NCBI GenBank assembly: GCA_001574975.1
Contig: KQ965867.1
Location: forward strand, 47,707-111,706
Reading direction: 5' to 3'
Length of the DNA stretch: 64,000 nucleotides
From: Gonapodya prolifera JEL478
Taxonomy: Eukaryota; Monoblepharomycota; Monoblepharidomycetes; Monoblepharidales; Gonapodyaceae
Within the stretch, counting starts at the first letter, position 1, and the number at the start of each line of letters is the position of its first letter. The notes under the pieces are model-generated. The model saw nothing but the letters and a program-made list of their open reading frames with translations, was not told the origin of the DNA and ran no database searches. A program made the translations under genes and the position numbers. Positions 1 through 64,000 of this stretch are shown in pieces.

Positions 1-61
1 CATGTTTGGCTGTAGTCGCTCACAGAAGTCCCCGAATCCGAAACAAAACTAAACGGTTTCC

Positions 62-639
62 ACGGCTCCGGCTTCTCTCTGCACCTTCTGTCCAAACTTG
101 GACGACATGCTGCCCCAGTCTGACGTCGTCGTCATCGCGATCGACCTCAACACGTCCACGCAACACCTCATCGACTACAGACGCCTTCAACTGCTCAAGA
201 CCACTGCGGTGCTTGTTAATGTTTCGAGAGGGGCGGTCATTGTGCAGGATGATTTGGTGAGGAGTTTGAAGGAGGGGAAACCGGCGGGTGTGTCTTCTCT
301 TCAATACAAACAGGAGAGAGAACGACGTCATATCAAAATTAGCTCAAAATCCTACACCCGCAATGCAGCCGCAGGACTAGACGTCATGGTAAGCACATTA
401 CTATTCTTCACTATTACGGAAACATCTTGGTTTGACGATGAATGCCACAAATTCAACACAGACCCCCGAACCATTACCCCACCGACAGCGAGCTGTTCAA
501 ATTCCCACAGATAACGTTGCTCCCTCACATCGGTGGAGAATCGTCGGATGCACTCGCCGATGCCCAGACAGTGGCCGTAAAGAATGTAGTGCAAGCGTTG
601 GTCGGGGAGGAAATGGAGAGCGAAGTAAAGTGGTTTTAG
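62..639 (+). pseudogene. D-isomer-specific 2-hydroxyacid dehydrogenase fragment (frameshifted)
   Basis: The stretch encodes the C-terminal half of an NAD-dependent 2-hydroxyacid dehydrogenase (glyoxylate/hydroxypyruvate reductase type). Visible blocks are the Rossmann-fold segment LPQSDVVVIAI, the signature VNVSRGAVIVQDDLV, AGLDV, and the C-terminal LLPHIGGES with the family's active-site His. Two introns are inferred at 288-374 and 389-461 from GT-AG ends and family alignment. After the second intron, reading PEPLP followed by TDSELFKF needs a one-base frame change near 477-480, so the gene is probably broken. The N-terminal catalytic domain lies outside the window or is missing, because upstream frames contain stops. 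Reading ends at a stop at 637-639. The family assignment is strong; whether this is a pseudogene or a sequencing error cannot be settled from one copy. Confidence 0.7.
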
Positions 640-910
640 ATTTAGAAGATGTGGGATGGTATTTAGATACGAAAAAGCCGCAACATAAATTTCGGTTGAA
701 TGAAATTGGGGACTTGTGGTCCTTGCTTGCGAAACCAACTCCCAACACTTTGCCGGCAAAATAGAAGTTCTGCAGGAGCGAGGTGAGATCGCGAAGTCTC
801 TTCGAAGTGCACTTAATGTCTATGTAGTCACGCCAACGTTTCCATCCCCGCATCAATCGTTGTGCCTCGAAGAACAATTACTCACGTCGTCCTCGATCCC
901 AATCCACCCC

Positions 911-2251
911 ATGGAAACACTGCCGGACGAGCTCATTACGGAAATACTCGTCCGGCTACCTCCTCGCCACATTTTCACCGTGGTCTCCCGGACTTCGCGA
1001 CGATTTCTCCGCCTGTCGAGAACCTTGACCGGTGAGCAAGGCCGCCCCTGGTTTCTTGCGGACATCACGGTGGTTCCATCAGGTGGTCCCGACATTTTGG
1101 AGGTCGAGCGAAACAGAAAAATCTGGTTGGATCGGTTTGAGAGTGTTCGAGGCCTACCCAACGCCAGCGCTGAATCCAATTTGGATGGCGGTGGCGTGAG
1201 ACACATTGCCGTTGTTCTCCCTTTCGTCGTGACGGAGCGCCATCTGGCATCGCTCAACGCCGGCTTTTTGACGTCCCTGGTGGCTCCAGCAAGGTTGGCG
1301 CCCGCGGGATTTCGTACTCTACGAACAAAGTGGATCGCGACAACCCCTGGAGCGGCCGCGCAACTCGCAGTCGCGGCGTTTTTCATGAGAAAGACATCGG
1401 GACTCGTGGGACCGTTCAAATGGGCGACAACGTTCAGCTTTCTTTTTCCCGTGTTACTTGCGCCGGCACCAGAAGTACATGGCTGGCCGTCGACACGTGC
1501 GGGCGGTGTCGCAAGCATCACAGTGGACCAACTGTCTTCTTTGGAGCTCCTTTTTACCAGCAAATCGGATTCAGCACAGCTGGGCGCTGCATTGAAGATG
1601 GTTTCTTCCGGGCGACCATTTCTCTCCGTGCGTACTTTGGTGCTTCAGACGAACGACCGCCTCCTTATCAATGAGCAATGGGTGAGAGACGTGTCCAAAA
1701 TTGATCTTTTGTTTGCTCCTGGGAGGGTGGAAGCGAACAAAATTTTTATGGACGTTGGTGAACTTCATTCGCAAAGAGTCCCACGAAGGGTTGTCCAGGC
1801 GCTTATCAACAACTCAACGAGAGTTACGTGGGCGCAACTGGACGCGAAGATGTTCCTTGGAAAGCTGGACGCTGAGTGTGTTCATCATGGGATGAAAACG
1901 CTGACGTTGTCGTTCACCCCACCGGGCTGGGGCTCAAAGCCCGATACGTTGCAATTTCTTCATGAGGTTGGGGAAAACATTGCCAGCGTATTCCCCAATC
2001 TTGAGGATCTTGAGCTGGTCGGGCTTTTCCCGAATTCGATGGAAATATGGCGGTGGTCGAACCTCGTCTTCAATTGTGTCTCTCTAATCACTTCCAGCGG
2101 CGCCAAAAGGGCTTTTGTGCGGACGCATTCCATGGATTATTTGGCTGCGAATGGAATGGACTATTATTTCCGTGCCTTCCTCGTTGATCTAAAAAAGCAT
2201 TGTGGACCTCGAGGGGTAGCTATTAGACTTGCAACGGATGATATGTACTAG
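911..2251 (+). CDS. F-box-like protein, intact copy of a tandem pair
   Basis: A 446-residue single-exon protein. Residues about 3-35 form an F-box-like segment (LPDELITEILVRLPPR, then a basic helix), the part that would bind Skp1 in an SCF ubiquitin ligase. The rest has no motif I recognise and may be a substrate-recognition region. The ATG at 911 is chosen because the decayed neighbour at 2486 has a matching start and N-terminus (MQTLPDELISEIFIRLPPR); the open frame extends upstream without an in-frame ATG supported by the copy. The downstream paralogue covers residues 1 to about 250 with several frameshifts. Fungal F-box families of this kind are often large and fast evolving. The F-box call rests on the N-terminal motif alone. 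Confidence 0.72.
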   Translation: METLPDELITEILVRLPPRHIFTVVSRTSRRFLRLSRTLTGEQGRPWFLADITVVPSGGPDILEVERNRKIWLDRFESVRGLPNASAESNLDGGGVRHIAVVLPFVVTERHLASLNAGFLTSLVAPARLAPAGFRTLRTKWIATTPGAAAQLAVAAFFMRKTSGLVGPFKWATTFSFLFPVLLAPAPEVHGWPSTRAGGVASITVDQLSSLELLFTSKSDSAQLGAALKMVSSGRPFLSVRTLVLQTNDRLLINEQWVRDVSKIDLLFAPGRVEANKIFMDVGELHSQRVPRRVVQALINNSTRVTWAQLDAKMFLGKLDAECVHHGMKTLTLSFTPPGWGSKPDTLQFLHEVGENIASVFPNLEDLELVGLFPNSMEIWRWSNLVFNCVSLITSSGAKRAFVRTHSMDYLAANGMDYYFRAFLVDLKKHCGPRGVAIRLATDDMY

Positions 2252-2485
2252 AATGTCCTGATCTCTTCGAACTCAAACACGGATAAAGTGAGAAACGACT
2301 TTCTTTTGATGTTGCTATGGTCAGGACGAGCTTTCGAAACTACTCTCCGCCGACAGCAGCTCGATTGACCATCTGCAGGGTCTCTCGAGATTTGGAGACC
2401 ATTTCAAGCTCATTAATATTCGTGTGCTCAAGGCCTCGCGTTCTACCACATGGCTCTTTCGGGGATCCATATTCAACAGTCCGCG

Positions 2486-3280
2486 ATGCAAACTCTCCCC
2501 GACGAGCTCATTTCGGAAATATTCATCCGACTACCTCCTCGCTACGTTCTCACCGTCGTTTCACGTTTCTCGCGACGATTTCTCAACCTCTTGAGAACCT
2601 TGACCGCTGTGGGTGTCTTGCGGACATCGCGGAGATGCCGTCCGGCAGTGGCGAGATCGAATGAAACAGCACCGTCTGGTTGGTCCGTTTTGAGACTGTT
2701 TCGAGTGCCTCCTATCAGCGCGGGATCAAATGGCGGACTTCAAGGTGGTGTGGTTAGACACATAGCCGCGACTGTCTAATTTTGTCGTGACAGACAGCGA
2801 TCTGGCATCGCTCAACGCCAGTTTTCTGGCGTCGCTGGTAGCACCAGCTCGATTGGAGCCGGCGGGATATCGCTCTTTTCGAACAAAGTGGATTAAAACC
2901 CCTGAAGCCACCGCGCAACTCGCAGTCGCCGTATTTCTCATGAGGAGAACATCGGGCTTCGTTGGACCTTTCAAATGGGCGACAACAGTCAACTTTCTTG
3001 TTCCGGTATTGCTGGCACCGGGTGTACCGTCGCCCATCACTGGCGTTGCAAATATTCCGGTGGAGCAAGTGTCTGTTTTGGAACTCCTTTTTATGAGCAA
3101 ATTGGATTCACCAAAATTGGGCGTGGCATTAAACGTGGATCCTTCGAAGCGGACTTTCAATCATTGCGTACTTTGGAGCTTCGATCCGGCGACGGACTTC
3201 TCATCAATGACGAATGGGTGGATGTCATGTCCAAAATGGCTTTTTTATTGTTAATTATAAATAAATCCTTGATATTATAA
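2486..3280 (+). pseudogene. Decayed tandem copy of the F-box-like gene
   Basis: This stretch is clearly homologous to the intact gene just upstream but can be followed only by hopping frames. The start and F-box are intact (TLPDELISEIFIRLPPR). After about 2610 the homology moves to another frame (LADIAEMPSGSGEIE), a stop occurs near 2780, and a long conserved block resumes (LASLNASFLASLVAPARLEP through VSVLELLFMSKLDS). A further frame change near 3150 leads to SLRTLELRSGDGLLINDEW. The C-terminal 200 residues of the parent are missing. At least four disruptions make a functional protein very unlikely. No introns are needed in the parent, so splicing does not explain the breaks. Confidence 0.85.
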
Positions 3281-5761
3281 AGGTAGCCACTAGTGTAGCG
3301 AATAAGTGACATCTAGATTTCAAGCTGAGAACCAACAGCTCTCCTGGACATTCCCAACCCGTCTGAAAAGGTGTATCGTTGCGCGTTTGTTGGTGCCCCG
3401 CAGATGCCCGATGGTTGCATATTGATGGAGAAAATGCGAAAATATCTGAATGGGCCACAAAACGAAATAGCGTCTGTTCGACAACACATAGGCTTACGCG
3501 GGATGCAAGTTTCGGTGGCAATAGTGGTAGCTTCCATCAGTCGCTAGCCCCAATATCTCCGAAAATGCGTTGTGTCTGCGAGTTCTTGCATGTTTAGTGT
3601 TCGTCGTTTGAAACATTTCCCCTGCCGCCCTCGGCCGCAGATCAAATGGCGATTGCATTCGTGTGAGTCGCCTTGAAAGGATGATGCCTCGTCAAAAGAA
3701 ACAGAATGTTGCTCGGATAAGAAATGGAGCGGCAAGTGCAACAGGTTCGGGAGGAGTAACATAACGAGGTACGTTGCCTGAATCGATGTCGAAATAGTTT
3801 GACAGCAATCTTATAGTACACAATCGTTCACAGCGTCTTTGACGCTCAATTCCCTTTCGCGCAAAAGAAAAGACCCCCGTCTGATGATACTGATACCGTG
3901 CCAGACAGTAGTGAATCGACCTTTCCTGCACACATCGCGGACGAAGTCCTGCATCGCGCGGCGAAACGGTTCCAAGACGCCGAAAAAAACAGTACGCGGG
4001 CTCTGACGCAGCAAGCAAAAGTTCGAGCAAGGAGTGAGCAAGAGCGTGGGCAGAGAGCGGCAATCCGACGTGGAATGAACTCCATCGCTGTTTAACAGTC
4101 GAACTTCGAAAATGGGGCAGCGTTGCACAATGCCAATCTTGCTCGAGGAAATTTTCTTCATTCCATGGTAATCCTGCGTCGTCAAGTGGAGAATGGTCTC
4201 AACGACGACTGTTTTTCGGAATGAAGAAACATTGCGTACCCAGCGCTTCAAGCAGGAGCGAACTTTTCGGAATGAAAGAGGACAATTGCTTTACTATCTT
4301 TGGAAAATATGTGCACATGCTCCAATTGGCGCAGCAAGAGATTAGTCCCGCCACTGCATAGCCTACCTGGCTCTAACACATCGAGCATCACGTTCTTTGA
4401 AGTTAATCGTCAGTCTACGTTTCTTCCGCGCCAACTTTCTGCCCATAGCCATGTGAGATTGGATGGTCCCTTCCTGTCTCTCCAGTTACCTCTGTCGCTC
4501 CACTAAGCCATGCGGATCTGTTCTTCAAAGAAAACTTTCTTCCCATTCATCATCTCTGCGTTTCTTCTTATTTGTTATCTGTAATTGTGCTCATCATCTG
4601 TATTCCGATTATAATACGTTTCCATTAAAGCAGTTGAATGATATGCAGAATGGAAATGCGCACCTCTTTATTCACAGCGTTTCGAAGTGACACGCCCTGG
4701 TCCCGCGTGTGGGCTTGCCCCCGCAAGGGCGACTATATTTGTTATTTGTAGTATCCAAGGGGTTCTTCTTAAATTTCGGACAGTCCGTATTATCAGCGAA
4801 TGGGAAGAGTTAGAATAATGGATTTAGGCCGTTTACTTTCGTGTTTCTCGGCGCGTTTCATAATGAATTCACCGAAGTTATAAGCTCGACGTTTCTTGCG
4901 CTCGAATCAATCAAATCAGAGAATACATCCTTTATTGAACTTTCCTTGGACCACAAATCTTTGGTCGAAGACCCTTCTTCCACCTCTGTGTTACCTGTGT
5001 GCCTCACGTCTCCCTCGCATCGACCCTTAGTTGTCCATCAGCCGAAACGGGAAGTTCGCCCAGAACCCGCCCAGACCACTCCACCGCACACAGTCCAGCC
5101 CCCTAGTTTTCAACTACAGCCGCTCAAATAAGAAGAAGGTTCGTCCAGTCAATCGTCAAGAGTAGACCGCATTATGCATGGTGAGGGCTGGACGCTAGAA
5201 TGTCCCTAACACAGCTCAACGCGGTTTGTGTTTGTCGTGGTATAAGATCAATTATACCGCCCTTGACATTCACTCCACAGACTGCAACGCTGGCATGGTG
5301 AGCCAAGGAAGTTGCGGCGTCTTCCCAAAGTAGGGGATAATGTCGCTGTTGGTTTCCTAACGATATGGAAATTGAGCTCGACATTGGGGTTTTCCCTCAT
5401 CATTAAACTCAGACTTGGAGGTGTTGAAGCCCCGTTCTGCATGTGGACTGTTAGGCGTCTCTCGGGAGGACGAAGAAGAGATTTTTGGGTGACTTCCTCG
5501 TTGATCCGAAGGAAAGAAGGATTGTCGACCTTCAACATGGACTAAGTCCTATCTTCGCAAATTTACCACTTCACCGTGGCCATCACTCATGAAATAGCCC
5601 ACATTGGGTGAGCGAGCAGGCTCCAATTACTCGACTACCACCAAAAGTTACATTGCTCACCCGTTGCTTCCCGTTTCAGCTACCCATCGACCACCTGCTG
5701 CGTGCCTTGACCAACAGTGCAGCCACTGCCCAAATCCCAAGGCCATCCGTCAACAAACATC
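3281..5761. other. Gene-poor stretch; no supported gene
   Basis: About 2.5 kb with only short open frames and no protein family I recognise on either strand. The minus strand between 3690 and 4250 has several overlapping short frames that could be a decayed gene, but no motif links them. The last 200 bp hold the presumed promoter and 5' UTR of the PARP-E2 gene. Confidence 0.5.
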
Positions 5762-8700
5762 ATGGGTTCGGGCAGCTTTGACGACGACCTTTCCTCTCTT
5801 TTCCTCTCCCCGGGTGGTCCCTGGGACATCGTATCCCCTGAAGAGTCTGGAGAGACCGGCGTAGTGGAGCTTCGATGCCATCGAGGCCCCTCTGTTACCA
5901 TCGTATGTACCAATGTCGGCGAGTATCTCAATTCCGCGAAATGGATTTTGTTTTCGCCGGATGGGGATGAAGAAATCGGTGGGTCCTTCGCGTCTTCGTC
6001 GGTAGAAGTGTTCGCGACCTTGAAACCACTCCTCGCCGCCTTTCAACTAGCTTCATTGATGATTAATATCAGCGAAAACATTTCCGATGGGTCTGACCTT
6101 CGCACAGTGGTCGACACCATCACTCGAGCGCTCGGTGTATCTCCAAGTCACAAGTCCTCTCCATCGACGTCTGCACAAACGACCCAGTCGAAACCCCTTC
6201 CAAAGAGTTTGGAGATAGCACCAGCTGTAGAAGCACTGTCGAAACCCACTCACCCCGCCGCAATCCCTATCCAGCCTCGTGTCATAAACCTCCTCAAGCG
6301 CGACATCATCCAAACTCGTCTCGCTGGATACCCGCACACATGGTGCGACACCCACGCCTCAGGCTTATACATTCGCACCGCAGTGTCAATCGTCAGTTTG
6401 TCATGCCGGGGCTGGCTTGATGCTGAAGCGTGCGAGAGTTGGGGGGTACCCCTTCACAACTGGATATTCCTCTGCGGCAGATTCCCGACTTCAAAATACG
6501 TTTCCGCAGTCAGGGCAACATCGTGCGGAGAGAATGCCTGCGGTGTCGCAGGGTTCACAGTGGAGAGTGGACCCGAATTTGAAGTCGAGGAGGATGAAGG
6601 CTTGCTCGATGATGGAACATCACAGCCCTTTCAATTTCGGGCCGGATTATGTGAATCTCCCGTTGATGTTGAATTCGGCGATGTCCTAGAATTGTTTCAA
6701 GAGAGCAGTGATGATTTTATGATGGACAACGACCGTGACCGCACAATCCGCCTGCGCTCGTTTCTTCTCTCCTCGCCGCTGAGAGAGATAATGAGCGACC
6801 ACTTCCTTCAACTTCTCCACTACCGTCTGCAGCATGCTCTTGGATGGAGGGGCGCGGAGGAACTCCACCGCAGCCGTCGCACCACCCCGGACTTTTGCAG
6901 GCGATTCGCTGCGGTGGCCAAGGGAGGGGCCGAAGCTCGCATAGTCGCACTTGCTGAGGACCGCGAAGTTTTAGCGATGGCCGATGCAACTGACCCCTGC
7001 CAGCATCATCGTCCTCGGGATGGCCAGATTGATGCGGAAGTAGACGACTTGGACGACTTGCAAGGACCACCCTTGGACGAGACCATCGACGTTCATAGCA
7101 GGTTCAATGTCTGGCTTTTGGCAGTCCGGTACTCCCTTCGCCGCATTGTTCATGCCCCACGCTTCTGTCTCGTCTGCCATAACGAAGTGGCAGCGGCAAA
7201 CTCGCCAACGGCTTCGGCACTTCTACTGAAGCCCTTCGTGTGTGAAAACGAAGAATGTACATCACTTTACTTGGAGCACGGCATGGGTGCATCACTGGAG
7301 CTAGACCTGGCGAGAGATCCCAGAGTTGTCGAGCTCCTCATAAACCTGGCATACGTGCATGACTGGTCTACCACCAGACTTCCCAAAGTTCCAGCAAGAA
7401 GGGATAAATCTTCGAGGAAAAGGCGAGGACATAAGGGAGTGGGTGGGTCGCCAGCTTCATCCAGTGTTGCTGGAGGTGCGTCAAGGAGTTCGACAACAAA
7501 CCTGTTGGCGCACGCGGGCAGCGTCCAGGACACGAAAGCGTTGCTAGATCAGCTGCCGTCTGTACGTGACATGGTCATGTATCTTGACTGGATCGGCCAT
7601 TCCCTTGGACCTGCTGCCCGCAGTTACCTTCGCGAGACCGCTCCAGAAAGCAACTCATACGCCCAAAATGTGCCAGATTTTGATCCTGTGTCCGCGGTCT
7701 CGTCGAAGACACGTGATAGCGCCCTTCGAGGAATGTTAGACCCAATTGATCCGGCACTTTATCCCCTCCTCCGATGGATTGTCGCCTCAAACCGTTCGTA
7801 CCTGCGACACCTGACAAACCCTGCTGAGAGACTGGAAGGGCTGGGTGACGGGTACCTGCAGTTTAAAATGATGGCGGGATCGCCAGAGAAGGAGGCAAAG
7901 TTCTCAGTGGAGAAGAACTTGGCCATTCATGAGGGCAGGGATCCGCCAACGCTTTACGGTAAGTGCTGCCGTTTTGTGCCGCAGCCAATGTGTCACCTCA
8001 TATATTTTTCATATAGCTTTCCATGGCAGCAGTCTCGCGAACTGGCATTCCATCATCCGCACTGGTCTAAATTTTGATCGCTCTGTGAACGGTCGTGCTT
8101 ACGGAAATGGAGTCTACTTTTCCCCGCACATGGCGACTTCACTTGGTTTTTCGGTCAATCTTATGGGGCGTTTGATTGTCGCCGGTGGCTCAGCAAGAAC
8201 TCAGACGCAAAACATGTCGTGGAAAAATAGCACACTCCGACTACAACACATCCTCAGCCTTGTTGAAATCATCAACCGACCGGAGAAGTTTGTTTCCAGC
8301 ACTCCCCACCTGGTGGTGCAGCACACAGATTGGGTTGAAACGAGATATCTCTTGGCACATTATGCTCAAAATACCGCGGGCGCAACTGAAGGAACCAACG
8401 CGAACAACACAGGAGCTGTGGCAAAACTTGGTGCTTGGCCAGCTGCGCTACCACACGGTTTCACCATCTTTGGACCCATACCACACATCCCTAGTTGGCC
8501 TGGGCTTGTAGCTGCTCCGTTCAATGGAAACCACGTCAATGTGGGTCCAGCCGCGAATGTGAGCACCGGTGCAGATGATCAATTCGAGAAAATGGACCCT
8601 CGCTATCAGCCGACATCCGTCAGTGGAGTTGTGATCCGAATCCCCAAACAGAGTGAAGCTGTTCCAGCACTTTTCGGAGTTTCGGCTGCAGATCTTGAGG

Positions 8701-9611
8701 CGCTTGCACCCCCAGCACCTGGCTTACTTGACGGTTTTGATTCGCTAGATGCTACACCGGCTGACAATGCGGTGGACTTGACTCAGGATGATGACTCCGT
8801 TCAAGCTCGCCAAAGGAAAGGCAAAGGCAAGAGACCACACTATATGTTGGAAGACGAAGACTCTTCGGAAAGAGAATTAACGCGGGATAAGCGGGCAAAG
8901 CAAGGGGCGAGCGCAAAACTTTCCGGGTCCTCATCCCTCTCAGCTGCCTTGGAACCCAAATCGTCATCTAGTTCAAACGGCACAAGCGCAACTCCAACAG
9001 AGTTGGTTGCAGAAGCAATCGCTGATATGCCCCCTCCACAACATGCTACAACGTCAGCCACAAAGGCGCTTTTCAAAGAGTTGCGGAGGATGATAAAACT
9101 GACGGAAGACCAACCTGATGAGCGTGTGAGGGGATGGACTATTGATCTATCCTCCTTTACAAATCTATACCAGTGGAGGGTTTGCTTGACAAATTTTGAT
9201 CGGTCTCTCCCACTCGCCAAGGATCTTGCAAGTGTGGGACTGCGCGATAAAGGGGTCACCCTTGAGGTTAGATTCTCCCCGGAATTCCCCTTCGAACCAC
9301 CTTACGTCAGGGTCATCGAACCAAGGTTTCTCCCCTTTTCACAAGGTGGTGGTGGTCACATTACGATCGGGGGTTCCGTCTGCATGGACTTGCTCACGAG
9401 TTCTGGCTGGGTAAGTGGGTACACCCTCGAGTCAGTGCTCCTCCAGATTCGTCTTGCACTCGAGTCGATGGACCCTAGACCAGCGCGGATAGATCCCTCC
9501 CATTGGAATCGTCCGTATACAGAGGCAGAGGCGATGGAGGCGTACGTGAGGGTGGCGACGGGACACGGGTGGGCAGTGCCAGCGAATTGGAGGAGATACT
9601 TCTCGTCTTAG
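5762..9611 (+). CDS. PARP6/8-like ADP-ribosyltransferase fused to a UBE2Q-like E2 domain
   Basis: Two exons (5762-7958, 8017-9611) join in phase to give 1263 residues. A Cys cluster (C469, C472, C494, C499) sits in a segment resembling the region before the catalytic domain of PARP6/PARP8. The PARP domain begins at FHGSSLANWHSIIRTGL (His735) and continues to GNGVYFS (Tyr766), the first two positions of the H-Y-E triad. Where most poly-PARPs carry the catalytic Glu, the aligned segment near 828-831 reads TPHL, so poly-ADP-ribosylation is unlikely; mono-ADP-ribosylation or no activity is expected. An acidic, basic and Ser-rich linker (about 850-1060) follows. The C-terminal E2 fold resembles UBE2Q, with candidate active-site Cys1188 in GGSVCMDLLTSSGW. 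The ATG at 5762 is preceded by a good context. Fungal PARP-UBC proteins are a known but little-studied architecture. The intron interrupts the codon just before the catalytic His block. Confidence 0.9.
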
Positions 9612-10289
9612 AAATTTCGAAATGCTATATGCAGCTTCTGGATTAAGAATCTTAGAATTTTCATGCACTGTGATGGAATGCACATTTGTTTTTCTTTCAG
9701 TAATAAGAATGAATGCAAAACCCATTCCAAGCGATGCCAAGACCGTGGTGTGCGTTGGTGAACTCTCTCGTAGCTCTAGAATTACTATTTGTTGTGGCTG
9801 TAATCTCTGGTGTTCGCAACCGCGAAGCCGCTTTGGAGAAATGTATCTCTAGTTTGTTACCAAAACTGCTTACACAGATAAGACTCTGGAACAAAGAGTC
9901 CGCTAAATATAACATATCCAATAAAAAGGTGATGAATCGTGAGCTTGGAAGGTGAAGTGAAAATGAAAAGACTAAAGCACTGCGTGTGGGTTGATTATAA
10001 AAAGGTAGTGGGAAATTAAAAACGTGTGAGAAAATGTGATGTGAAATCGTGGGTCGTGCGTGCGTGAGTTCAAAATTATCCTGATAGTTTTCCGCTGATC
10101 AGCACCACTCGTCCGGGTGCGTCAGCTATCACTGGCGCGTGCGCACAAAGTCGCATCAACGTCCGAGCTCTGACTTCCGAGCATTGACTTCCGATGTGCC
10201 ATTTGGCAAGACGCCCCATGTCCAACATCCCCTCAAGACACAGGTCTCATCAATCCATTCATCCTCCGACGTCGGAACCTTTGCGACTA
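9612..10289. other. Intergenic region between convergent genes
   Basis: This lies between the convergent 3' ends of the PARP-E2 gene and the PH-domain gene. It is AT-richer than its flanks around 9850-10020. I see no gene; it should hold both polyadenylation regions. Confidence 0.5.
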
Positions 10290-13023
10290 TCACACACCCT
10301 CGCCCCACCCAGCCGACCCGGTCCGTCCTCTCGCTTTGGCCATCCCGCCAACACCCCGTTGCACTCCTGCCCCTGCCCCAGCTCCAACCGCAGCGACGGC
10401 GCACTTGTACGCTTCCCGCAACTGAGCAACTTTCAGCTCCACAACCTCCACGGCGTCTTCCATCTTATCGCCCCACACGTCCGCGGCATCTTCATCACCA
10501 CTACCACCTTCTGCCCCGTTCCCGTCCGTACCAGTCAAAGCCCTCTGAAGGTCCCACACCGCCTCGCTCAGCTCCCCCGCGGCGCGTCTTCGTGCCCTGC
10601 ACCGCGCACCTCCCGCAGACTCTGCAAGGCCCCAGGTGCTGTTTGGGTCGCGCCCAAGCGATGCAGCGTGGGACGCGATTTCGGTTGAGATGTTGTACAG
10701 GGTGTGCACGAGCGGGGACGATGGTGGGTAGGATGAGAGGAGCACGGGAAGGAGTGAGGTGAGGGAGGGTGCGAGTGCAAGGATTGCCGAAAGGGGGGTG
10801 GGAGCGTCTAAAGCGGAAGAGGAGAGTGAGAGCATGGAAGGGGAACGGGAGCGGGGGCGAGGGTGCTCTGGGGGAGCAAGATGGGCCGCAGGCTTGGCTG
10901 GTGGAGTAACAGCAGGGGTTGGAGCAGGCACACCCGTGTTAATCCGAAGTCCACCCCCTTGAACAGGTGGCGTCTTGGTCCTTGGAAGTGTCCGCGGTGG
11001 CGGTGCCGGGGCCGTCGAGAGAACTGGCGGAGCCACTGGTGTTGCTGATGATGAGAATGGTTCCATTCGCCTTGTGGGCATGCGATCTGGCCCCGGCACG
11101 GGTGCCGTCGACCCCGTCTGTGAAGTTTGCCCCGACGTGTGCGACGACCCCGACCGAGACGAGTTCGTCGCCGTCGTGTCGCCCGTGCGTGACGAGGTCG
11201 TCGTGGATGTGGATTCGGCTTCGGCGTCCGGCCCGTCGTGACCGGTGTGGGGGTAGGCATCGGCGGGGGAGGAATTGGGCCACGAGATGTGCTCGGCAGC
11301 CGGTGCCCCGTTGTATGACCCTGGACGTGCTGAAGGGAGGGCGCGCGACCCACTCGGTGAGGGAGGCGAAGGAGGGTTGAGCGACGGCACCGAGGGCGTT
11401 CGCGTGGACCACCCATCGACACCCGTGGGGAGCGTGCGCGTGGACGAGTGCAGCCGGATGAGTTGGTGAGGCGGGTCGAGGTGCGGGTTGGCAGAGGACC
11501 TTTGGGCTGGAGGGGAGGAGGAACTGAGCGAGTCGAAGGAGGTGATGGAAGATGTGCGGCGGTGGCGTGGTGTGGCTGCTCCCGCTCCCGGAGCTGGACC
11601 TAACTTGGCCGCCGGCGTCGCAAGAATAGACTGGTCCGTGCCCGTCCGCCCGGTCTCGTCGAGCGATTTCTTTTGCATCGCCACCACTGGCGCCACACGC
11701 GGTGGGAGCAGAGCCGAAGCAGCTGCTTCCATCAGCGGGGCTGACATGGATCTTCGTTTGCGTACGTAGGATGGGTCCGACGGGCCTGCGCCTGGAGGCC
11801 TGGGGCGCGCGCCCGAGGGGAGCTTGGAGGAGGCTTCGCCGTCGACGGACGAGGCCGTTGCTGAGCGGGAGTGGGTTTTTGTGGGTGACGCCAGGGCAGA
11901 TTTTGTGGGTGAGGGCGGGTGTTGTTTGGGAGGGGAGTGTTTCGGGTTAGGGGAGGGCGGGTTCTCGAGGTCGGGGGATTTGGCGAATGTGACGATTTTG
12001 AGTGGTTGCACCGGTTGCGGTTGCACGGGGGGCGGGTCGTGTCGATTGAACTTGAAGTGAGACGCGAGGTCGGCCACCGTGGATGAGTGCGCGAGGGATT
12101 TCGTTTGTGACCCCGTGCGCGGGATTTCATTCGAGTGGGACCTTTGGGACGACGAGAACGAGAGTGTGTTGATGGGGTGAGATGATTGGAGGGAGCTCCG
12201 CGGCGAAATGGGCGACAGAAGGTCCCGGGAGCCAGTGGACAGCGACGTGGAGTCCCATGGGTAGGTCGCATCCCGTATGGCGAAGATCCAGTTGTTCATA
12301 AGCACCGGTGTTGGGGCGGCGAGCGTGATGGAGGAGTCGTCGATGAGGTGGACGGTGAATGCTGGGTGGGATGTGGGCGTGGTGAGGAGGAGAGAAGGGG
12401 ATGAGTTCGTGTGTCTGGACACGGGTTGGGAGATCGAAAACGTACCGTGCCATCTTGGTCGCGATTTATGAGGCAATCAACGCGTCGCGGGTCAATATTC
12501 ATCGCTACTTCAACGTTCTAGTCCACTCATCACTCACCCTTTCCTCCACCAGGTGCGTTCTCGTTCATCCGTCACGCTCGCCTGCCGTTACCCAACACCA
12601 CGTCAATACCATCGATCAGACATCCCGTCACTTCCACACCACATAACTCACCCTCGCAATATCGCCCACTCCGACGCTCCACGCCACGCGTCCGATCCCC
12701 TCTGGTCCAAACAGCGACCCGTAACCGTACTCGAATCTCTTGCGCACCCCATCCAGCACGAAGTACCGCCTCTGCCACCTCCCGTTCGTGCCCAGCTTCT
12801 GCAGCCATCCCTTGTGGCTCAGATGCATGGATGGAACGCGTGGCGGACCCCCCAGCGGAGGCCATCGCTGCTGCTCGCCGGAGTTGCCCACTGCGACATC
12901 GCCGGATGCTGACGCGACGCCCGACGCAGATTTGGCAGCGGAGAGCGCCATCTCGGGGAGCGACGCGTTCGGAGAGTACGCGGGGCTAAGAGTGGGGAGT
13001 TCAAGGAGGTGATGGGTCACCAT
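10290..13023 (-). CDS. PH-domain protein with long Ser/Pro-rich region
   Basis: Three exons on the minus strand (13023-12652, 12581-12538, 12453-10290) join in phase, giving 859 residues from the ATG at 13023 (an ATG at 13050 would add nine). The 44-bp middle exon is supported because it alone restores phase and completes the domain. A pleckstrin-homology domain spans about residues 70-205: it opens with HKGWLQKLGTNGRWQRRYFVL and ends with WIFAIRDA, carrying the Trp typical of the last PH helix. Such domains bind phosphoinositides or proteins at membranes. The following 500 residues are Ser/Pro/Thr-rich, of low complexity and probably disordered. The last 150 residues are predicted helical (LSAILALAPSLTSLLPVLLSS, then an acidic segment), which could be an oligomerisation unit. 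No catalytic domain is visible. Convergent with the PARP-E2 gene. Confidence 0.82.
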
Positions 13024-13154
13024 GGATGTGAGTAAAAATTCAGTCAACATTCCCTGAAAAATGTAGTTACGTTTTGATAATTTGTTGTAAATCCACTATG
13101 TTAACAAATGAAGACTGTTCAAATATTCCACCTTCTATGTTCCAAAAGTCCTCT

Positions 13155-13640
13155 CTGCACACGGGCTTGTGACGTTTTCAATTTGCCTTTTGGACACAGC
13201 GTCACAGCACATGGGCCATCTGGCACCGTGCGCAAGTCTTGTTCGGTGCAAAGTTGGTGCACCCGAAAGCTGCACAGACGGACTCAACGTCTGAGTTTCT
13301 CAAAGACCACTCGTTGTTCCGCAGGGAGTCCAGCACATCCTGGACGTGATCAAGTCCAGGTGGGACAAATGTATCGTAAAATGGTAAGTGCAAATCAAAC
13401 CGATGCTGCAAAGCCCCTTCAACCAAGCTGTACTTTATGACCATGCCCTGCGTCTCTCTGTCCAGCAAATCCTGTTTGGTTCCGGAATCGATTGCCACCA
13501 GCGCTGATTGGAGCAAGTGGTTCGCTTTCATCACACGTTCGTAGTACTGTGCGTCTTCCCTTGTCATATCGGACGCCACCAGCAGGTTTAGAGCAGCCAC
13601 GAGGATACGACCATAGAGTGCGGACTTTTTTGCTGCTGAC
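13155..13640 (-). pseudogene. MYND zinc-finger protein relic
   Basis: A minus-strand frame gives about 130 residues of a helical region ending in a MYND finger. The first zinc ligands appear as CAAFGCTN and CARCQ. The second half of the finger then runs through two in-frame TGA stops: after QMAHV, and again at QKAN-stop-KRHKPVC, where a MYND finger normally has Trp. The second ligand pair is also out of register. The 5' part would run into the divergent membrane-protein gene, so the copy is truncated as well. Related but also damaged MYND copies lie near 42 kb and 48 kb. Confidence 0.72.
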
Positions 13641-13733
13641 GGGAAGATGATTGCGGCGCGATGTCAAGACCAACGACGAAAATGACAGCCATGGTATCGA
13701 TGAAGCCGTTCCCATTCGAGCGATCCACTGCTC

Positions 13734-14647
13734 ATGATGCCGACTGGGAGCACGGGAAAGGGAGAAAATGCGATGGTGAAAAGTTCGTCGGTGTCCGCAA
13801 CCACCGCACCACGATAAGCAATCGCCGAGCGAGCCCTGCTCCACTCAGGCGATGCCTTTTCTCTCTCTACAGGGCGGAGAGAGCGTCGAGCTCGCCACCC
13901 AGTCCCCCGATGGACAAAGCGGGCTCCGCGATGGCTTCCAAACGTTCGTGGAACGAATTGAGGACTTGATGGATGATGACGACGGAATACCTGCGCTGAA
14001 AGGATACCGCAAGACCCAACAGTATCTTGCGGTGAAGGTGAGCTCTGGTTCCCGATGCTTGTGGCCTCTGATCGAAACGACCTCCCCAACGCACCAACGC
14101 AAATTCGCGATCGCAGATAGTTCTATACCTCACCGCCCTCTTCAGCACGACTTTTCTGTATTGCTACCTTGCAGTCCTCTGCTTCCTGGCTGTGGTGGCC
14201 ATAAAAACATCGGAAGCACCGAGATCCGTTCTTTCACCGGTGATGGGACTCGCTGGTCTGGCGACCTTCTGCACTGCATTGTACGTGATTGTTATGGGGT
14301 ACAGCGTTGTGAGGAAGAAACTCGTGGCGCTGTCGAGGTGGGTCCATCGCTTTGCTGGAGAATGCTGCGGGTCCCGAACACGTGCTCGGTTTGATAGCAC
14401 CTATTTCTCCAGCATCCTGGTCCCAGCCGGTTCTATTCTACTTCTCCTCGCCACTTTGGCATGCCTCGCTTTTGCTCTTGGCAACATGAGTGTCGACACC
14501 GGATCAGGCGTGACAATCCAAGTTGTTCCACTCTCGTATGCGCCGAAACAAAAGGAGCCGATTGAAGCTGTTGGAATCGCTACCCTTGTGGTTCAGTTTG
14601 TCCACTGCGTGGCGTCGCTGGCGATTCGGTGGGCACCGGTTTATTGA
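13734..14647 (+). CDS. Four-helix membrane protein of unknown function
   Basis: Three exons (13734-13790, 13873-14037, 14117-14647), all joining in phase 0, give 250 residues. The first about 75 residues are soluble and polar. Four hydrophobic segments follow: one just after the second intron (IVLYLTALFSTTFLYCYLAV), one around GLAGLATFCTALYVIVMGY, one around SILLLLATLACLAFALG and one near the C-terminus (TLVVQFVHCVASLAI). There is no signal peptide, and I know no family with this pattern. Two adjacent ATGs (13734 and 13737) are possible starts. The exact phase agreement at both introns and the membrane segments argue for a real gene. It is divergent from the MYND relic. Confidence 0.68.
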
Positions 14648-15359
14648 TCCGACTAGGGACATTAGGTGATCGACTGAAAATCCGACATAGTTTGTTTTAT
14701 AGCTGTAAGTCTTAATCAAGCATCTGTGGCACATGAATGTACTTCGTCTTTTCTCCTAAAATGCTTCAACTCGGTCCGATTATGTGTTCTTTCGGGCCAA
14801 TAATACGCAGGAAAAGGAGGTTGTCTGATGAAATTCAACCAATTCCTTGGTTGGGGTTTCAAGCAGGCGCCAGAGCTGTACGGGATCATTGGGGAAGTCA
14901 ATTGTTGGTGAGCAGATCCGTTTGACGCCAAAGATAATTTTCATGATGCGCACCTGAAATTATTGTTTTCCTTGTTTCGTCGTGGTTCAGAACTTCCTTT
15001 TTATGTCCCTCCGAAAACCTGACACTCAGGGTCACGGTTAAGGTAACAGGGCCAATTAGGGACTGGGAACGCGCACCGATTGATTCCACGCAGCTCACCG
15101 GCAATGCGGGCCAGAAACACAGGAAGCTCTCCTTTTCCTGAAGTTTCCTCCCTGGCACTGCTTCAAGGGAGCGTCGTATCACGGGAACAGCCATGCATCG
15201 CCCTAAATCATTTTTCTTCGCATTTTTTTTTTTTTTTTTTTTTTTGTGTTTTTTGGAACAAACCCTCTCCGCCGGATCCCTCCAATTTACCTGGCAAGGT
15301 CATTTGCCAAATATAAGACTTCTCCTGCGCCTCGCAATTCCCTACAACAAACTGCTTCG
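14648..15359. other. Intergenic region upstream of the EXORDIUM-LRR gene
   Basis: No gene seen. The stretch contains a 23-base T run (15223-15245) and a TATA-like aaatataag at 15309-15317, about 45 bp before the EXORDIUM-LRR ATG. Both are plausible core-promoter elements. Confidence 0.45.
15223..15245. repeat. Uninterrupted run of 23 T
   Basis: A homopolymer T tract about 115 bp upstream of the EXORDIUM-LRR start. It could be a nucleosome-free promoter tract, or the poly(A) end of an insertion on the opposite strand. A 21-T run occurs at 20568-20588 upstream of the decayed EXORDIUM copy. Confidence 0.8.
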
Positions 15360-17607
15360 ATGGGCCGTGGGTTCATTGCACCAGCCTTTGCGGCTTTCAC
15401 TCTGCTTGCGGGAGCACTGCTTCTCCTCCCGAATGGGGCACACGCTTCGAACGGTCTGACCGTCATTCCACCTCAAGTTGCATACACCCCGGGTCGCAAG
15501 TCGATGACAAATCCAATCAATGTTTACATTAGTAAGTGTTCACCCCCTTTTGCTCCATACGTACGAGAACTCGTTGATGCCTTCCTGTTCACGTCGGTAG
15601 TTTGGTATGGTGCAAATTGGACCCCAAACAGCAAAGCTATCATTACCGATTTCATTGCTGGTTTCGACAAGTCTGATGTGTGGAAAGTGGCAACGAAGTG
15701 AGCGTACGCGTGCTCTGCTAATGGTGGGAAACAAAAACTCACAAAAATACTGCACCTGAATATGTTAGGTACTACAACACTGACAAAACTGGCACCTCGC
15801 CAAAGACGTTTGTTTCGAGCACCCTAAAGCTTAATGGCCAATCTGATGATCGTTCATATTCGCTTGGGAAATTCCTCAACTTCCACACCTCCAAAAACTA
15901 CGACGACCTCCTTACTTTAAGTACGTCACGAACGATAATTTACGTTGAATGGGACACATGCATCAAAAATCTTTAACGTAAACATAGTTCAAGCACACAT
16001 TCAAGGGGGGCGATTGCCAACGGACCAGAACGGCATCTATCTGGTTCTGACGGACGACCAAACACTCGAGGCCGGATTCATGAGGAACTATTGCTCCAGT
16101 AAGGGATACTCTTTTTGATCAAGACCGACGTTTATTCATGTTCAGTCCAACTCCTGTTCCTTAACAGAGGTTGGGAGCACTGCAGCTGTTAAACTCGCCG
16201 CGAAGCAGGCCAAAGACAATCGAATCAGCAGCAGAGCTCCAGATGTTCGATGGGTCTTCGCCGGAAGCACGAAGGCCACATCAAAGGATGGGCCTCTTGG
16301 ATGCACGTCATACAACACTGATGTCTCTCCTAACGGTAACCCTGACGTGGACATTATCGTCGATAGTATTGCGAACGGTATTCTCAACTTCGCCGTCAAC
16401 CCTGTAAGTGTTGGGATGTATTTGCAACTGCCTGTTTTGCTCATTTGTTCTCGATTAGTGGGTCGACCCGTCACTCGATGCTTGGTCAGACAAAGAGGAT
16501 GGCTGGAACGACGGATTTCCACCAGGTGAGTGACCTCTGAAGTTCCACAGAGAAGGGGAGACTAATACCTGTGATTCCGTCTTTCACTCGAATTTCCACG
16601 TCAACTTGGTCTGACCAGCCGCAAACTGCGCTTGTAAGTCTCTGTTGAACCCGTTTTAGGAGTTCATGAAAAAAGTAACACAACTTGCACAGTCAACTAT
16701 GGGAACACCGCTGTCGATGGTCAAGGGGCTCTTTACAACGAGCAATGGAACGGCCGGAAATACTTAATTCAGCGCATGTGGGACCCCGAAGCTCAACTCT
16801 GCCATCCGCGATCTGCCAATGTCCCTTCGGACTGCACAGCTCTGCAGCAGATCTTGAGCAATCAGACTTACCTTGGAGATGACTGCTGCAATTCGGGGTA
16901 AGTGGTTTCCTTTTGAAATCACACCATATTCCCGCATTTCAATATTGAACACTGCCCAAATAGATACGCGAGCTGCGCTAATGGTCACATCGTTGGATTG
17001 GACTTGACCAACTTTGGCCTCACCGATACCCCAGAGGTTGTCATTGACACGCTTCAATCGGCGTTTCCCGACCTTCGCGTCCTTGATCTCAGTAAGAACT
17101 CCATGGCCGCTGGTCCAGTCCCCACGTCAATCTGCCAATTCCAGAAGCTCGAATTCCTCTGGATGCGCAACTTCACAACCGCGCCAACGTCCCTTCCTGA
17201 CTGCTTTGGGAGCATGACGAATTTGAAGTTGTTCAGTGTGGTGTCCAACAGCCGACTTAGCGGGCCCGTCCCTCAGTCGCTGACAAAGCTCAGCAACCTG
17301 AGGGAAGTTTTACTGGATGGATGTGATTTCACAGGAACCTTCCCAGACTTTTCCAAGTCACCCAAGTTGACTGCTGTCTCTGCGTCTGGTAACTCGAAGC
17401 TCTCTGGTAAACTGTGAGTGACACGACCATCACCCCCGTCTCGTATCATGCCTCATTTATTCCTCTGCGCCCCCCAGCGTCTCCGGATACAAGGCGCTCG
17501 ATAAGCCACTGCTCAACAAAGACGGCACGTACGACGGAAGCTGCGATCTTTCTGGAACGAAAGTCTGCTCCGCAGGGGGCCCTGACTGCAAGGTTAAGAA
17601 GTGCTAG
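15360..17607 (+). CDS. Secreted EXORDIUM (Phi-1) domain protein with C-terminal leucine-rich repeats
   Basis: Ten exons (15360-15531, 15601-15697, 15769-15920, 15988-16098, 16168-16403, 16459-16525, 16619-16633, 16693-16897, 16964-17413, 17478-17607) join in phase to 544 residues, including a 15-bp micro-exon. Residues 1-30 form a signal peptide (LLAGALLLLPNGAHA). Residues about 50-330 match the plant EXORDIUM/phosphate-induced-1 family block by block: WYGANWTPNSKAIITDF, the SLGK segment, GIYLVLTDDQTLEAGF, SPNGNPDVDIIVDSI, and NGRKYLIQRMWDP before a Cys. Residues about 352-480 are plant-type LRRs (LDLTNFGLTDT, LRVLDLSKN, GPVPQSLTKLSNL, FTGTFPDFSKSPKL), followed by a Cys-rich end. Plant EXORDIUM proteins are secreted cell-wall growth regulators with no known enzyme activity. 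A fusion to LRRs in a fungus is unusual. A decayed copy lies 3.3 kb downstream. Confidence 0.88.
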
Positions 17608-17777
17608 ATCATATACAATGATTTACGTAATTATTGATATAACGATCACTACTTTCTGACTGTTGAATACCAAACCGTGCCACTGTTCCTTTCACTTGCC
17701 ATTTCGGACATTCCAGCTTCCGATATCCTCATCACGAAACTACACCGCATTCTTTGAATCTCCGGTTGAATCTAAAC

Positions 17778-19905
17778 ATGGCTGCCACGTTCTCGTCCTC
17801 CGCGCGCACCGTTGATCCATCAGCAGGGATTGGTTCCCCTTCAACCGGAGGACCTCACGACATCGGCGGCGTTCCACTGGTGGAGTGAGTGCAGCCGCAC
17901 GTTGTCCACGCCGATCGTTCTTGATTTCGGTCCCAAATTGTGATTGGCGCGACCGCATCGTTGTCCCCGAACCCAGCGAAAGCCCCTCACTGAACCTGGA
18001 AAACCACGTCAAAGCACTTTGGGAGAAGCAAGTGGATGCCATCCGGGGCATCGCTCAGGCCAAGGGTCTCATGAACGTCGACCAGCTTCGGCGGGGTGTT
18101 GAGCAACTCGAGCCCGAAGTGTACCGCGACTGGAGTTACTATGGTGGGTTTACATGCAGACATGCGAGCTCGCGAGAGAGGTGAAATGACCGAATGCTTT
18201 GGTGGTGTGGTTTGGATAGGCAAGTGGGCCGCCTCCATCTGCCGCATCCTCCTCGAAAAGGGCGCGCTCACCCAATCCGACCTCGACGCCGAGCTGGGCC
18301 CTCCTGCTTCCGATACCACGGTCCGATTTGCGCAAGGACAGCGCGTCCGCGTGAAACCGGAGCAGACTAAGTCGAGGTGGAGAAAACCACACCTGCGAGT
18401 GCCAGGGTACATCTACTCGGCGAGAGGGGTCGTGGAGAGAGTGGCGGGGGTGTTCAAGAACCCGGAGGCTCTGGCGTTTAATTTGGATACGGACGCGGTG
18501 CAGCCGTTGTATCGGTGAGTCTCCCCATACGTCGACTATCGTTCCAGATGTAGTAGCACGCGAATCTTTATCCTCAGCGTTCGTTTCCCCATGCGTGAAG
18601 TATGGAAGCAGTACCCTGGCTCGAACAACGACAGCATTGGTAAGTGACCCGAATTTGCATTGTTTGCTTCACCGTGACGACCCACCTCCACATCACCAAA
18701 CAAGACGTCGAGATATACCAGCAGTAAGTCGTGGCGAAATAATGCGTCTCTCGTGTGAAATCTCAATATCGCCACCTACCTTCGTCCGGGTCTCCATACA
18801 TCTGGGCACGCGGCATGCCCAACAGCTGGTTGGAACCCGATGATCACCCTTCACCTTCCACGGCATCCCACGATCACTCCCACACCGACCACGACCACTC
18901 CCACACAGACCACGCGCACTCCCACAACGATGACGGCACCTCGCACACCGGGCACGCTCACGACCACTCGTCGCCCGCCCACGCCCAGCACGCCCACTCA
19001 CACGACGGCGGCATCCCTCACGTGCACGAATCGCGCGCCCAAGTCGAGCAAACCGCCGTGGACCGTGAAGGTCCCGAAGGCGCCGACGAGCATTTCGCGA
19101 AATGTTTCATCGCGGCGTGTGTCAAGAAGGGCGTCACGAGCGTGCAGCAGCTCGCCGAGGTTGTAGAGAGGAGGGATGCGATTGAGGGGAGAGGTGAGTT
19201 TTCCTGCAAAGGACTTCGGTGTTGCACGTGGGGATGACGGAAGCGTTGTTACGTAAAGGGTTCGGACCGATCATCGTGGCCAAGGCATGGTCGGACCCAG
19301 AGTTCAAGAACCTGCTTCTCAAGGACGCCGCAAAGGCCGTGGCTGGCGTGGGCGTGGCCCTGGAGACGGAGATGATGGCGGTGGAGAACACGGAGTCGGT
19401 GCACAATGTATGTCAAATCGGCTTGGCCATGCGTGCTGCTTTAAACACCCTCATCACCCTCTTGATTCCCCATCCTTGCACACCATCTTCCCTCACTCTG
19501 CCCCCCCTCCCCCAACCCCAACCTACCACATCAGCTCATTGTGTGCACCCTCTGCTCATGCTACCCTCGCTCGGTCCTCGGACTCCCACCGGACTGGTAC
19601 AAGTCGCGCCTTTACCGCAGCCGCGCTGTGACAGACCCGCGGGGTCTTTTGAAGGAGAGCTTTGGGCTCGAGGTCCCAGGGAATGTGGAGTTGAGAGTTC
19701 AGTAAGTGCTGGGGTAGAATGTAGGCCGGTGGTGTACAATGGTGACTAATGCGACGTCAATTTCAGCGACTCGACAGCCGATATGCGGTACCTGGTCATC
19801 CCGGCGCGTCCTAAGGGCACCGAAGGGTGGAGCGAGGAGAAGCTGCAGGCGCTGGTAACGAGGGATATGATGGTAGGCGTAGCGGTGCCCAAGGTTGACG
19901 CGTGA
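17778..19905 (+). CDS. Nitrile hydratase, fused beta and alpha subunits with His-rich linker
   Basis: Nine exons (17778-17884, 17977-18143, 18220-18514, 18578-18639, 18705-18723, 18826-19193, 19259-19407, 19535-19701, 19767-19905) join in phase to 490 residues. The first about 220 are the beta subunit: [42 protein letters not shown] and the [10 protein letters not shown] end. A linker (about 230-290) holds some 19 His in about 55 residues, mostly as HDHSH and HAHSH units. The alpha subunit follows, with the metal-binding cluster CTLCSC (Cys393, Cys396, Cys398); Thr at the second position marks the cobalt type. Next come [11 protein letters not shown] and [15 protein letters not shown]. The enzyme hydrates nitriles to amides, normally as an alpha-beta complex with oxidised cluster cysteines. 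Fused beta-alpha forms with a His-rich linker were described in the choanoflagellate Monosiga. No signal or mitochondrial sequence is visible. No activator or amidase gene is in the window. Confidence 0.94.
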
Positions 19906-20940
19906 GGCATGGCGGAGGTGAATAATATTCCGCAGAAGTGGAAGCGGGAAAGGGACTGGAGACGATAGAAAGCGCAAAGAGGAAGGGGGTGGTAATGCAA
20001 AACCGGGACTACAACCGAGTACTCGATTGTTTTGCCAATACATCTACCAAGCCTGCCACCTGCGACTTCATGTGCCCCACCACACTCCATTTTTCCCCTG
20101 CAGAGTGCAGCTGCACTAGCGGGTCTGGATATTTCCTCATGTCTTCTGGATGTGTGCGTGTGCACGAAGAAGCCGCCTCAGCAACCGAGCATTGCATCTC
20201 CCTCCCCCACAACGAAAACGTGGTCTTCCGCAGCAAAGCGAAGCGTGGCTGCACGTTCTCTCCGTGCACTGTGGGGCCGTGCTCCTGCTCTGCGCGCCAT
20301 CGATTTCCGCTTCCTCCTTCTCCTTTATCAACTGCTGCGACTCGGCACACCCACTCGCATTCTGCGGCGAATGGCTCGGAATCCGACCCTGCGGCACGAT
20401 CGGTATTTTGCGACACAATCACTGCTGCATTCCGACGGTCAGGGCTCAGGCATTCGATGAGCAGTATACACGCAAAACAGAGGCGAGCTGACGCATTCAA
20501 TTCGACAGCATGATCTTTTACAGGGCGCAATTTTTTTGTCATGGGCCGAGGTTTTACATCATTTCAGTTTTTTTTTTTTTTTTTTTTTGGCCAAACTTGA
20601 CTGAACTTGCCGTTCAGGGCCATCCCAGGTACGCTCACACTTGGTGTGCGCGTTTGAGTGTCGACCGGAGCTCCCCATAAGTTTAACACACCGCAATGGA
20701 GGCGATAACGGCGTCCTCTGTAACTCCACAAATGCATCCTCGACATGCATTTTCAGGTCTTGTCGGAGTTTTAAGTAGGCGCCCTATATCGTAAATTTTT
20801 ATGCTTTCTTCACAGGAACAAACAGTCAAGTTCCGAAGGCTACATATCTACCTGATACGGTTCCTCGCGGACAATAAAAGCACCGTTAGTCGCCTTTGCC
20901 TTGGTCTGCTCCCACATGTCCAATCACCAAAAACAAAGCT
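19906..20940. other. No supported gene
   Basis: About 1 kb with overlapping open frames on both strands between 19940 and 20540 but no recognisable domain and no consistent splice structure. It contains the 21-T run at 20568-20588. The 3' part is the presumed promoter of the decayed EXORDIUM copy. Confidence 0.45.
20568..20588. repeat. Uninterrupted run of 21 T
   Basis: A homopolymer tract upstream of the decayed EXORDIUM copy, comparable with the 23-T run upstream of the intact gene. The flanking sequence is not obviously shared, so a common origin is not shown. Confidence 0.75.
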
Positions 20941-20944
20941 CTTC

Positions 20945-21440
20945 AATGGGTGGTCGCTGGTTCCTCGCCCAGCCCCAGCGGCTCTCACCGTGGTTGCACG
21001 AGCTGTCCTTCTCCTCCCGGACGGGGCACACGCTGCAAACAGTCTCTCCATCGTTCCACCGCAAATCGCGTACACTCCAGGCCGAACGTCGTTGACGAAC
21101 CCGATCGATGTTTACATTCGTGCATGACAGTCGTCCCCTTCATTCGTACCAGCGTCGCCCTGTTGAAGATGCCTAGCTGCGTTTTTGCCGATGAAGTGTG
21201 CTACGGTGCCAATTGGACTCTAAGTAGCAAAGCTATTATCACCAACTTTATCTCCGGATTGGGAAAGTCGGAAAGTGGCGACCAAGTGAATTTACGTGTC
21301 CCGTCAGTACTGATGTCAACCTAACCCGATTTGACGTGAAAATGTCACGCACTACAACACCGCCCAATCGAGCTCGACTGCTGAAACGCTCGTCTCGAGC
21401 ACCGTGAATCTCAACGGCCCGCAAATGGTTGTGTTTGTTT
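20945..21440 (+). pseudogene. Truncated, decayed copy of the EXORDIUM-LRR gene
   Basis: The signal-peptide exon is recognisable (VVARAVLLLPDGAHAANS, then PPQIAYTPGRTSLTNPIDVYI) but lies out of frame with the ATG at about 20945. The first splice donor present in the intact gene is changed here, so the exon runs into a stop. The second exon (YGANWTLSSKAIITNFISGL) and the start of the third (HYNTAQSSST to SSTVNLNGPQ) follow in different frames. Homology stops abruptly near 21425. No LRR part is found. This is a 5' fragment of a tandem duplicate. Confidence 0.85.
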
Positions 21441-21689
21441 GTTAGGAGCATCTTGGGATAGTACGCTAGCAACGTGAGTGCTCGCAAGTGGAAACCGATT
21501 GCTGAGACCTGTTCGGTGACTGATTAATATGTTGCGTCTCGACTTTGGTCTCTCTCGACGATCTCTGTTCAGTCTCACAGCTGCAAGTTTCCTTCCCCTC
21601 GTGAGTTGCCTTGCTTTGCATTTGAATTCAATGGGATCATTGAAGTGTTGGTTGTGAATCACTCCCGTTATCCTCCGTGCTCCCACTTA

Positions 21690-22145
21690 CAGCACTGCTC
21701 CACCGACACCAACGCCACCTCCGCCACCCGCGCCTCCGCCACCCCCACCAGGCTCCACCGCCTTCACAAAACAGGCCAATACCAACACACATGTGTGTAC
21801 AAAGTGCTCAACAACGCCTTCGCCGTAGTCCACGACACATGGTTCGCCAAGTTCCAGTTCCGCTTCTGCAGGAACAAGATCAAGAACGACGGGGACTGCT
21901 AAATATCTGGAACGCGCTCCATAACCACGGGTCTTACGGTGAGGTTTCGTCGTCCGAGTGCAAACCAGGAAAATGGAGACTTTTGGGTCGCGAGAGGTGC
22001 GTGTATGGGACCAATAATGGGACTACAAAGGCCGTGGCTATCGCAGTCTGTAAGGAGGCGATTGAGGGGTATGGGTTTCAGTCAAAAGAGAAGTCTTGTA
22101 GTGGTTATGGAAAGACGGAGTGCGATCGAGGACGGGAGGTAGCTC
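21690..22145 (+). pseudogene. Possible decayed secreted Cys-rich or Pro-rich gene
   Basis: Three neighbouring frames each look protein-like for part of the stretch: a run of Pro and Thr (about 21692-21790), then AVVHDTWFAKFQFRFCRNKIKNDGDC ending in a stop at about 21900, then LNIWNALHNH followed by a Cys-containing region (ECKPGKW, RERCVYGTNNGTT, KSCSGYGKTECDRG). The parts would read as one protein if a small frameshift near 21900 is allowed. No family recognised. It could be a decayed secreted protein gene or chance; no clear start or splice sites. Confidence 0.3.
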
Positions 22146-22352
22146 CGGTCTTGCAGCGCATGCAAGGGGGGAGGTGTCGTGTGGGCAAGTGCGCGAGTGG
22201 GAAGGAAAGACGGAGAATCACGTCCGACAGTAGACGAGAGTGTGGGAAGGCGCGTGACCGAAACCGAATATTCAATCCAAAATTTTCATTCGTGAATACA
22301 GTCATTGTCTTGAAGCCACGGCCGCTTTCCGCCTTGTCATATCGAGCACATT

Positions 22353-23953
22353 TCATTTCGCCGCCACGGCCCGCTTCGCCACCTGCAGCGGCACGACCGT
22401 GACGGGACGTTTCGTTACGTCGTCGGAGAGGTGTGTTCCGCTTGGAGGTGCGAGGAATTTCTGGATCGCCTGGGGTGTTACGTAGGTTGAGGAGAGGGGA
22501 ACGTTTGTGATGGTCCGGCGAGGATTGCATGAGTGAGCACAAGTGAATGTAGAAAAGACGTCCGGGGTGAGACGGACGACGGACGTTACGTCAACTAATA
22601 AATCATGAAATGGGCGTCGACCACATACCCGCTCAGCCGGCAAGCACTTCCCAAACGCCTCCAGCAACAAGGTCTCCTTATTCACGGCCCCGCTCCAATC
22701 CGCATCCGAGACTCTTCCATCATGGTCCTCGTCGAGCTTCTTGAGCGCAATCTCCACAAGCTCCTTGACCCCGTCCTCGTCCTCGTCGACGGCGCGCACG
22801 AGCGAGTTCTTGAGCATTTGGTACATCTCATCTTTGGAGATGAAGCGGTCGCCGTTGAGGTCGTAGACGCGGAAGCAGACTGGGTGGGGGTGGGCGAGGA
22901 AGGGGTTGATGACAGTTGCGGGATGTCGAGACGTGGATGACCGAGAGTAAAGCATCGCCGTGGGTTGAATGGAACGGGGTCGAGTCGTGGATGGACGAAA
23001 GGGTACGTCGTTGACTCACATTTGACCTTCTCCTCGAACTTTCCCTTGAGGAACAAGGACATGCCACGTATAAACTCCTCAAAGTTGACGTAGTTGTCGG
23101 TGTCGGCATCGAAGCATCTGAATACTGGCGGGCGACACCGGGGAGAGGAGAATGGTGTTGGTTGAGAGAGTGGTAGATGATGCCATGGAACACGACGGTG
23201 CCTCTGACTTCCCCGCCAGTGGTTACATCCAGCAGTCGGCGATCAATATCCCAGTAAAAGCAGACAGTCTTCGGCTCCCTCCCGTCTCAACCGGTTCCTT
23301 CAGAAATCTCGAAATCTCCTGATCCACCCCAGCACCACTCCTGCCAAAACCCCACCCTCCCACCTCAAATCTCCTACACATACCTCGGTCCATCAACAAC
23401 GAGTCATCAATCTCGAACGCGTCCGCGAGCATGTCGCGGAACCTCGTCCGGTCGACCTTCTCCAACCAGAAGCTTCCTCCCGGAGCGTTCCCTGCGGAGG
23501 GTGCCGAGGAGACGGACGTGCCGGAGGAGGTAGAGACAAGGCGTTGGTATTGGCGGACGAGCGATTCGAGGTCTTGGCGGGAGACTAGAGAGGGAGGGTG
23601 TGAGATCAATCCGCTTCTTCCCGCTCTACCACGTCTCCTCGACCTTGCCGACCCCAAGACCTGCTTTACACCACGTCTGACTCAGCCGATCGCCCCAACG
23701 TGCTCCTTCCTTCCCCACTTGCCGGGTATCAGCTCGATCGAAGTGTGATTCCCTCTCTTCCCCCATGCCCTCCTAACCCCTCCACACTACCGCCAGGAAG
23801 ACACACACAGTAAGTGACTCTACACATCTCGTCCCAATTGAACACGTTTCCCTTCGCTGCTCCGGCACCTGTGGGCGGAACGACGAATCCGCCGAGTACG
23901 GCGACGGGCGCAGCGGGCGCGGGCGTGGGCGAGGCGGCAGAGGGACGCGACAT
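22353..23953 (-). CDS. Calaxin (EFCAB1/ODAD5-like), flagellar outer-dynein-arm calcium sensor
   Basis: Five exons on the minus strand (23953-23824, 23584-23384, 23124-23020, 22879-22629, 22469-22353) join in phase to 267 residues. After an Ala/Pro-rich N-terminus, residues about 45-240 follow calaxin closely: MDRVFRCFDADTDNYVNFEE, MSLFLKGKFEEKVK, CFRVYDLNGDRFISKDEM, MLKNSL, VKELVEIALKKLDEDHDGR and ETLLLEAFGKCLP. Three EF-hand loops start at D116, D152 and D195; the third ends in Asp where Glu is usual. Calaxin binds the outer-arm dynein of motile cilia and adjusts bending to calcium. Its presence implies motile flagella, that is, zoospores. The short C-terminal exon has no known counterpart; its acceptor could be 9 bp further in without changing frame. 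Confidence 0.93.
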
Positions 23954-24059
23954 GGACAAGAGATCGATGCGGGGATAGACGCGGGGATCGATGGGAGGAT
24001 GGCGAGCGCGGGATTAGAGAGAAGTGGGACTTTGGTCGGCAATTCTATTATCCGCTGCA

Positions 24060-25520
24060 CTGAGATTCAACCTGATGCTAAGATGTGAGCGCCTTCGAAG
24101 TTTGCGACGATACATTCAATGTACTCACATCAATGGCCAGGTGTAGGTAACGACATTGTGGCACTATGTTTCGAATCTCCTCCTCAAACTCAACATCGGG
24201 AACTCCACCATCTGGTGTACGAAAACGTTTGTTTCAGCACCTTTATCGCCACATCCAACGCGGAACTCACAGGTGAGGTTCATCGTCGTCAGATTGGGTA
24301 AGTGTGCTGATGCAATCGCAACTTCGCACCAGCGGCACCGATTTTCATTCCCTGTTGAGGAGCATTCGACATCAGATCCAGTCATATCTGCTCTTCAGAC
24401 TCACAAACTGATCGCACAGCTGAGGTCCAGGGTTGTGAGATTGGTGCATTGTGTGTGATAACGGAGTTGCACCAGCGGGGCCTATTCCATTGGCTGCCGC
24501 GGGGGTGCTGCAGTAGGTGAACATTATTTGTCTTGAGGAATATGAACTCACAGTGGAGGTGCAGGGCTGTGAGGTTTGTGAATCACTGCAGCGTTCCTGC
24601 AAGTTCTTTTGTGCCGCCAGGGCCAATTTCGTTACCTATTGCGGAGGTTACAAGGTCCACAATTCATAGTAAGAAGAAAAACAACTCACTGCTGAGATTC
24701 AGCTCTCTAAATTTTTTATCGTACAGCTGAGGTCCAAGGTTTGGAGATGGATCCATTGTGGCAACGAATTTGAAAGGTCCTGTGCACCAGCGGGGCCTAT
24801 TTTATTGACTATCAGGGAGAAGTTGACGATGCTATCTCCATTGACAATGCTCATTTTTCTCACAGCCGAGGTAAAGATTTGTGAAAAATGTGTGTTGTGA
24901 CAGCGCAGTCGCGCCTGTTGCGCCAGCAGAGCCAATCTCATTATCTTTAAGGGACATGTCACATGTTCATCTCCGCAAGTGCATGGTGTTCCTTCTTCTA
25001 ACAAGACAGTCTCACCAGCCAAGTTGAGGGTTGTAAGATATCGGAGCTTTGACAATGCATTTAGAACAATCTTCACGCCAGTGGGCCAATGCCATTATCT
25101 GCTACGGAGGATATGAAGTCACTTCATGGTATCAATCCTGTCAACGAAGACAAACTTGCTGGCTAGGATTAATGTTGATAATGTTGGACTTGTAACAACG
25201 TGTTTATGATGTCAATCGCGCCAGTGTTGCCGATTCTGTTCCCTGTCAGAGATGAGTAGATATCAGTGTAGTCATATTGTTCCCATTAGATATGACCACT
25301 TCACCACCCATGTTCAGGGAGGTGAGATGAGGGAAAGGAGGTTGGCCCATCAGGTAAAATATTATTGCCTGTGAGCAAGAGTTCATGTCAGCGCACGAAA
25401 CATCTATCCACAAGGATGACTCCTGTACTAGTCACTGGCAAGCTTCAGAGTTGCGAGGTTCGTACACTTTGACAACGCAGTTACAACAAACTTTGTGATA
25501 CCAAAGCCAATTTCACCGAA
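24060..25520 (-). pseudogene. Decayed LRR gene with one repeat per exon
   Basis: On the minus strand, about eight blocks of roughly 85 bp each carry one ribonuclease-inhibitor-type leucine-rich repeat (NxIGPAGAxxLSxxL...LTTLDLSC), separated by about 60-bp intervals with GT and AG ends. Clear units: NKIGPAGAQDLSNSL with LQTLDLS, NEIGSAGATGATALS, NRIGNTGAIDIINTLL and ALSKCTNLATLKLA. Several units need one-base frame changes inside the exon, and one has TGA where another unit has Trp. Exon-per-repeat structure is typical of NLRC3/RNH1-like LRR proteins. With this many lesions it is unlikely to be translated. Ends are approximate. Confidence 0.75.
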
Positions 25521-25717
25521 AACAAAAGAAAAGAGAAGGCCATATGCCGATCAGGACTTCGAAGGATAGAACTCCAAATAATTGCACACCCGAGCTAGCA
25601 ACTTCACCGTAGAACTCCATCGATAGTGTGCATTTTTGCTAATGTGAGCCGACTGCAAATCTTCGGTGCCGCCATCCCATTCGCTTCACCGTAGTTGCAC
25701 GTCAAGTAACACCACAC

Positions 25718-26156
25718 ATGAGTCGCTTCGTCGCGCTGGCTATCGCCCCAGCGGTTCAGAGGACCACACTTGTCAATATGGAACTTTCTGGTCGACTGTG
25801 CACCGGGTTCGAGATCAAAGTCTCTGAACTGTCTTTATTGACGTACTACCGGCAGGAGATACGCAGATTGGAGCTACTCTCCAAATTGAATCCGGAGTGT
25901 TGACCATCCTGTGGCCGCGCGATAGAATGTATGCGTCATTCAACGGGCCTCTGGGGCAACTAGTTACTACCGCGGCAAGCTCGTTGAACGACGTGTTTCT
26001 AAAGCTTTCCAACCTGGCCAATAAAGTTGCTGACCAAGTGACGGCATCAACGGGCCTACTTGCCGCTACCTCTAGAAAGGTCATTCGCGACGCAGTCGCT
26101 GAAATCTTGATTGAAGGGTACAACTATATTGTAAAAATGATGGTGAGTAGCGACTG
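25718..26156 (+). CDS. Hypothetical protein, possibly frameshifted
   Basis: Two protein-like segments: from the ATG at 25718 (MSRFVALAIAPAVQRTTLV to about 25830), and a second frame from about 25850 to the stop at 26157 (IGATLQIESGVLTILWPRD, then a helical region with SLNDVFLKLSNLANKVADQV). Joining them needs a frame change or an unidentified intron near 25840. No family recognised. It lies between the decayed LRR gene and the TatD gene. Confidence 0.3.
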
Positions 26157-26157
26157 A

Positions 26158-26463
26158 GTCTGTGACTACCATCAGGACGCCCTTTCTGACCCGTATCTCT
26201 AACCCGAAACCAGAACCGAAACGAGAACATAAATCAAAACGAGCACACTTTAAACTTGGGCGCTTGATCATACGCTATCGTTGGAATTGATTGATGATTA
26301 TGTCGGAATATGATATTTGGTTTGGCGTCGTAACTCGCTGTTTATGATACTATGCGTTCGATCACCAATGCCCCAAGCTAGAATACAATAACACCCAGAA
26401 ACCAAGTCGCCTCCATACTGTGATATCCCTCGTCCCAACATACCAAGCCTCCTCCACGTCGAC
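26158..26463. other. No gene seen
   Basis: About 300 bp of AT-richer sequence between the hypothetical gene and the 3' end of the TatD-family gene. No open frame of note. Confidence 0.5.
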
Positions 26464-27906
26464 TCATCGAACAATTCCAGGAAACGCCTTCAGCGAGTTC
26501 TCCCACGCGGCAGTGTACACGTCCTCAACGTTGAGTCCCTTCTCCTTTGCAATCCGCTCAGCGATGAACGGAAGAAGCCCCGAGTGGTTCACGCGTTGCC
26601 GGTGTGGTTCAGGGGCGATATCTGGTCCACGTCCCCGAGAAAGCACGTGAGCTCAAGAAGCTTTGCTCACCGACAAAAAGGACACAGCCATCACACTTAC
26701 ACGGCGCGACACTCTCCAACAAAATCTTCTCCACGGGCAAGTACCTCGCCAACTCGCGCACACCATCCGCCTCCGTCACCCCAAACGTCACGAACCCCGA
26801 CACCCCAAAGTACGCCTCGGGTACCACGTCAAGAATGTCCCGCGCTGACTCGACCGAGCCAGTGTAGTTGTGCACTACCACACGAGGCGGCCGAGCTTGG
26901 CGAGCAGACTTGAGGATGCCGAGGACGTCGGCGTCCCCGCCGCGTGAGTGCACGACGAGCGTCTTCCCGTGCCGCGCGGCCATGTCGACTTGGCTCTCGA
27001 ATACGGTCCGTTGCAAGAACCGCGTGGCCTTTTCCAACTTCACGTCGTCCACGTAGTTCAGTCCTGCCTCGCCCACGCCCACACAGTCCGGTGCTTTAAC
27101 GAGCTCTTCCAGGCGTGCGTGCACGGCGTCGGTGTACTTGTGTGCTGCGAGGGGGTGGCACCCGTAAACGGTTGATATCCGGGGCGAGAATTGCGTTATG
27201 TGGGTGTTGAGGTCGTATGCGGACGGGTCGGAGGCAATGTTGATAAAGTATTGGACACGAGGTGCTGCAGCATGTTTTACTTGAGGGTGGTTGTGGCGGA
27301 AGGAGGGCCACGTCGTCGATGGGACGAGGTGTCGAGGAACAAGGACAAACATTACATCCCATTCGTAACGCGCCCGCCAAACGACATCGCTTAAAATCTT
27401 GAAATTCCCTCAGAATTCAAGAAAGACTCACGCTCGTTATGCTTATACGACGCCAACAGCGACATCCACGCGACTTCCGACACCGGCAACCGTTTCCGAT
27501 AAAACACCTCCGCCAAGTGCGTATGCGTGTCCACGATCGGCGCCGGACCTCCACTGCCTACTCCTGCAGTCGACCCTCCACCGCCTGTTTCGGATGTCGC
27601 AGGGGGGGAGGTGAGGTGTTCGGTGTGGGGGGAGATCTCGTCACCGACCCGAGAGGCTTCGGAGGCAAGGGCAGGATTGGATTCGAGGAATTGACGCGTG
27701 GGGTGGATGATGGGCAGAGAGCCCAGGTCGGATGGGTGATGATGGTCCTCCGTGAAGTCGAGCTCCGGGTGATCCGCGAGGACTGTCGCGGGATATGCGG
27801 GATGTGCGGATTCGGGTGCAGCCGCGGCCGGGTGCGAGAAATGGCGGCTGACGATGGGCGATGGAGCGGGAAGGCGACGGGCGGCACGGAGGAGAGGTCC
27901 GAACAT
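26464..27906 (-). CDS. TatD-family metal-dependent hydrolase with a lost Asp ligand
   Basis: Three exons (27906-27432, 27279-26701, 26621-26464) join in phase to 403 residues. The first about 125 residues form an extension rich in Ala, Arg and Pro, with a mitochondrion-like start (MFGPLLRAARRLPAPSP). The TatD barrel follows: PIVDTHTHL (metal HxH), TVYGCHPLAAHK, VGVGEAGLNY (metal Glu), TLVVHSRGG, RVVVHNYTGS and APYIAPEPHRQR. In TatD nucleases the motif before the last block is ETDAP, whose Asp is a catalytic metal ligand; here it reads ESVAP, Val for Asp, a single-base difference. The Asp of GLD is also Asn. TatD proteins are 3'-5' exonucleases or deoxyribonucleases; this one may be inactive or altered. 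The first intron (152 bp) is longer than its neighbours. Confidence 0.87.
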
Positions 27907-28038
27907 TGCGTGTCGCGGTGCCAAGTTCCCTCGGGAACGTGAGTTACTGTGACAGGAAACACCTCATGCGTCACGACCTCAGCTCCGTAAAAATGGATTT
28001 TCGAGCCGCGGCTTTCGGCAAGGACATGTGAGTTCTAG

Positions 28039-28776
28039 TTACAGGTTCTTTTTAATCGCAGCTTCGAGCGCCCCAGCGTTCGCGCCGATGATTTCGGCGA
28101 CTTTCTCGCCGTTCTTGTACAGCTGGAACGTGGGCATGGCCTATACATAGCAGAACATCAATAAACCACGGCAAACGATTCACTACGCGACGTTCAAACA
28201 GGGGACGGCACTCACGCTGATCCCGTACTCGGCAGCAATCTCCACGGCCTCGTCCACATCCACTTTCACGAACCGAGCGTCCGTGTAGGTTCCCGCAAAC
28301 TGTGAGAATTTAGGGGCGATGGCTTTGCAGGGGCCGCACCAGGCTGGCGGTTTTGGCGGTGCGAGGTGTGGAAGGTTGAAGAACCGGGAGAAAGTCAAAT
28401 TGACAGGCAGAAACGAATCGAGTGAACAGGCGAAGTTCAAGGGCGTTAGATCACCGATGTATAAGTGACTCGGAACGTGCTAGCGGACGGACATACCTGC
28501 CCAGAAGTCCACAACAGTGAGTTTGTCCCCGCCCACGATTTCCTGGAACTCATTCAGCTCGCCGACGTGCTTAATACCCGCGTCCGCCGCGAGTGTAGTA
28601 CGAGATGTGTGGAACGAGCATGATGGGGCAAGTGCGGCAAGAGTGCGGGTGGACGTGGGTTTGCAAACGATGGAAAACTGACGAGCGGGAGAGGGAGAAG
28701 GGAAGCGGGGGATGAAGGCGGGAGAGAGCGGGGTGCGAAGAGCGGCGATGCGGGAGACGGCGGTGCGTGATGCCAT
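28039..28776 (-). CDS. Mitochondrial thioredoxin
   Basis: Three exons (28776-28497, 28343-28216, 28140-28039) join in phase to 169 residues. The first about 60 residues are rich in Arg, Ser, Ala and Pro with few acidic residues, a typical mitochondrial presequence. The thioredoxin fold follows: [19 protein letters not shown] with redox Cys96 and Cys99, [18 protein letters not shown], then the cis-Pro segment [20 protein letters not shown]. It reduces protein disulfides, here probably in the matrix with thioredoxin reductase or peroxiredoxin partners. It is transcribed away from the F-box relic at 28921, with about 145 bp between the starts. Confidence 0.95.
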
Positions 28777-28920
28777 TACGTGATGGAGTGGTGGAAGCGG
28801 GTGGGGACTTTAGTCGTGGTGGCCGAAATCCGTGGAACTTTTGGGTGATGGAAAAGAGGGCGAGAGGAATGGCGGATGATGGAGAAAACAAGGGACGAGA
28901 TTCGATTCCACTGAGTTGTA

Positions 28921-29990
28921 ATGATGGCTCGATCTGTGAGTGGTGATGCGATTGGCTGCTCGGCCATTTATGGACATAACTTTCTCCACCTTGGGCGTGA
29001 CGGGAAAGCAACCCCCGCCATACTGCGCCTATCACTTGAAACCGTGATGCGCATCATTTCGTTTCTTCCTTTTGTGTCCCTCCTGCGGTTCGAGGCGACG
29101 TGTAAGGCTGCACGCGATGTGGGGCATCGCATGTCGGCCGAAAGCGACAGAGCTCTCTGCAAGTTCCCGATAACCTGCAAAGCGGAACAAATCAAGCAGT
29201 GGACGAGAGACGTTGTCCTTCAGGGTGGAGACCAGCTAAGAGGCCGGATACGGCAACTGGCCTGGGAATATTTCAAAACATACATCAATTGGACCACGGG
29301 CTAATTGATGTGGACGAAATCGTTCAGAGTGTACTGCCAAAAAGCGAAGTTTGGTACCTGGGTCGCAACAACAAAAGCCCTCCTTGGAGGAGGGCTTTCT
29401 TAGCTTTCTTCGACGGAAATGCGCTGCTCGAACGGCTTATTCCAGCGACGTTGGCGGTCATGTACACATTTGGTAATCGAGTTCGGCAGAGGAGGTGTTA
29501 CGCGGGCCCCTCAGTGCCTGTCAAGTCTGGATTGCAAACATTTGCAACAACAGTGGCAGAAACGATCTACATTTGGGACCGGAAGCGATTTCCTCAGTGG
29601 TTGGGTGAACTCATCTGGCAAGCGAAGTAGGACCCACTTGATCTACTCAGAGATCCCACCGGTATTCGGCTTGAAACGCCACTGAATTCTGTTTTCTTCC
29701 AAAAGTATCAAGTCTCCACGATACTTGGTACTCAGATTACACGTCCTTTGATCCCCACTCAAGAAACTGTCATTTATTCGACACCTGAAGGTTGGCGAAC
29801 TTCGTGTGACACGGAGAGCCCTGGTGAGGATGACTATAGTGAGGATGGTTTGGTGCGGAAAATTTGGATGGGGAGTTTTGAGACGATGACATTGACCTTA
29901 TCGCGAGAAACACACTCGTCTATGGGTGGCGACCCTGGTCAGATCCCCTCTATGCTAACGGTGGACACATACGCGGGCGCGGAGTTGTGA
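28921..29990 (+). pseudogene. F-box-type gene with a frameshift and a nonsense codon
   Basis: From the ATG at 28921 an F-box-like segment is seen (LSLETVMRIISFLPFVSLLRFEATCKAA). Near 29270 the frame must change by one base to continue as HQLDHGLIDVDEIVQSVLP. That frame runs on to TAG at 29628-29630, and the same frame continues as coding-like sequence to 29990 (DPLDLLRDPTGIRLETPL, later ending TYAGAEL). A second, more decayed copy follows at 30566 and supports the reading, because it matches the shifted frame (FLKWLVDTL against FPQWLGELI). Without the two lesions the product would be about 350 residues. Confidence 0.68.
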
Positions 29991-30565
29991 CCGGATGACC
30001 TTGTGTTTATTCCAAAGTGGTTGAAAGAGTCGTCCATTTGAGACGAGGTCAACAGAAGGGCACGGAAGATGAGCAAGTCGCTAATAATGCAGGAGGATTT
30101 TGGTATGCACGGTCTGTAGGACTGCTGATAAACAATCAATGTGATGTACATAATAGTTCAGGGTCGGTAACAAATCCCTCTGCATTCTCTTGAAGCAGTC
30201 ACGGTAATGGAATATGAACTTGACCCTCCTTTTAAGCTCGCAAACCCCTTCACCTACCTCACGGGGTTTGCTACAGCGTACGCTATCGTTTCCAATGCTA
30301 GTGTTAAATCACGGCAGAACTCCAGAGCGGACTGTGGAGTACCCGTACTCGGCAGTCCAGGTGGTGCGATAGAGGAAGGTGTAGATAGATGTGTAAGATG
30401 TACAAGTCAGCCCACTGAATACTACAATGGGCTGAGCCCTCAGGTATAACTACACCACAGGACGATTTCACAAGGTGCACCGAGTCTGAGGAAACATCGA
30501 AGCACTAGAGGATGGCTCATCTCCGGAAAGCGAGACACACGAATCTCACCCACTGATCTCCGCCG
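29991..30565. other. No gene seen
   Basis: A spacer of about 575 bp between the two F-box-type relics, with no protein-like frame or RNA gene that I recognise. Confidence 0.45.
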
Positions 30566-31254
30566 ATGGCGCCAATCGTGAGTGGCAGTGCGATCGGCAA
30601 TACGTTGTTTCCACTCATTCAAAATTTCTCGAAGGACAAGCAGCACGCTCCATCTCCTACTTGCCGCTCGAAACCATCCTGCGCATCATATCGTTTGCGA
30701 TGGAGATGCGCTTCTCAACTCGCTTATTCCCTCTACTTGGGCTGCCATGTACATGTTTGGCACTTGTGCGAAACAGAGTGTGGTGGAGCGGTAGGTTAGA
30801 TCACATTTGCGGAAACCGTGGAAGAAAACGTCTTCATCACGGACACGCACCACTTTCTGAAATGGCTGGTTGACACGCTTTGAAGCACGAATGTTGGAGA
30901 CGGTAAAGTTAATCTCGAGAATTTCCACAATTGGACTCTTTTTCGGACGTAAAATTTCTCTGTAATGAACTTGGCAGTGCCTGGGGACGTCACTGGGTAG
31001 AGAGAACATCTGCCATAGAAGGCGATACGTCATTTCTGTCCTCAGAAGATGAAGAGGACATGTATTGCGAGTCTTCAGCGTCAGAATCAGAAAGTGAACA
31101 GGACGATGGGGCTGGCCCGTCCGAAGACGATCAAGAATTTCGGGACGTGGATATGAACTTGATTGCACGCGGTGCGCTTATTTATGGGTGGATACCGCCG
31201 AAACCAGATGTCTCGAGACGTCGTTTGATGTTCTTCGGACCCCGAGTACCATGA
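30566..31254 (+). pseudogene. Second decayed F-box-type copy with internal deletion
   Basis: The start (APIVSGSAIGN) resembles the start of the copy at 28921. The F-box begins (YLPLETILRIISF) and is followed at once by sequence that in the other copy lies about 120 residues later (DGDALLNSLIPSTWAAMYMF against DGNALLERLIPATLAVMYTF), so the middle is deleted. Frame changes occur near 30790, then ETVEENVFITDTHHFLKWL precedes a stop. The remaining open frame (30931-31254) encodes an acidic Glu/Ser-rich tail. Confidence 0.65.
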
Positions 31255-31539
31255 TAGCTGTTGCAGTCGAGGTCAATATGGGAGGAAGTGAAGCAACGGG
31301 CGTAGAGTATGGACGAGGAAGCGGGGTTGGAGGAGTCACGCAAGGGGAATGGATATGTGGGAGACGAAGACGGCGATGACTATGACAGTGATGAGAGTGC
31401 TGAGAATGATGACTCCAAAGAAAACACCGATGATGACACCGATGCTTGAAAGTACTATTCAAACAATGACAAAACATGCTCCCTTCTCTACCAAGTATGT
31501 CCACGTCAACTACAGGCTCGCCAGAGCTAGCGCTCGCCG

Positions 31540-31700
31540 AGTTCCTCCTGAGCTCCAACCCGGCGTGTCGAGAAGTGTGCTCCTTCCGGGTTTTCTCGTG
31601 AGTAAAACAAATCGCGAAGGTTTGATCCTGGTCCCGTAACCCGATGTTGACCTCGAGGACGCCGTGGGGTCTCTCAATGTCGAGGCGTATTGATTTATGC
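31540..31700 (-). pseudogene. Stray copy of the last exon of the neighbouring dioxygenase
   Basis: The minus strand here reads ERPHGVLEVNIG, then FAICFTHEKTRKEHTSRHAG. This is homologous to the final exon of the 2-oxoglutarate dioxygenase next door (ENPHGVLKVHNG, then WFTYDKNRKEYTSLDAPG). Good splice sites and the 2OG-binding Arg spacing are not preserved, and the frame breaks relative to the parent. It lies 150-430 bp beyond the parental stop, as expected from a partial tandem duplication. Confidence 0.65.
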
Positions 31701-31853
31701 TGGCTCGACCTTGCGTTGAGTGGGCAATGATAATCATGTCGCCGAAGATATTTAGTACTTATTAACGAGTAAAACAATACACTCTCTTGTTCCAAATTTT
31801 CTGCGGGTACAACACTACAACTGGTTCCTGCCCAATAAAGAAGACGTTCCTCT

Positions 31854-33173
31854 TCAATTCGGCCACCCAGGTGCATCCAGGGAAGTATACTCCTTCCGGT
31901 TTTTATCGTAGGTGAACCAAAGAGCGAGCGCTCGCCTGGTCCCGTTGTGGACTTTGAGCACACCGTGGGGGTTCTCTGAGTAAAGAGTATCGACGCGTAT
32001 CGGGATGGCTGCTCACTCGACTTCCGTTGCTCCTGAAACAAGCACTCACCTCTTCCAGAGGAAAACGCCGCCATCAGTCCACACTTTGGTCGAACGATCA
32101 GTTCTCCGCCGCATTCTGGTTCGTCCGAGAAGAGAAACTCCCCGCCTAAAATCTCGGGCTCTCCGTTGAGGTACAACAGGGCCGAACGCGACCGCCAGGA
32201 GCAGCAGTTTTCGGGGAGTTCGAGGCACTAGCGGGGTGGGAGGGAGGAGTGGCGGTGGGGGATGTGGGCGCAGGTGAGGGCAATGATGTGAACCTACCTC
32301 GGTACGGTCATGCGAGAGTCGACAGTTGTCGGCATGAATTCCGTGCGAGTAGTCAAAGTTTCCCGGTGTTCGTGATGTCAGGTGGGTGTAGTCCTTTGAG
32401 GATGTGGCAATGTTGAGAATCAAGTACCGAACAAAGAAACCACACCGACTGCTCACCAGGTAAAGAGGCGTTTCATTTGGGATAGCTAGCTCGACGGCAT
32501 CTCTCATTCGATCACGCGTCCGCTTCAAGACTGCGAGATCTTCCCTGGACGCATTCAAGGACAACAACTCCCAAATGTTGGTTCCAGTGAGCTCGTCCCC
32601 GACATTTTGATGGGTTCGAGAAAAGTCGGCGAGTTTCTTGAGAGGAGTAATTGTTCAAACGAAAAGGAAAAACAACCGTGAACAGTTGAGTCAACGGCGG
32701 ATGGTGCGAACAGTTCTCCGCTGGCGGTGACCAACCTGCAGAACGTCGCACTCTTCGAGGCTGATGAAGTCTGTTTCCACGAAACTGAGCAGGACTAGAC
32801 ATAAGAGTTATCTCCAACTCGGCCTTTATTCAATGTCGACTCACCGTTTCGAAAGACACTGTCCAAAGCCCGGTTTGACTCCGGTCACAGTCCACCAAGT
32901 CCACGCCAGCCGCGCCTTGTTCGCGTAAAACTTCACAGCTGCTACAGGGCTTTTGATGGATATCTCTGCAGCTGCGATGAACGATGGTGCGGTGTTGAGT
33001 GCTGTTATGGTCCGGAGAGGAGGGGGGCCGGAGAATTGAAGATTCGCAAACAGCAGGGCGAGTAGGACGACGGGAGCAGCGATGAGGAAGGCATTTCGAG
33101 GAAGCGAGAGCGGTTGCCGATCCTTGGGTGTTTCCTGCGCGACTGGCTTCTCGTCCGGTTGAGTGTCTGCCAT
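31854..33173 (-). CDS. Membrane-anchored 2-oxoglutarate/Fe(II) dioxygenase (prolyl-hydroxylase type)
   Basis: Six exons (33173-32845, 32784-32736, 32636-32457, 32393-32298, 32227-32050, 31975-31854) join in phase to 317 residues. Residues about 28-45 form one hydrophobic helix (AFLIAAPVVLLALLFANL) after a short polar N-terminus, giving a type II membrane protein with the catalytic part in the ER or Golgi lumen. The double-stranded beta-helix carries the iron ligands H206 and D208 (GIHADNC) and H281 (NPHGVL), with R291 ten residues on for 2-oxoglutarate. Family blocks ALLYLNGEPEILGGEFLF and RALALWFTYDKNRKEY match prolyl 4-hydroxylase/leprecan-like enzymes. The substrate is not predictable; secreted proline- or hydroxyl-amino-acid-rich proteins are likely targets. 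Divergently transcribed from the GH28 gene. Confidence 0.88.
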
Positions 33174-33540
33174 CGAGGGAGCAAGGAAAGGCTTGGCTTT
33201 CTTCAACCCTTTTTACTTATTGCTTTGGTCGACGAGACCCCAGCCAATTATCGTGTTGCTCAAATCTTGGAGGGTACGAGCCAAGGAATTCCAGTCTTTA
33301 TAAAAGCGACGTTATTGGTAGGTCCGGCCGGAGTGCTCACTTCCGAGACCAAAAGTGATTCACAGCACCCCAAATCCTTCACAGAAACCCAATCAATCAT
33401 CACCTTCCCCTCAGATGGTATCATTCAAATACTGGACCTCCAAGGGAATTGGCGGAACCGCCCCGTACAAACCTTGCCTTACCTTATGAAGGGCTCGATT
33501 TGAATCTTTACCTGCCGAGTCAATACACCATCGCCAGAAC
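33174..33540. promoter_or_regulatory. Shared upstream region of dioxygenase and GH28 genes
   Basis: This 367-bp region separates two divergent starts. A TATA-like ttataaaag lies at 33299-33307, about 235 bp before the GH28 ATG. The part nearest the GH28 start (about 33435-33540) is repeated with changes before the second GH28 copy (about 35960-36080), which shows that the promoter was duplicated with the gene. Confidence 0.45.
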
Positions 33541-35461
33541 ATGAGATTGTCGACGATTCTAGTCACTTTCGCGCTAGTGCCTTTCATCGGCGCTTTGGCA
33601 CAGCTCTCGGGACCCGTGAGTGTCTTTTTTGAGACGAAAGTCCACCTGTTGGTCCAAAGCGCCATACTTCCCTTGTCAGGTCGGCCCCTCAACTTCCATT
33701 TGTAAAAAAACAACCATCTGCAATGTGTTGAACTTCGGTGCGAAGGCGGATGGTGCCACTGTGAGTCTTGGTGGGCTTTCGACCACTTCCGAGCGAATCC
33801 CCCAATGGCTAGACACCTATCACGACCTAACTTGCTTTCAGGACATTGGGCCTGCCATTCGTTCTGCATTCACGAATTGTGTCTTGAAAGCGAGCGGCGG
33901 CGGCGCCACCCTCTACGTTCCACCTGGAAACTATGCCATGGCGACCTGGGTGACGCTCGCAAACGGGAACAAATGGGCGTTCCAGATGGACGGAGTGAGT
34001 CAACGTGTACTGCTGCGAGTTGAGTGAGGACGTGGCTGATTGCAATACGGTCCCCCTTTGTCAAGATTATCACCAGGACTGGTACGGCCGGCGGTCACAT
34101 GATCATTATCCAGGGCGGAAGCGATCTCGAAATGTTCTCCAAGACCAGAGCCGGAGCTTTCCAAGGCGCCGGGGTTGATTTCCACAAGCAAGGGAAAAAC
34201 ATTTACGGTCCACGGATATTGAGACTCGTTCAAGTCTCAAATTTCGCCCTGCACGACTTAGGATTCTTCGACTCACCGGCGTTCCATGTTGTTCTCGGTG
34301 GGTTGAATGTTTCTGGTGCATGGTATGTTTGTCCAGTAGTAGGACCTCAATTTCCCTCCTCTGGCCAGATAACGTTTCCAACGGAGATATCTACAACATA
34401 CTCATCCGAGGTCACGATGAGGGCGGTCTTGATGGCCTTGACGTCATCTGGTGAGCTGAAGCTTATATCAATTCGGTAGTTACTTCTATGAATGCGCATT
34501 TATCCCCTGGCATAGCAACAATTGCCACATCCAATACGTCGAAGTGACCAACCGCGATGAATGTGTTTGTGTCAAGGTGAGACTGGAACGTCTTCGATGT
34601 TGAAGCAACTGCAACGTCACTCGTGATTCCAAAACGACAAACCCAAACGCCCCACCAGAGCCCGTCGTCCAATCTCCTCATCGAAGATGTATTCTGCAAC
34701 CAGTCTGGAGGAATGTCAATGGTGAGCTGGGCACTGTCTTGCGCGTCATGGTGCACGAACTGGTCGCTCGCGACACCAACTTTCCGCTCGGCAATTCCAG
34801 GGATCGTTCAAGGATGGAACAGCCGTTGAGAACGTGCATATGCGAAACATCTACTCGCACTTCAGCACACAGTTTTTAATGATCAAGACATACCCCAATG
34901 GGAACGGATTTGTGCGAAACGTGAGTTACTTTGACGAGGTCCCGCACAACGCCAGAAAACCTTTATGAGCAAACGCAGTGCCACTTCGAGAACTTCAAGG
35001 GTACAACTAACGCCTACGGTCTCCAACTCTCCCAGTACTGGCTCAACTCCGCGGCGGGTCTCAGCAGCGACACGTCGGGCGTCCAGCTCTCCAACCTCCA
35101 ATTCACCAACTGGGTCGGTCTTTCAAACGACGCCAACTCCCGCGCACCAGTGTTTCTGAACTGCTCTCTCCCGAACCCCTGTGTGGAAATTACCATTGGA
35201 TCGGACGTTCAATTCTGGGATCCCACCCACTCCATGACTGCGTACCGGTGCCAGTCTGCGTACGGGACCGGCGCGCCCTGCCTACCCAATAGTTCCTCGG
35301 GCCCGGCGTATCCAGGGAAAACTTCCACGGTGACGACGATTCCCGCTGGATGGTCGTCTCCATCTCCACCAAATGGCGCTCTCAGCCAGGGATTTCCCCT
35401 CACATCTCCGATTCCGGTGGAAGCGTTGCCGTGGCCTCCGCTCAAGGCAGTCTCGTGTTAG
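33541..35461 (+). CDS. Secreted GH28 rhamnogalacturonan hydrolase
   Basis: Nine exons (33541-33615, 33680-33760, 33842-33994, 34066-34297, 34369-34450, 34516-34576, 34659-34721, 34801-34920, 34979-35461) join in phase to 449 residues. Residues 1-20 are a signal peptide (MRLSTILVTFALVPFIGALA). The beta-helix shows the pectate-lyase-like start (VLNFGAKADGAT, ATLYVPPGNYAM) and the GH28 signatures: GGLDGLDV (D202, D205), VEVTNRDECVCVK (D222 with neighbouring E223), and SGGMSMGS, followed by RNIYSHFSTQFLMIK. The DE pair and SGG block are typical of rhamnogalacturonases rather than polygalacturonases, which have DD and GHG. The enzyme would cleave the rhamnose-galacturonic acid backbone of pectin outside the cell. 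The C-terminal Pro/Ser-rich tail is unusual. A mutated tandem copy follows. Confidence 0.92.
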
Positions 35462-36080
35462 CCGCGGTTCGTGTGACCGTTCGCTTTTCAAATTCGAAGA
35501 AACCGTTCTTGGAAATGCCGCGGAGAGAAAAAAATGAAGATTTCTAAAAAGTTGCAGACGTATCCAGAAAAACTATTTATGATGTATGTATTTTGATCTA
35601 AACCGGTGCAGCAGTCAATGGCGCAAACTCGCTTGTCATTGGAGACGTAATTCCATGTTTATTTACAGGATTCTGATGGAGACTTCTGCAGCTTTGATAA
35701 GCGATTGTACGGTGTTGCACGCTGTTATGTTCACGTCCCAATTTTGGTCAATTTGATCCAACCAATCGACGAAGCGCCATCAATTTCTCGCAGAGAACGA
35801 GACGTGGAATTCTACTTTTCATTTCAGCGTTACAATAACACTGGTGCGCAGGGACTGTTCATGCACTCTTGCGCTTCCGAAGGCAGTCACCCCCATGCTA
35901 TCATTCCCAAGACGTTAGTCGCTCATCGCCTGCCCCGATGATGCAATGATTCAAATAACGAACCTGCCAGGAAATTGGCGGAGACGCCCTGGAAACCTCG
36001 CATTGGCACCGCGGATTCCCTTACGAGGACGCGATCTGAATATTTACCTGCCGAGTCAATACATACACTATCGCCAGAAG
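35462..36080. other. Duplicated spacer before the second GH28 copy
   Basis: No intact gene. Near 35670-35720 the sequence resembles part of the dioxygenase first exon (compare 32945-33005), and 35960-36080 resembles the GH28 promoter. The tandem duplication therefore included the divergent promoter and the 5' end of the neighbour. Confidence 0.55.
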
Positions 36081-37875
36081 ATGAGGTTGACGACGATTCT
36101 AGCTGCTTTGCGCTCGCGCTTTTCATCGGAACCTTTGCACAGCTTACGGGACCCGTGAGCGTCTTTTGAGACGAAGATGTGCCCACGTCCTCAAAACGCC
36201 ATACTTCCTCGACAGGTCGGACACTTGACATCCATTTGTCAAAAGACAGCTGTTTGCAATGTATTGGACTATGGAGCGAAGGCGGGCGGTGTCACGATGA
36301 GTCTTTGCGGCGATTTCGATACCGCCGAAACACTTAACGCGACCTGCCTTGGCTTCAAAGGACGTTGGACCTGCGATTCTCTCTGCATTCACAAATTGCG
36401 TCTTGAACGCAAGCGGGGGTGCCACGCTCTACGTTCCGCCTGGAAACTACGCCATGGCTATTTGTGACACTCAGGAACGGGAATCAATGGGCCCTCCAGA
36501 TGGACGGATTGGAGTTCACTTTCATGATAAGTCCGCTTCAAGAAGCAGACTGGGGGTGTAGTTTTTCAAGATTATCACGAGAACAGGCACGGCGGGGGGT
36601 AACATGATCATCATCCAAGGCGGAAGTGATTTCGAAATGTTCTCACAGACCCGAGCTGGAGCTTTCCGGGGTGCTGGGGTCGATTTTCACAAACAAGGTC
36701 TCCACGTTTATGGTCCGCGAAAATTGAGAATCGTTCGTGTCTCGCATTTCGTACTGCACTATTTGGGATTCTTTGACTCACCGGCGTTCAATATTATTCT
36801 TGGTAAGTCACATCTCGACGTGAAGGGTTTCCAAACTTTGAAATGCTGATCGTCTTGTTTGATCTGATTCACATTTCCCTCCTCGTCGCAGATAACGTCT
36901 CCAACGGGGATATTCACAACGTACTTATCCGAGGTCACGACGAGGGAGGTCTTGATGGGCTCGATGTCATCTGGTGAGTGTTGAAGCTTGTGTAAATTTG
37001 TTCCGATGCTGGACAAACCGAACGACTCAATCCCTGAACATAGCAACGACTGCCACATTCAAAACATCGAAGTGACCAACCGTGATGAATGCGTCTGCGT
37101 CAAGGTGAGACTGGAAGCATCCAAGTTTCTCGTGATTCCAAACCGAACCCGAACGGCCGTCCAGATCCCGTCGTCCAATCTCCTCACCGCTTCCGCTGTA
37201 CGATTTCAGGGGTCGTTCAAAGAGGGAACAGCTGTCGCGAACGTATATATGCGAAACATCTACTCACACTACAGTGCACAATTCCTTATGTTTAGACGTA
37301 CCCCAATGGCAACGGATTCGTCCGAAATGTGAGTTGTTTCAGTTCACTGTTCGAGCTCACCAATATGACGAATTACCCCTCAATTATGGAACCAATGTCG
37401 CTTCGAAATCTTCAACGGCACCACGAATGCCTACGGTCTCCGACTCTCCCAGTACTGGCTCAACTCCGGGGCGGGTCTCACTAATGACTCGTCGGGCGTG
37501 CAGCTCTCCAACCTCACCTTCACCAACTGGATCGTTCTCTCCAACGACGCCAATCAGCGCGCTCGCGTGTTTCTGAACTGCTCTCTCCCGAACCCGTACG
37601 TTCAAATCAACATTGGCGCGGATGTTCAGTTCTGGAATCAAGAAGCGCCCGGAAAGTATGGCGCACCGGACCCATACGCAAACTGGCACCGGTACGCGGT
37701 CATGGAATGTTCTGGCCCGGCGTATCCAGGGAACACTTCCAAGGTGACGACGATTCCCGCCGGATGGTCTTCGCCATCTCCTCCAAATGGCGCGCTCGGT
37801 CAAGGACTCCCCCTGACGTCGCCGATTCCAGTGGAAGCGTTGCCGTGGCCTCCGCTCAAAGCAGTTTCGTGCTAG
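36081..37875 (+). pseudogene. Mutated tandem copy of the GH28 gene
   Basis: The copy is alignable along its whole length but has at least six lesions: a one-base loss in the signal peptide near 36108; a GT donor changed to AT after exon 2 (about 36296); a frame change near 36460 in exon 3 and loss of the following donor; loss of part of exon 7 and the next intron near 37190; a frame change near 37292; and loss of the last acceptor near 37392. Catalytic blocks remain readable (GGLDGLDVI, VEVTNRDECVCVK). The last exon is well conserved from FNGTTNAYGL to the stop. It was probably a rhamnogalacturonan hydrolase before decay. Confidence 0.9.
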
Positions 37876-39115
37876 TCACCGGCTGTTCGAATTTATGAAA
37901 CCACGTAACTGTTCGTGGATGAGATGCCTCTTGGTGAAAATGGAGGCGGTAAAAAAGTGGTAGATGTATACAGAAAAATTATTTATGTATTCTTTTCAAA
38001 ACTGGAGTACCAGACGATGGTGCGCAAAACTCGCCGGCGAATACTGGAGCCATGTTTCCACACTTTTCTTCATTTGCCACTGCGTCGATAGAATGTGTTT
38101 GACTTACTCGGCTGAAAATGGTGGTATTCATTCGGATGATGAATCAGACAACGCAGTGTTTTGCCATCGACCGCAGGATAAAGGGAGCGATCGCAATTCG
38201 GTAGTTTCTCCCCAGCTGGCAGTTAAAGTAGGTCGAATATATGGTCTTCAAGTTCCGAATGTGTGATCGGAACGCGTTTGATGGAAATCTCGTTGCACCT
38301 TCTCTTTGCGGGAGTTGCCGACGCTGGGGAATGCTCTCAAACTCCGCAAGGGAAAATTTATCGGGCACTCACAAATGCCATTCCGGAATATGAGGAACGT
38401 GCAAACATAATTATTGTTTTCATCAGGTGGACAGAGATTTCTCGAACTCCGGAGGAGAGGGCACAGACTAGGGCGTTGCTGCGGGACACACGTGATTTCG
38501 AGGGACGAACGTTGTTTCGTGGACACGGCGACGAGAATCGGGCGAACGCACAGCGGAGGACGCAGGAAAGGCGAAAAGAGGGCCGCTGAGGTGAGCTTGC
38601 CGGGTGGGTGGGAAACAGGGGTGGGGAAGGAGAAGGGGCTGTGGTGTTTGAGACGGAGTCGCGGGCTGGATGAATCGGAGAGACGGTGGGAAGGCGACAC
38701 GGGATGGAGTGGAGTGGCTCGAGGTTGTGCGGTGATCGCGTCGATGGGACGCGGGCGATTGGAAGCGGAAAGACTGGTTGCGTGGGGCGAGGAAGTCCAC
38801 GTGAAAACCAACCGAATGCCGGAGGACAGAAGATAACGGAAATGCTCAAGAAAGCAGTACGCCGGACTCGAGGAATATGGTGCGACACGGAAGGCGCAGT
38901 ATAGAGAGAGGACTGCGAGGCTGTTGGCGCACTAAACTTGACCCGGGGTGGCGACCCGCGAGGAGAAGTGAGAGCACGAGAAGGACGGCAGGCAAACCAA
39001 GCACAGAAGACAGCAAAGGAGGTGGATGTGGGAGTGTGGGCCGAAATGGCGCGCTTCGTTACCGCCGATGCACCTACGACAGTTTCTAAATAACCCCCGA
39101 CCCTCCCACACAGAG
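37876..39115. other. No supported gene
   Basis: About 1.2 kb between the GH28 copy and the Opi1-like gene. Overlapping open frames on both strands between 38250 and 38900 are low-complexity and lack any domain or splice support. The end of the stretch is the likely promoter of the Opi1-like gene. Confidence 0.45.
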
Positions 39116-41288
39116 ATGTCTCATCACAACCAACAGCAGCGCGGCACCCCTACCCCACGACCACTGTCTATTCGCAATCTTATCGATAATGACGGTCACG
39201 ACAAGCACAACGACATGAGCGACCCGCCACCCGCTCACTCTGACCCATCCCACATGGCAACGCCACACTCTCACCAGTACACCCACGTTTCCCACTCGCG
39301 CACACCATCCACGTTTTCAGACTCGACGCTATCAGACTTCACTCTCCATTCCTCCACCCATCCGCAAAACTCGACATCCCACACTGTGCTTCCCTCCCCT
39401 TCAGCATCCCAATTCCAGGACCACGATGCGGCCCTTCTCCTAGGCTCCCTCCGCTCTTCTTCGTCCCTCTCCTCTTACTCGTCCTCCTCTTTAGACCACT
39501 CTTCCACGTCCGCGGACTTACACAACCACCCTCCTCACCCCTCACCCTCCCTGTCGGACGTGGACCTCCCCCCTCAACCGTACGCCAGCCGCCCAGGCTC
39601 GGCCTTCGTCTCACGTATCTCTACCTCTCCCTTCGTCGCACCGCTCGGACCTCTTGCTCGCCAGCTCGGAAAACTCTACGTCGACTCCAAGGAGAGGTCC
39701 TCGATAGTGCGACTCGGTGCTGGCGCCGTGGAGAAGGGTGTCAAGGCGTTTGAGGAGGCTGGATGGGGGAAGGAGGTCGGCGAGGTGCTCGATACTTGGG
39801 GCGTCAAGGCGGTCGACAAGGTGGGTACTTTGAACTGCAGGAACCTTTGACGCAGAATAGCATCGGGGCTCAAACCTCGAGCGAAAGAGACCATCGAACA
39901 TTTCGAGGCATGCAAGGACAGTGGAATGCATCTTGTCCACCTTGCCCTTTCCCGTCTGATATTACGTTACATCGTACTCACCTGCACCGCCGACACAGCT
40001 CGAACAAAATCTCCCTCCCTCGTTTCGCCCTCCTTCAATACCACAACCTTCCTCCTCCTCCTCCCCCCTCCTCACGCCCCCATCTGTTCCCCTCCCCACA
40101 ACACCTCTCTCCCCAACCGCTCCGCCCGCCACAATCCCTTCCTTCGACCAACGCACCGGCCTCTCCATTACCGCCTCCTCCGAACCGCCAGACGCCACTT
40201 ACTCCCACTGGTCACCCTCTACCGCCGCAACTCGGGCTGCTCGGGCCGTGGGACTCCTTCCATCACACAGGGGGGATGTTCAGGGCGGGAATCAAGGACG
40301 AGGGTTGGAGGTAGAGCGCGGCGTGGCGTACGCGGTGGGGTGGATCGAGCAGGCGATGATGCGCTTGCAGATTCATATCCGCAGACTCAGATCGCTACTG
40401 GCAGCGTTGGCTAGGGTGGCAGAAAGTGCTGTCAACTGGATCGACCCACCTGAGGATGGAACGGGCGAAGGACCTTCGAGAACTATTGCGGGAAAGGAGC
40501 ATGGGCAGGTTGAAGGGGGCGATCAGGTGGGTTTCGTGACTTCCAGTGTTCAATGGTAACTAGATGTCTCAATCCATCTCCTCGTTCTCCAAAATACCAC
40601 TGCGCAAAACTCCGCCGCGACCCAGGACTTCGAGGGTAACCCGCTCGCTCTCATATCCGCCTCACGGCACGACATTGCCCTTGTTCTTCGCCGCTTGGTC
40701 GACTTGGTGGGCCGGTTCGCCGCACTGTATCTCCCCGAAGAAGCTCGTCGATTTGTCCGACGCGTCGTCGTCGCCGCCGCGAGGAGATGGGTTGGAAACC
40801 CTCAAGGTGGTGCACCAGGAGGGGCCTCGAGCTCGGCGGGAGCGTCGGGTGGTAGATCGAGCGACCAAGCGAGGGAAGAGGGCGAACGGGTTATCGCGAT
40901 GGCGGAGGAGGCAAGGGGTGTCATGGGTACGTTGAGGAACGTGTTCGGAGCTGCTTCTCCCGGAAGAGCGGGTGCCGGGGTAGCCGGGTCGCCAGGGTTG
41001 GAAGGTCAACTTCCACCGTTACAAATGCGTCCCGTAGACGTGCCCAGAGGAGATAATCGTGCGCGTACCGTGAGTCTCAGCTCCGACACAATGGAGGGGT
41101 TGATGGAAGGTCCCAGTCCGTCGGGGACAGATGCGCAAGTAGAACCACCGGCTCACGCGGGAGTGAAGAGGAGACACTCGACGGAGGTTGAGGAAAACGG
41201 GAGGCAAGTTGGCTGGGGACGGAGACCCGATGGCCGGGGGACCGATCAGGATGATGCGGATAGAATGGATGTCGATGGTGGACGATGA
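39116..41288 (+). CDS. Opi1-like transcriptional repressor
   Basis: Three exons (39116-39820, 39999-40526, 40626-41288) join in phase to 631 residues. The first about 180 residues are His/Ser/Pro-rich. The first conserved block follows (LGKLYVDSKERSSIVRLGAG, VEKGVKAFE, then VDK spliced to LEQNLP), matching the Opi1 region that ends in L-D-K-L-E. A Pro/Ser stretch precedes a helical block (VAYAVGWIEQAMMRLQIHI). The third exon carries DIALVLRRLVDLVGRFAALY and LPEEARRFVRRVVV, the Opi1 signature of R-R-V-V-x-V-V-S-x-Y-A and L-P-E-P-A-R. In yeast, Opi1 senses phosphatidic acid at the ER and represses inositol and phospholipid synthesis genes. The first intron (178 bp) is longer than usual. An acidic and basic tail follows. 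Confidence 0.8.
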
Positions 41289-41595
41289 GGGAGAGGCGAG
41301 GCGGTAACAGATGAGTGAGGTCGCGAGCTGGGGACGTTTACGGTATTTTGTTTCGATTCCCGCGGGGATGAGAATTTCTTACACCGGTGTTGGATCACTG
41401 ACTTCGTCACGGACTTCCCATTCGGGGGGAAATTACGTTACGGTATAATTGAAGTAGGGAGTCTTTTGAATAGATTACTGTCTCTATAAATGGCTGCAGC
41501 ATTCCTGATCATCACAGGTGGGGTGTAAGCACGGGTGAAAATGTTGAAACTTTAAAAAGTGCCCGGTTTCGCAAACCCGAACACAAGGACCAATG

Positions 41596-42686
41596 CCTCC
41601 CACTAATCGCGCACCTCCACCAAGCGAGGTGCACTACCACATCGAAGGGGGCAGTGTCCATGCCGGTTCGGACAGATCCTCGAGAGGCGGGTGAAGAATG
41701 GGGTGAAGGATTGGAATCCGCACCGCCTGGCTGCCGAAGTCCACCACGCTATCCGGTGCGCAAAATCATGCCGCACGGGCGTTCTGGATGTCGTCGGAAA
41801 AGCCATCGGGGCTGCCCAATGGATCAGCTAGAGTCGGAGAACGCGGTGGACGCACGATTCCAATTCTGGACGAGGTGGCGATGAACATCATCATGGGTAC
41901 GCAGCTTCTGAATACCTACCAGCTCAATATTCGACACTCTCAGATCACCGATAGATCTGACGGCGTTCTTTGTCGGGGACATTCTCCCTTCCTGCGTGAG
42001 TGCTGTATCACGTTCAACCACTCAGCGCTGCCGTGTATTTTCAAAAACCATCCAAAGTTGATTCCACAACTGGTGGAAGGGCTGCGCCAGGCGAGCGCGA
42101 CGCAGATTCTCATAAACCAGGATTTCGGAACGCTCATTGATGTTTTCGTCGCTGCATTCGCGGAATTTTTCCGTTTGGCGGACGAAAAGAAGCGTCAGAC
42201 AGTTCTGTACGCCACGACATTGCACGGAGCCTTCCAGAATCTTCTCAAATCACCCGGATGCCCATCTAATGGCGACCTTGACTGCGACGACTGGGCAGAC
42301 ACACGACACTTTCTGAAAAGACGGAATGCCCCCTCAAAGACGCAAATTCGATCAACCTACCATCAACCGTGCGGTAACTTTGCCTGCACTGTCGGCACCA
42401 AACGCAGTACATATCTGCGATGCCCTCCATGAAGCCCTGCTCAGGTTGTAAACGCATCAAGTATTGCTCCACCGATTGTCAGAAGGTGAACTGGAAGTAC
42501 CAAAAGGCGTATTGTGGAGCTGATAAGATGCCAGATCCAGCGGAGACAGTCCTTGGCACCTGGTGGACCTCTGAGATTCACCGTCAATTTTGCCAGATGT
42601 CAAATGAGCCGTGGAATGTCGAGAAGGAGAACGCACACTTCGAACGGATTCGGAAAAAGTATTTGGAATTTCAGTCCGAAGTGTGA
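41596..42686 (+). pseudogene. MYND zinc-finger gene, probably frameshifted
   Basis: A helical N-terminal region can be followed in two frames (NPHRLAAEVHHAIRCAKSC near 41710, then from about 41850 PILDEVAMNIIMGTQLLNTYQL onwards, through FVAAFAEFFRLADEKKRQ). It reaches the first MYND ligands at CGNFACTVGTKR. The second half of the finger (PCSGCKRIKYCSTDCQKVNW and KAYC) lies in another frame starting near 42420, and reading ends at 42686. The homologous fragment at 48 kb has about 20 more residues between the halves, so a deletion with frameshift is likely here. An unusual splice cannot be excluded. MYND fingers mediate protein contacts. Confidence 0.6.
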
Positions 42687-43504
42687 TGAACACCATCACT
42701 GGAAACATGTCAACAGCTATAGGAGGGACAATGACCGTTCTGTATAACTACTCTGAAAGGAATCCTGTATATATTTGGGAAAGGCGAACGACGAACTGCT
42801 CCAGACCAACATACAAATATATCCGTCTTTGTCGTCAGTCGTAGTTTCGCGACCCAAATGAAATTTCGCCGAGTTGAGTGGTGCAAAACTGTGGCGACAA
42901 AAACTCCAAGACGGGGTGGGTAAAGGTTTTTCTGTTCCTTCTTTCCTGGTAGGAGTCCCTTTCGAGCCACTTGGAGAGTAGGCACCGCAATACTGTGACA
43001 GTTCCCCTTATGATGGTGACGGTGCTGCAGACGCGGCGGATTTTCGTAGGCGAATTTTGTCGGAGTGGGTGAGATTACTCTTAGACGGAGAAACTGGGCA
43101 AGACGACCTTCCTCATTGAAGACGCAATCATTCAATGCATGAGAGGTGTTTCTAATCGACAGGGCTTTGCTGCGTCATGCGATGCCAATGCAGTGATAAT
43201 TGCATACAAGAAAAGGAATACTAGTACAACGAAACATCGACCTTCTAGGCGGAGAAACAAGAGAAAGTATGATACATGCGACACAAAACCACCGCCCGTT
43301 AAAATGAGATTCTACAACGTCCTCTCGTAAAGGAGACAAGCATCCATTTGCCTCCGTTCGTTCGCAACATATTTCCCCGCGCAACTCAACAGTAGCGAGG
43401 TTGCTCAAAAGCAACGACCCACCGATGGTTTTTCTAAAGTAGTGTCCGTTATTTTCCGGTCACTCCAGGCATAGCCACGGGTGGTGATGTCACGAAGATG
43501 TGAT
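42687..43504. other. No supported gene
   Basis: About 800 bp. A few 60-140-codon frames on both strands, none with a domain or start context I can support. Confidence 0.45.
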
Positions 43505-43906
43505 TCAGATTCCGAGGGGTTCGAACACCACCTCCCTGTCGTTGCCCGTCACATCCCGCGCCACGGCTTCGGGAAAAAGTAGGCGACAACATCGCGGGAG
43601 CTGGCCGAGCCGAAGGGCGCGCTCGAAGGGGGTCTCGTACTCGACATCGAGGTGCTGCGGATTGAGCTCGAGCTCCACGTCCTTCGCGGGCTTTCCACCC
43701 GCCTTCTGCGCCCTTTTCGCAGCGTGATGGGATAAGTAGTAGTCGATATTCGCTGCCCGCTTTCCCCGCACGGGAGTTGGCGGCGTGGGCGGGCGCCGAG
43801 GTCTGTCTGCGAAGACCGGGTGCATGTCCCCCGCGGAGGAGGGCGGGCGGGCGTAGAGCGGGGTCGCGGGCGTGGAGGAGAAGACGTGAGTACGTGTTGC
43901 TGGCAT
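43505..43906 (-). CDS. Small protein of unknown function
   Basis: A 133-residue open frame from an ATG at 43906. The N-terminal half is Pro/Ala/Arg-rich; the C-terminal half is more ordered (DYYLSHHAAKRAQKAGG, then VELELNPQHLDVEYETPFE, RALRLGQL, CRLLFPEAVARDV). No signal peptide or membrane segment. I do not recognise the family. The amino-acid composition of the second half and the clean start make a real gene likely, but no homologue is visible in the window. Confidence 0.45.
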   Translation of the reverse strand: MPATRTHVFSSTPATPLYARPPSSAGDMHPVFADRPRRPPTPPTPVRGKRAANIDYYLSHHAAKRAQKAGGKPAKDVELELNPQHLDVEYETPFERALRLGQLPRCCRLLFPEAVARDVTGNDREVVFEPLGI

Positions 43907-44440
43907 CGGTTGGGGAGAGCGAAAGGTGTGAGTGTGAGTGGGTGCGGGGAAATGAAATTGGTGGAATGGCTAATGAATCTGCTGAGGCGGCCCGTTGCGA
44001 AGATTGTGGCGCGGCAGGGAAGGGTTTCGAAACGAGTGGAAGCCGACGGTATTGATGACGTTATGAGACTGTGAACGATATTCAAGACTTGAAGAAGAAA
44101 AGCAGATACGGGATGTGAAATGCTGTGTGGTGTCGTTGGAGAGCAGCAGGTGGGGTGAATTTCGCACGTTGAAGTATCCACTTGTCAGAGAGACGAATCA
44201 AAAAATGAAGAATATAAGAGATAAATCATTTACATTGATTTGTATGTGAGTGTCATTTCAGCGGGTACGTGGAATCTTGTGCTTTGGTTTCGCGACACAA
44301 ACGAGACTACAGCCCCCAAAACACGAAAACTAATGCGACTATGATTACCCTTGCGATTTCGAGTTTCGTGTGCACATTTGGGCGACCGTGGCCCGTGCAC
44401 CGTCCGACCACGGCAGCACTGGACAGCACCCGACGACACG
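43907..44440. other. Intergenic region between divergent genes
   Basis: Presumed shared promoter region of the small minus-strand gene and the PINX1/GNO1-like gene. No open frame with recognisable content. Confidence 0.45.
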
Positions 44441-46339
44441 ATGGGTCTCGCCGGCCCGCGCGTGACGCAGCGACTGTCGAAGGACCCCCAAAACAAAGCA
44501 TGGGCGGATGGTGAGTGTAGTTACAAACACGACTACAATTGGAATCGACACTCTACCCGTCGAAAACCCTTACCCCACCCACGCCCCTTCCCCCACACAA
44601 GACAAGACAAAGTTCGGCCACCGCCTGCTGTCCCAGATCAGTTGTTAAAGAATTTGAATCAGAGAGTCGCCGAGGGAGCTGTCGGTGCCGGTGCGAGTGC
44701 GGGTGGACAGGCCGAAGCGACACCGGAAGAGGATACCAGCGAGGAGGCGAGGAGGGAGAAGGAGGCGAAGGCCACGCTCAGCTTTGGACGAAACTAGTAC
44801 GCTTCTTCTTTGATTTTCTCTTCTTCTCGCCCAATGTCACGATTGTCCATCTTCTATATTCCTCTTCGGCCTCGTACCACTCGACCAATGTCACGATTCT
44901 CCTTCTTCTATCATCCATCTTCCTCGTACCACTCGACCAACGTCACGATCCTCCCTCTTCTGCCATCCCTCTTCCTCGTCCCATATAATCACCACCCACT
45001 CTTCCACACTCTCCCGCACCGCATCGCAGCCACCGCAAGAAATTCGTCCGCAACAAACTCGTCTCAAACTACGACTCCCGCGACCTCGCAAACATCCTCG
45101 GCGCAGCAACGCTTGCCGGCGCTCCGTCCCCTGCACCTTCCTCCTTACCTTCTTCCGTGCCTTCCCTGTCCCCGTCTCCCTCTTTCGCCCTCGACTCACC
45201 CGCCGGGTCGGACCCGTCACCAACACCGGATATAGAGGCACCATTCATCGCCAAAACTCAGATGGTATCGGTGCAGGACTACTTTGCAAAGAAACTCAAC
45301 TGCATGCCCCATCTTGCAAGGATATTCAATATTGGGCGGTCGATGCCTCTTGCTTCTTCTGGAGTCATTGTGTCGAGATGTGGTGATGGGGAGGAGGAGG
45401 AGGAGGAGGAGGAGCCGAGAGCGGGGTTCGGATCCGGACTTGGAGCGGCGTTCGTCGTTGTCGTCGACGGTTAGAGATAGTGGAGCGGTGTCGGAGCGGA
45501 GAGGATTTGGATTCGGGTTGGGGTTGGGTGCGGGACTGGGCGCGGATTCCACTCTTTCTGCGGCAGTGGAAGTTGTGGCAGACGCCACGGAAAAGGGCAA
45601 GGTCGACAAGAAGAAGAAATTCCAACGGAATGCCGACTCGGACGTTGATGCTCAAACTGTCAGCACGGAGCCCGCGGTGGAAACAAAGAATGGGGATGTG
45701 GAAGCGCGGAAGGAGAAGAAGAAGAAGCGCAAGGTCGTGCCGGGGGTGGTGGAGGTGGAAGAAACTGGAGCGGATGTGAAGACCGGTGGCGAGGATGGAA
45801 AGAAGAAGAAGAAGCGGAAGGCGGTGGAGGAGCCAGTGGTCGAGGAGGCCGTGTCGGATGCCAAGGCGACGGATAAGGACGGAAAGAAGAAAAAACAGAA
45901 GAGCTCTTCTGCGGAGACCACGAGCGAATCTACGAGCGACTCCAAACCGCGCACCAAGAAACGTAAACTGGACGACGCGGACGCTGCCGTCCCCGAGGAC
46001 TCGTCAGTCGAGGGTGGCACTGATCTCCACCCTGCCGCCGTGTCGGACGCGGAAGTTCCTGCCTTGGCCGAAGGGAAGCACAAGAAGAAGAAGGAGAAGA
46101 GTGGGAAGAGTGGTGGTGGGGCGGCGGGTGTGGAGGTAGAGGAGGTCAAGGAGGTGAAGGAATTGACCGGGGGGGAGGAGAAGAAGGCGAAGAAGACGAA
46201 GTTTAAGGAGGCCAAGGTCGACTCGGCTGGGAAGAAGATACGGAAGGCGGACTCGGTCGATGGAAGTGGAGGAGGAAAGGCGGATAAGACGAAGAAGAAG
46301 AAGCGGGAGGAGAAGGCGCATGGGGCGATTGACAGTTGA
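44441..46339 (+). CDS. PINX1/GNO1-like protein lacking most of the G-patch
   Basis: The first exon (44441-44510) encodes the conserved start MGLAGPRVTQRLSKDPQNKAW, as in PINX1/Gno1, and the next begins DKTKFGHRLLSQ, the entry to the G-patch. The expected Gly-rich core is absent: the sequence moves within a few bases to DQLLKNLNQ, a later family segment, in a different frame. Using an alternative acceptor 5 bp downstream would keep one open frame but discard the FGHRLLSQ reading. A later exon (45030 onwards, acceptor in phase with FGRNY) carries HRKKFVRNKLVSNYDSRDLANILG and VQDYFAKKLN, both family features. The C-terminal part (to 46339) is very Lys-rich, with several KKKKRK-type runs, in a frame whose junction I could not place. 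Family role: ribosomal RNA processing and telomerase inhibition. Possibly a deletion allele or an assembly collapse. Confidence 0.66.
44831..44985 (+). repeat. Three tandem copies of a 53-bp unit inside an intron
   Basis: The word ccaatgtcacgatt starts at 44831 and 44884 and recurs as ccaacgtcacgatc at 44937, an exact 53-bp spacing, with the flanking pyrimidine-rich sequence also repeated. The array sits in the PINX1-like intron 44797-45029 and explains its length. Confidence 0.85.
45388..45412 (+). repeat. GAG/AGG trinucleotide run
   Basis: A short microsatellite of eight or so GAG units in the coding or splice-junction region of the PINX1-like gene. Read in one frame it gives poly-Glu, in another poly-Arg, which makes the local gene model uncertain. 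Confidence 0.7.
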
Positions 46340-46602
46340 ACTCCATTGTGGATATAAGCAGTGGATGAGTCACCGATCAGATACCAATAATTTATAGATA
46401 ATAGCCTGATATCTTCTCACTCCCAATCTACTACCGTGAGCCACGTGCAATTAATTCGGACTCGGCCGCAATAAGGCAATAAGGTAGCGCAGTTTGCCAC
46501 AGATTACGAAACTTTACATCACGAGGATCAACCGAATATAAGGGCTGCTCCACCTCCACATCCAATCAATCCACCCACGCGCCTGAAGCACTCGCATACA
46601 CA

Positions 46603-47690
46603 ATGGCAACCCCCGATCACCCGTACCAGGCTCCCGCGGCGACGGATCTCCGGTCCCCATGTCCCGCACTGGTGGGTTTCATTACTCTGGCCATCAAACC
46701 CCCTTTACCTCCTTACGCACTCCACCACCGGCGAACAGAACACGCTCGCCAACCACGGGTACCTCCCGCGCGACGGCCGCGCCATTGCTGCCGAAGATAT
46801 CGTGCTAGCGTTCTGGCAGGGACTCGGGACGGCCCCGGATATCACCACCGGGATCGTCAAGCTTGTCAAGGCTACGCTGGGACCGGTGAGGATCGCGAGT
46901 GGCTGTTTTTGGTGCGTTTTGGAGCTGATCGTGAGTTTTTACTACTGCCGGCGCCTCGAAACGAAAGGGCCCATGGACGCTTGAAGAGCTCGCCGACCGC
47001 AAGTTCGTCGAACACGACACGAGCTTGACCAGGGAAGACCCCATCACGGGCGCTGACCAGTCGAAACCCTCGCCCGCCGTCGTCGAGTCCCTGTTGGCGC
47101 TCGCCAAGGACAGCAAAGTCGGCGTGGATGAGATCGCGGCGTTTAGGAAGCTAAGGATGGATAAGAGTGTCGAGAATTATGAGAAAGAGGGTAAGGAGTT
47201 GTTGTTTTCAACGCAGGATCTTGGTGCGAGCTAGTGAGTGTCGACGATGCATTTGGCCGTGTGATGTTTGCGACGGGCTGATGGCATGGCGTGTGCAGCG
47301 GTGAAGCTGGCTTCGTGCTCAACATTTTTGGGGACAAAGGTGAGACGCACCGCCTTGTAATCCGATGACCGGTACCGCATCCGAAACAACTCTGTGGTGT
47401 CGAAACAGGGCAAGTCTCCGTCGATCATGCCCGGTCTTTCCTCCTCGGGGAGCAGTTCCCAGCGGATTTCAAACCCCACCTCCCGTGAGTGACGTCCCTT
47501 TGACCTTGTCCGGCCGTTTCCGAACTCACTTGGAATCGCCTTTTCCATCAGTGCTGTCACACAAGCCGATCTCGACCCATGGGCTGCCAAGATCCGCGAG
47601 ACCTCGGAACTCCTTGACCCTCGTGCAAAGGCGTTTTCCGACGCAGCGGCAAAGAAAGACGCGGAGGCTGCGGCGACAGCGAAGGTTTGA
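46603..47690 (+). CDS. Short unspecific peroxygenase / chloroperoxidase-type heme-thiolate enzyme
   Basis: Six exons (46603-46671, 46739-46885, 46968-47233, 47299-47339, 47409-47484, 47552-47690) join in phase to 245 residues. The heme-thiolate signature PCP (Cys20 as the proximal ligand) lies in RSPCPAL, followed by NTLANHGYLPRDGRAI, a family hallmark. The acid-base and Mg-site motif EHD (87-89) lies in FVEHDTSLTR. EHD rather than EGD, together with the small size, places it in the short group of unspecific peroxygenases. These enzymes use peroxide to hydroxylate or epoxidise many organic substrates. No signal peptide is seen, so it is probably intracellular. A TATA-like aatataaggg lies at 46535-46544, about 60 bp before the ATG. 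Confidence 0.92.
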
Positions 47691-48064
47691 GAAGGATTTC
47701 TTTATTTTCATATTAAATCTATGAAGGCCTCGCCCCCATATTATCACACCTTCAGTTATGTCGTTAATATTGTGCATATCAGAGCTTTTCGTCGTAGTTT
47801 GAGTTCAATTACACGTCAGCCCTTTCCAATGTCACATCCACACCCTTGCACATTATCATCCATGTCGGGGTCTTTAGCTTGCAAAATGATTGAGCAGGGA
47901 GGGAGATCAACCAGTCAGCTCTGTCAAACTCGGATGTCGGAAAGACAAATATGATATCTACACTGCAGCACTGCTATTATGTCTAATGTCATGACGAAAA
48001 AGAGATTAGCACCCAATTAAATTGTTCAAAGAGCCCACATAATTTGATCCGGGATCAACTTGAC
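47691..48064. other. No gene seen
   Basis: A 370-bp spacer between the peroxygenase and the MYND fragment, AT-richer towards its end. No protein-like frame. Confidence 0.45.
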
Positions 48065-48510
48065 TTAAACTGCTTCTCGCACGGGCTTATGCCTGGTTTG
48101 CATTTTTTTAACGAGCCCACGTAATTTGATCCAGATTGCCTCAAACTGCTCCTCCACTTGAACGTACGCCGGGTCCTCCCGCCCCACCTCGGGTCTCAAT
48201 TGTCCCAGAGTCTGATGAACCTCGGACATCCACCACTTCCCCAATCCCAACTTCTCCGACAAAGGCATCTTAACCGCCCCGCAGTAAACCTTGTGCCACT
48301 TCCAATCTGCCTTCTGACATTCCGGGGAGCAATGCCTGATACGCTTGCCAGGAGCGCAAAACTTCAGGTCTTCCTCGGTCTCAATATCAATTTGGTCAAT
48401 AGAAGGTTTGCTATATTGTGACGTGCTGCCAACAGCGCAGGTGAAGTTACCACACAGCTGGTTGTAAAACGCCTCAAAGAAAGGACTTTGTCTGCATCCA
48501 AAGATGCAGC
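48065..48510 (-). pseudogene. 3' fragment of a MYND zinc-finger gene
   Basis: The minus strand reads without interruption from about 48510 to the stop at 48065. It covers CGNFTCAVGS (first ligands), CAPGKRIRHCSPECQKADWKW and HKVYC (remaining ligands), then a conserved tail GLGKWWMSEVHQTLGQ also present in the copy near 42 kb (VLGTWWTSEIHRQF). A TAG closes the frame upstream near 48515, and the N-terminal helical domain of the other copies is absent. It is a truncated copy at the edge of the transposon island, or a last exon whose gene has been lost. Confidence 0.65.
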
Positions 48511-49679
48511 CAGGAACCTAGCTTAGACAAAGCTCTGCCGTGCCAGCTTGGACTGCATTTATGTCTCCCCTAAGAATATGGCAATTACAAAAGCTATATA
48601 CGTAAATGCTGGTGATCCGTGCACGTGTAGTTGTAAGGTGAAAAACACAAAACACTGCACTCAGCAAAAACACCACGTCTCCCCGCCCTAAGGGACAAAG
48701 GGACGGCCAAATGGTGTTAATTGTATGGTACAATTTGGGAACCAACAGAGCCATCTGATCTCATCTCCAAATCTTGACCCGGGTAAGCATTCTCTTGTGT
48801 CAAGGTAACAGCCTGAGCAACTTCATTGAGGGCTGCATTAATCTTACTGCCTGAGTGCAACATTTGAAAATGGCATTAGGTCAGCCTGTGGCAGAGAGGG
48901 TGGAGAGGGGGAGCAATGCATGTATGGATGTGTGACCTGCAAAAAGAGAGGGGTTGAGAGGATGAAAAGTTTGAATTCAAACCAACTGAGTGAGCTTTGG
49001 CCAACTCTTTGTCTTTTCAGTTTCCCCACTCATGTTCCATGGTCAAACTTCCTGCTCTTTTCACAGGTCCACATCACACTCCTCTGTCCTGCCTCCACAT
49101 CAGCTTGTGCAGCTCACCTAGGTTGTGTAGCAAGTACGTCTTCACCAAGAATCCATCCAAGAAGTTCAAAATTCTTGTTGAGACATTGGAAAAGGAAACC
49201 AATTGCCAAAGACCATAAAGCCAAAGTTTGTGTTTCATCTTTTCACATACTTTGGTAGTTCAGTTACCACTGCCTCACCCCAACTCCTGTTGTTCCAATA
49301 CAGAAAGGTTCAACTATTCCACAGTCCATTGAACTCATTGGCAATCATTTGAAGATACTGAAGGAACATTGGATGTACAAAGTCCATGGATACTGCTATG
49401 TCTTTCCAGATGGTGGCTTGCATTTGACACTAGACAAAGCCATGCTACAGCATTAGGGAATCAATATTGTGAGTTGCCAAAGCCACAACCACACTTTGTG
49501 ATGATATGCTGATGGAATGTGGGAACCCAGGAGAGAGGCATTGTCACAAATGAATGGACCATTGTACCACAAAGATAATTCTGTTGCCCCAGAGGCAAAA
49601 GGTATGTCTTCTAGTTCTTCAAAGCAAAGACATCAGTAGTATAAATTTTTTTAATGGTGTACAGGCTCCAAGCAAAATT

Positions 49680-50117
49680 TTTTGAACCCCATATCAGCAC
49701 CCATTTTTCCAGTTTCACCAACACCCTTTGTGGGTCCTGATCCTATTGCTCAATCACCTGTGCAACGTCCTCACAAGAGCACTATTTGAAGTGTCATGAT
49801 TGAGTTTGAGAGAGAGGCCATGGTGAATGGTTTGGTAACTACGAGGCTCTGGCCAGAAGGAAAAGTCTCTGTGACACCCTTGATGACATGGCAGGATCTC
49901 CTTTGCATGTAAAAAATTGAAGATACTGATGCTGATGATGGTTACTGTCTTGTCACTGAAGAGAAGAGGGAACAGGTGCAGTTTGGTTGGAATACTGAGG
50001 TGCAGGCATGTGACACCATCTTGGATGAAGTGACTGTTGTGATTAGGAAGGACAAGCTTCCAAACAAGAGGAGGTGGTCTGAACATAGCAGTGAGGAAGG
50101 CATCTTATTTCAATAGG
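49680..50117 (+). pseudogene. Unidentified coding remnant in the mobile island
   Basis: The plus strand shows a protein-like reading with one stop and one frame change in an A run near 49915. It includes PIFPVSPTPFVGPDPIAQSP, then FEREAMVNGLVTTRLWPEG and VTPLMTWQDLL. After the A run comes DADDGYCLVTEEKREQVQF, then ILDEVTVVIRKDKLPNKRR, with a stop near 50117. The long clean second part suggests a real ancestral protein. No family recognised; it may belong to another transposon. Confidence 0.4.
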
Positions 50118-50219
50118 AATCTCTTCTGTTTACATTATATACAAAGTACATGTGACATGCTATGACATGACTGGTATCGCAGTTTGGGTGAACAATGCAT
50201 TTGTCACCAGGCTCAATTG

Positions 50220-51560
50220 ACTGATCACATGATCACCGTGGATGGTCAATTTTTTAGTAAATGATACAAATAAACCACTTCACAGCAAGATCTTGCAATG
50301 TCTTCAGTCACATGTTGACATGCCACATCAAGAGCTTCATAAGGGTCATCTATAGATTCAATCCAGTCCCTGTACATTCTTATCCACCATTTCAGAAAGC
50401 CAAACAAAACTTTCTCCTATAGATGACCTGTGAGAAAGACAAAGACCATGCAAATCAAGGTAGGACTACTCACAGGGGTGAGATCTGGTGAGTACAGGGG
50501 GAGGAGTTCCAGCTGAACACCTCAACTGTGGCAGAGGTCAATCATGTGTTCATTCTTGTGGATGGAAGCATTGTGCATGACAATGACAGAGTAGTTGCCA
50601 GGATAAGTGTTACAAGTAAGCAACTTGTCATCACAGTGTGGTTTCAAGTTGGATGAGTTTGTTGCACACAAAAAACCAAAGAAGCAGGGAGATCACAAGC
50701 TTGAGTACATACCAGGACGTCCTCAAATATCTGCACACGGTTGTTGACTTCCATGGCACCAACTTGTATGCTGTACCCAACATATCCATTGTAACCCAAT
50801 CTGTCACCCAGCCTGCTGTGTGACAGCCACTTACATGGCTGTGAGGGGTGGAGTGTGGCACAGCACGGATAGGGGCTGAGTGTGTGGCACAGTGCTGCTA
50901 AGGCAAGGCACCTTAGGTGGCACAGCATGGAATAGTTCCCTAGTATATATATATTCCCCTGCAGGGCACAACCCACATTTGGCATTGTGGTTCTGCAGGT
51001 GAGACTATGTCACATCTACAATCTATGCTTGGTGTCACTCATACATGATCGTGGTCCTGCAGCACACAGGTCTCATGGAGCACCCCTAGGTCAGGTAGCA
51101 CAATCCTGCTCCAACAGTGAACGGCTGACCTCAGACAAACAGGGCCCATACTGTTGCCTTACACCAAGTAACTGCCCAGCCATTTTGTGTCTGGTGAGTG
51201 CAATGGTCATAGGCAGACTTGTCAGTAAAAAACAAGTTGCTGGCAATAATACTGGGTCATTCAAAACGAGAAGAAGTCCATTCTTGTTTCTTTGTTCCAC
51301 TCCTGTGCATTCCCAGATAAGGCTTTCATTGACATCCCATTGCAAGACAGAGTCCTCCACACTGTTGCTTCATCTAAAATGACGTCCAGATCCCAATTCA
51401 GGTTGTCAGCAATCTTGTAAAGGTACAAGTCAGGTTGAATTGTCACCAGAGAAATAAGATACTGACAAAGAAATGGAACTGAGCTGAAGCCACATCAAGG
51501 AGACATGCACATGCAAGAACAAACTCACATCTTGCATTAATTCAGAAACTTTATGCAGTC
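50220..51560 (-). mobile_element. Dead Tc1/IS630-type (DDE_3) transposase
   Basis: The minus strand preserves the order of a Tc1/mariner-IS630 transposase. It starts with a helix-turn-helix part (IADNLNWDLDVILDEATVWR, then NGMSMKALSG). The first catalytic region is NLFFTDKSAYDHCTHQTQ with NGWAVTW. The second is NYSVIVMHNASIHKNEHMI, where HN stands in place of the catalytic DN. The end of the DDE domain follows (LPLYSPDLTP, then IRMYRDWIESIDDPYEALDVAC). Several stops interrupt it (for example after WALFV and LCHS) and frames change. A GT-AG intron-like gap lies near 51450-51540. The element is old and inactive. Confidence 0.78.
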
Positions 51561-52850
51561 GTCCTAATCCTCTGATGTGAGGTGGCACAACCTTGCCAAA
51601 CTGAGCAAAGGTCTGCTTCCATCATTGCACAGACCTCTCAGAAAACTGGCAACTTTGGAAACTGACACAAAATCAAGCAGGAGTTATACTGCCCACCACT
51701 GTAAGTCAGACGACAAGGGCTTGGGCATGGAAAACTATGTGGAGCAAATGTACTGACTGCATATATCAGAAGACAAAAACAAAACAGAATTAGTCACTTA
51801 ACTCATGAAAAGTGTTTATCACGTCCTCTGTCTGCAAGAGAAAAGGATGCGCGATGGTTGAAAGTTGGGTGGTGTGGCGACACACAATCATGGTGCAGGA
51901 ATGGTGGAGAAAGACTGAGAAAATGAGTCTCCGTCCTTTGATTGTTTTATCTCCATTGGTGGTCGCAGGGTTGTGGAGAAATTGCTCTCCAAAGAGAATT
52001 TCAATTTTTCAGCCAATTGGCTAACCATTTTGCAAACAACTGTAATAGATATTGGTGTGGAATGAGTTAAGCAATGACAAAATTCAAGCTGCAGAGGGAT
52101 GACCTTGTTGTATAACTTTAAATGACTTCATAAATGTAGTCAACGTGTATCACAGAACATCTTCTGAACTGGACATGCTGGATTTTTGGCTACACATAAG
52201 CACCAAAAGAAGTGTCTGGTTGGTGACTGTTATGGAATTGGTGACTACGACACTACAAATTTGAGAGGATAGCCGACTTCTGGCAATCAACAAAGGCTCG
52301 CCATCATCCAACATGATGAGACGCGCAGGGGAGTTTATGATGTGAACAAATCTAAAATCACTAAGATTCACACCATTCATGAAAGTAAGGCATGTCGAAA
52401 AGTGCAGTGATGCAGCCACTGTGCGCAGTGCAACACTACAGAGGGAGATGCGGAGGGTGTTGGGGGCAGGAATTCGCATATGCCAACCAAGGTTTAGAGT
52501 GGGAGGTGGAGCAGGGTGGATGACAAAGGCATCTTGGAAGTATTCTTCAGGACGCTGTTGAGACAAAGGCAGTGGATTGAAGATTGGAAGGCAGAAAGGG
52601 AATGCTTGCATAACTGATCAAGGTCACCCGATTAACTCATTCCCATAAAAGCTCTAGGCATTACATAATACCAATAGGAAGACCATACTGTATTGGTATT
52701 TTTAAAGTTCGGGAGGAAGGGAGAGTCAGTATCACTGGGACTGATTATCGACAAAACACTAGTGTTGAATAGGAGGGCGAATCACAATGCCTACACAGAG
52801 GAGAAATCCTAGGCATATATCATGAGTAAAATTACCGTCAAACTTTTGGA

Positions 52851-53299
52851 ACAGGTCAGCGCGTCGTTTTTGCTGTTCGTCCTGGGAACGTCACACCCCG
52901 CCGATCAACCGTGAAGACCCACAGCGGGACAAAGTTCGACTCGAAAGGTATTCCCAAACAATTATCACGACGAAGTGCGGACATTTTCCTCTTTTGGACA
53001 CGACGGTTTCCAATCTTTTGGCCGTGGTCAGTACGTGTGGCGCACCGCTCACTCAACTCCACTGCAAAAAACAGCACAAACCAATCAGAGCCCGACTGAA
53101 TCGTCAGCGCACTGGCAGGCATCGTTTCGTAGGGTAGGGACGGCATCGGACACTGGGACTTTAGAGGGAGACGACCACCGACTGCAGCGGACTCATTGGA
53201 CTCAGAAAACCCAGCAGCAGAATGGGGTGCGCAAACAGCACAAGAGCGATGCCACGCCTAATCCTCCACCGATGCTGAGACCGTGTCCCCCTCTCGCAG
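52851..53299. other. Unassigned stretch before the LRR membrane-protein gene
   Basis: It should contain the 5' end of the LRR gene, including its signal-peptide exon, which I could not place. The minus-strand frame at 52856-53146 has no recognisable content. Confidence 0.4.
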
Positions 53300-56200
53300 C
53301 TCCTCCGCGGCAGACTGCCAGACTCTCGCTGGGCTTCTCACTGCTAACGCGATCGCTACGCCATGGACTCCCGCAACGAGCTGCTGCGCCTACGACTCAA
53401 GGAATGGACAGCGTGTGGTCTGTGATGCGAGTGGTGGGTGGTACCAGGCGGAGATTGCCTGGGGCGAGCGAGGGATGGGTGCTGACTGATGTTTTCGATA
53501 CGGTTCGATTCGGCAGGTCGCGTGACGGAGTTCTCCTGGATGGGCGGAACAATGAGGCAGCTGACGGCGCTGGGAAGTCTGACTAGCTTGAAAACATTGT
53601 GAGTTGTGGTGTGCGAGACGGAACGAACAAGGCGAAGCAGAGCGAAGTGCGGTCGAGCCCCGCGAAGCCTAGCGAGCCCGAGGCCTAAGCGCCGCTAGGC
53701 GCTGACCGACGCTGTCCAGTGAAGCGGAATATTCCGCGTTGGCAATATTTCAGTTTCTAAAGGTACACATCATTTTCGCCAGGAATCTCAACCACAACGC
53801 CATCACAGGACCGTAAGTCTCCCGTTTCTCCGCCTACCAGTGCCTGCTCTCCCTTAGCACGACCAATCAATAGTGTTCCCACCTGGGTCTCATCCCTCAC
53901 AAACCTCGAATCTCTCTCGCTCGCCCAAAATACCTTTGACGGTGCCTTCCCCGACCTCTCCGCGCTTACCAAACTGGCGTCTTTGCAAGCGACAGGGAAT
54001 TCGTGGACGAACCAGTCTGTTGCTTGGAAACTCCCGTGAGTTTGTCCTAATCACCAAACCCCCCCGCCCTACTTCCGACCACGACCGATCTACTCGCCAC
54101 ACCCACCCCACCTTCCCAGCCCCTCCCTCACGACCTCATGCTCTCTGTACCCCTCCGGTCTCTGCACCGACACCCCCCTCGCGCTCCCCCCGGCATGCGC
54201 CTTTGACTCATCCTTCCCTACTTCCGTCCTCCCACGTTGCACGACACCGGCGCCAGCGACTCTCGTGGCCTCACCGGACTGTGCCTACGTCGAGTCTTGG
54301 CTGACCGCGAACGGGGAGCAAGTGCCGTGGGTGCTGGGGAGATGTTGTGGGTGGTATGGAGGGAATTTCAGGAGGGTCGAGTGTACTGGAAGTGAGTGTC
54401 CCGGTGGCTTCTGCGCCTGCGTTTCGGCAGGATCGTAAACGCTGACGTCCAATAGGTCCTGATACGCCGCAAGCCCCGCCCCGGATCACGACGCTGTGGA
54501 TGCAGGAAATTGGTGCCAAGGAGTTCACAGACGCCCTTGCCGGTTTGGGCGGGCTTGTGTACGTGGATTTGTCGTCGAATGCGATTACTGGATCGTGAGT
54601 TGCCTTCAGGGGGTGGTGCCGTAGGGAACATGGTGGAGCTCTGAACGCTGACTGGGCGAACTGATTGGTGCTTGGACCAGATTCCCGACCGTGTTCCAGG
54701 GCATGCGAGAACTGCGAGAGCTGTGGCTCTCTGGAAACAAAATCAGCGGGCAGATACCGTCCTACATCGGGAACCTCACCAACCTACGCGGGCTGTAAGT
54801 GACTCGGTACCCCAGCGTCCAAGTTCCGTTTCGTGGGACGAGGTTGTTTAACAATGCCCCGGAAACAGACAACTGGACAGCAACGCACTGACGGGCGATC
54901 TCCCGGACATGACTGGTCTCATCAACCTGCGCCGACTGTGAGTTATATACACACCAAAACGTTTTTTATTCGTATGTCGTTACAGGATGGCAAACACACC
55001 TCTCACCAACAAAAGATCCCTCAACGGCAACTCATTCTCGCACGCTGCCAGTACGTATCCGCTCCTCCACCCTATCACAACATCGCTCCATTTTCTCTGC
55101 CCTTACCCGCTTGATCCCTCCGAAACACAGTCGAATCCCGCATACCCCCCTACGTCACCCAATGCAACCTCGAATCCGCCGGTCTGTGCCGCTCCCTCGC
55201 CCCGAGCGCGGCGACAAAGAGCGCGGCATGTTATACCACAGGATTGGCGGCGTGCGATGGTGAGCCCTGACTTTTGTCCTGATCAGGAAAGAACAGTGCA
55301 GCACGCACATCGAACCCGGCGGTTCTCCCCTCACCGTATTCTCCGTAACAGCTACGAGTGTGTTGGCAGTCAACGCAGCCGCGCCCGCGCCCGTCACCAA
55401 CCCCGTTTCCGGACCGCCTACACCTTCTTCACCACCCTCACCACCATCCGGCCTGACCTCCTCCGTCGGCACTCCGATGTTTGAATCGGCGGGAAATGGC
55501 GGGTACTCCACCGCGACCGTTGCTGCGATCGTGCTTCCACTCATTTTCGTCGTGCTGGGACTTCTGGCAGCGGGTGCGTGGGCACGACGACGGTACAGAG
55601 TCAGGAGAGGGCATGACCCGCCGTGGTGGCCTAGTATGGATAATGTGCGGGACTGGTTCGGACGCGGGAGTGCGAATGGGTCAGGGTACAGGAGCTTGCA
55701 GGAGGACTCGAATTGGATCCTCAGCGCGCCTGCGAACGGAAACGGAGGGGTTGCTCCACAACCGGACGAGGCTCGCAGACTGCGATCTTCGTTTGGACGT
55801 AAACTGTCCCAACGACACGCGAAGAACGGGATCAAGGAGTACACGCTCGGACTCGACCCCGCCCGGCGTGCGACGAAGCTCAAACGGTCCCGCTCCAACG
55901 CCTCGTCTGTGCCCGGTGATGCACGCCCGTCTGTGAATGTGAATGTGCGCAGGCCCATTACACCGCCGAGCGAGGATGAAGGGTCAGAGAGGGAGGGCAG
56001 TGTGTGGACGGAGATGGATGCCAGGAGTGACGTGCCGGGCAGTCCCATGGCGGCTAATCCAAGAAGAGTCGTGTCGGCGGGGTTGCCGTCTGCGATTGAT
56101 ACGAGGCGTGGGTCGGGGCACGTCAGGCTCAACGGCAGTCAGTTGGGGTCGGCGGCACCTACTAGTGCAGCAGGGCAGGGGTTCGCGTTCCCGGACTTGA

Positions 56201-56310
56201 TTGATTTGGGAAGCGGGTATGAAGGGAGCGAGAGCGGTGTGGATTCGATCGCGAGTCCCGTGGTTGGGCAGCCGACCGTGTCGGTGTCCACGGTGCCCAG
56301 GGCGGGGTAG
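53300..56310 (+). CDS. Single-pass membrane protein with plant-type LRRs (5' exon not found)
   Basis: Eleven exons join in phase: 53300-53433, 53517-53598, 53783-53812, 53874-54035, 54120-54391, 54456-54594, 54681-54794, 54869-54937, 54986-55050, 55131-55259, 55292-56310. They encode about 738 residues; an upstream exon in phase 2 with a signal peptide is missing. Order: a Cys-containing LRR cap (ADCQTLAGLLTAN, CCAYDSRNG), LRRs (LKTLNLNHNAITGPVP, LESLSLAQNTF), a second Cys-rich cap (CAYVESWLTANGEQVPW, CCGWYGGNF), more LRRs (YVDLSSNAITGSFP, ELWLSGNKISGQIPSYIGN, LQLDSNALTGDLPD), a Cys-rich juxtamembrane part and a Pro-rich stalk. A helix follows (VAAIVLPLIFVVLGLLAAG), then a basic, Ser-rich cytosolic tail of about 230 residues with no kinase. 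Probably a surface receptor-like or adhesion protein. The last acceptor (aaag before 55292) was chosen by phase. Confidence 0.82.
53688..53703. repeat. Perfect short inverted repeat in a GC-rich intron insert
   Basis: agcgcc and ggcgct flank a four-base loop. The hairpin sits in the third recorded intron of the LRR gene (53599-53782), which at 184 bp is two to three times longer than the others because of a GC-rich segment (about 53615-53735). This looks like a small dispersed repeat. Confidence 0.6.
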
Positions 56311-57525
56311 GCGTCGATATGCGTGGGAAAGATGTGTGTGTGTGTGTGTGATTTGTATACTGTCGCTGCTGGACCGCGAAAAAAGTGAATGTACATCATA
56401 AGTTAACCATGAACAGGATACGTGCGCAGGTACAATGGTAACTTGAGGAAGATACTACCAAGTATCCGCAGACATTGTCTACGCTCACTCTGCGATCCGC
56501 TCACTGCGGGTGAGTAATGACCCTATTATATGGCCGAGTCGGCGGTTGGGGACGATGACAAGCACGGCCCGCGCAGGGTAGAATTAACGCCCCGGGGCTG
56601 TGAGGAGAAGGGTAAGGGAGGAAGGGTGAAGGATCGGTCTGGAACCTGCGTACGTCGCGTGATTGTGTTCTTGCGGAGGTGTTACCTGTCGCAGGTTCGG
56701 TGCCCTGCAACCTCAGCACCGACTCTATTTTGCGTAATTGCCCGGGTTGGTGGAGTTAGTGGAGAGTGCGGGTTAGACTTATGTGAAGTAGAGGAGGGAA
56801 ATTGGGGGAATAGATCGATACTTTCGAAGGGCAATATACCCAAAAGGTAAGTTCTCTGGCACAGGGCAGAGGCCGCGGAGTTCAAATTCTCTCTCCCCAC
56901 GGCCGCTTGCAAAACGATGATTAACGAAAAAGTGCGGGCTGGGCAGGTGCTGTCTGAGAAGGTACGTTGCCTTTTTGTCTTTACTTCGCAGGAGCAGGAG
57001 TCGGTACAGGACGGTCATTATACGCCGATGTGTAAGCCGGGAGAGAATGCTCTCGCGCCAGGATGAAGGAACGGAGGGAGAGCGCGATGAGGAGACCACA
57101 CAAACCGGTGACTGTTGGGGTCCAGCAGGGATTGTTTATTCCCGGGCTGTCTCTCTAGCCGCGTCAGGGGGGGAGAGTCAATGCGTGTCCCTCGCGCAGC
57201 ACCAACCTTTGCCAGGTTTTGCGGGACGCTGCGCACCGCGATAGTTATTCTAAGGAGAACTGAATAAGTAGTAAATAGTAGTTTTCCCTCGTCGGAAGGA
57301 GAGGCCCCGCCCTGTTTTTTCGCCAGGCAGCAGGACGCTGAAGTTTGGCCCCTCACCTCCGAGTGATCAGTTCTTGAGGGCGCTCTTGGAGGCGAGCCCG
57401 ACCACCGCGGCGACCTAACTCTTAACATCCGGCGCTCTCCTATCTCTCTTTATTTTTTCTACCCTTTGCTACCCCGCGCTCGCCTGCATCGCTTACCTCC
57501 ACCTGCAAACACAACCCGAGTCAAC
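56311..57525. other. Intergenic stretch between the LRR and C2H2 genes
   Basis: About 1.2 kb without a supported gene; a (TG)n run lies at its start. I looked for tRNA-like arms near 56690 and 56880 but could not fold a complete cloverleaf. The last 200 bp, pyrimidine-rich before 57470, is the likely C2H2-gene promoter. Confidence 0.45.
56333..56350 (+). repeat. (TG)n microsatellite
   Basis: About nine TG dinucleotides just after the stop codon of the LRR membrane-protein gene, in its 3' untranslated region. Confidence 0.8.
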
Positions 57526-58774
57526 ATGAGTCTCCCCTCACTCGAGTCGCTCGGCCTTCTGCATCTGGGCACCCGCGAGCCATCAACTCATCTGCAGCCT
57601 TCACGGTCGCCCTCGCTGCCTGCGTCGGCTCCCCCGGGCGTCGCCTTCTCCTCCTCCGAGTCGATTGCCAGCAAACCCATCGACCCTGCGAGGGAACCCA
57701 GGGACGCCAGCGCACTCAACGCATTCGCAAACCCGCTCGCTTTCGACTCGCAGACGTCGCATTCTCCTCGCGTCGAATCGCTGCCCGCGCTGCCCTCGCT
57801 CAATCCCCATGGTGACTGGGCTGAACGCCACCCATACCTGCAGGGAGCACCGTCCGAGGCAGCACATCTCTACAAACCCCAACAATTCTTTCTCTCTCTC
57901 CCTTCGCTTTCTGCGTCTTCGTCTTCGTCTTCCTCTTCGGTCTCGCTCTCGCACCCTTCGCTGCCCCTTTCGTCCTCTTCGTCCTCGTCGGCGTGGAATG
58001 TCACCGAGCAAGGGCGGTGGGCCGAGCCCCTCCCTCTCAACCCCATGGACGCGCTCTCGGCCGTGGCTAGAGACGCAGGAAGACGCTTTGCGATAGAAAC
58101 CCAACACACCTCTGCATCTTATTCCGCTAGGTGGGTGTCAAACACATTTTGCCGAGAGGGTACCTAACTCCATGACCCCTCATTCTTTCCTCTCTGCCAC
58201 CACCTCAGAGCTGACTCGGCGAACATCCCAAGCCCACCATACACTCGCGACTCCGTCTCGCCGCCCCCACTCTCCGCGAGATCACCGGCCGTCGGTCTCC
58301 AAACACCGCCAAGCACGCCAGAAAAGCCACCACCCGAGATTATGCAACCCCTGCAGCACCACCACGTCTCCTCTTCCTACTCCATGCCTCCCTCCTCGCA
58401 CGCACACGCGCACCACATGCACCCATACGCCACCACCTCGACCTCCGTCGACGCATTCCCCCGCATTCGTTCCCCCATCATTCACCACACGCAGCAGCCC
58501 ACCGAACGCCCAACATGGCGCTTCGCGTGCGCCTGGCCAGGATGTGGGCGACGGTTCCCAACACCGGCTCATGTGGAAAGACATGCCAGGACACATACGG
58601 GCGCCAAGCCGTTTTCGTGCGATGTGTGTGGGTTGAGATTCTCGAGGTGAGGATCTCATTTGTGACTTTTGCTCAACTAAATGTTCGGTGCATTAACATA
58701 ACTCTACGATCTGCAGAAAAGACAACGCGCTCGTCCATCAACGCAAGAAGCACCCGTCCCCAACCTCCGCCTAA
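57526..58774 (+). CDS. C2H2 zinc-finger transcription factor (two C-terminal fingers)
   Basis: Three exons (57526-58130, 58209-58646, 58717-58774) join in phase to 366 residues. The first 300 residues are Ser/Pro/His-rich and probably disordered or activating. Two adjacent C2H2 fingers close the protein: finger 1 with C309, C314, H327, H331 (FACAWPGCGRRF, HVERHARTH), and finger 2 with C339, C342, H355, H360 (FSCDVCGLRFSRKD, VHQRKKH), joined by TGAKPF, a near-standard linker. The last intron falls inside finger 2. Paired C-terminal fingers with x4 and x2 spacing resemble fungal Msn2/CreA-like regulators, but target genes cannot be predicted. The poly-Ser run near residues 130-155 is low-complexity. 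Confidence 0.88.
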
Positions 58775-59633
58775 TCTCTCCCCATTTCTTGGACCCCGTT
58801 CCCCGCTCCCCAATTCGTACCCCCCACCACCGCGACCCACTCCCCTCACACCCTCACCGATACCCCCTCCCCCTCGCTCCGCGGTTTCTAGCTCCCCCAT
58901 CCTCCCTTGGCGCTAACAGCCGGGCGACCGGTCGCGTGCGGCCTGTTTTGCAGTGTGCGAGGGTCACCTGGTTGGAATATACTGTAGAATAATGATTTTC
59001 ATGTGATCCGATCGCGCTTTGCGGCTTGTTTGTTTTTCTTCGAACCAATAATAATGCAAATTGAAACGTTTGTGGGTCGGACTGGTCCGTGGGCTTGCTT
59101 CGGCGTGAGGATGGTCGGCGAACGATGACCGATGTGAGATTGGAAAACAAAAGCAAAGATCATTTTTTTCTTTTTTCTTTGTTTCTTTTTCTTTTTCTTT
59201 TTTTTTTTTTTTTCTCTCTCTCTACGACTTGTGACTTTGCGTCGTGTGGTTTCGGCTTTGCAGGCTGTCGTCGACATTCAAACATCAAATCGGTGGGACG
59301 GGACATGTGCCTGACGTGTAGGCAAGAAATGTCCGCCATCGAAATTTGGGAGAATAAGTCATATATGTTGTATTGCTCTCAAGTGGGCGCTGTAGTTCTT
59401 GCTCCTACGGATATAACGCTGTCAGTATCACATATACCGATCGGACAATCACTGGGCAGGTCGGACCTTGTTCTCTTTTACATGTATCTGCAACTTGGCT
59501 AATTATACATCACATGGAAACCTCGCTCACCCAACTTCTAACTTGTCCCCCATGTCGACGCACCACCACACACCTAATTCGTCCCCACATTCTCCTCCAA
59601 TCGACAATCACCCCAGCCGCTCGCAAATCGAAC
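58775..59633. other. Intergenic stretch between convergent genes
   Basis: The 3' regions of the C2H2 gene (plus) and the low-complexity gene (minus) meet here. It includes a strongly T-biased tract at about 59163-59221. No gene supported. Confidence 0.5.
59163..59221. repeat. T-rich low-complexity tract
   Basis: Nearly 60 bases of T with scattered C and G, ending in a CT repeat. On the minus strand it is an A-rich tract downstream of the low-complexity gene. Confidence 0.75.
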
Positions 59634-62600
59634 TCACTTCCTCCCCCTCCCCCCATTCCCTCCACCAGCCGCTCCACCCTGACCATCACCTCCAACCGCC
59701 GTGCCTTGTACCTCAACCTTGATCTGCACCTCAACAGGAACGTGCCTACCTCCCGGTCCTTGCGCCGGCATTGACACTGTCGCGGAGGCAATCGCCGTCG
59801 CCGTCGCCGTGGTAACACCTCCACCAGGAGACCCGCCCTGCGCCCCGCCAGCCGGGGCACTGGTCGAGAAGTAGTTCAACGAGGCAGTCCGCTTCGGGAT
59901 CTGCGGTGCAGTCGAGGCTCCACCAACTGGTCCCGGAGCCACACCGGACGCCGGCGAACCCAACTGCGTCCCGCCTCCTTTCCCCACACCTGCCTGCGCG
60001 TTATCGCGGGCCTGCCGTAACGCCGCCGCCGCTTTCGCCGCCTCTTGCACCGTTCCCGCCCTCTTGGCGCTCCACCACCTTCCGCCCCACCGCTGCTCGT
60101 ACTCGCAAAAGAAGCAGATGTAGTCATCGTCCTCCACGTTGGGCGGGCGACCTTCGCGAGCGAGACGCATTTGCTTGTTTCGGATCGCCGCGTGCAGGAG
60201 TGTACGGTCGTGCCGGGAGTTGGTCGGGTACGGGCTGCACAGGAGGTCAAACAACGGGCCCGGGGGCTGGGTTGTGGTCGTCTGGGGTTTCGCGGCGGTT
60301 TTCTTTTTAGAGCCCGTAGGGGGTGCCACGGTGGGTGGAGTCGTGGAGGCAGGGGAGTCCCCGTTGGTGGAAGGTGTGGACTTGGCGATTGCGCTGGGTA
60401 CGGCGGGCTTCTTAGGACCCCCAGCAGGTATGATTCCAGCGGCTGTCGAGACACTAGGACCGTGTCCTTGCGTAACCGCTCGTGGTAGAGACGGGGCCGG
60501 TACTGCCGTTGAAGGGGCTACAGGAGGCGCCGCTGGAGCAGATGGTTGGGTTTTGCGAGGATCCCCAAGCGTCGTGCCTGCGGGAGCAGAAGGTGCTGCC
60601 ATACGCGCTTCAGCTTGTACTATCCGATTGGACGCCGCCGTCTGGGGTTGCGCAGCTTTGATGATGTCCGCCAACTGTGCCTGCGCTGATTTCCTCACCC
60701 CACTTGGTGCCCTGGGCTGCGCAAGGGCTCTCTTGACTCCATCGGGTCCCTGAATCATCACCGTAGGTCGCCCAGATTTGGACGTGTTGGGTTGGTTGGT
60801 GAGTGGGGCGGTCGATTTGGGGAGGCGAACCGCACCGGCGGCTTCCAGTGCTGCCTCCCAGTCCGCCACACCGTCGGCGATCGTTGGATTTCGCGGTCCA
60901 TTTGAAACACCCACGATGGATGGGTCCTCGTCCACAAGGTTTGGCGGGGGTCGGAGGGACCCACGAGTCGGGCTGTTGGTCGAGTGGTCTGGGAGGCCTC
61001 CCCAGAGCAAGCTCGTCGAGGTCACAAGAGACGGGGGAAGAGAAAGTACACCACCACGAACTTGACTATCGAGAAGGGTGGAAGCACTCGGCGATCTCTC
61101 TTCAGCCGCCGCATTCAACACCGCATGAGACAAGGCAACTGAAAATGGATCCGCGCCACGCCGAGCGATACCGCCTTGATCGTCGGAGTCGTCAGAAATC
61201 TCACTGTGGTCCGTAGAAGAGCTCGCGCCCCATGTTGATCCACTGGGCCAGTTGAACGAGGAAAGCTGGGGAGGTGTCGCGGAAGGTGCTGCTACATGTG
61301 CGCGGGAGGACGACGAGACAGCGTAGAGCTCGTCTGCGACCATTCGAAAGGCTGCTTCTATTGAAGGCTCCACTCGGGACCCAAGATTCGCGTCGCTTCC
61401 AATGTTTGATGACGGCGGTGGCGTGTACGGTGGGGGCGGGGTGACTTGCTCCGGTACAGAGGGCCGCGACGTGTCAGAGGGACTTTCTGAAACGCGGCGC
61501 TTGCGGGCAGGTGGGCCACTGTGCGCGGGTTCTCTGGGTAGGGTGGGACGGTCCCGTGATGTTCGTACGCTGGTGTCTGGGGGGAACAAGGAGGGTGTAG
61601 GTGTGAGCGTCGCAGGGCTCGGTGGGAATGAAAATGGGGCTACGAAGCAGGAATAGGTCGGTGATACGTCGTCATTAGACGTTCCGTGAACTGTGACCGT
61701 GAAAACTCCCAGAATCCAGTGTACCAATGGTCACTCCATCTCGAAACTCACCTTTGGCTAAGTTCTCCGTCGCTCCAGGAGGCGCCGCTGTGCTACCACT
61801 CAAGTTCCGGGTGTCGCCGCCACCAGCTCCACCTCCATAGTGTTGCGGTCCTTTTGCGCCGCCTTGTGTCGACGATTGGGCCCCAGACCATGTTCCTTGC
61901 AACATAGCGGGAGTTATTGCAAGAAGTGTCTCGTCAACGACGAGGCCCGCAATGTCCTCCGGTGACAGAGGTGGGGGCGGGGACGACGGCGGCACGAAAG
62001 TGGTGTACGCAGGGAGCCGTGTCCCCGAAGAGGATGGTGCCGTGGATGCGGTGAGTGAAACGGAGAGAGCGTAGTCCCTTAAAGCGTTAGAAAAGCCATT
62101 GGACGTGAAGTTTGGTGGAGGTGCGGGTCCGAAGGGAGGTGGTGACTGCTGCAACTGGACGGGATGCCGTACGAAGTGATATAAGCGGGAATGAGACACT
62201 GCGAGGAGATGAATCCACTCTGTAAAAGAGTAAAGCCTCCCTTTTACTCGAATTCCTTTGTTTTCAGTCCGATGTCCCGGTGTTCAAAGAACTCACCTCA
62301 GGGACATGACCCAGAGCAATGCCAAGTCCAACCCCGATACCCGTCGACGACGTGCCATTCCCCGCTACCATTCCGCCCATTCCTGTGCTTCCAGCTGTTC
62401 CTAAACCCAGAGAAAGTCCGAGGGGCGTTCCGCGAACTTTTGCGACGATCTCCGGGTCCTCAAGTAACCGCCGGAGAACGTCAGACGCCAGAGCAAATTT
62501 CCGAGCGAGTTCTGCTGCCTCAGCCGCCGTTGCGGGAGGCTGGAGCGGTGACGGGATGGCGGTATCGTGTGTTGTGCCGTTTCCGACTCCACCGATGGAA

Positions 62601-62677
62601 GAGGAACCGGGAGGTCGCAGGGGAAGTGCGGAAACCAAGGATGCCAGTTGCGATGCGTCTATACCAGGAAAAGTCAT
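59634..62677 (-). CDS. Long low-complexity protein with a conserved CxxC segment
   Basis: Three blocks on the minus strand: exon 1 from the ATG at 62677 to 62297 (MTFPGIDASQLASLVSALPL, then a Gly-rich end); a middle exon ending at 61752; and a last exon 61576-59634. The middle-last junction keeps phase. The first junction does not fit with the best donor (62296), so a small exon may be missing between 62297 and about 62219. The total is roughly 920 residues, rich in Pro, Ser, Ala and Thr. The only ordered segment is near the C-terminus: LFDLLCSPYPTNSRHDRTLL, then DDYICFFCEYEQRWGGRWW with a CxxC pair. A similar C-x-F-C-E-Y-E segment exists in uncharacterised fungal proteins as far as I recall. 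The function is unknown; possibly nuclear. Confidence 0.65.
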
Positions 62678-63525
62678 CTTGAGTTCGCCGCTGGTGTGAT
62701 GTGTATGAGGGTTACTGAACACAAAAAGACAGTTTCATTGAAATCAGACTTGGAGGGTAGGGAACACGTCTCCTCCCTTGATGTTTCGCATTGTTTATAA
62801 CATAACTGTGTGCCCTGTTGCCCTTTTACTTTTTGAGACGAACGTGTATTATTTTAACGGAGAAGATGAAGGAATCCCAACGAATCAGAAGGGGTGAATC
62901 TGCATGTTCCTGGAAGATTCAATCTGAGAAATGAGAAAACGGTATGCCCGGGAATGTCGTCCTCTCTTCGCCCGCTGTAACGTCCTCTTGATCCAGCATA
63001 ACATGCGATAACTTTTTTAGAATCGCTCCTGTAGACGAATGATCTGGAGATAGAATCTCTGAAGTAGTGCGTTAAGAGTCAAGCCACCAGTAGCGTCGAT
63101 GTGAGCTAAGACTACTTACAGTCCCAGGACCATGAATGGTTTGGCGCTGTGCATTCATTGGATTGCACAGTGCAATGGCTCCTGCTGTAAGGGCACCGTA
63201 TTTGGGGTAGCCTACACTGGCTGTTTAGGCTAGGGTAGGTTATGGTAGACTATGATAGGCTAGAGGAGGGTATTGTAAGCCCTCACAGTCATGAGACTTT
63301 TTTTGGTTGGGTGAGGCAACTCTAATGCAGAGCACATTGATTGAAGAAATCCCACTATCTGACATGAATGACTCCACTATCTTCACATGGAACTTTGCCA
63401 AAAGGAAAATCAGGGCAATCTACAATTTGGAAATTTTTGATGTGCCTCCTTCATGGATTCAGGAAATAAAATTCATCGTCCACGGAATTACGTTCCCATT
63501 TACGTATTCCTGGCCAGACAACACC

Positions 63526-63542
63526 TAGGGTTAGGGGTTAGG
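63526..63542 (+). repeat. TTAGGG-like telomere-type motif
   Basis: tagggttaggggttagg, two to three degenerate units of the common fungal telomere repeat. Confidence 0.6.
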
Positions 63543-63660
63543 ATCAGTTCTTAGATTAAATGCATCTTGACATCTAGTCATATAATTTTATCATAATTAA
63601 GTAATAAAAATGAGACAGATAGTATAAAACTCGTATTTATGCACACAAATGTGCATCTAG

Positions 63661-63677
63661 CCAGCCATCTAGGCTGG
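63661..63677. repeat. Perfect inverted repeat
   Basis: ccagcc and ggctgg flank a five-base loop (atcta), inside a stretch where catct and gcatcta recur several times. Confidence 0.6.
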
Positions 63678-63727
63678 CATCTGGTGCATCTAGAAGGGCA
63701 GATACAACCTGCTTAAAATTTGGTTTT

Positions 63728-63741
63728 GGTTAGGGTTAGGG
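63728..63741 (+). repeat. TTAGGG-like telomere-type motif
   Basis: ggttagggttaggg, two exact TTAGGG units close to the start of the terminal duplication. Confidence 0.65.
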
Positions 63742-63770
63742 TGCAATAGGTCGCGGGTTGAGGGTGGGGG

Positions 63771-64000
63771 ATTTTCGGGAATGAGGACTTCATGCCCGGC
63801 TCCAATTGTGGTACCAAATGATAGCCCTGATATAGGAGACTGTGGGAAAATTCCAAAAACATGGATTGAAGATGTATTGGTGGTGTGGTGGGCAATTGAA
63901 ATGTGATGTGGTGGGTATTTTCGGGAATGAGAACTTGATGCCCAGCTCCAAATGTGGTACCAAATGATAGCCCTGATATAGGAGAGTGTGAAAAAATTCC
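63771..64000 (+). repeat. Near-tandem duplication with 146-bp spacing
   Basis: The sequence starting attttcgggaatgagg at 63771 recurs from 63917 to the end of the window (about 85 bp, few differences). It shares tggtaccaaatgatagccct and atataggaga. Probably the first units of a satellite array that continues beyond the window. Confidence 0.85.

Follow-up and report, generated by a model that had tools for sequence, protein, structure and literature searches.

A predicted one-chain nitrile hydratase of Gonapodya prolifera and its probable kinship with bacterial three-gene nitrile hydratases

The window analysed here, a stretch of 64,000 nucleotides from contig KQ965867.1 of Gonapodya prolifera JEL478 (assembly GCA_001574975.1), contains a nitrile hydratase (NHase) gene whose nine exons join into a single frame of 1473 nt, encoding 490 amino acids without an internal stop (Table 1). 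All eight introns have GT and AG at their ends and are 63-127 nt each. The splicing is predicted from the sequence and from homology. For example, the 19-nt exon 5 is supported by the conserved block that it completes, DVEIYQ-HWLEP, the counterparts of which read DIYEHWLEP and EIYEHWLEP in two bacterial βC proteins. The original prediction of a nuclear eukaryotic gene with nine exons is retained.

Table 1. Features of the NHase gene (positions in the window; residues of the predicted protein).
Feature	Position	Strand	Description
Fused β-α nitrile hydratase gene	17778..19905	+	Nine exons, 490 codons, Pfam matches
Exons (stop codon in the last)	17778-17884, 17977-18143, 18220-18514, 18578-18639, 18705-18723, 18826-19193, 19259-19407, 19535-19701, 19767-19905	+	
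βN domain	17847..18299	+	Residues 24-118, with Arg74, Tyr91, Trp94
βC SH3-like domain	18306..18841	+	Residues 121-222, with Arg151
β-α linker	18839..19087	+	Residues 222-304, 20 His
His-dense linker core	18869-19033	+	Residues 232-286
Tandem repeat of 21 bp (42 bp) within the linker	18868..18948	+	HDHSHTD-type heptads
α domain	19088..19902	+	Residues 305-490; Pfam NHase_alpha
Cobalt-type metal site C393-T-L-C396-S-C398	19544..19561	+	Exon 8; a phase-0 intron lies nine bases upstream

The predicted protein matches three Pfam families in one chain, NHase_beta_N at residues 25-116 (8.1e-17), NHase_beta_C at residues 122-221 (9.1e-18) and NHase_alpha at residues 313-484 (7.6e-71), in agreement with the β-then-α fusion that had been proposed from the DNA. 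The cobalt-type CTLCSC cluster was likewise found, at residues 393-398 of a VCTLCSC stretch that begins at residue 392. The three cysteines and the serine of the metal site, as well as Arg74 and Arg151, are invariant in all 95 aligned bacterial rows. Arg74, Tyr91, Trp94 and Arg151 presumably correspond to Arg52, Tyr68, Trp72 and Arg157 of the β-subunit. By its sequence, the protein is a predicted cobalt-type NHase, with the metal site, both β domains and both invariant arginines present. It scores below the cut-offs of the NCBIfam models for NHase α (227.4 bits, cut-off 249.85) and NHase β (108.2 bits, cut-off 152.2), which were built for bacterial and archaeal annotation; among bacterial proteins, the α-subunits of loci L004 and L005 pass the α model, and a βN-α fusion (L080) lies narrowly below its cut-off with 249.0 bits. 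At least 60 PDB sequences match the protein; those listed are NHase α and β chains, thiocyanate hydrolase γ chains and one NHLP leader-peptide construct. Thiocyanate hydrolase is a homologous split-β three-subunit enzyme. This identity was rejected for the fungal protein, the α domain of which reaches 172.9 bits on the γ-subunit model (cut-off 291.45), compared to the higher score on the NHase α model. The gene order of thiocyanate hydrolase is given in PMC7193024.

The assembly comprises 47.56 Mb in 207 contigs, and the gene lies within one that is at least 111.7 kb long. No second NHase locus was found in the genome, where searches with the α family and with the βN family (PF21006) both matched the region 17778-19905 only. 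Lys2 is a mark of fungi, and radial spokes are a mark of flagella. Pieces of a Lys2-like gene (α-aminoadipate reductase) lie on contig C8, in order over model positions 1-1365 of 1390, each of them under the 1030-bit cut-off (454.5 at best); matches below the cut-off likewise occur in 12 of 14 control genomes. A radial-spoke gene on contig C3 is represented by six ordered matching pieces. Taken together, the Lys2-like and radial-spoke genes probably point to a zoosporic fungus; a single-celled opisthokont related to fungi and sharing their lysine pathway would be a less likely host. An Opi1 match narrowly above the cut-off was located inside the window, where the 20 frames scanned out of 169 long ones also gave matches to F-box, PARP, E2 and LRR families. 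The genome further has a match to a NicO-type nickel/cobalt transporter gene and 42 pieces matching the amidase family. Aldoxime dehydratase (PF13816) and hydrophobin (PF01185) gave no match in the genome, and none in the control genomes either.

Some features of the window are recorded here in their own right. A gene for an LRR protein (16917-17607) lies on the same strand as the NHase gene and ends about 170 bp upstream of its start codon. One frame at 7872-9608 has matches to both PARP catalytic and ubiquitin-conjugating-enzyme families. The frames at 34925-35458 and 37369-37872 look alike by eye and may form a tandem pair; the former has a sub-threshold match to polygalacturonase (GH28).

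The best places in a search of plasmids with the whole protein include NHases in which two small "SH3-like" proteins make up the β-subunit. Of 14 plasmid loci picked by hand from 50 rows of a "spread" ranking, two (L093 and L094) are three-gene loci with the order βC-α-βN, and a further one (L103) has its β-subunit in two frames, yet groups with the classical NHases. A scan of GTDB with an alignment of the α half gave at least 593 matching stretches, all confirmed by tblastn. Similarity to the fungal α domain was the basis on which loci were selected, and the design of the search pattern drew on three α-subunits from three-gene loci. The architecture among the best 80 of these at least 593 stretches is βN-βC-α in 63, α-full β in ten, full β-α in two, a βN-α fusion with a separate βC in two, a βN-α fusion in which no βC was seen in one, and α-βN-βC in one, with one locus unclassified as its α gene lies near the end of the DNA. 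Across the 100 classified bacterial loci, the full β-α order was observed in nine, and none has βN, βC and α in one frame. Viral contigs encode no relative in two scans, with the α protein and with the α-half alignment. The fungal NHase is at most 55% identical to the 95 aligned bacterial loci in the α domain, and with βN and βC included the identity does not exceed 50%. Among individual tblastn segments, the best has 62% identity over 147 residues (L048).

The bacterial βN-α fusions are located at positions 4512-5540 in L042, 4482-5447 in L077 and 3193-4152 in L080, and each has a His-containing segment between its halves. A separate βC gene is situated downstream in L077 and L080, and none was seen in L042. 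These fusions represent a second, bacterial route of fusion.

The surroundings of the bacterial loci vary. The βC-α-βN order is accompanied by nearby cobalt transport genes in L006 (CbtAB), which also has aquaporin and cytochrome P460 genes, and in L093 and L094 (NiCoT). L041 contains two consecutive βN-like frames (2005-2943) in a three-gene NHase locus. On a Planktothrix plasmid (L004, 871-5227), the three NHase genes immediately follow genes for asparagine synthase, GST and NADAR, perhaps as a small natural-product cluster. In Rhizobium (L101, 2456-3127), a lone α-like NHase is placed within a 7-cyano-7-deazaguanine (QueC/QueE) cluster, an arrangement that we take to resemble toyocamycin NHase. 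A comparison of 71 loci revealed a recurrent neighbourhood in some Rhodobacterales three-gene loci, e.g. L014, L026, L043 and L068, with an aconitase-like gene in 18 loci and an acyltransferase-like gene in 18, both named from reading the sequences; the three-gene NHase appears as if vertically inherited there. Since these recurrent neighbours resemble chromosomal Rhodobacterales housekeeping genes, they give no hint of the substrate.

To place the fungal protein, we inferred a quick tree from the concatenated βN, βC and α domains of 96 rows (L011, L042, L057, L098 and L101 omitted). Starred branches separate the classical NHases (25 rows) from the three-gene NHases together with the fungal NHase (71 rows), and the fungal NHase is placed inside a 68-row part of the three-gene side (98, starred). 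In a careful tree of 70 of the 96 rows, from which 26 had been thinned out, the classical set without the fungal NHase received 100/100, and none of 200 bootstrap trees united the three-gene rows without it. The branch of the fungal NHase is long in every tree. Three loci with βN and βC in two frames that group with the classical NHases (L007, L082 and L103) were counted as classical in the careful tree, the profiles, the separating columns, the spacer comparison and the accessory tally. Domain profiles were built without the fungal NHase from 25 rows each, namely 25 randomly drawn from 70 three-gene rows and all 25 classical rows. The three-gene profiles gave 85.0 bits for βN, 98.3 bits for βC and 251.4 bits for α, compared to 57.3, 50.7 and 228.6 bits for the classical ones. 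At 17 columns that separate the two groups, the fungal NHase has the three-gene state in 12, the classical state in three and neither in two; it is gapped in five of the 17, and one of these gaps, scored as classical, is a product of trimming. Consistently, only six residues separate the βN and βC profile positions in the fungal NHase, compared to a middle segment of 31-39 residues in 24 classical β-subunits. A short βN-βC junction and a His-rich α tail are shared with the three-gene loci (including L005, L053 and L004). These comparisons show that the fungal NHase is, at the sequence level, more similar to the bacterial three-gene than to the classical two-gene NHases. It is their kin rather than a member, as βN, βC and α form a single fused chain.

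Classical NHases are accompanied by an accessory (activator) gene of the P14K or NhlE type. A profile seeded with 11 annotated accessory proteins identified such a gene at 25 of 27 loci on the classical side, including all 11 seeding loci, or at 14 of 16 without these. It is present in 13 of 15 classical α-first loci and in all nine full β-α loci. By contrast, the profile search of the locus DNA found none in the 71 three-gene or βN-α-fusion loci (L011 and L101 are omitted from the tallies). Splitting of the β-subunit is not by itself equivalent to the absence of an activator, since L007, L082 and L103 all have the accessory gene. Thus, the presence or absence of the accessory gene follows the tree and not the mere splitting of β. 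No P14K-type accessory gene was found in the fungal genome with TIGR03889, and PF21006 matched only at the NHase locus, in a search conducted exon by exon that may miss short, intron-split genes; as a control, TIGR03889 matched three of three classical plasmids and none of three three-gene plasmids. The independence from an activator is best read as ancestral.

The linker between the β and α halves contains 20 His in 83 residues, some with HxH spacing. The densest stretch of 55 residues (232-286) has 19 His, which is the density that had been noted originally. At an assumed background of 2.5% His, 87 residues would contain 20 His or more with a probability of 4e-14, a figure that treats the His as independent draws, which they are not, since part of the linker is a tandem repeat. 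This repeat has a 21-bp unit in three copies (18868-18930), or alternatively a 42-bp period that extends to 18948.

Similar His-rich segments occur at the N-termini of the bacterial α-subunits. In 66 βN-βC-α loci (L103 included), the tail, taken as the stretch between the selected start codon and the α core, has on average 33 residues and 6 His, and 55 of the 66 tails have at least 4 His. The start was the first start codon near the βC end in the βN-βC-α loci and the first ATG of the frame elsewhere, a rule that makes the tails of L006, L079 and L086 too long; L066, L078 and L096, for which no start was obtained, are not in the tail count. The controls were 200 other frames of at least 150 amino acids from three-gene loci, each with a relative in one or more further loci; one of them reaches 4 His within its N-terminal 33 residues. 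In several loci, among them L041, L045 and L020, the tails largely consist of HD or HDH repeats. Tails with at least 4 His are also present in 12 of 14 classical α-first loci, and in one of seven full β-α loci. The His tail does not track the absence of an activator, because it is equally common in the classical α-first loci, where the accessory gene is mostly present. In the bacterial βN-α fusions, the segment HDHDGKPIQED in the linkers of L042 and L080 is close to the HTHDGKPIQED of L046 and L062, in which the tail is free, and the His-containing linker of L077 differs from it. The bacterial fusion thus turns an α tail into a linker, and the eukaryotic linker may therefore be read likewise. 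Accordingly, the most likely reading of the fungal linker is that of an N-terminal α tail which was inherited and was lengthened by the 21-bp repeat. Their homology is deduced from position and composition, since segments of such low complexity do not permit a reliable alignment.

Several other origins of the gene were weighed against a derivation from three-gene NHases. Contamination or an assembly artefact was rejected, with a probability that we put close to nil, given the eight spliceosomal-type introns, the position of the gene inside a long contig and the F-box, PARP, E2, LRR and Opi1 matches in the window; nor did the low identity to the 95 bacterial loci and the long branch reveal a source within one bacterial genus. 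A recent transfer from another eukaryote, e.g. a protist, in place of vertical inheritance in fungi is a less favoured but sizeable alternative. It agrees with the patchy distribution of the gene, for which none of 159 fungal genomes gave a match in 2012 (PMC3323583), and with the GC content of its coding sequence (0.616, GC3 0.743), which is above that of the window (0.533). However, GC3 is comparable (0.699) in one frame nearby (26612-27409), and the introns of the NHase gene are short and of the GT-AG type. The gene could also have arisen by fusion of a classical two-gene operon in the β-α order of Rhodococcus or Geobacillus, with loss of the activator and of the middle segment of β. This order does exist among the classified loci, and a quick tree of the α domain alone put the fungal NHase in one group with the classical clade and L033 and L036, both three-gene loci (SH-aLRT 83, below star level). 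A tree constrained to keep the fungal NHase with the classical set is worse by 18.7 log units, but the AU test does not reject it (p-AU 0.077). Such an origin is nevertheless improbable in view of the higher three-gene scores in all three domains, the 12 to three ratio of diagnostic columns and the missing β spacer, and also because the full β-α loci have mostly His-poor tails and an accessory gene without exception.

A different role for the linker was suggested in the original prediction, namely that it is a built-in loader or store of cobalt that replaced the bacterial activator after the fusion. The abundance and HxH spacing of its His, the failure to find an accessory gene in the fungal genome and the presence of a NicO transporter would fit this idea. 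Yet it has little probability, as the three-gene relatives already have the tail and lack the accessory gene at their loci, while many classical α-first loci have both. Furthermore, a review that cites Yang 2018 states that metal incorporation does not depend on the Monosiga region with 17 His (PMC7193024), the counts of such His reported for Stephanoeca and Salpingoeca are as low as 5 and 2 (Marron 2012, PMC3323583), and the function of a chaperone is assigned to βN in the three-gene enzyme of Streptomyces canus (PMC7329996). The part of the original prediction in which the linker stands in for the activator is therefore unlikely, and the His segment would have an auxiliary role at most, e.g. 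in cobalt buffering, without being essential.

The architecture is the same as in the fusion described in Monosiga, as had been predicted. The Monosiga protein has 496 amino acids, a His-rich stretch and a gene with one intron, and an inversion was invoked to explain its subunit order (PMC2603476). According to PMC3323583, NHase genes occur in five supergroups and β-α fusions in several of them, a His-rich stretch between the halves is an opisthokont feature, and a loss in fungi was inferred, the genomes searched including 159 fungi with no NHase match; the expectation that such a gene is unusual in fungi agrees with this survey. As described in these two papers, the fusions share with the fungal NHase a single β-then-α chain, CTLCSC, a His-rich middle, introns in most cases and the lack of a known activator. 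They differ in that the fungal gene has nine exons, compared to one intron in Monosiga and ten in Sphaeroforma, in the 20 His of its linker, set against published counts of 17 in Monosiga, 12 in Thecamonas and 11 in Sphaeroforma, and in the fungal host. Elsewhere, NHases have been called "exclusively prokaryotic" (PMC10098168), and the activators of eukaryotic NHases are described as undiscovered (PMC7193024). None of the titles and abstract openings found in the literature, mostly outside subscription journals, describes a fungal NHase.

The three-gene NHase of S. canus has the order anhD-anhE-anhA and is reported without an activator gene, and AnhD, the N-terminal half of β, is described as a metal and swapping chaperone (PMC7329996). 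The enzyme is called "similar to eukaryotic NHase" in the same source, citing Guo 2019, so that the literature already outlines a link of eukaryotic NHases to the three-gene type; its three-subunit form without an accessory protein is also mentioned in PMC13243292. By this description, it has the βN, βC, α order, the lack of an activator and the cobalt type in common with the fungal NHase, but consists of three separate bacterial proteins with a shorter tail. Classical cobalt-type NHases share the domains, the metal site and the β arginines with the fungal NHase, but are encoded by two genes, have the longer β middle segment and mostly an accessory gene, and are not its nearest kin according to the profiles. 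An artificial β-α fusion of the classical Pseudomonas putida enzyme was reported to remain dependent on P14K (PMC4709657), as expected if the independence from the activator belongs to the lineage and not to the fusion.

On balance, we consider it probable that the fungal protein is a one-chain cobalt NHase derived from a three-gene NHase, that it is free of an activator with βN acting as a chaperone in cis, and that the His segment has a helper role at most. Three adjacent genes would have been joined in their existing order to give βN, βC, a His-rich segment and α, for which no inversion is needed, and the N-terminal tail of the bacterial α would have become the linker, later extended by the repeat. 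Once the chain is made, its β and α halves may fold on each other, with the βN domain holding α open for Co2+ as the in-cis counterpart of the free chaperone AnhD. Co2+ could then enter the CTLCSC site without a separate activator, upon which the cysteines would oxidise and the Co(III) site would hydrate nitriles to amides, from which the amidases encoded in the genome could release ammonia and acid. Cobalt uptake and the use of amides are plausible given the matches to the NicO transporter and to amidases. As for the role of the enzyme, nitrogen scavenging or nitrile detoxification are guesses.

New in this study are the fungal gene, a tree in which it is represented, the β spacer, the count of architectures and the tallies of accessory genes and His tails. 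With the fungal gene, the range of eukaryotic fusion NHases comes to include a probable fungus, a group for which loss of the gene was inferred in PMC3323583. These results also suggest a concrete bacterial type as the source of the fusion, which would remove the inversion assumed by Foerstner 2008. The two puzzles of the eukaryotic enzymes, the lack of an activator and the His-rich linker, may be recast as inherited bacterial traits. The idea of βN as a chaperone in cis is directly testable, and a cobalt NHase encoded by a single gene and free of an activator would be of practical interest. More tentatively, and with slightly less than even chances in our view, all eukaryotic NHases may have originated from one activator-free three-gene bacterial operon by fusion in the existing gene order, with βN as a built-in chaperone and the old N-terminal tail of α as the linker, and this zoosporic fungus would have kept the gene.
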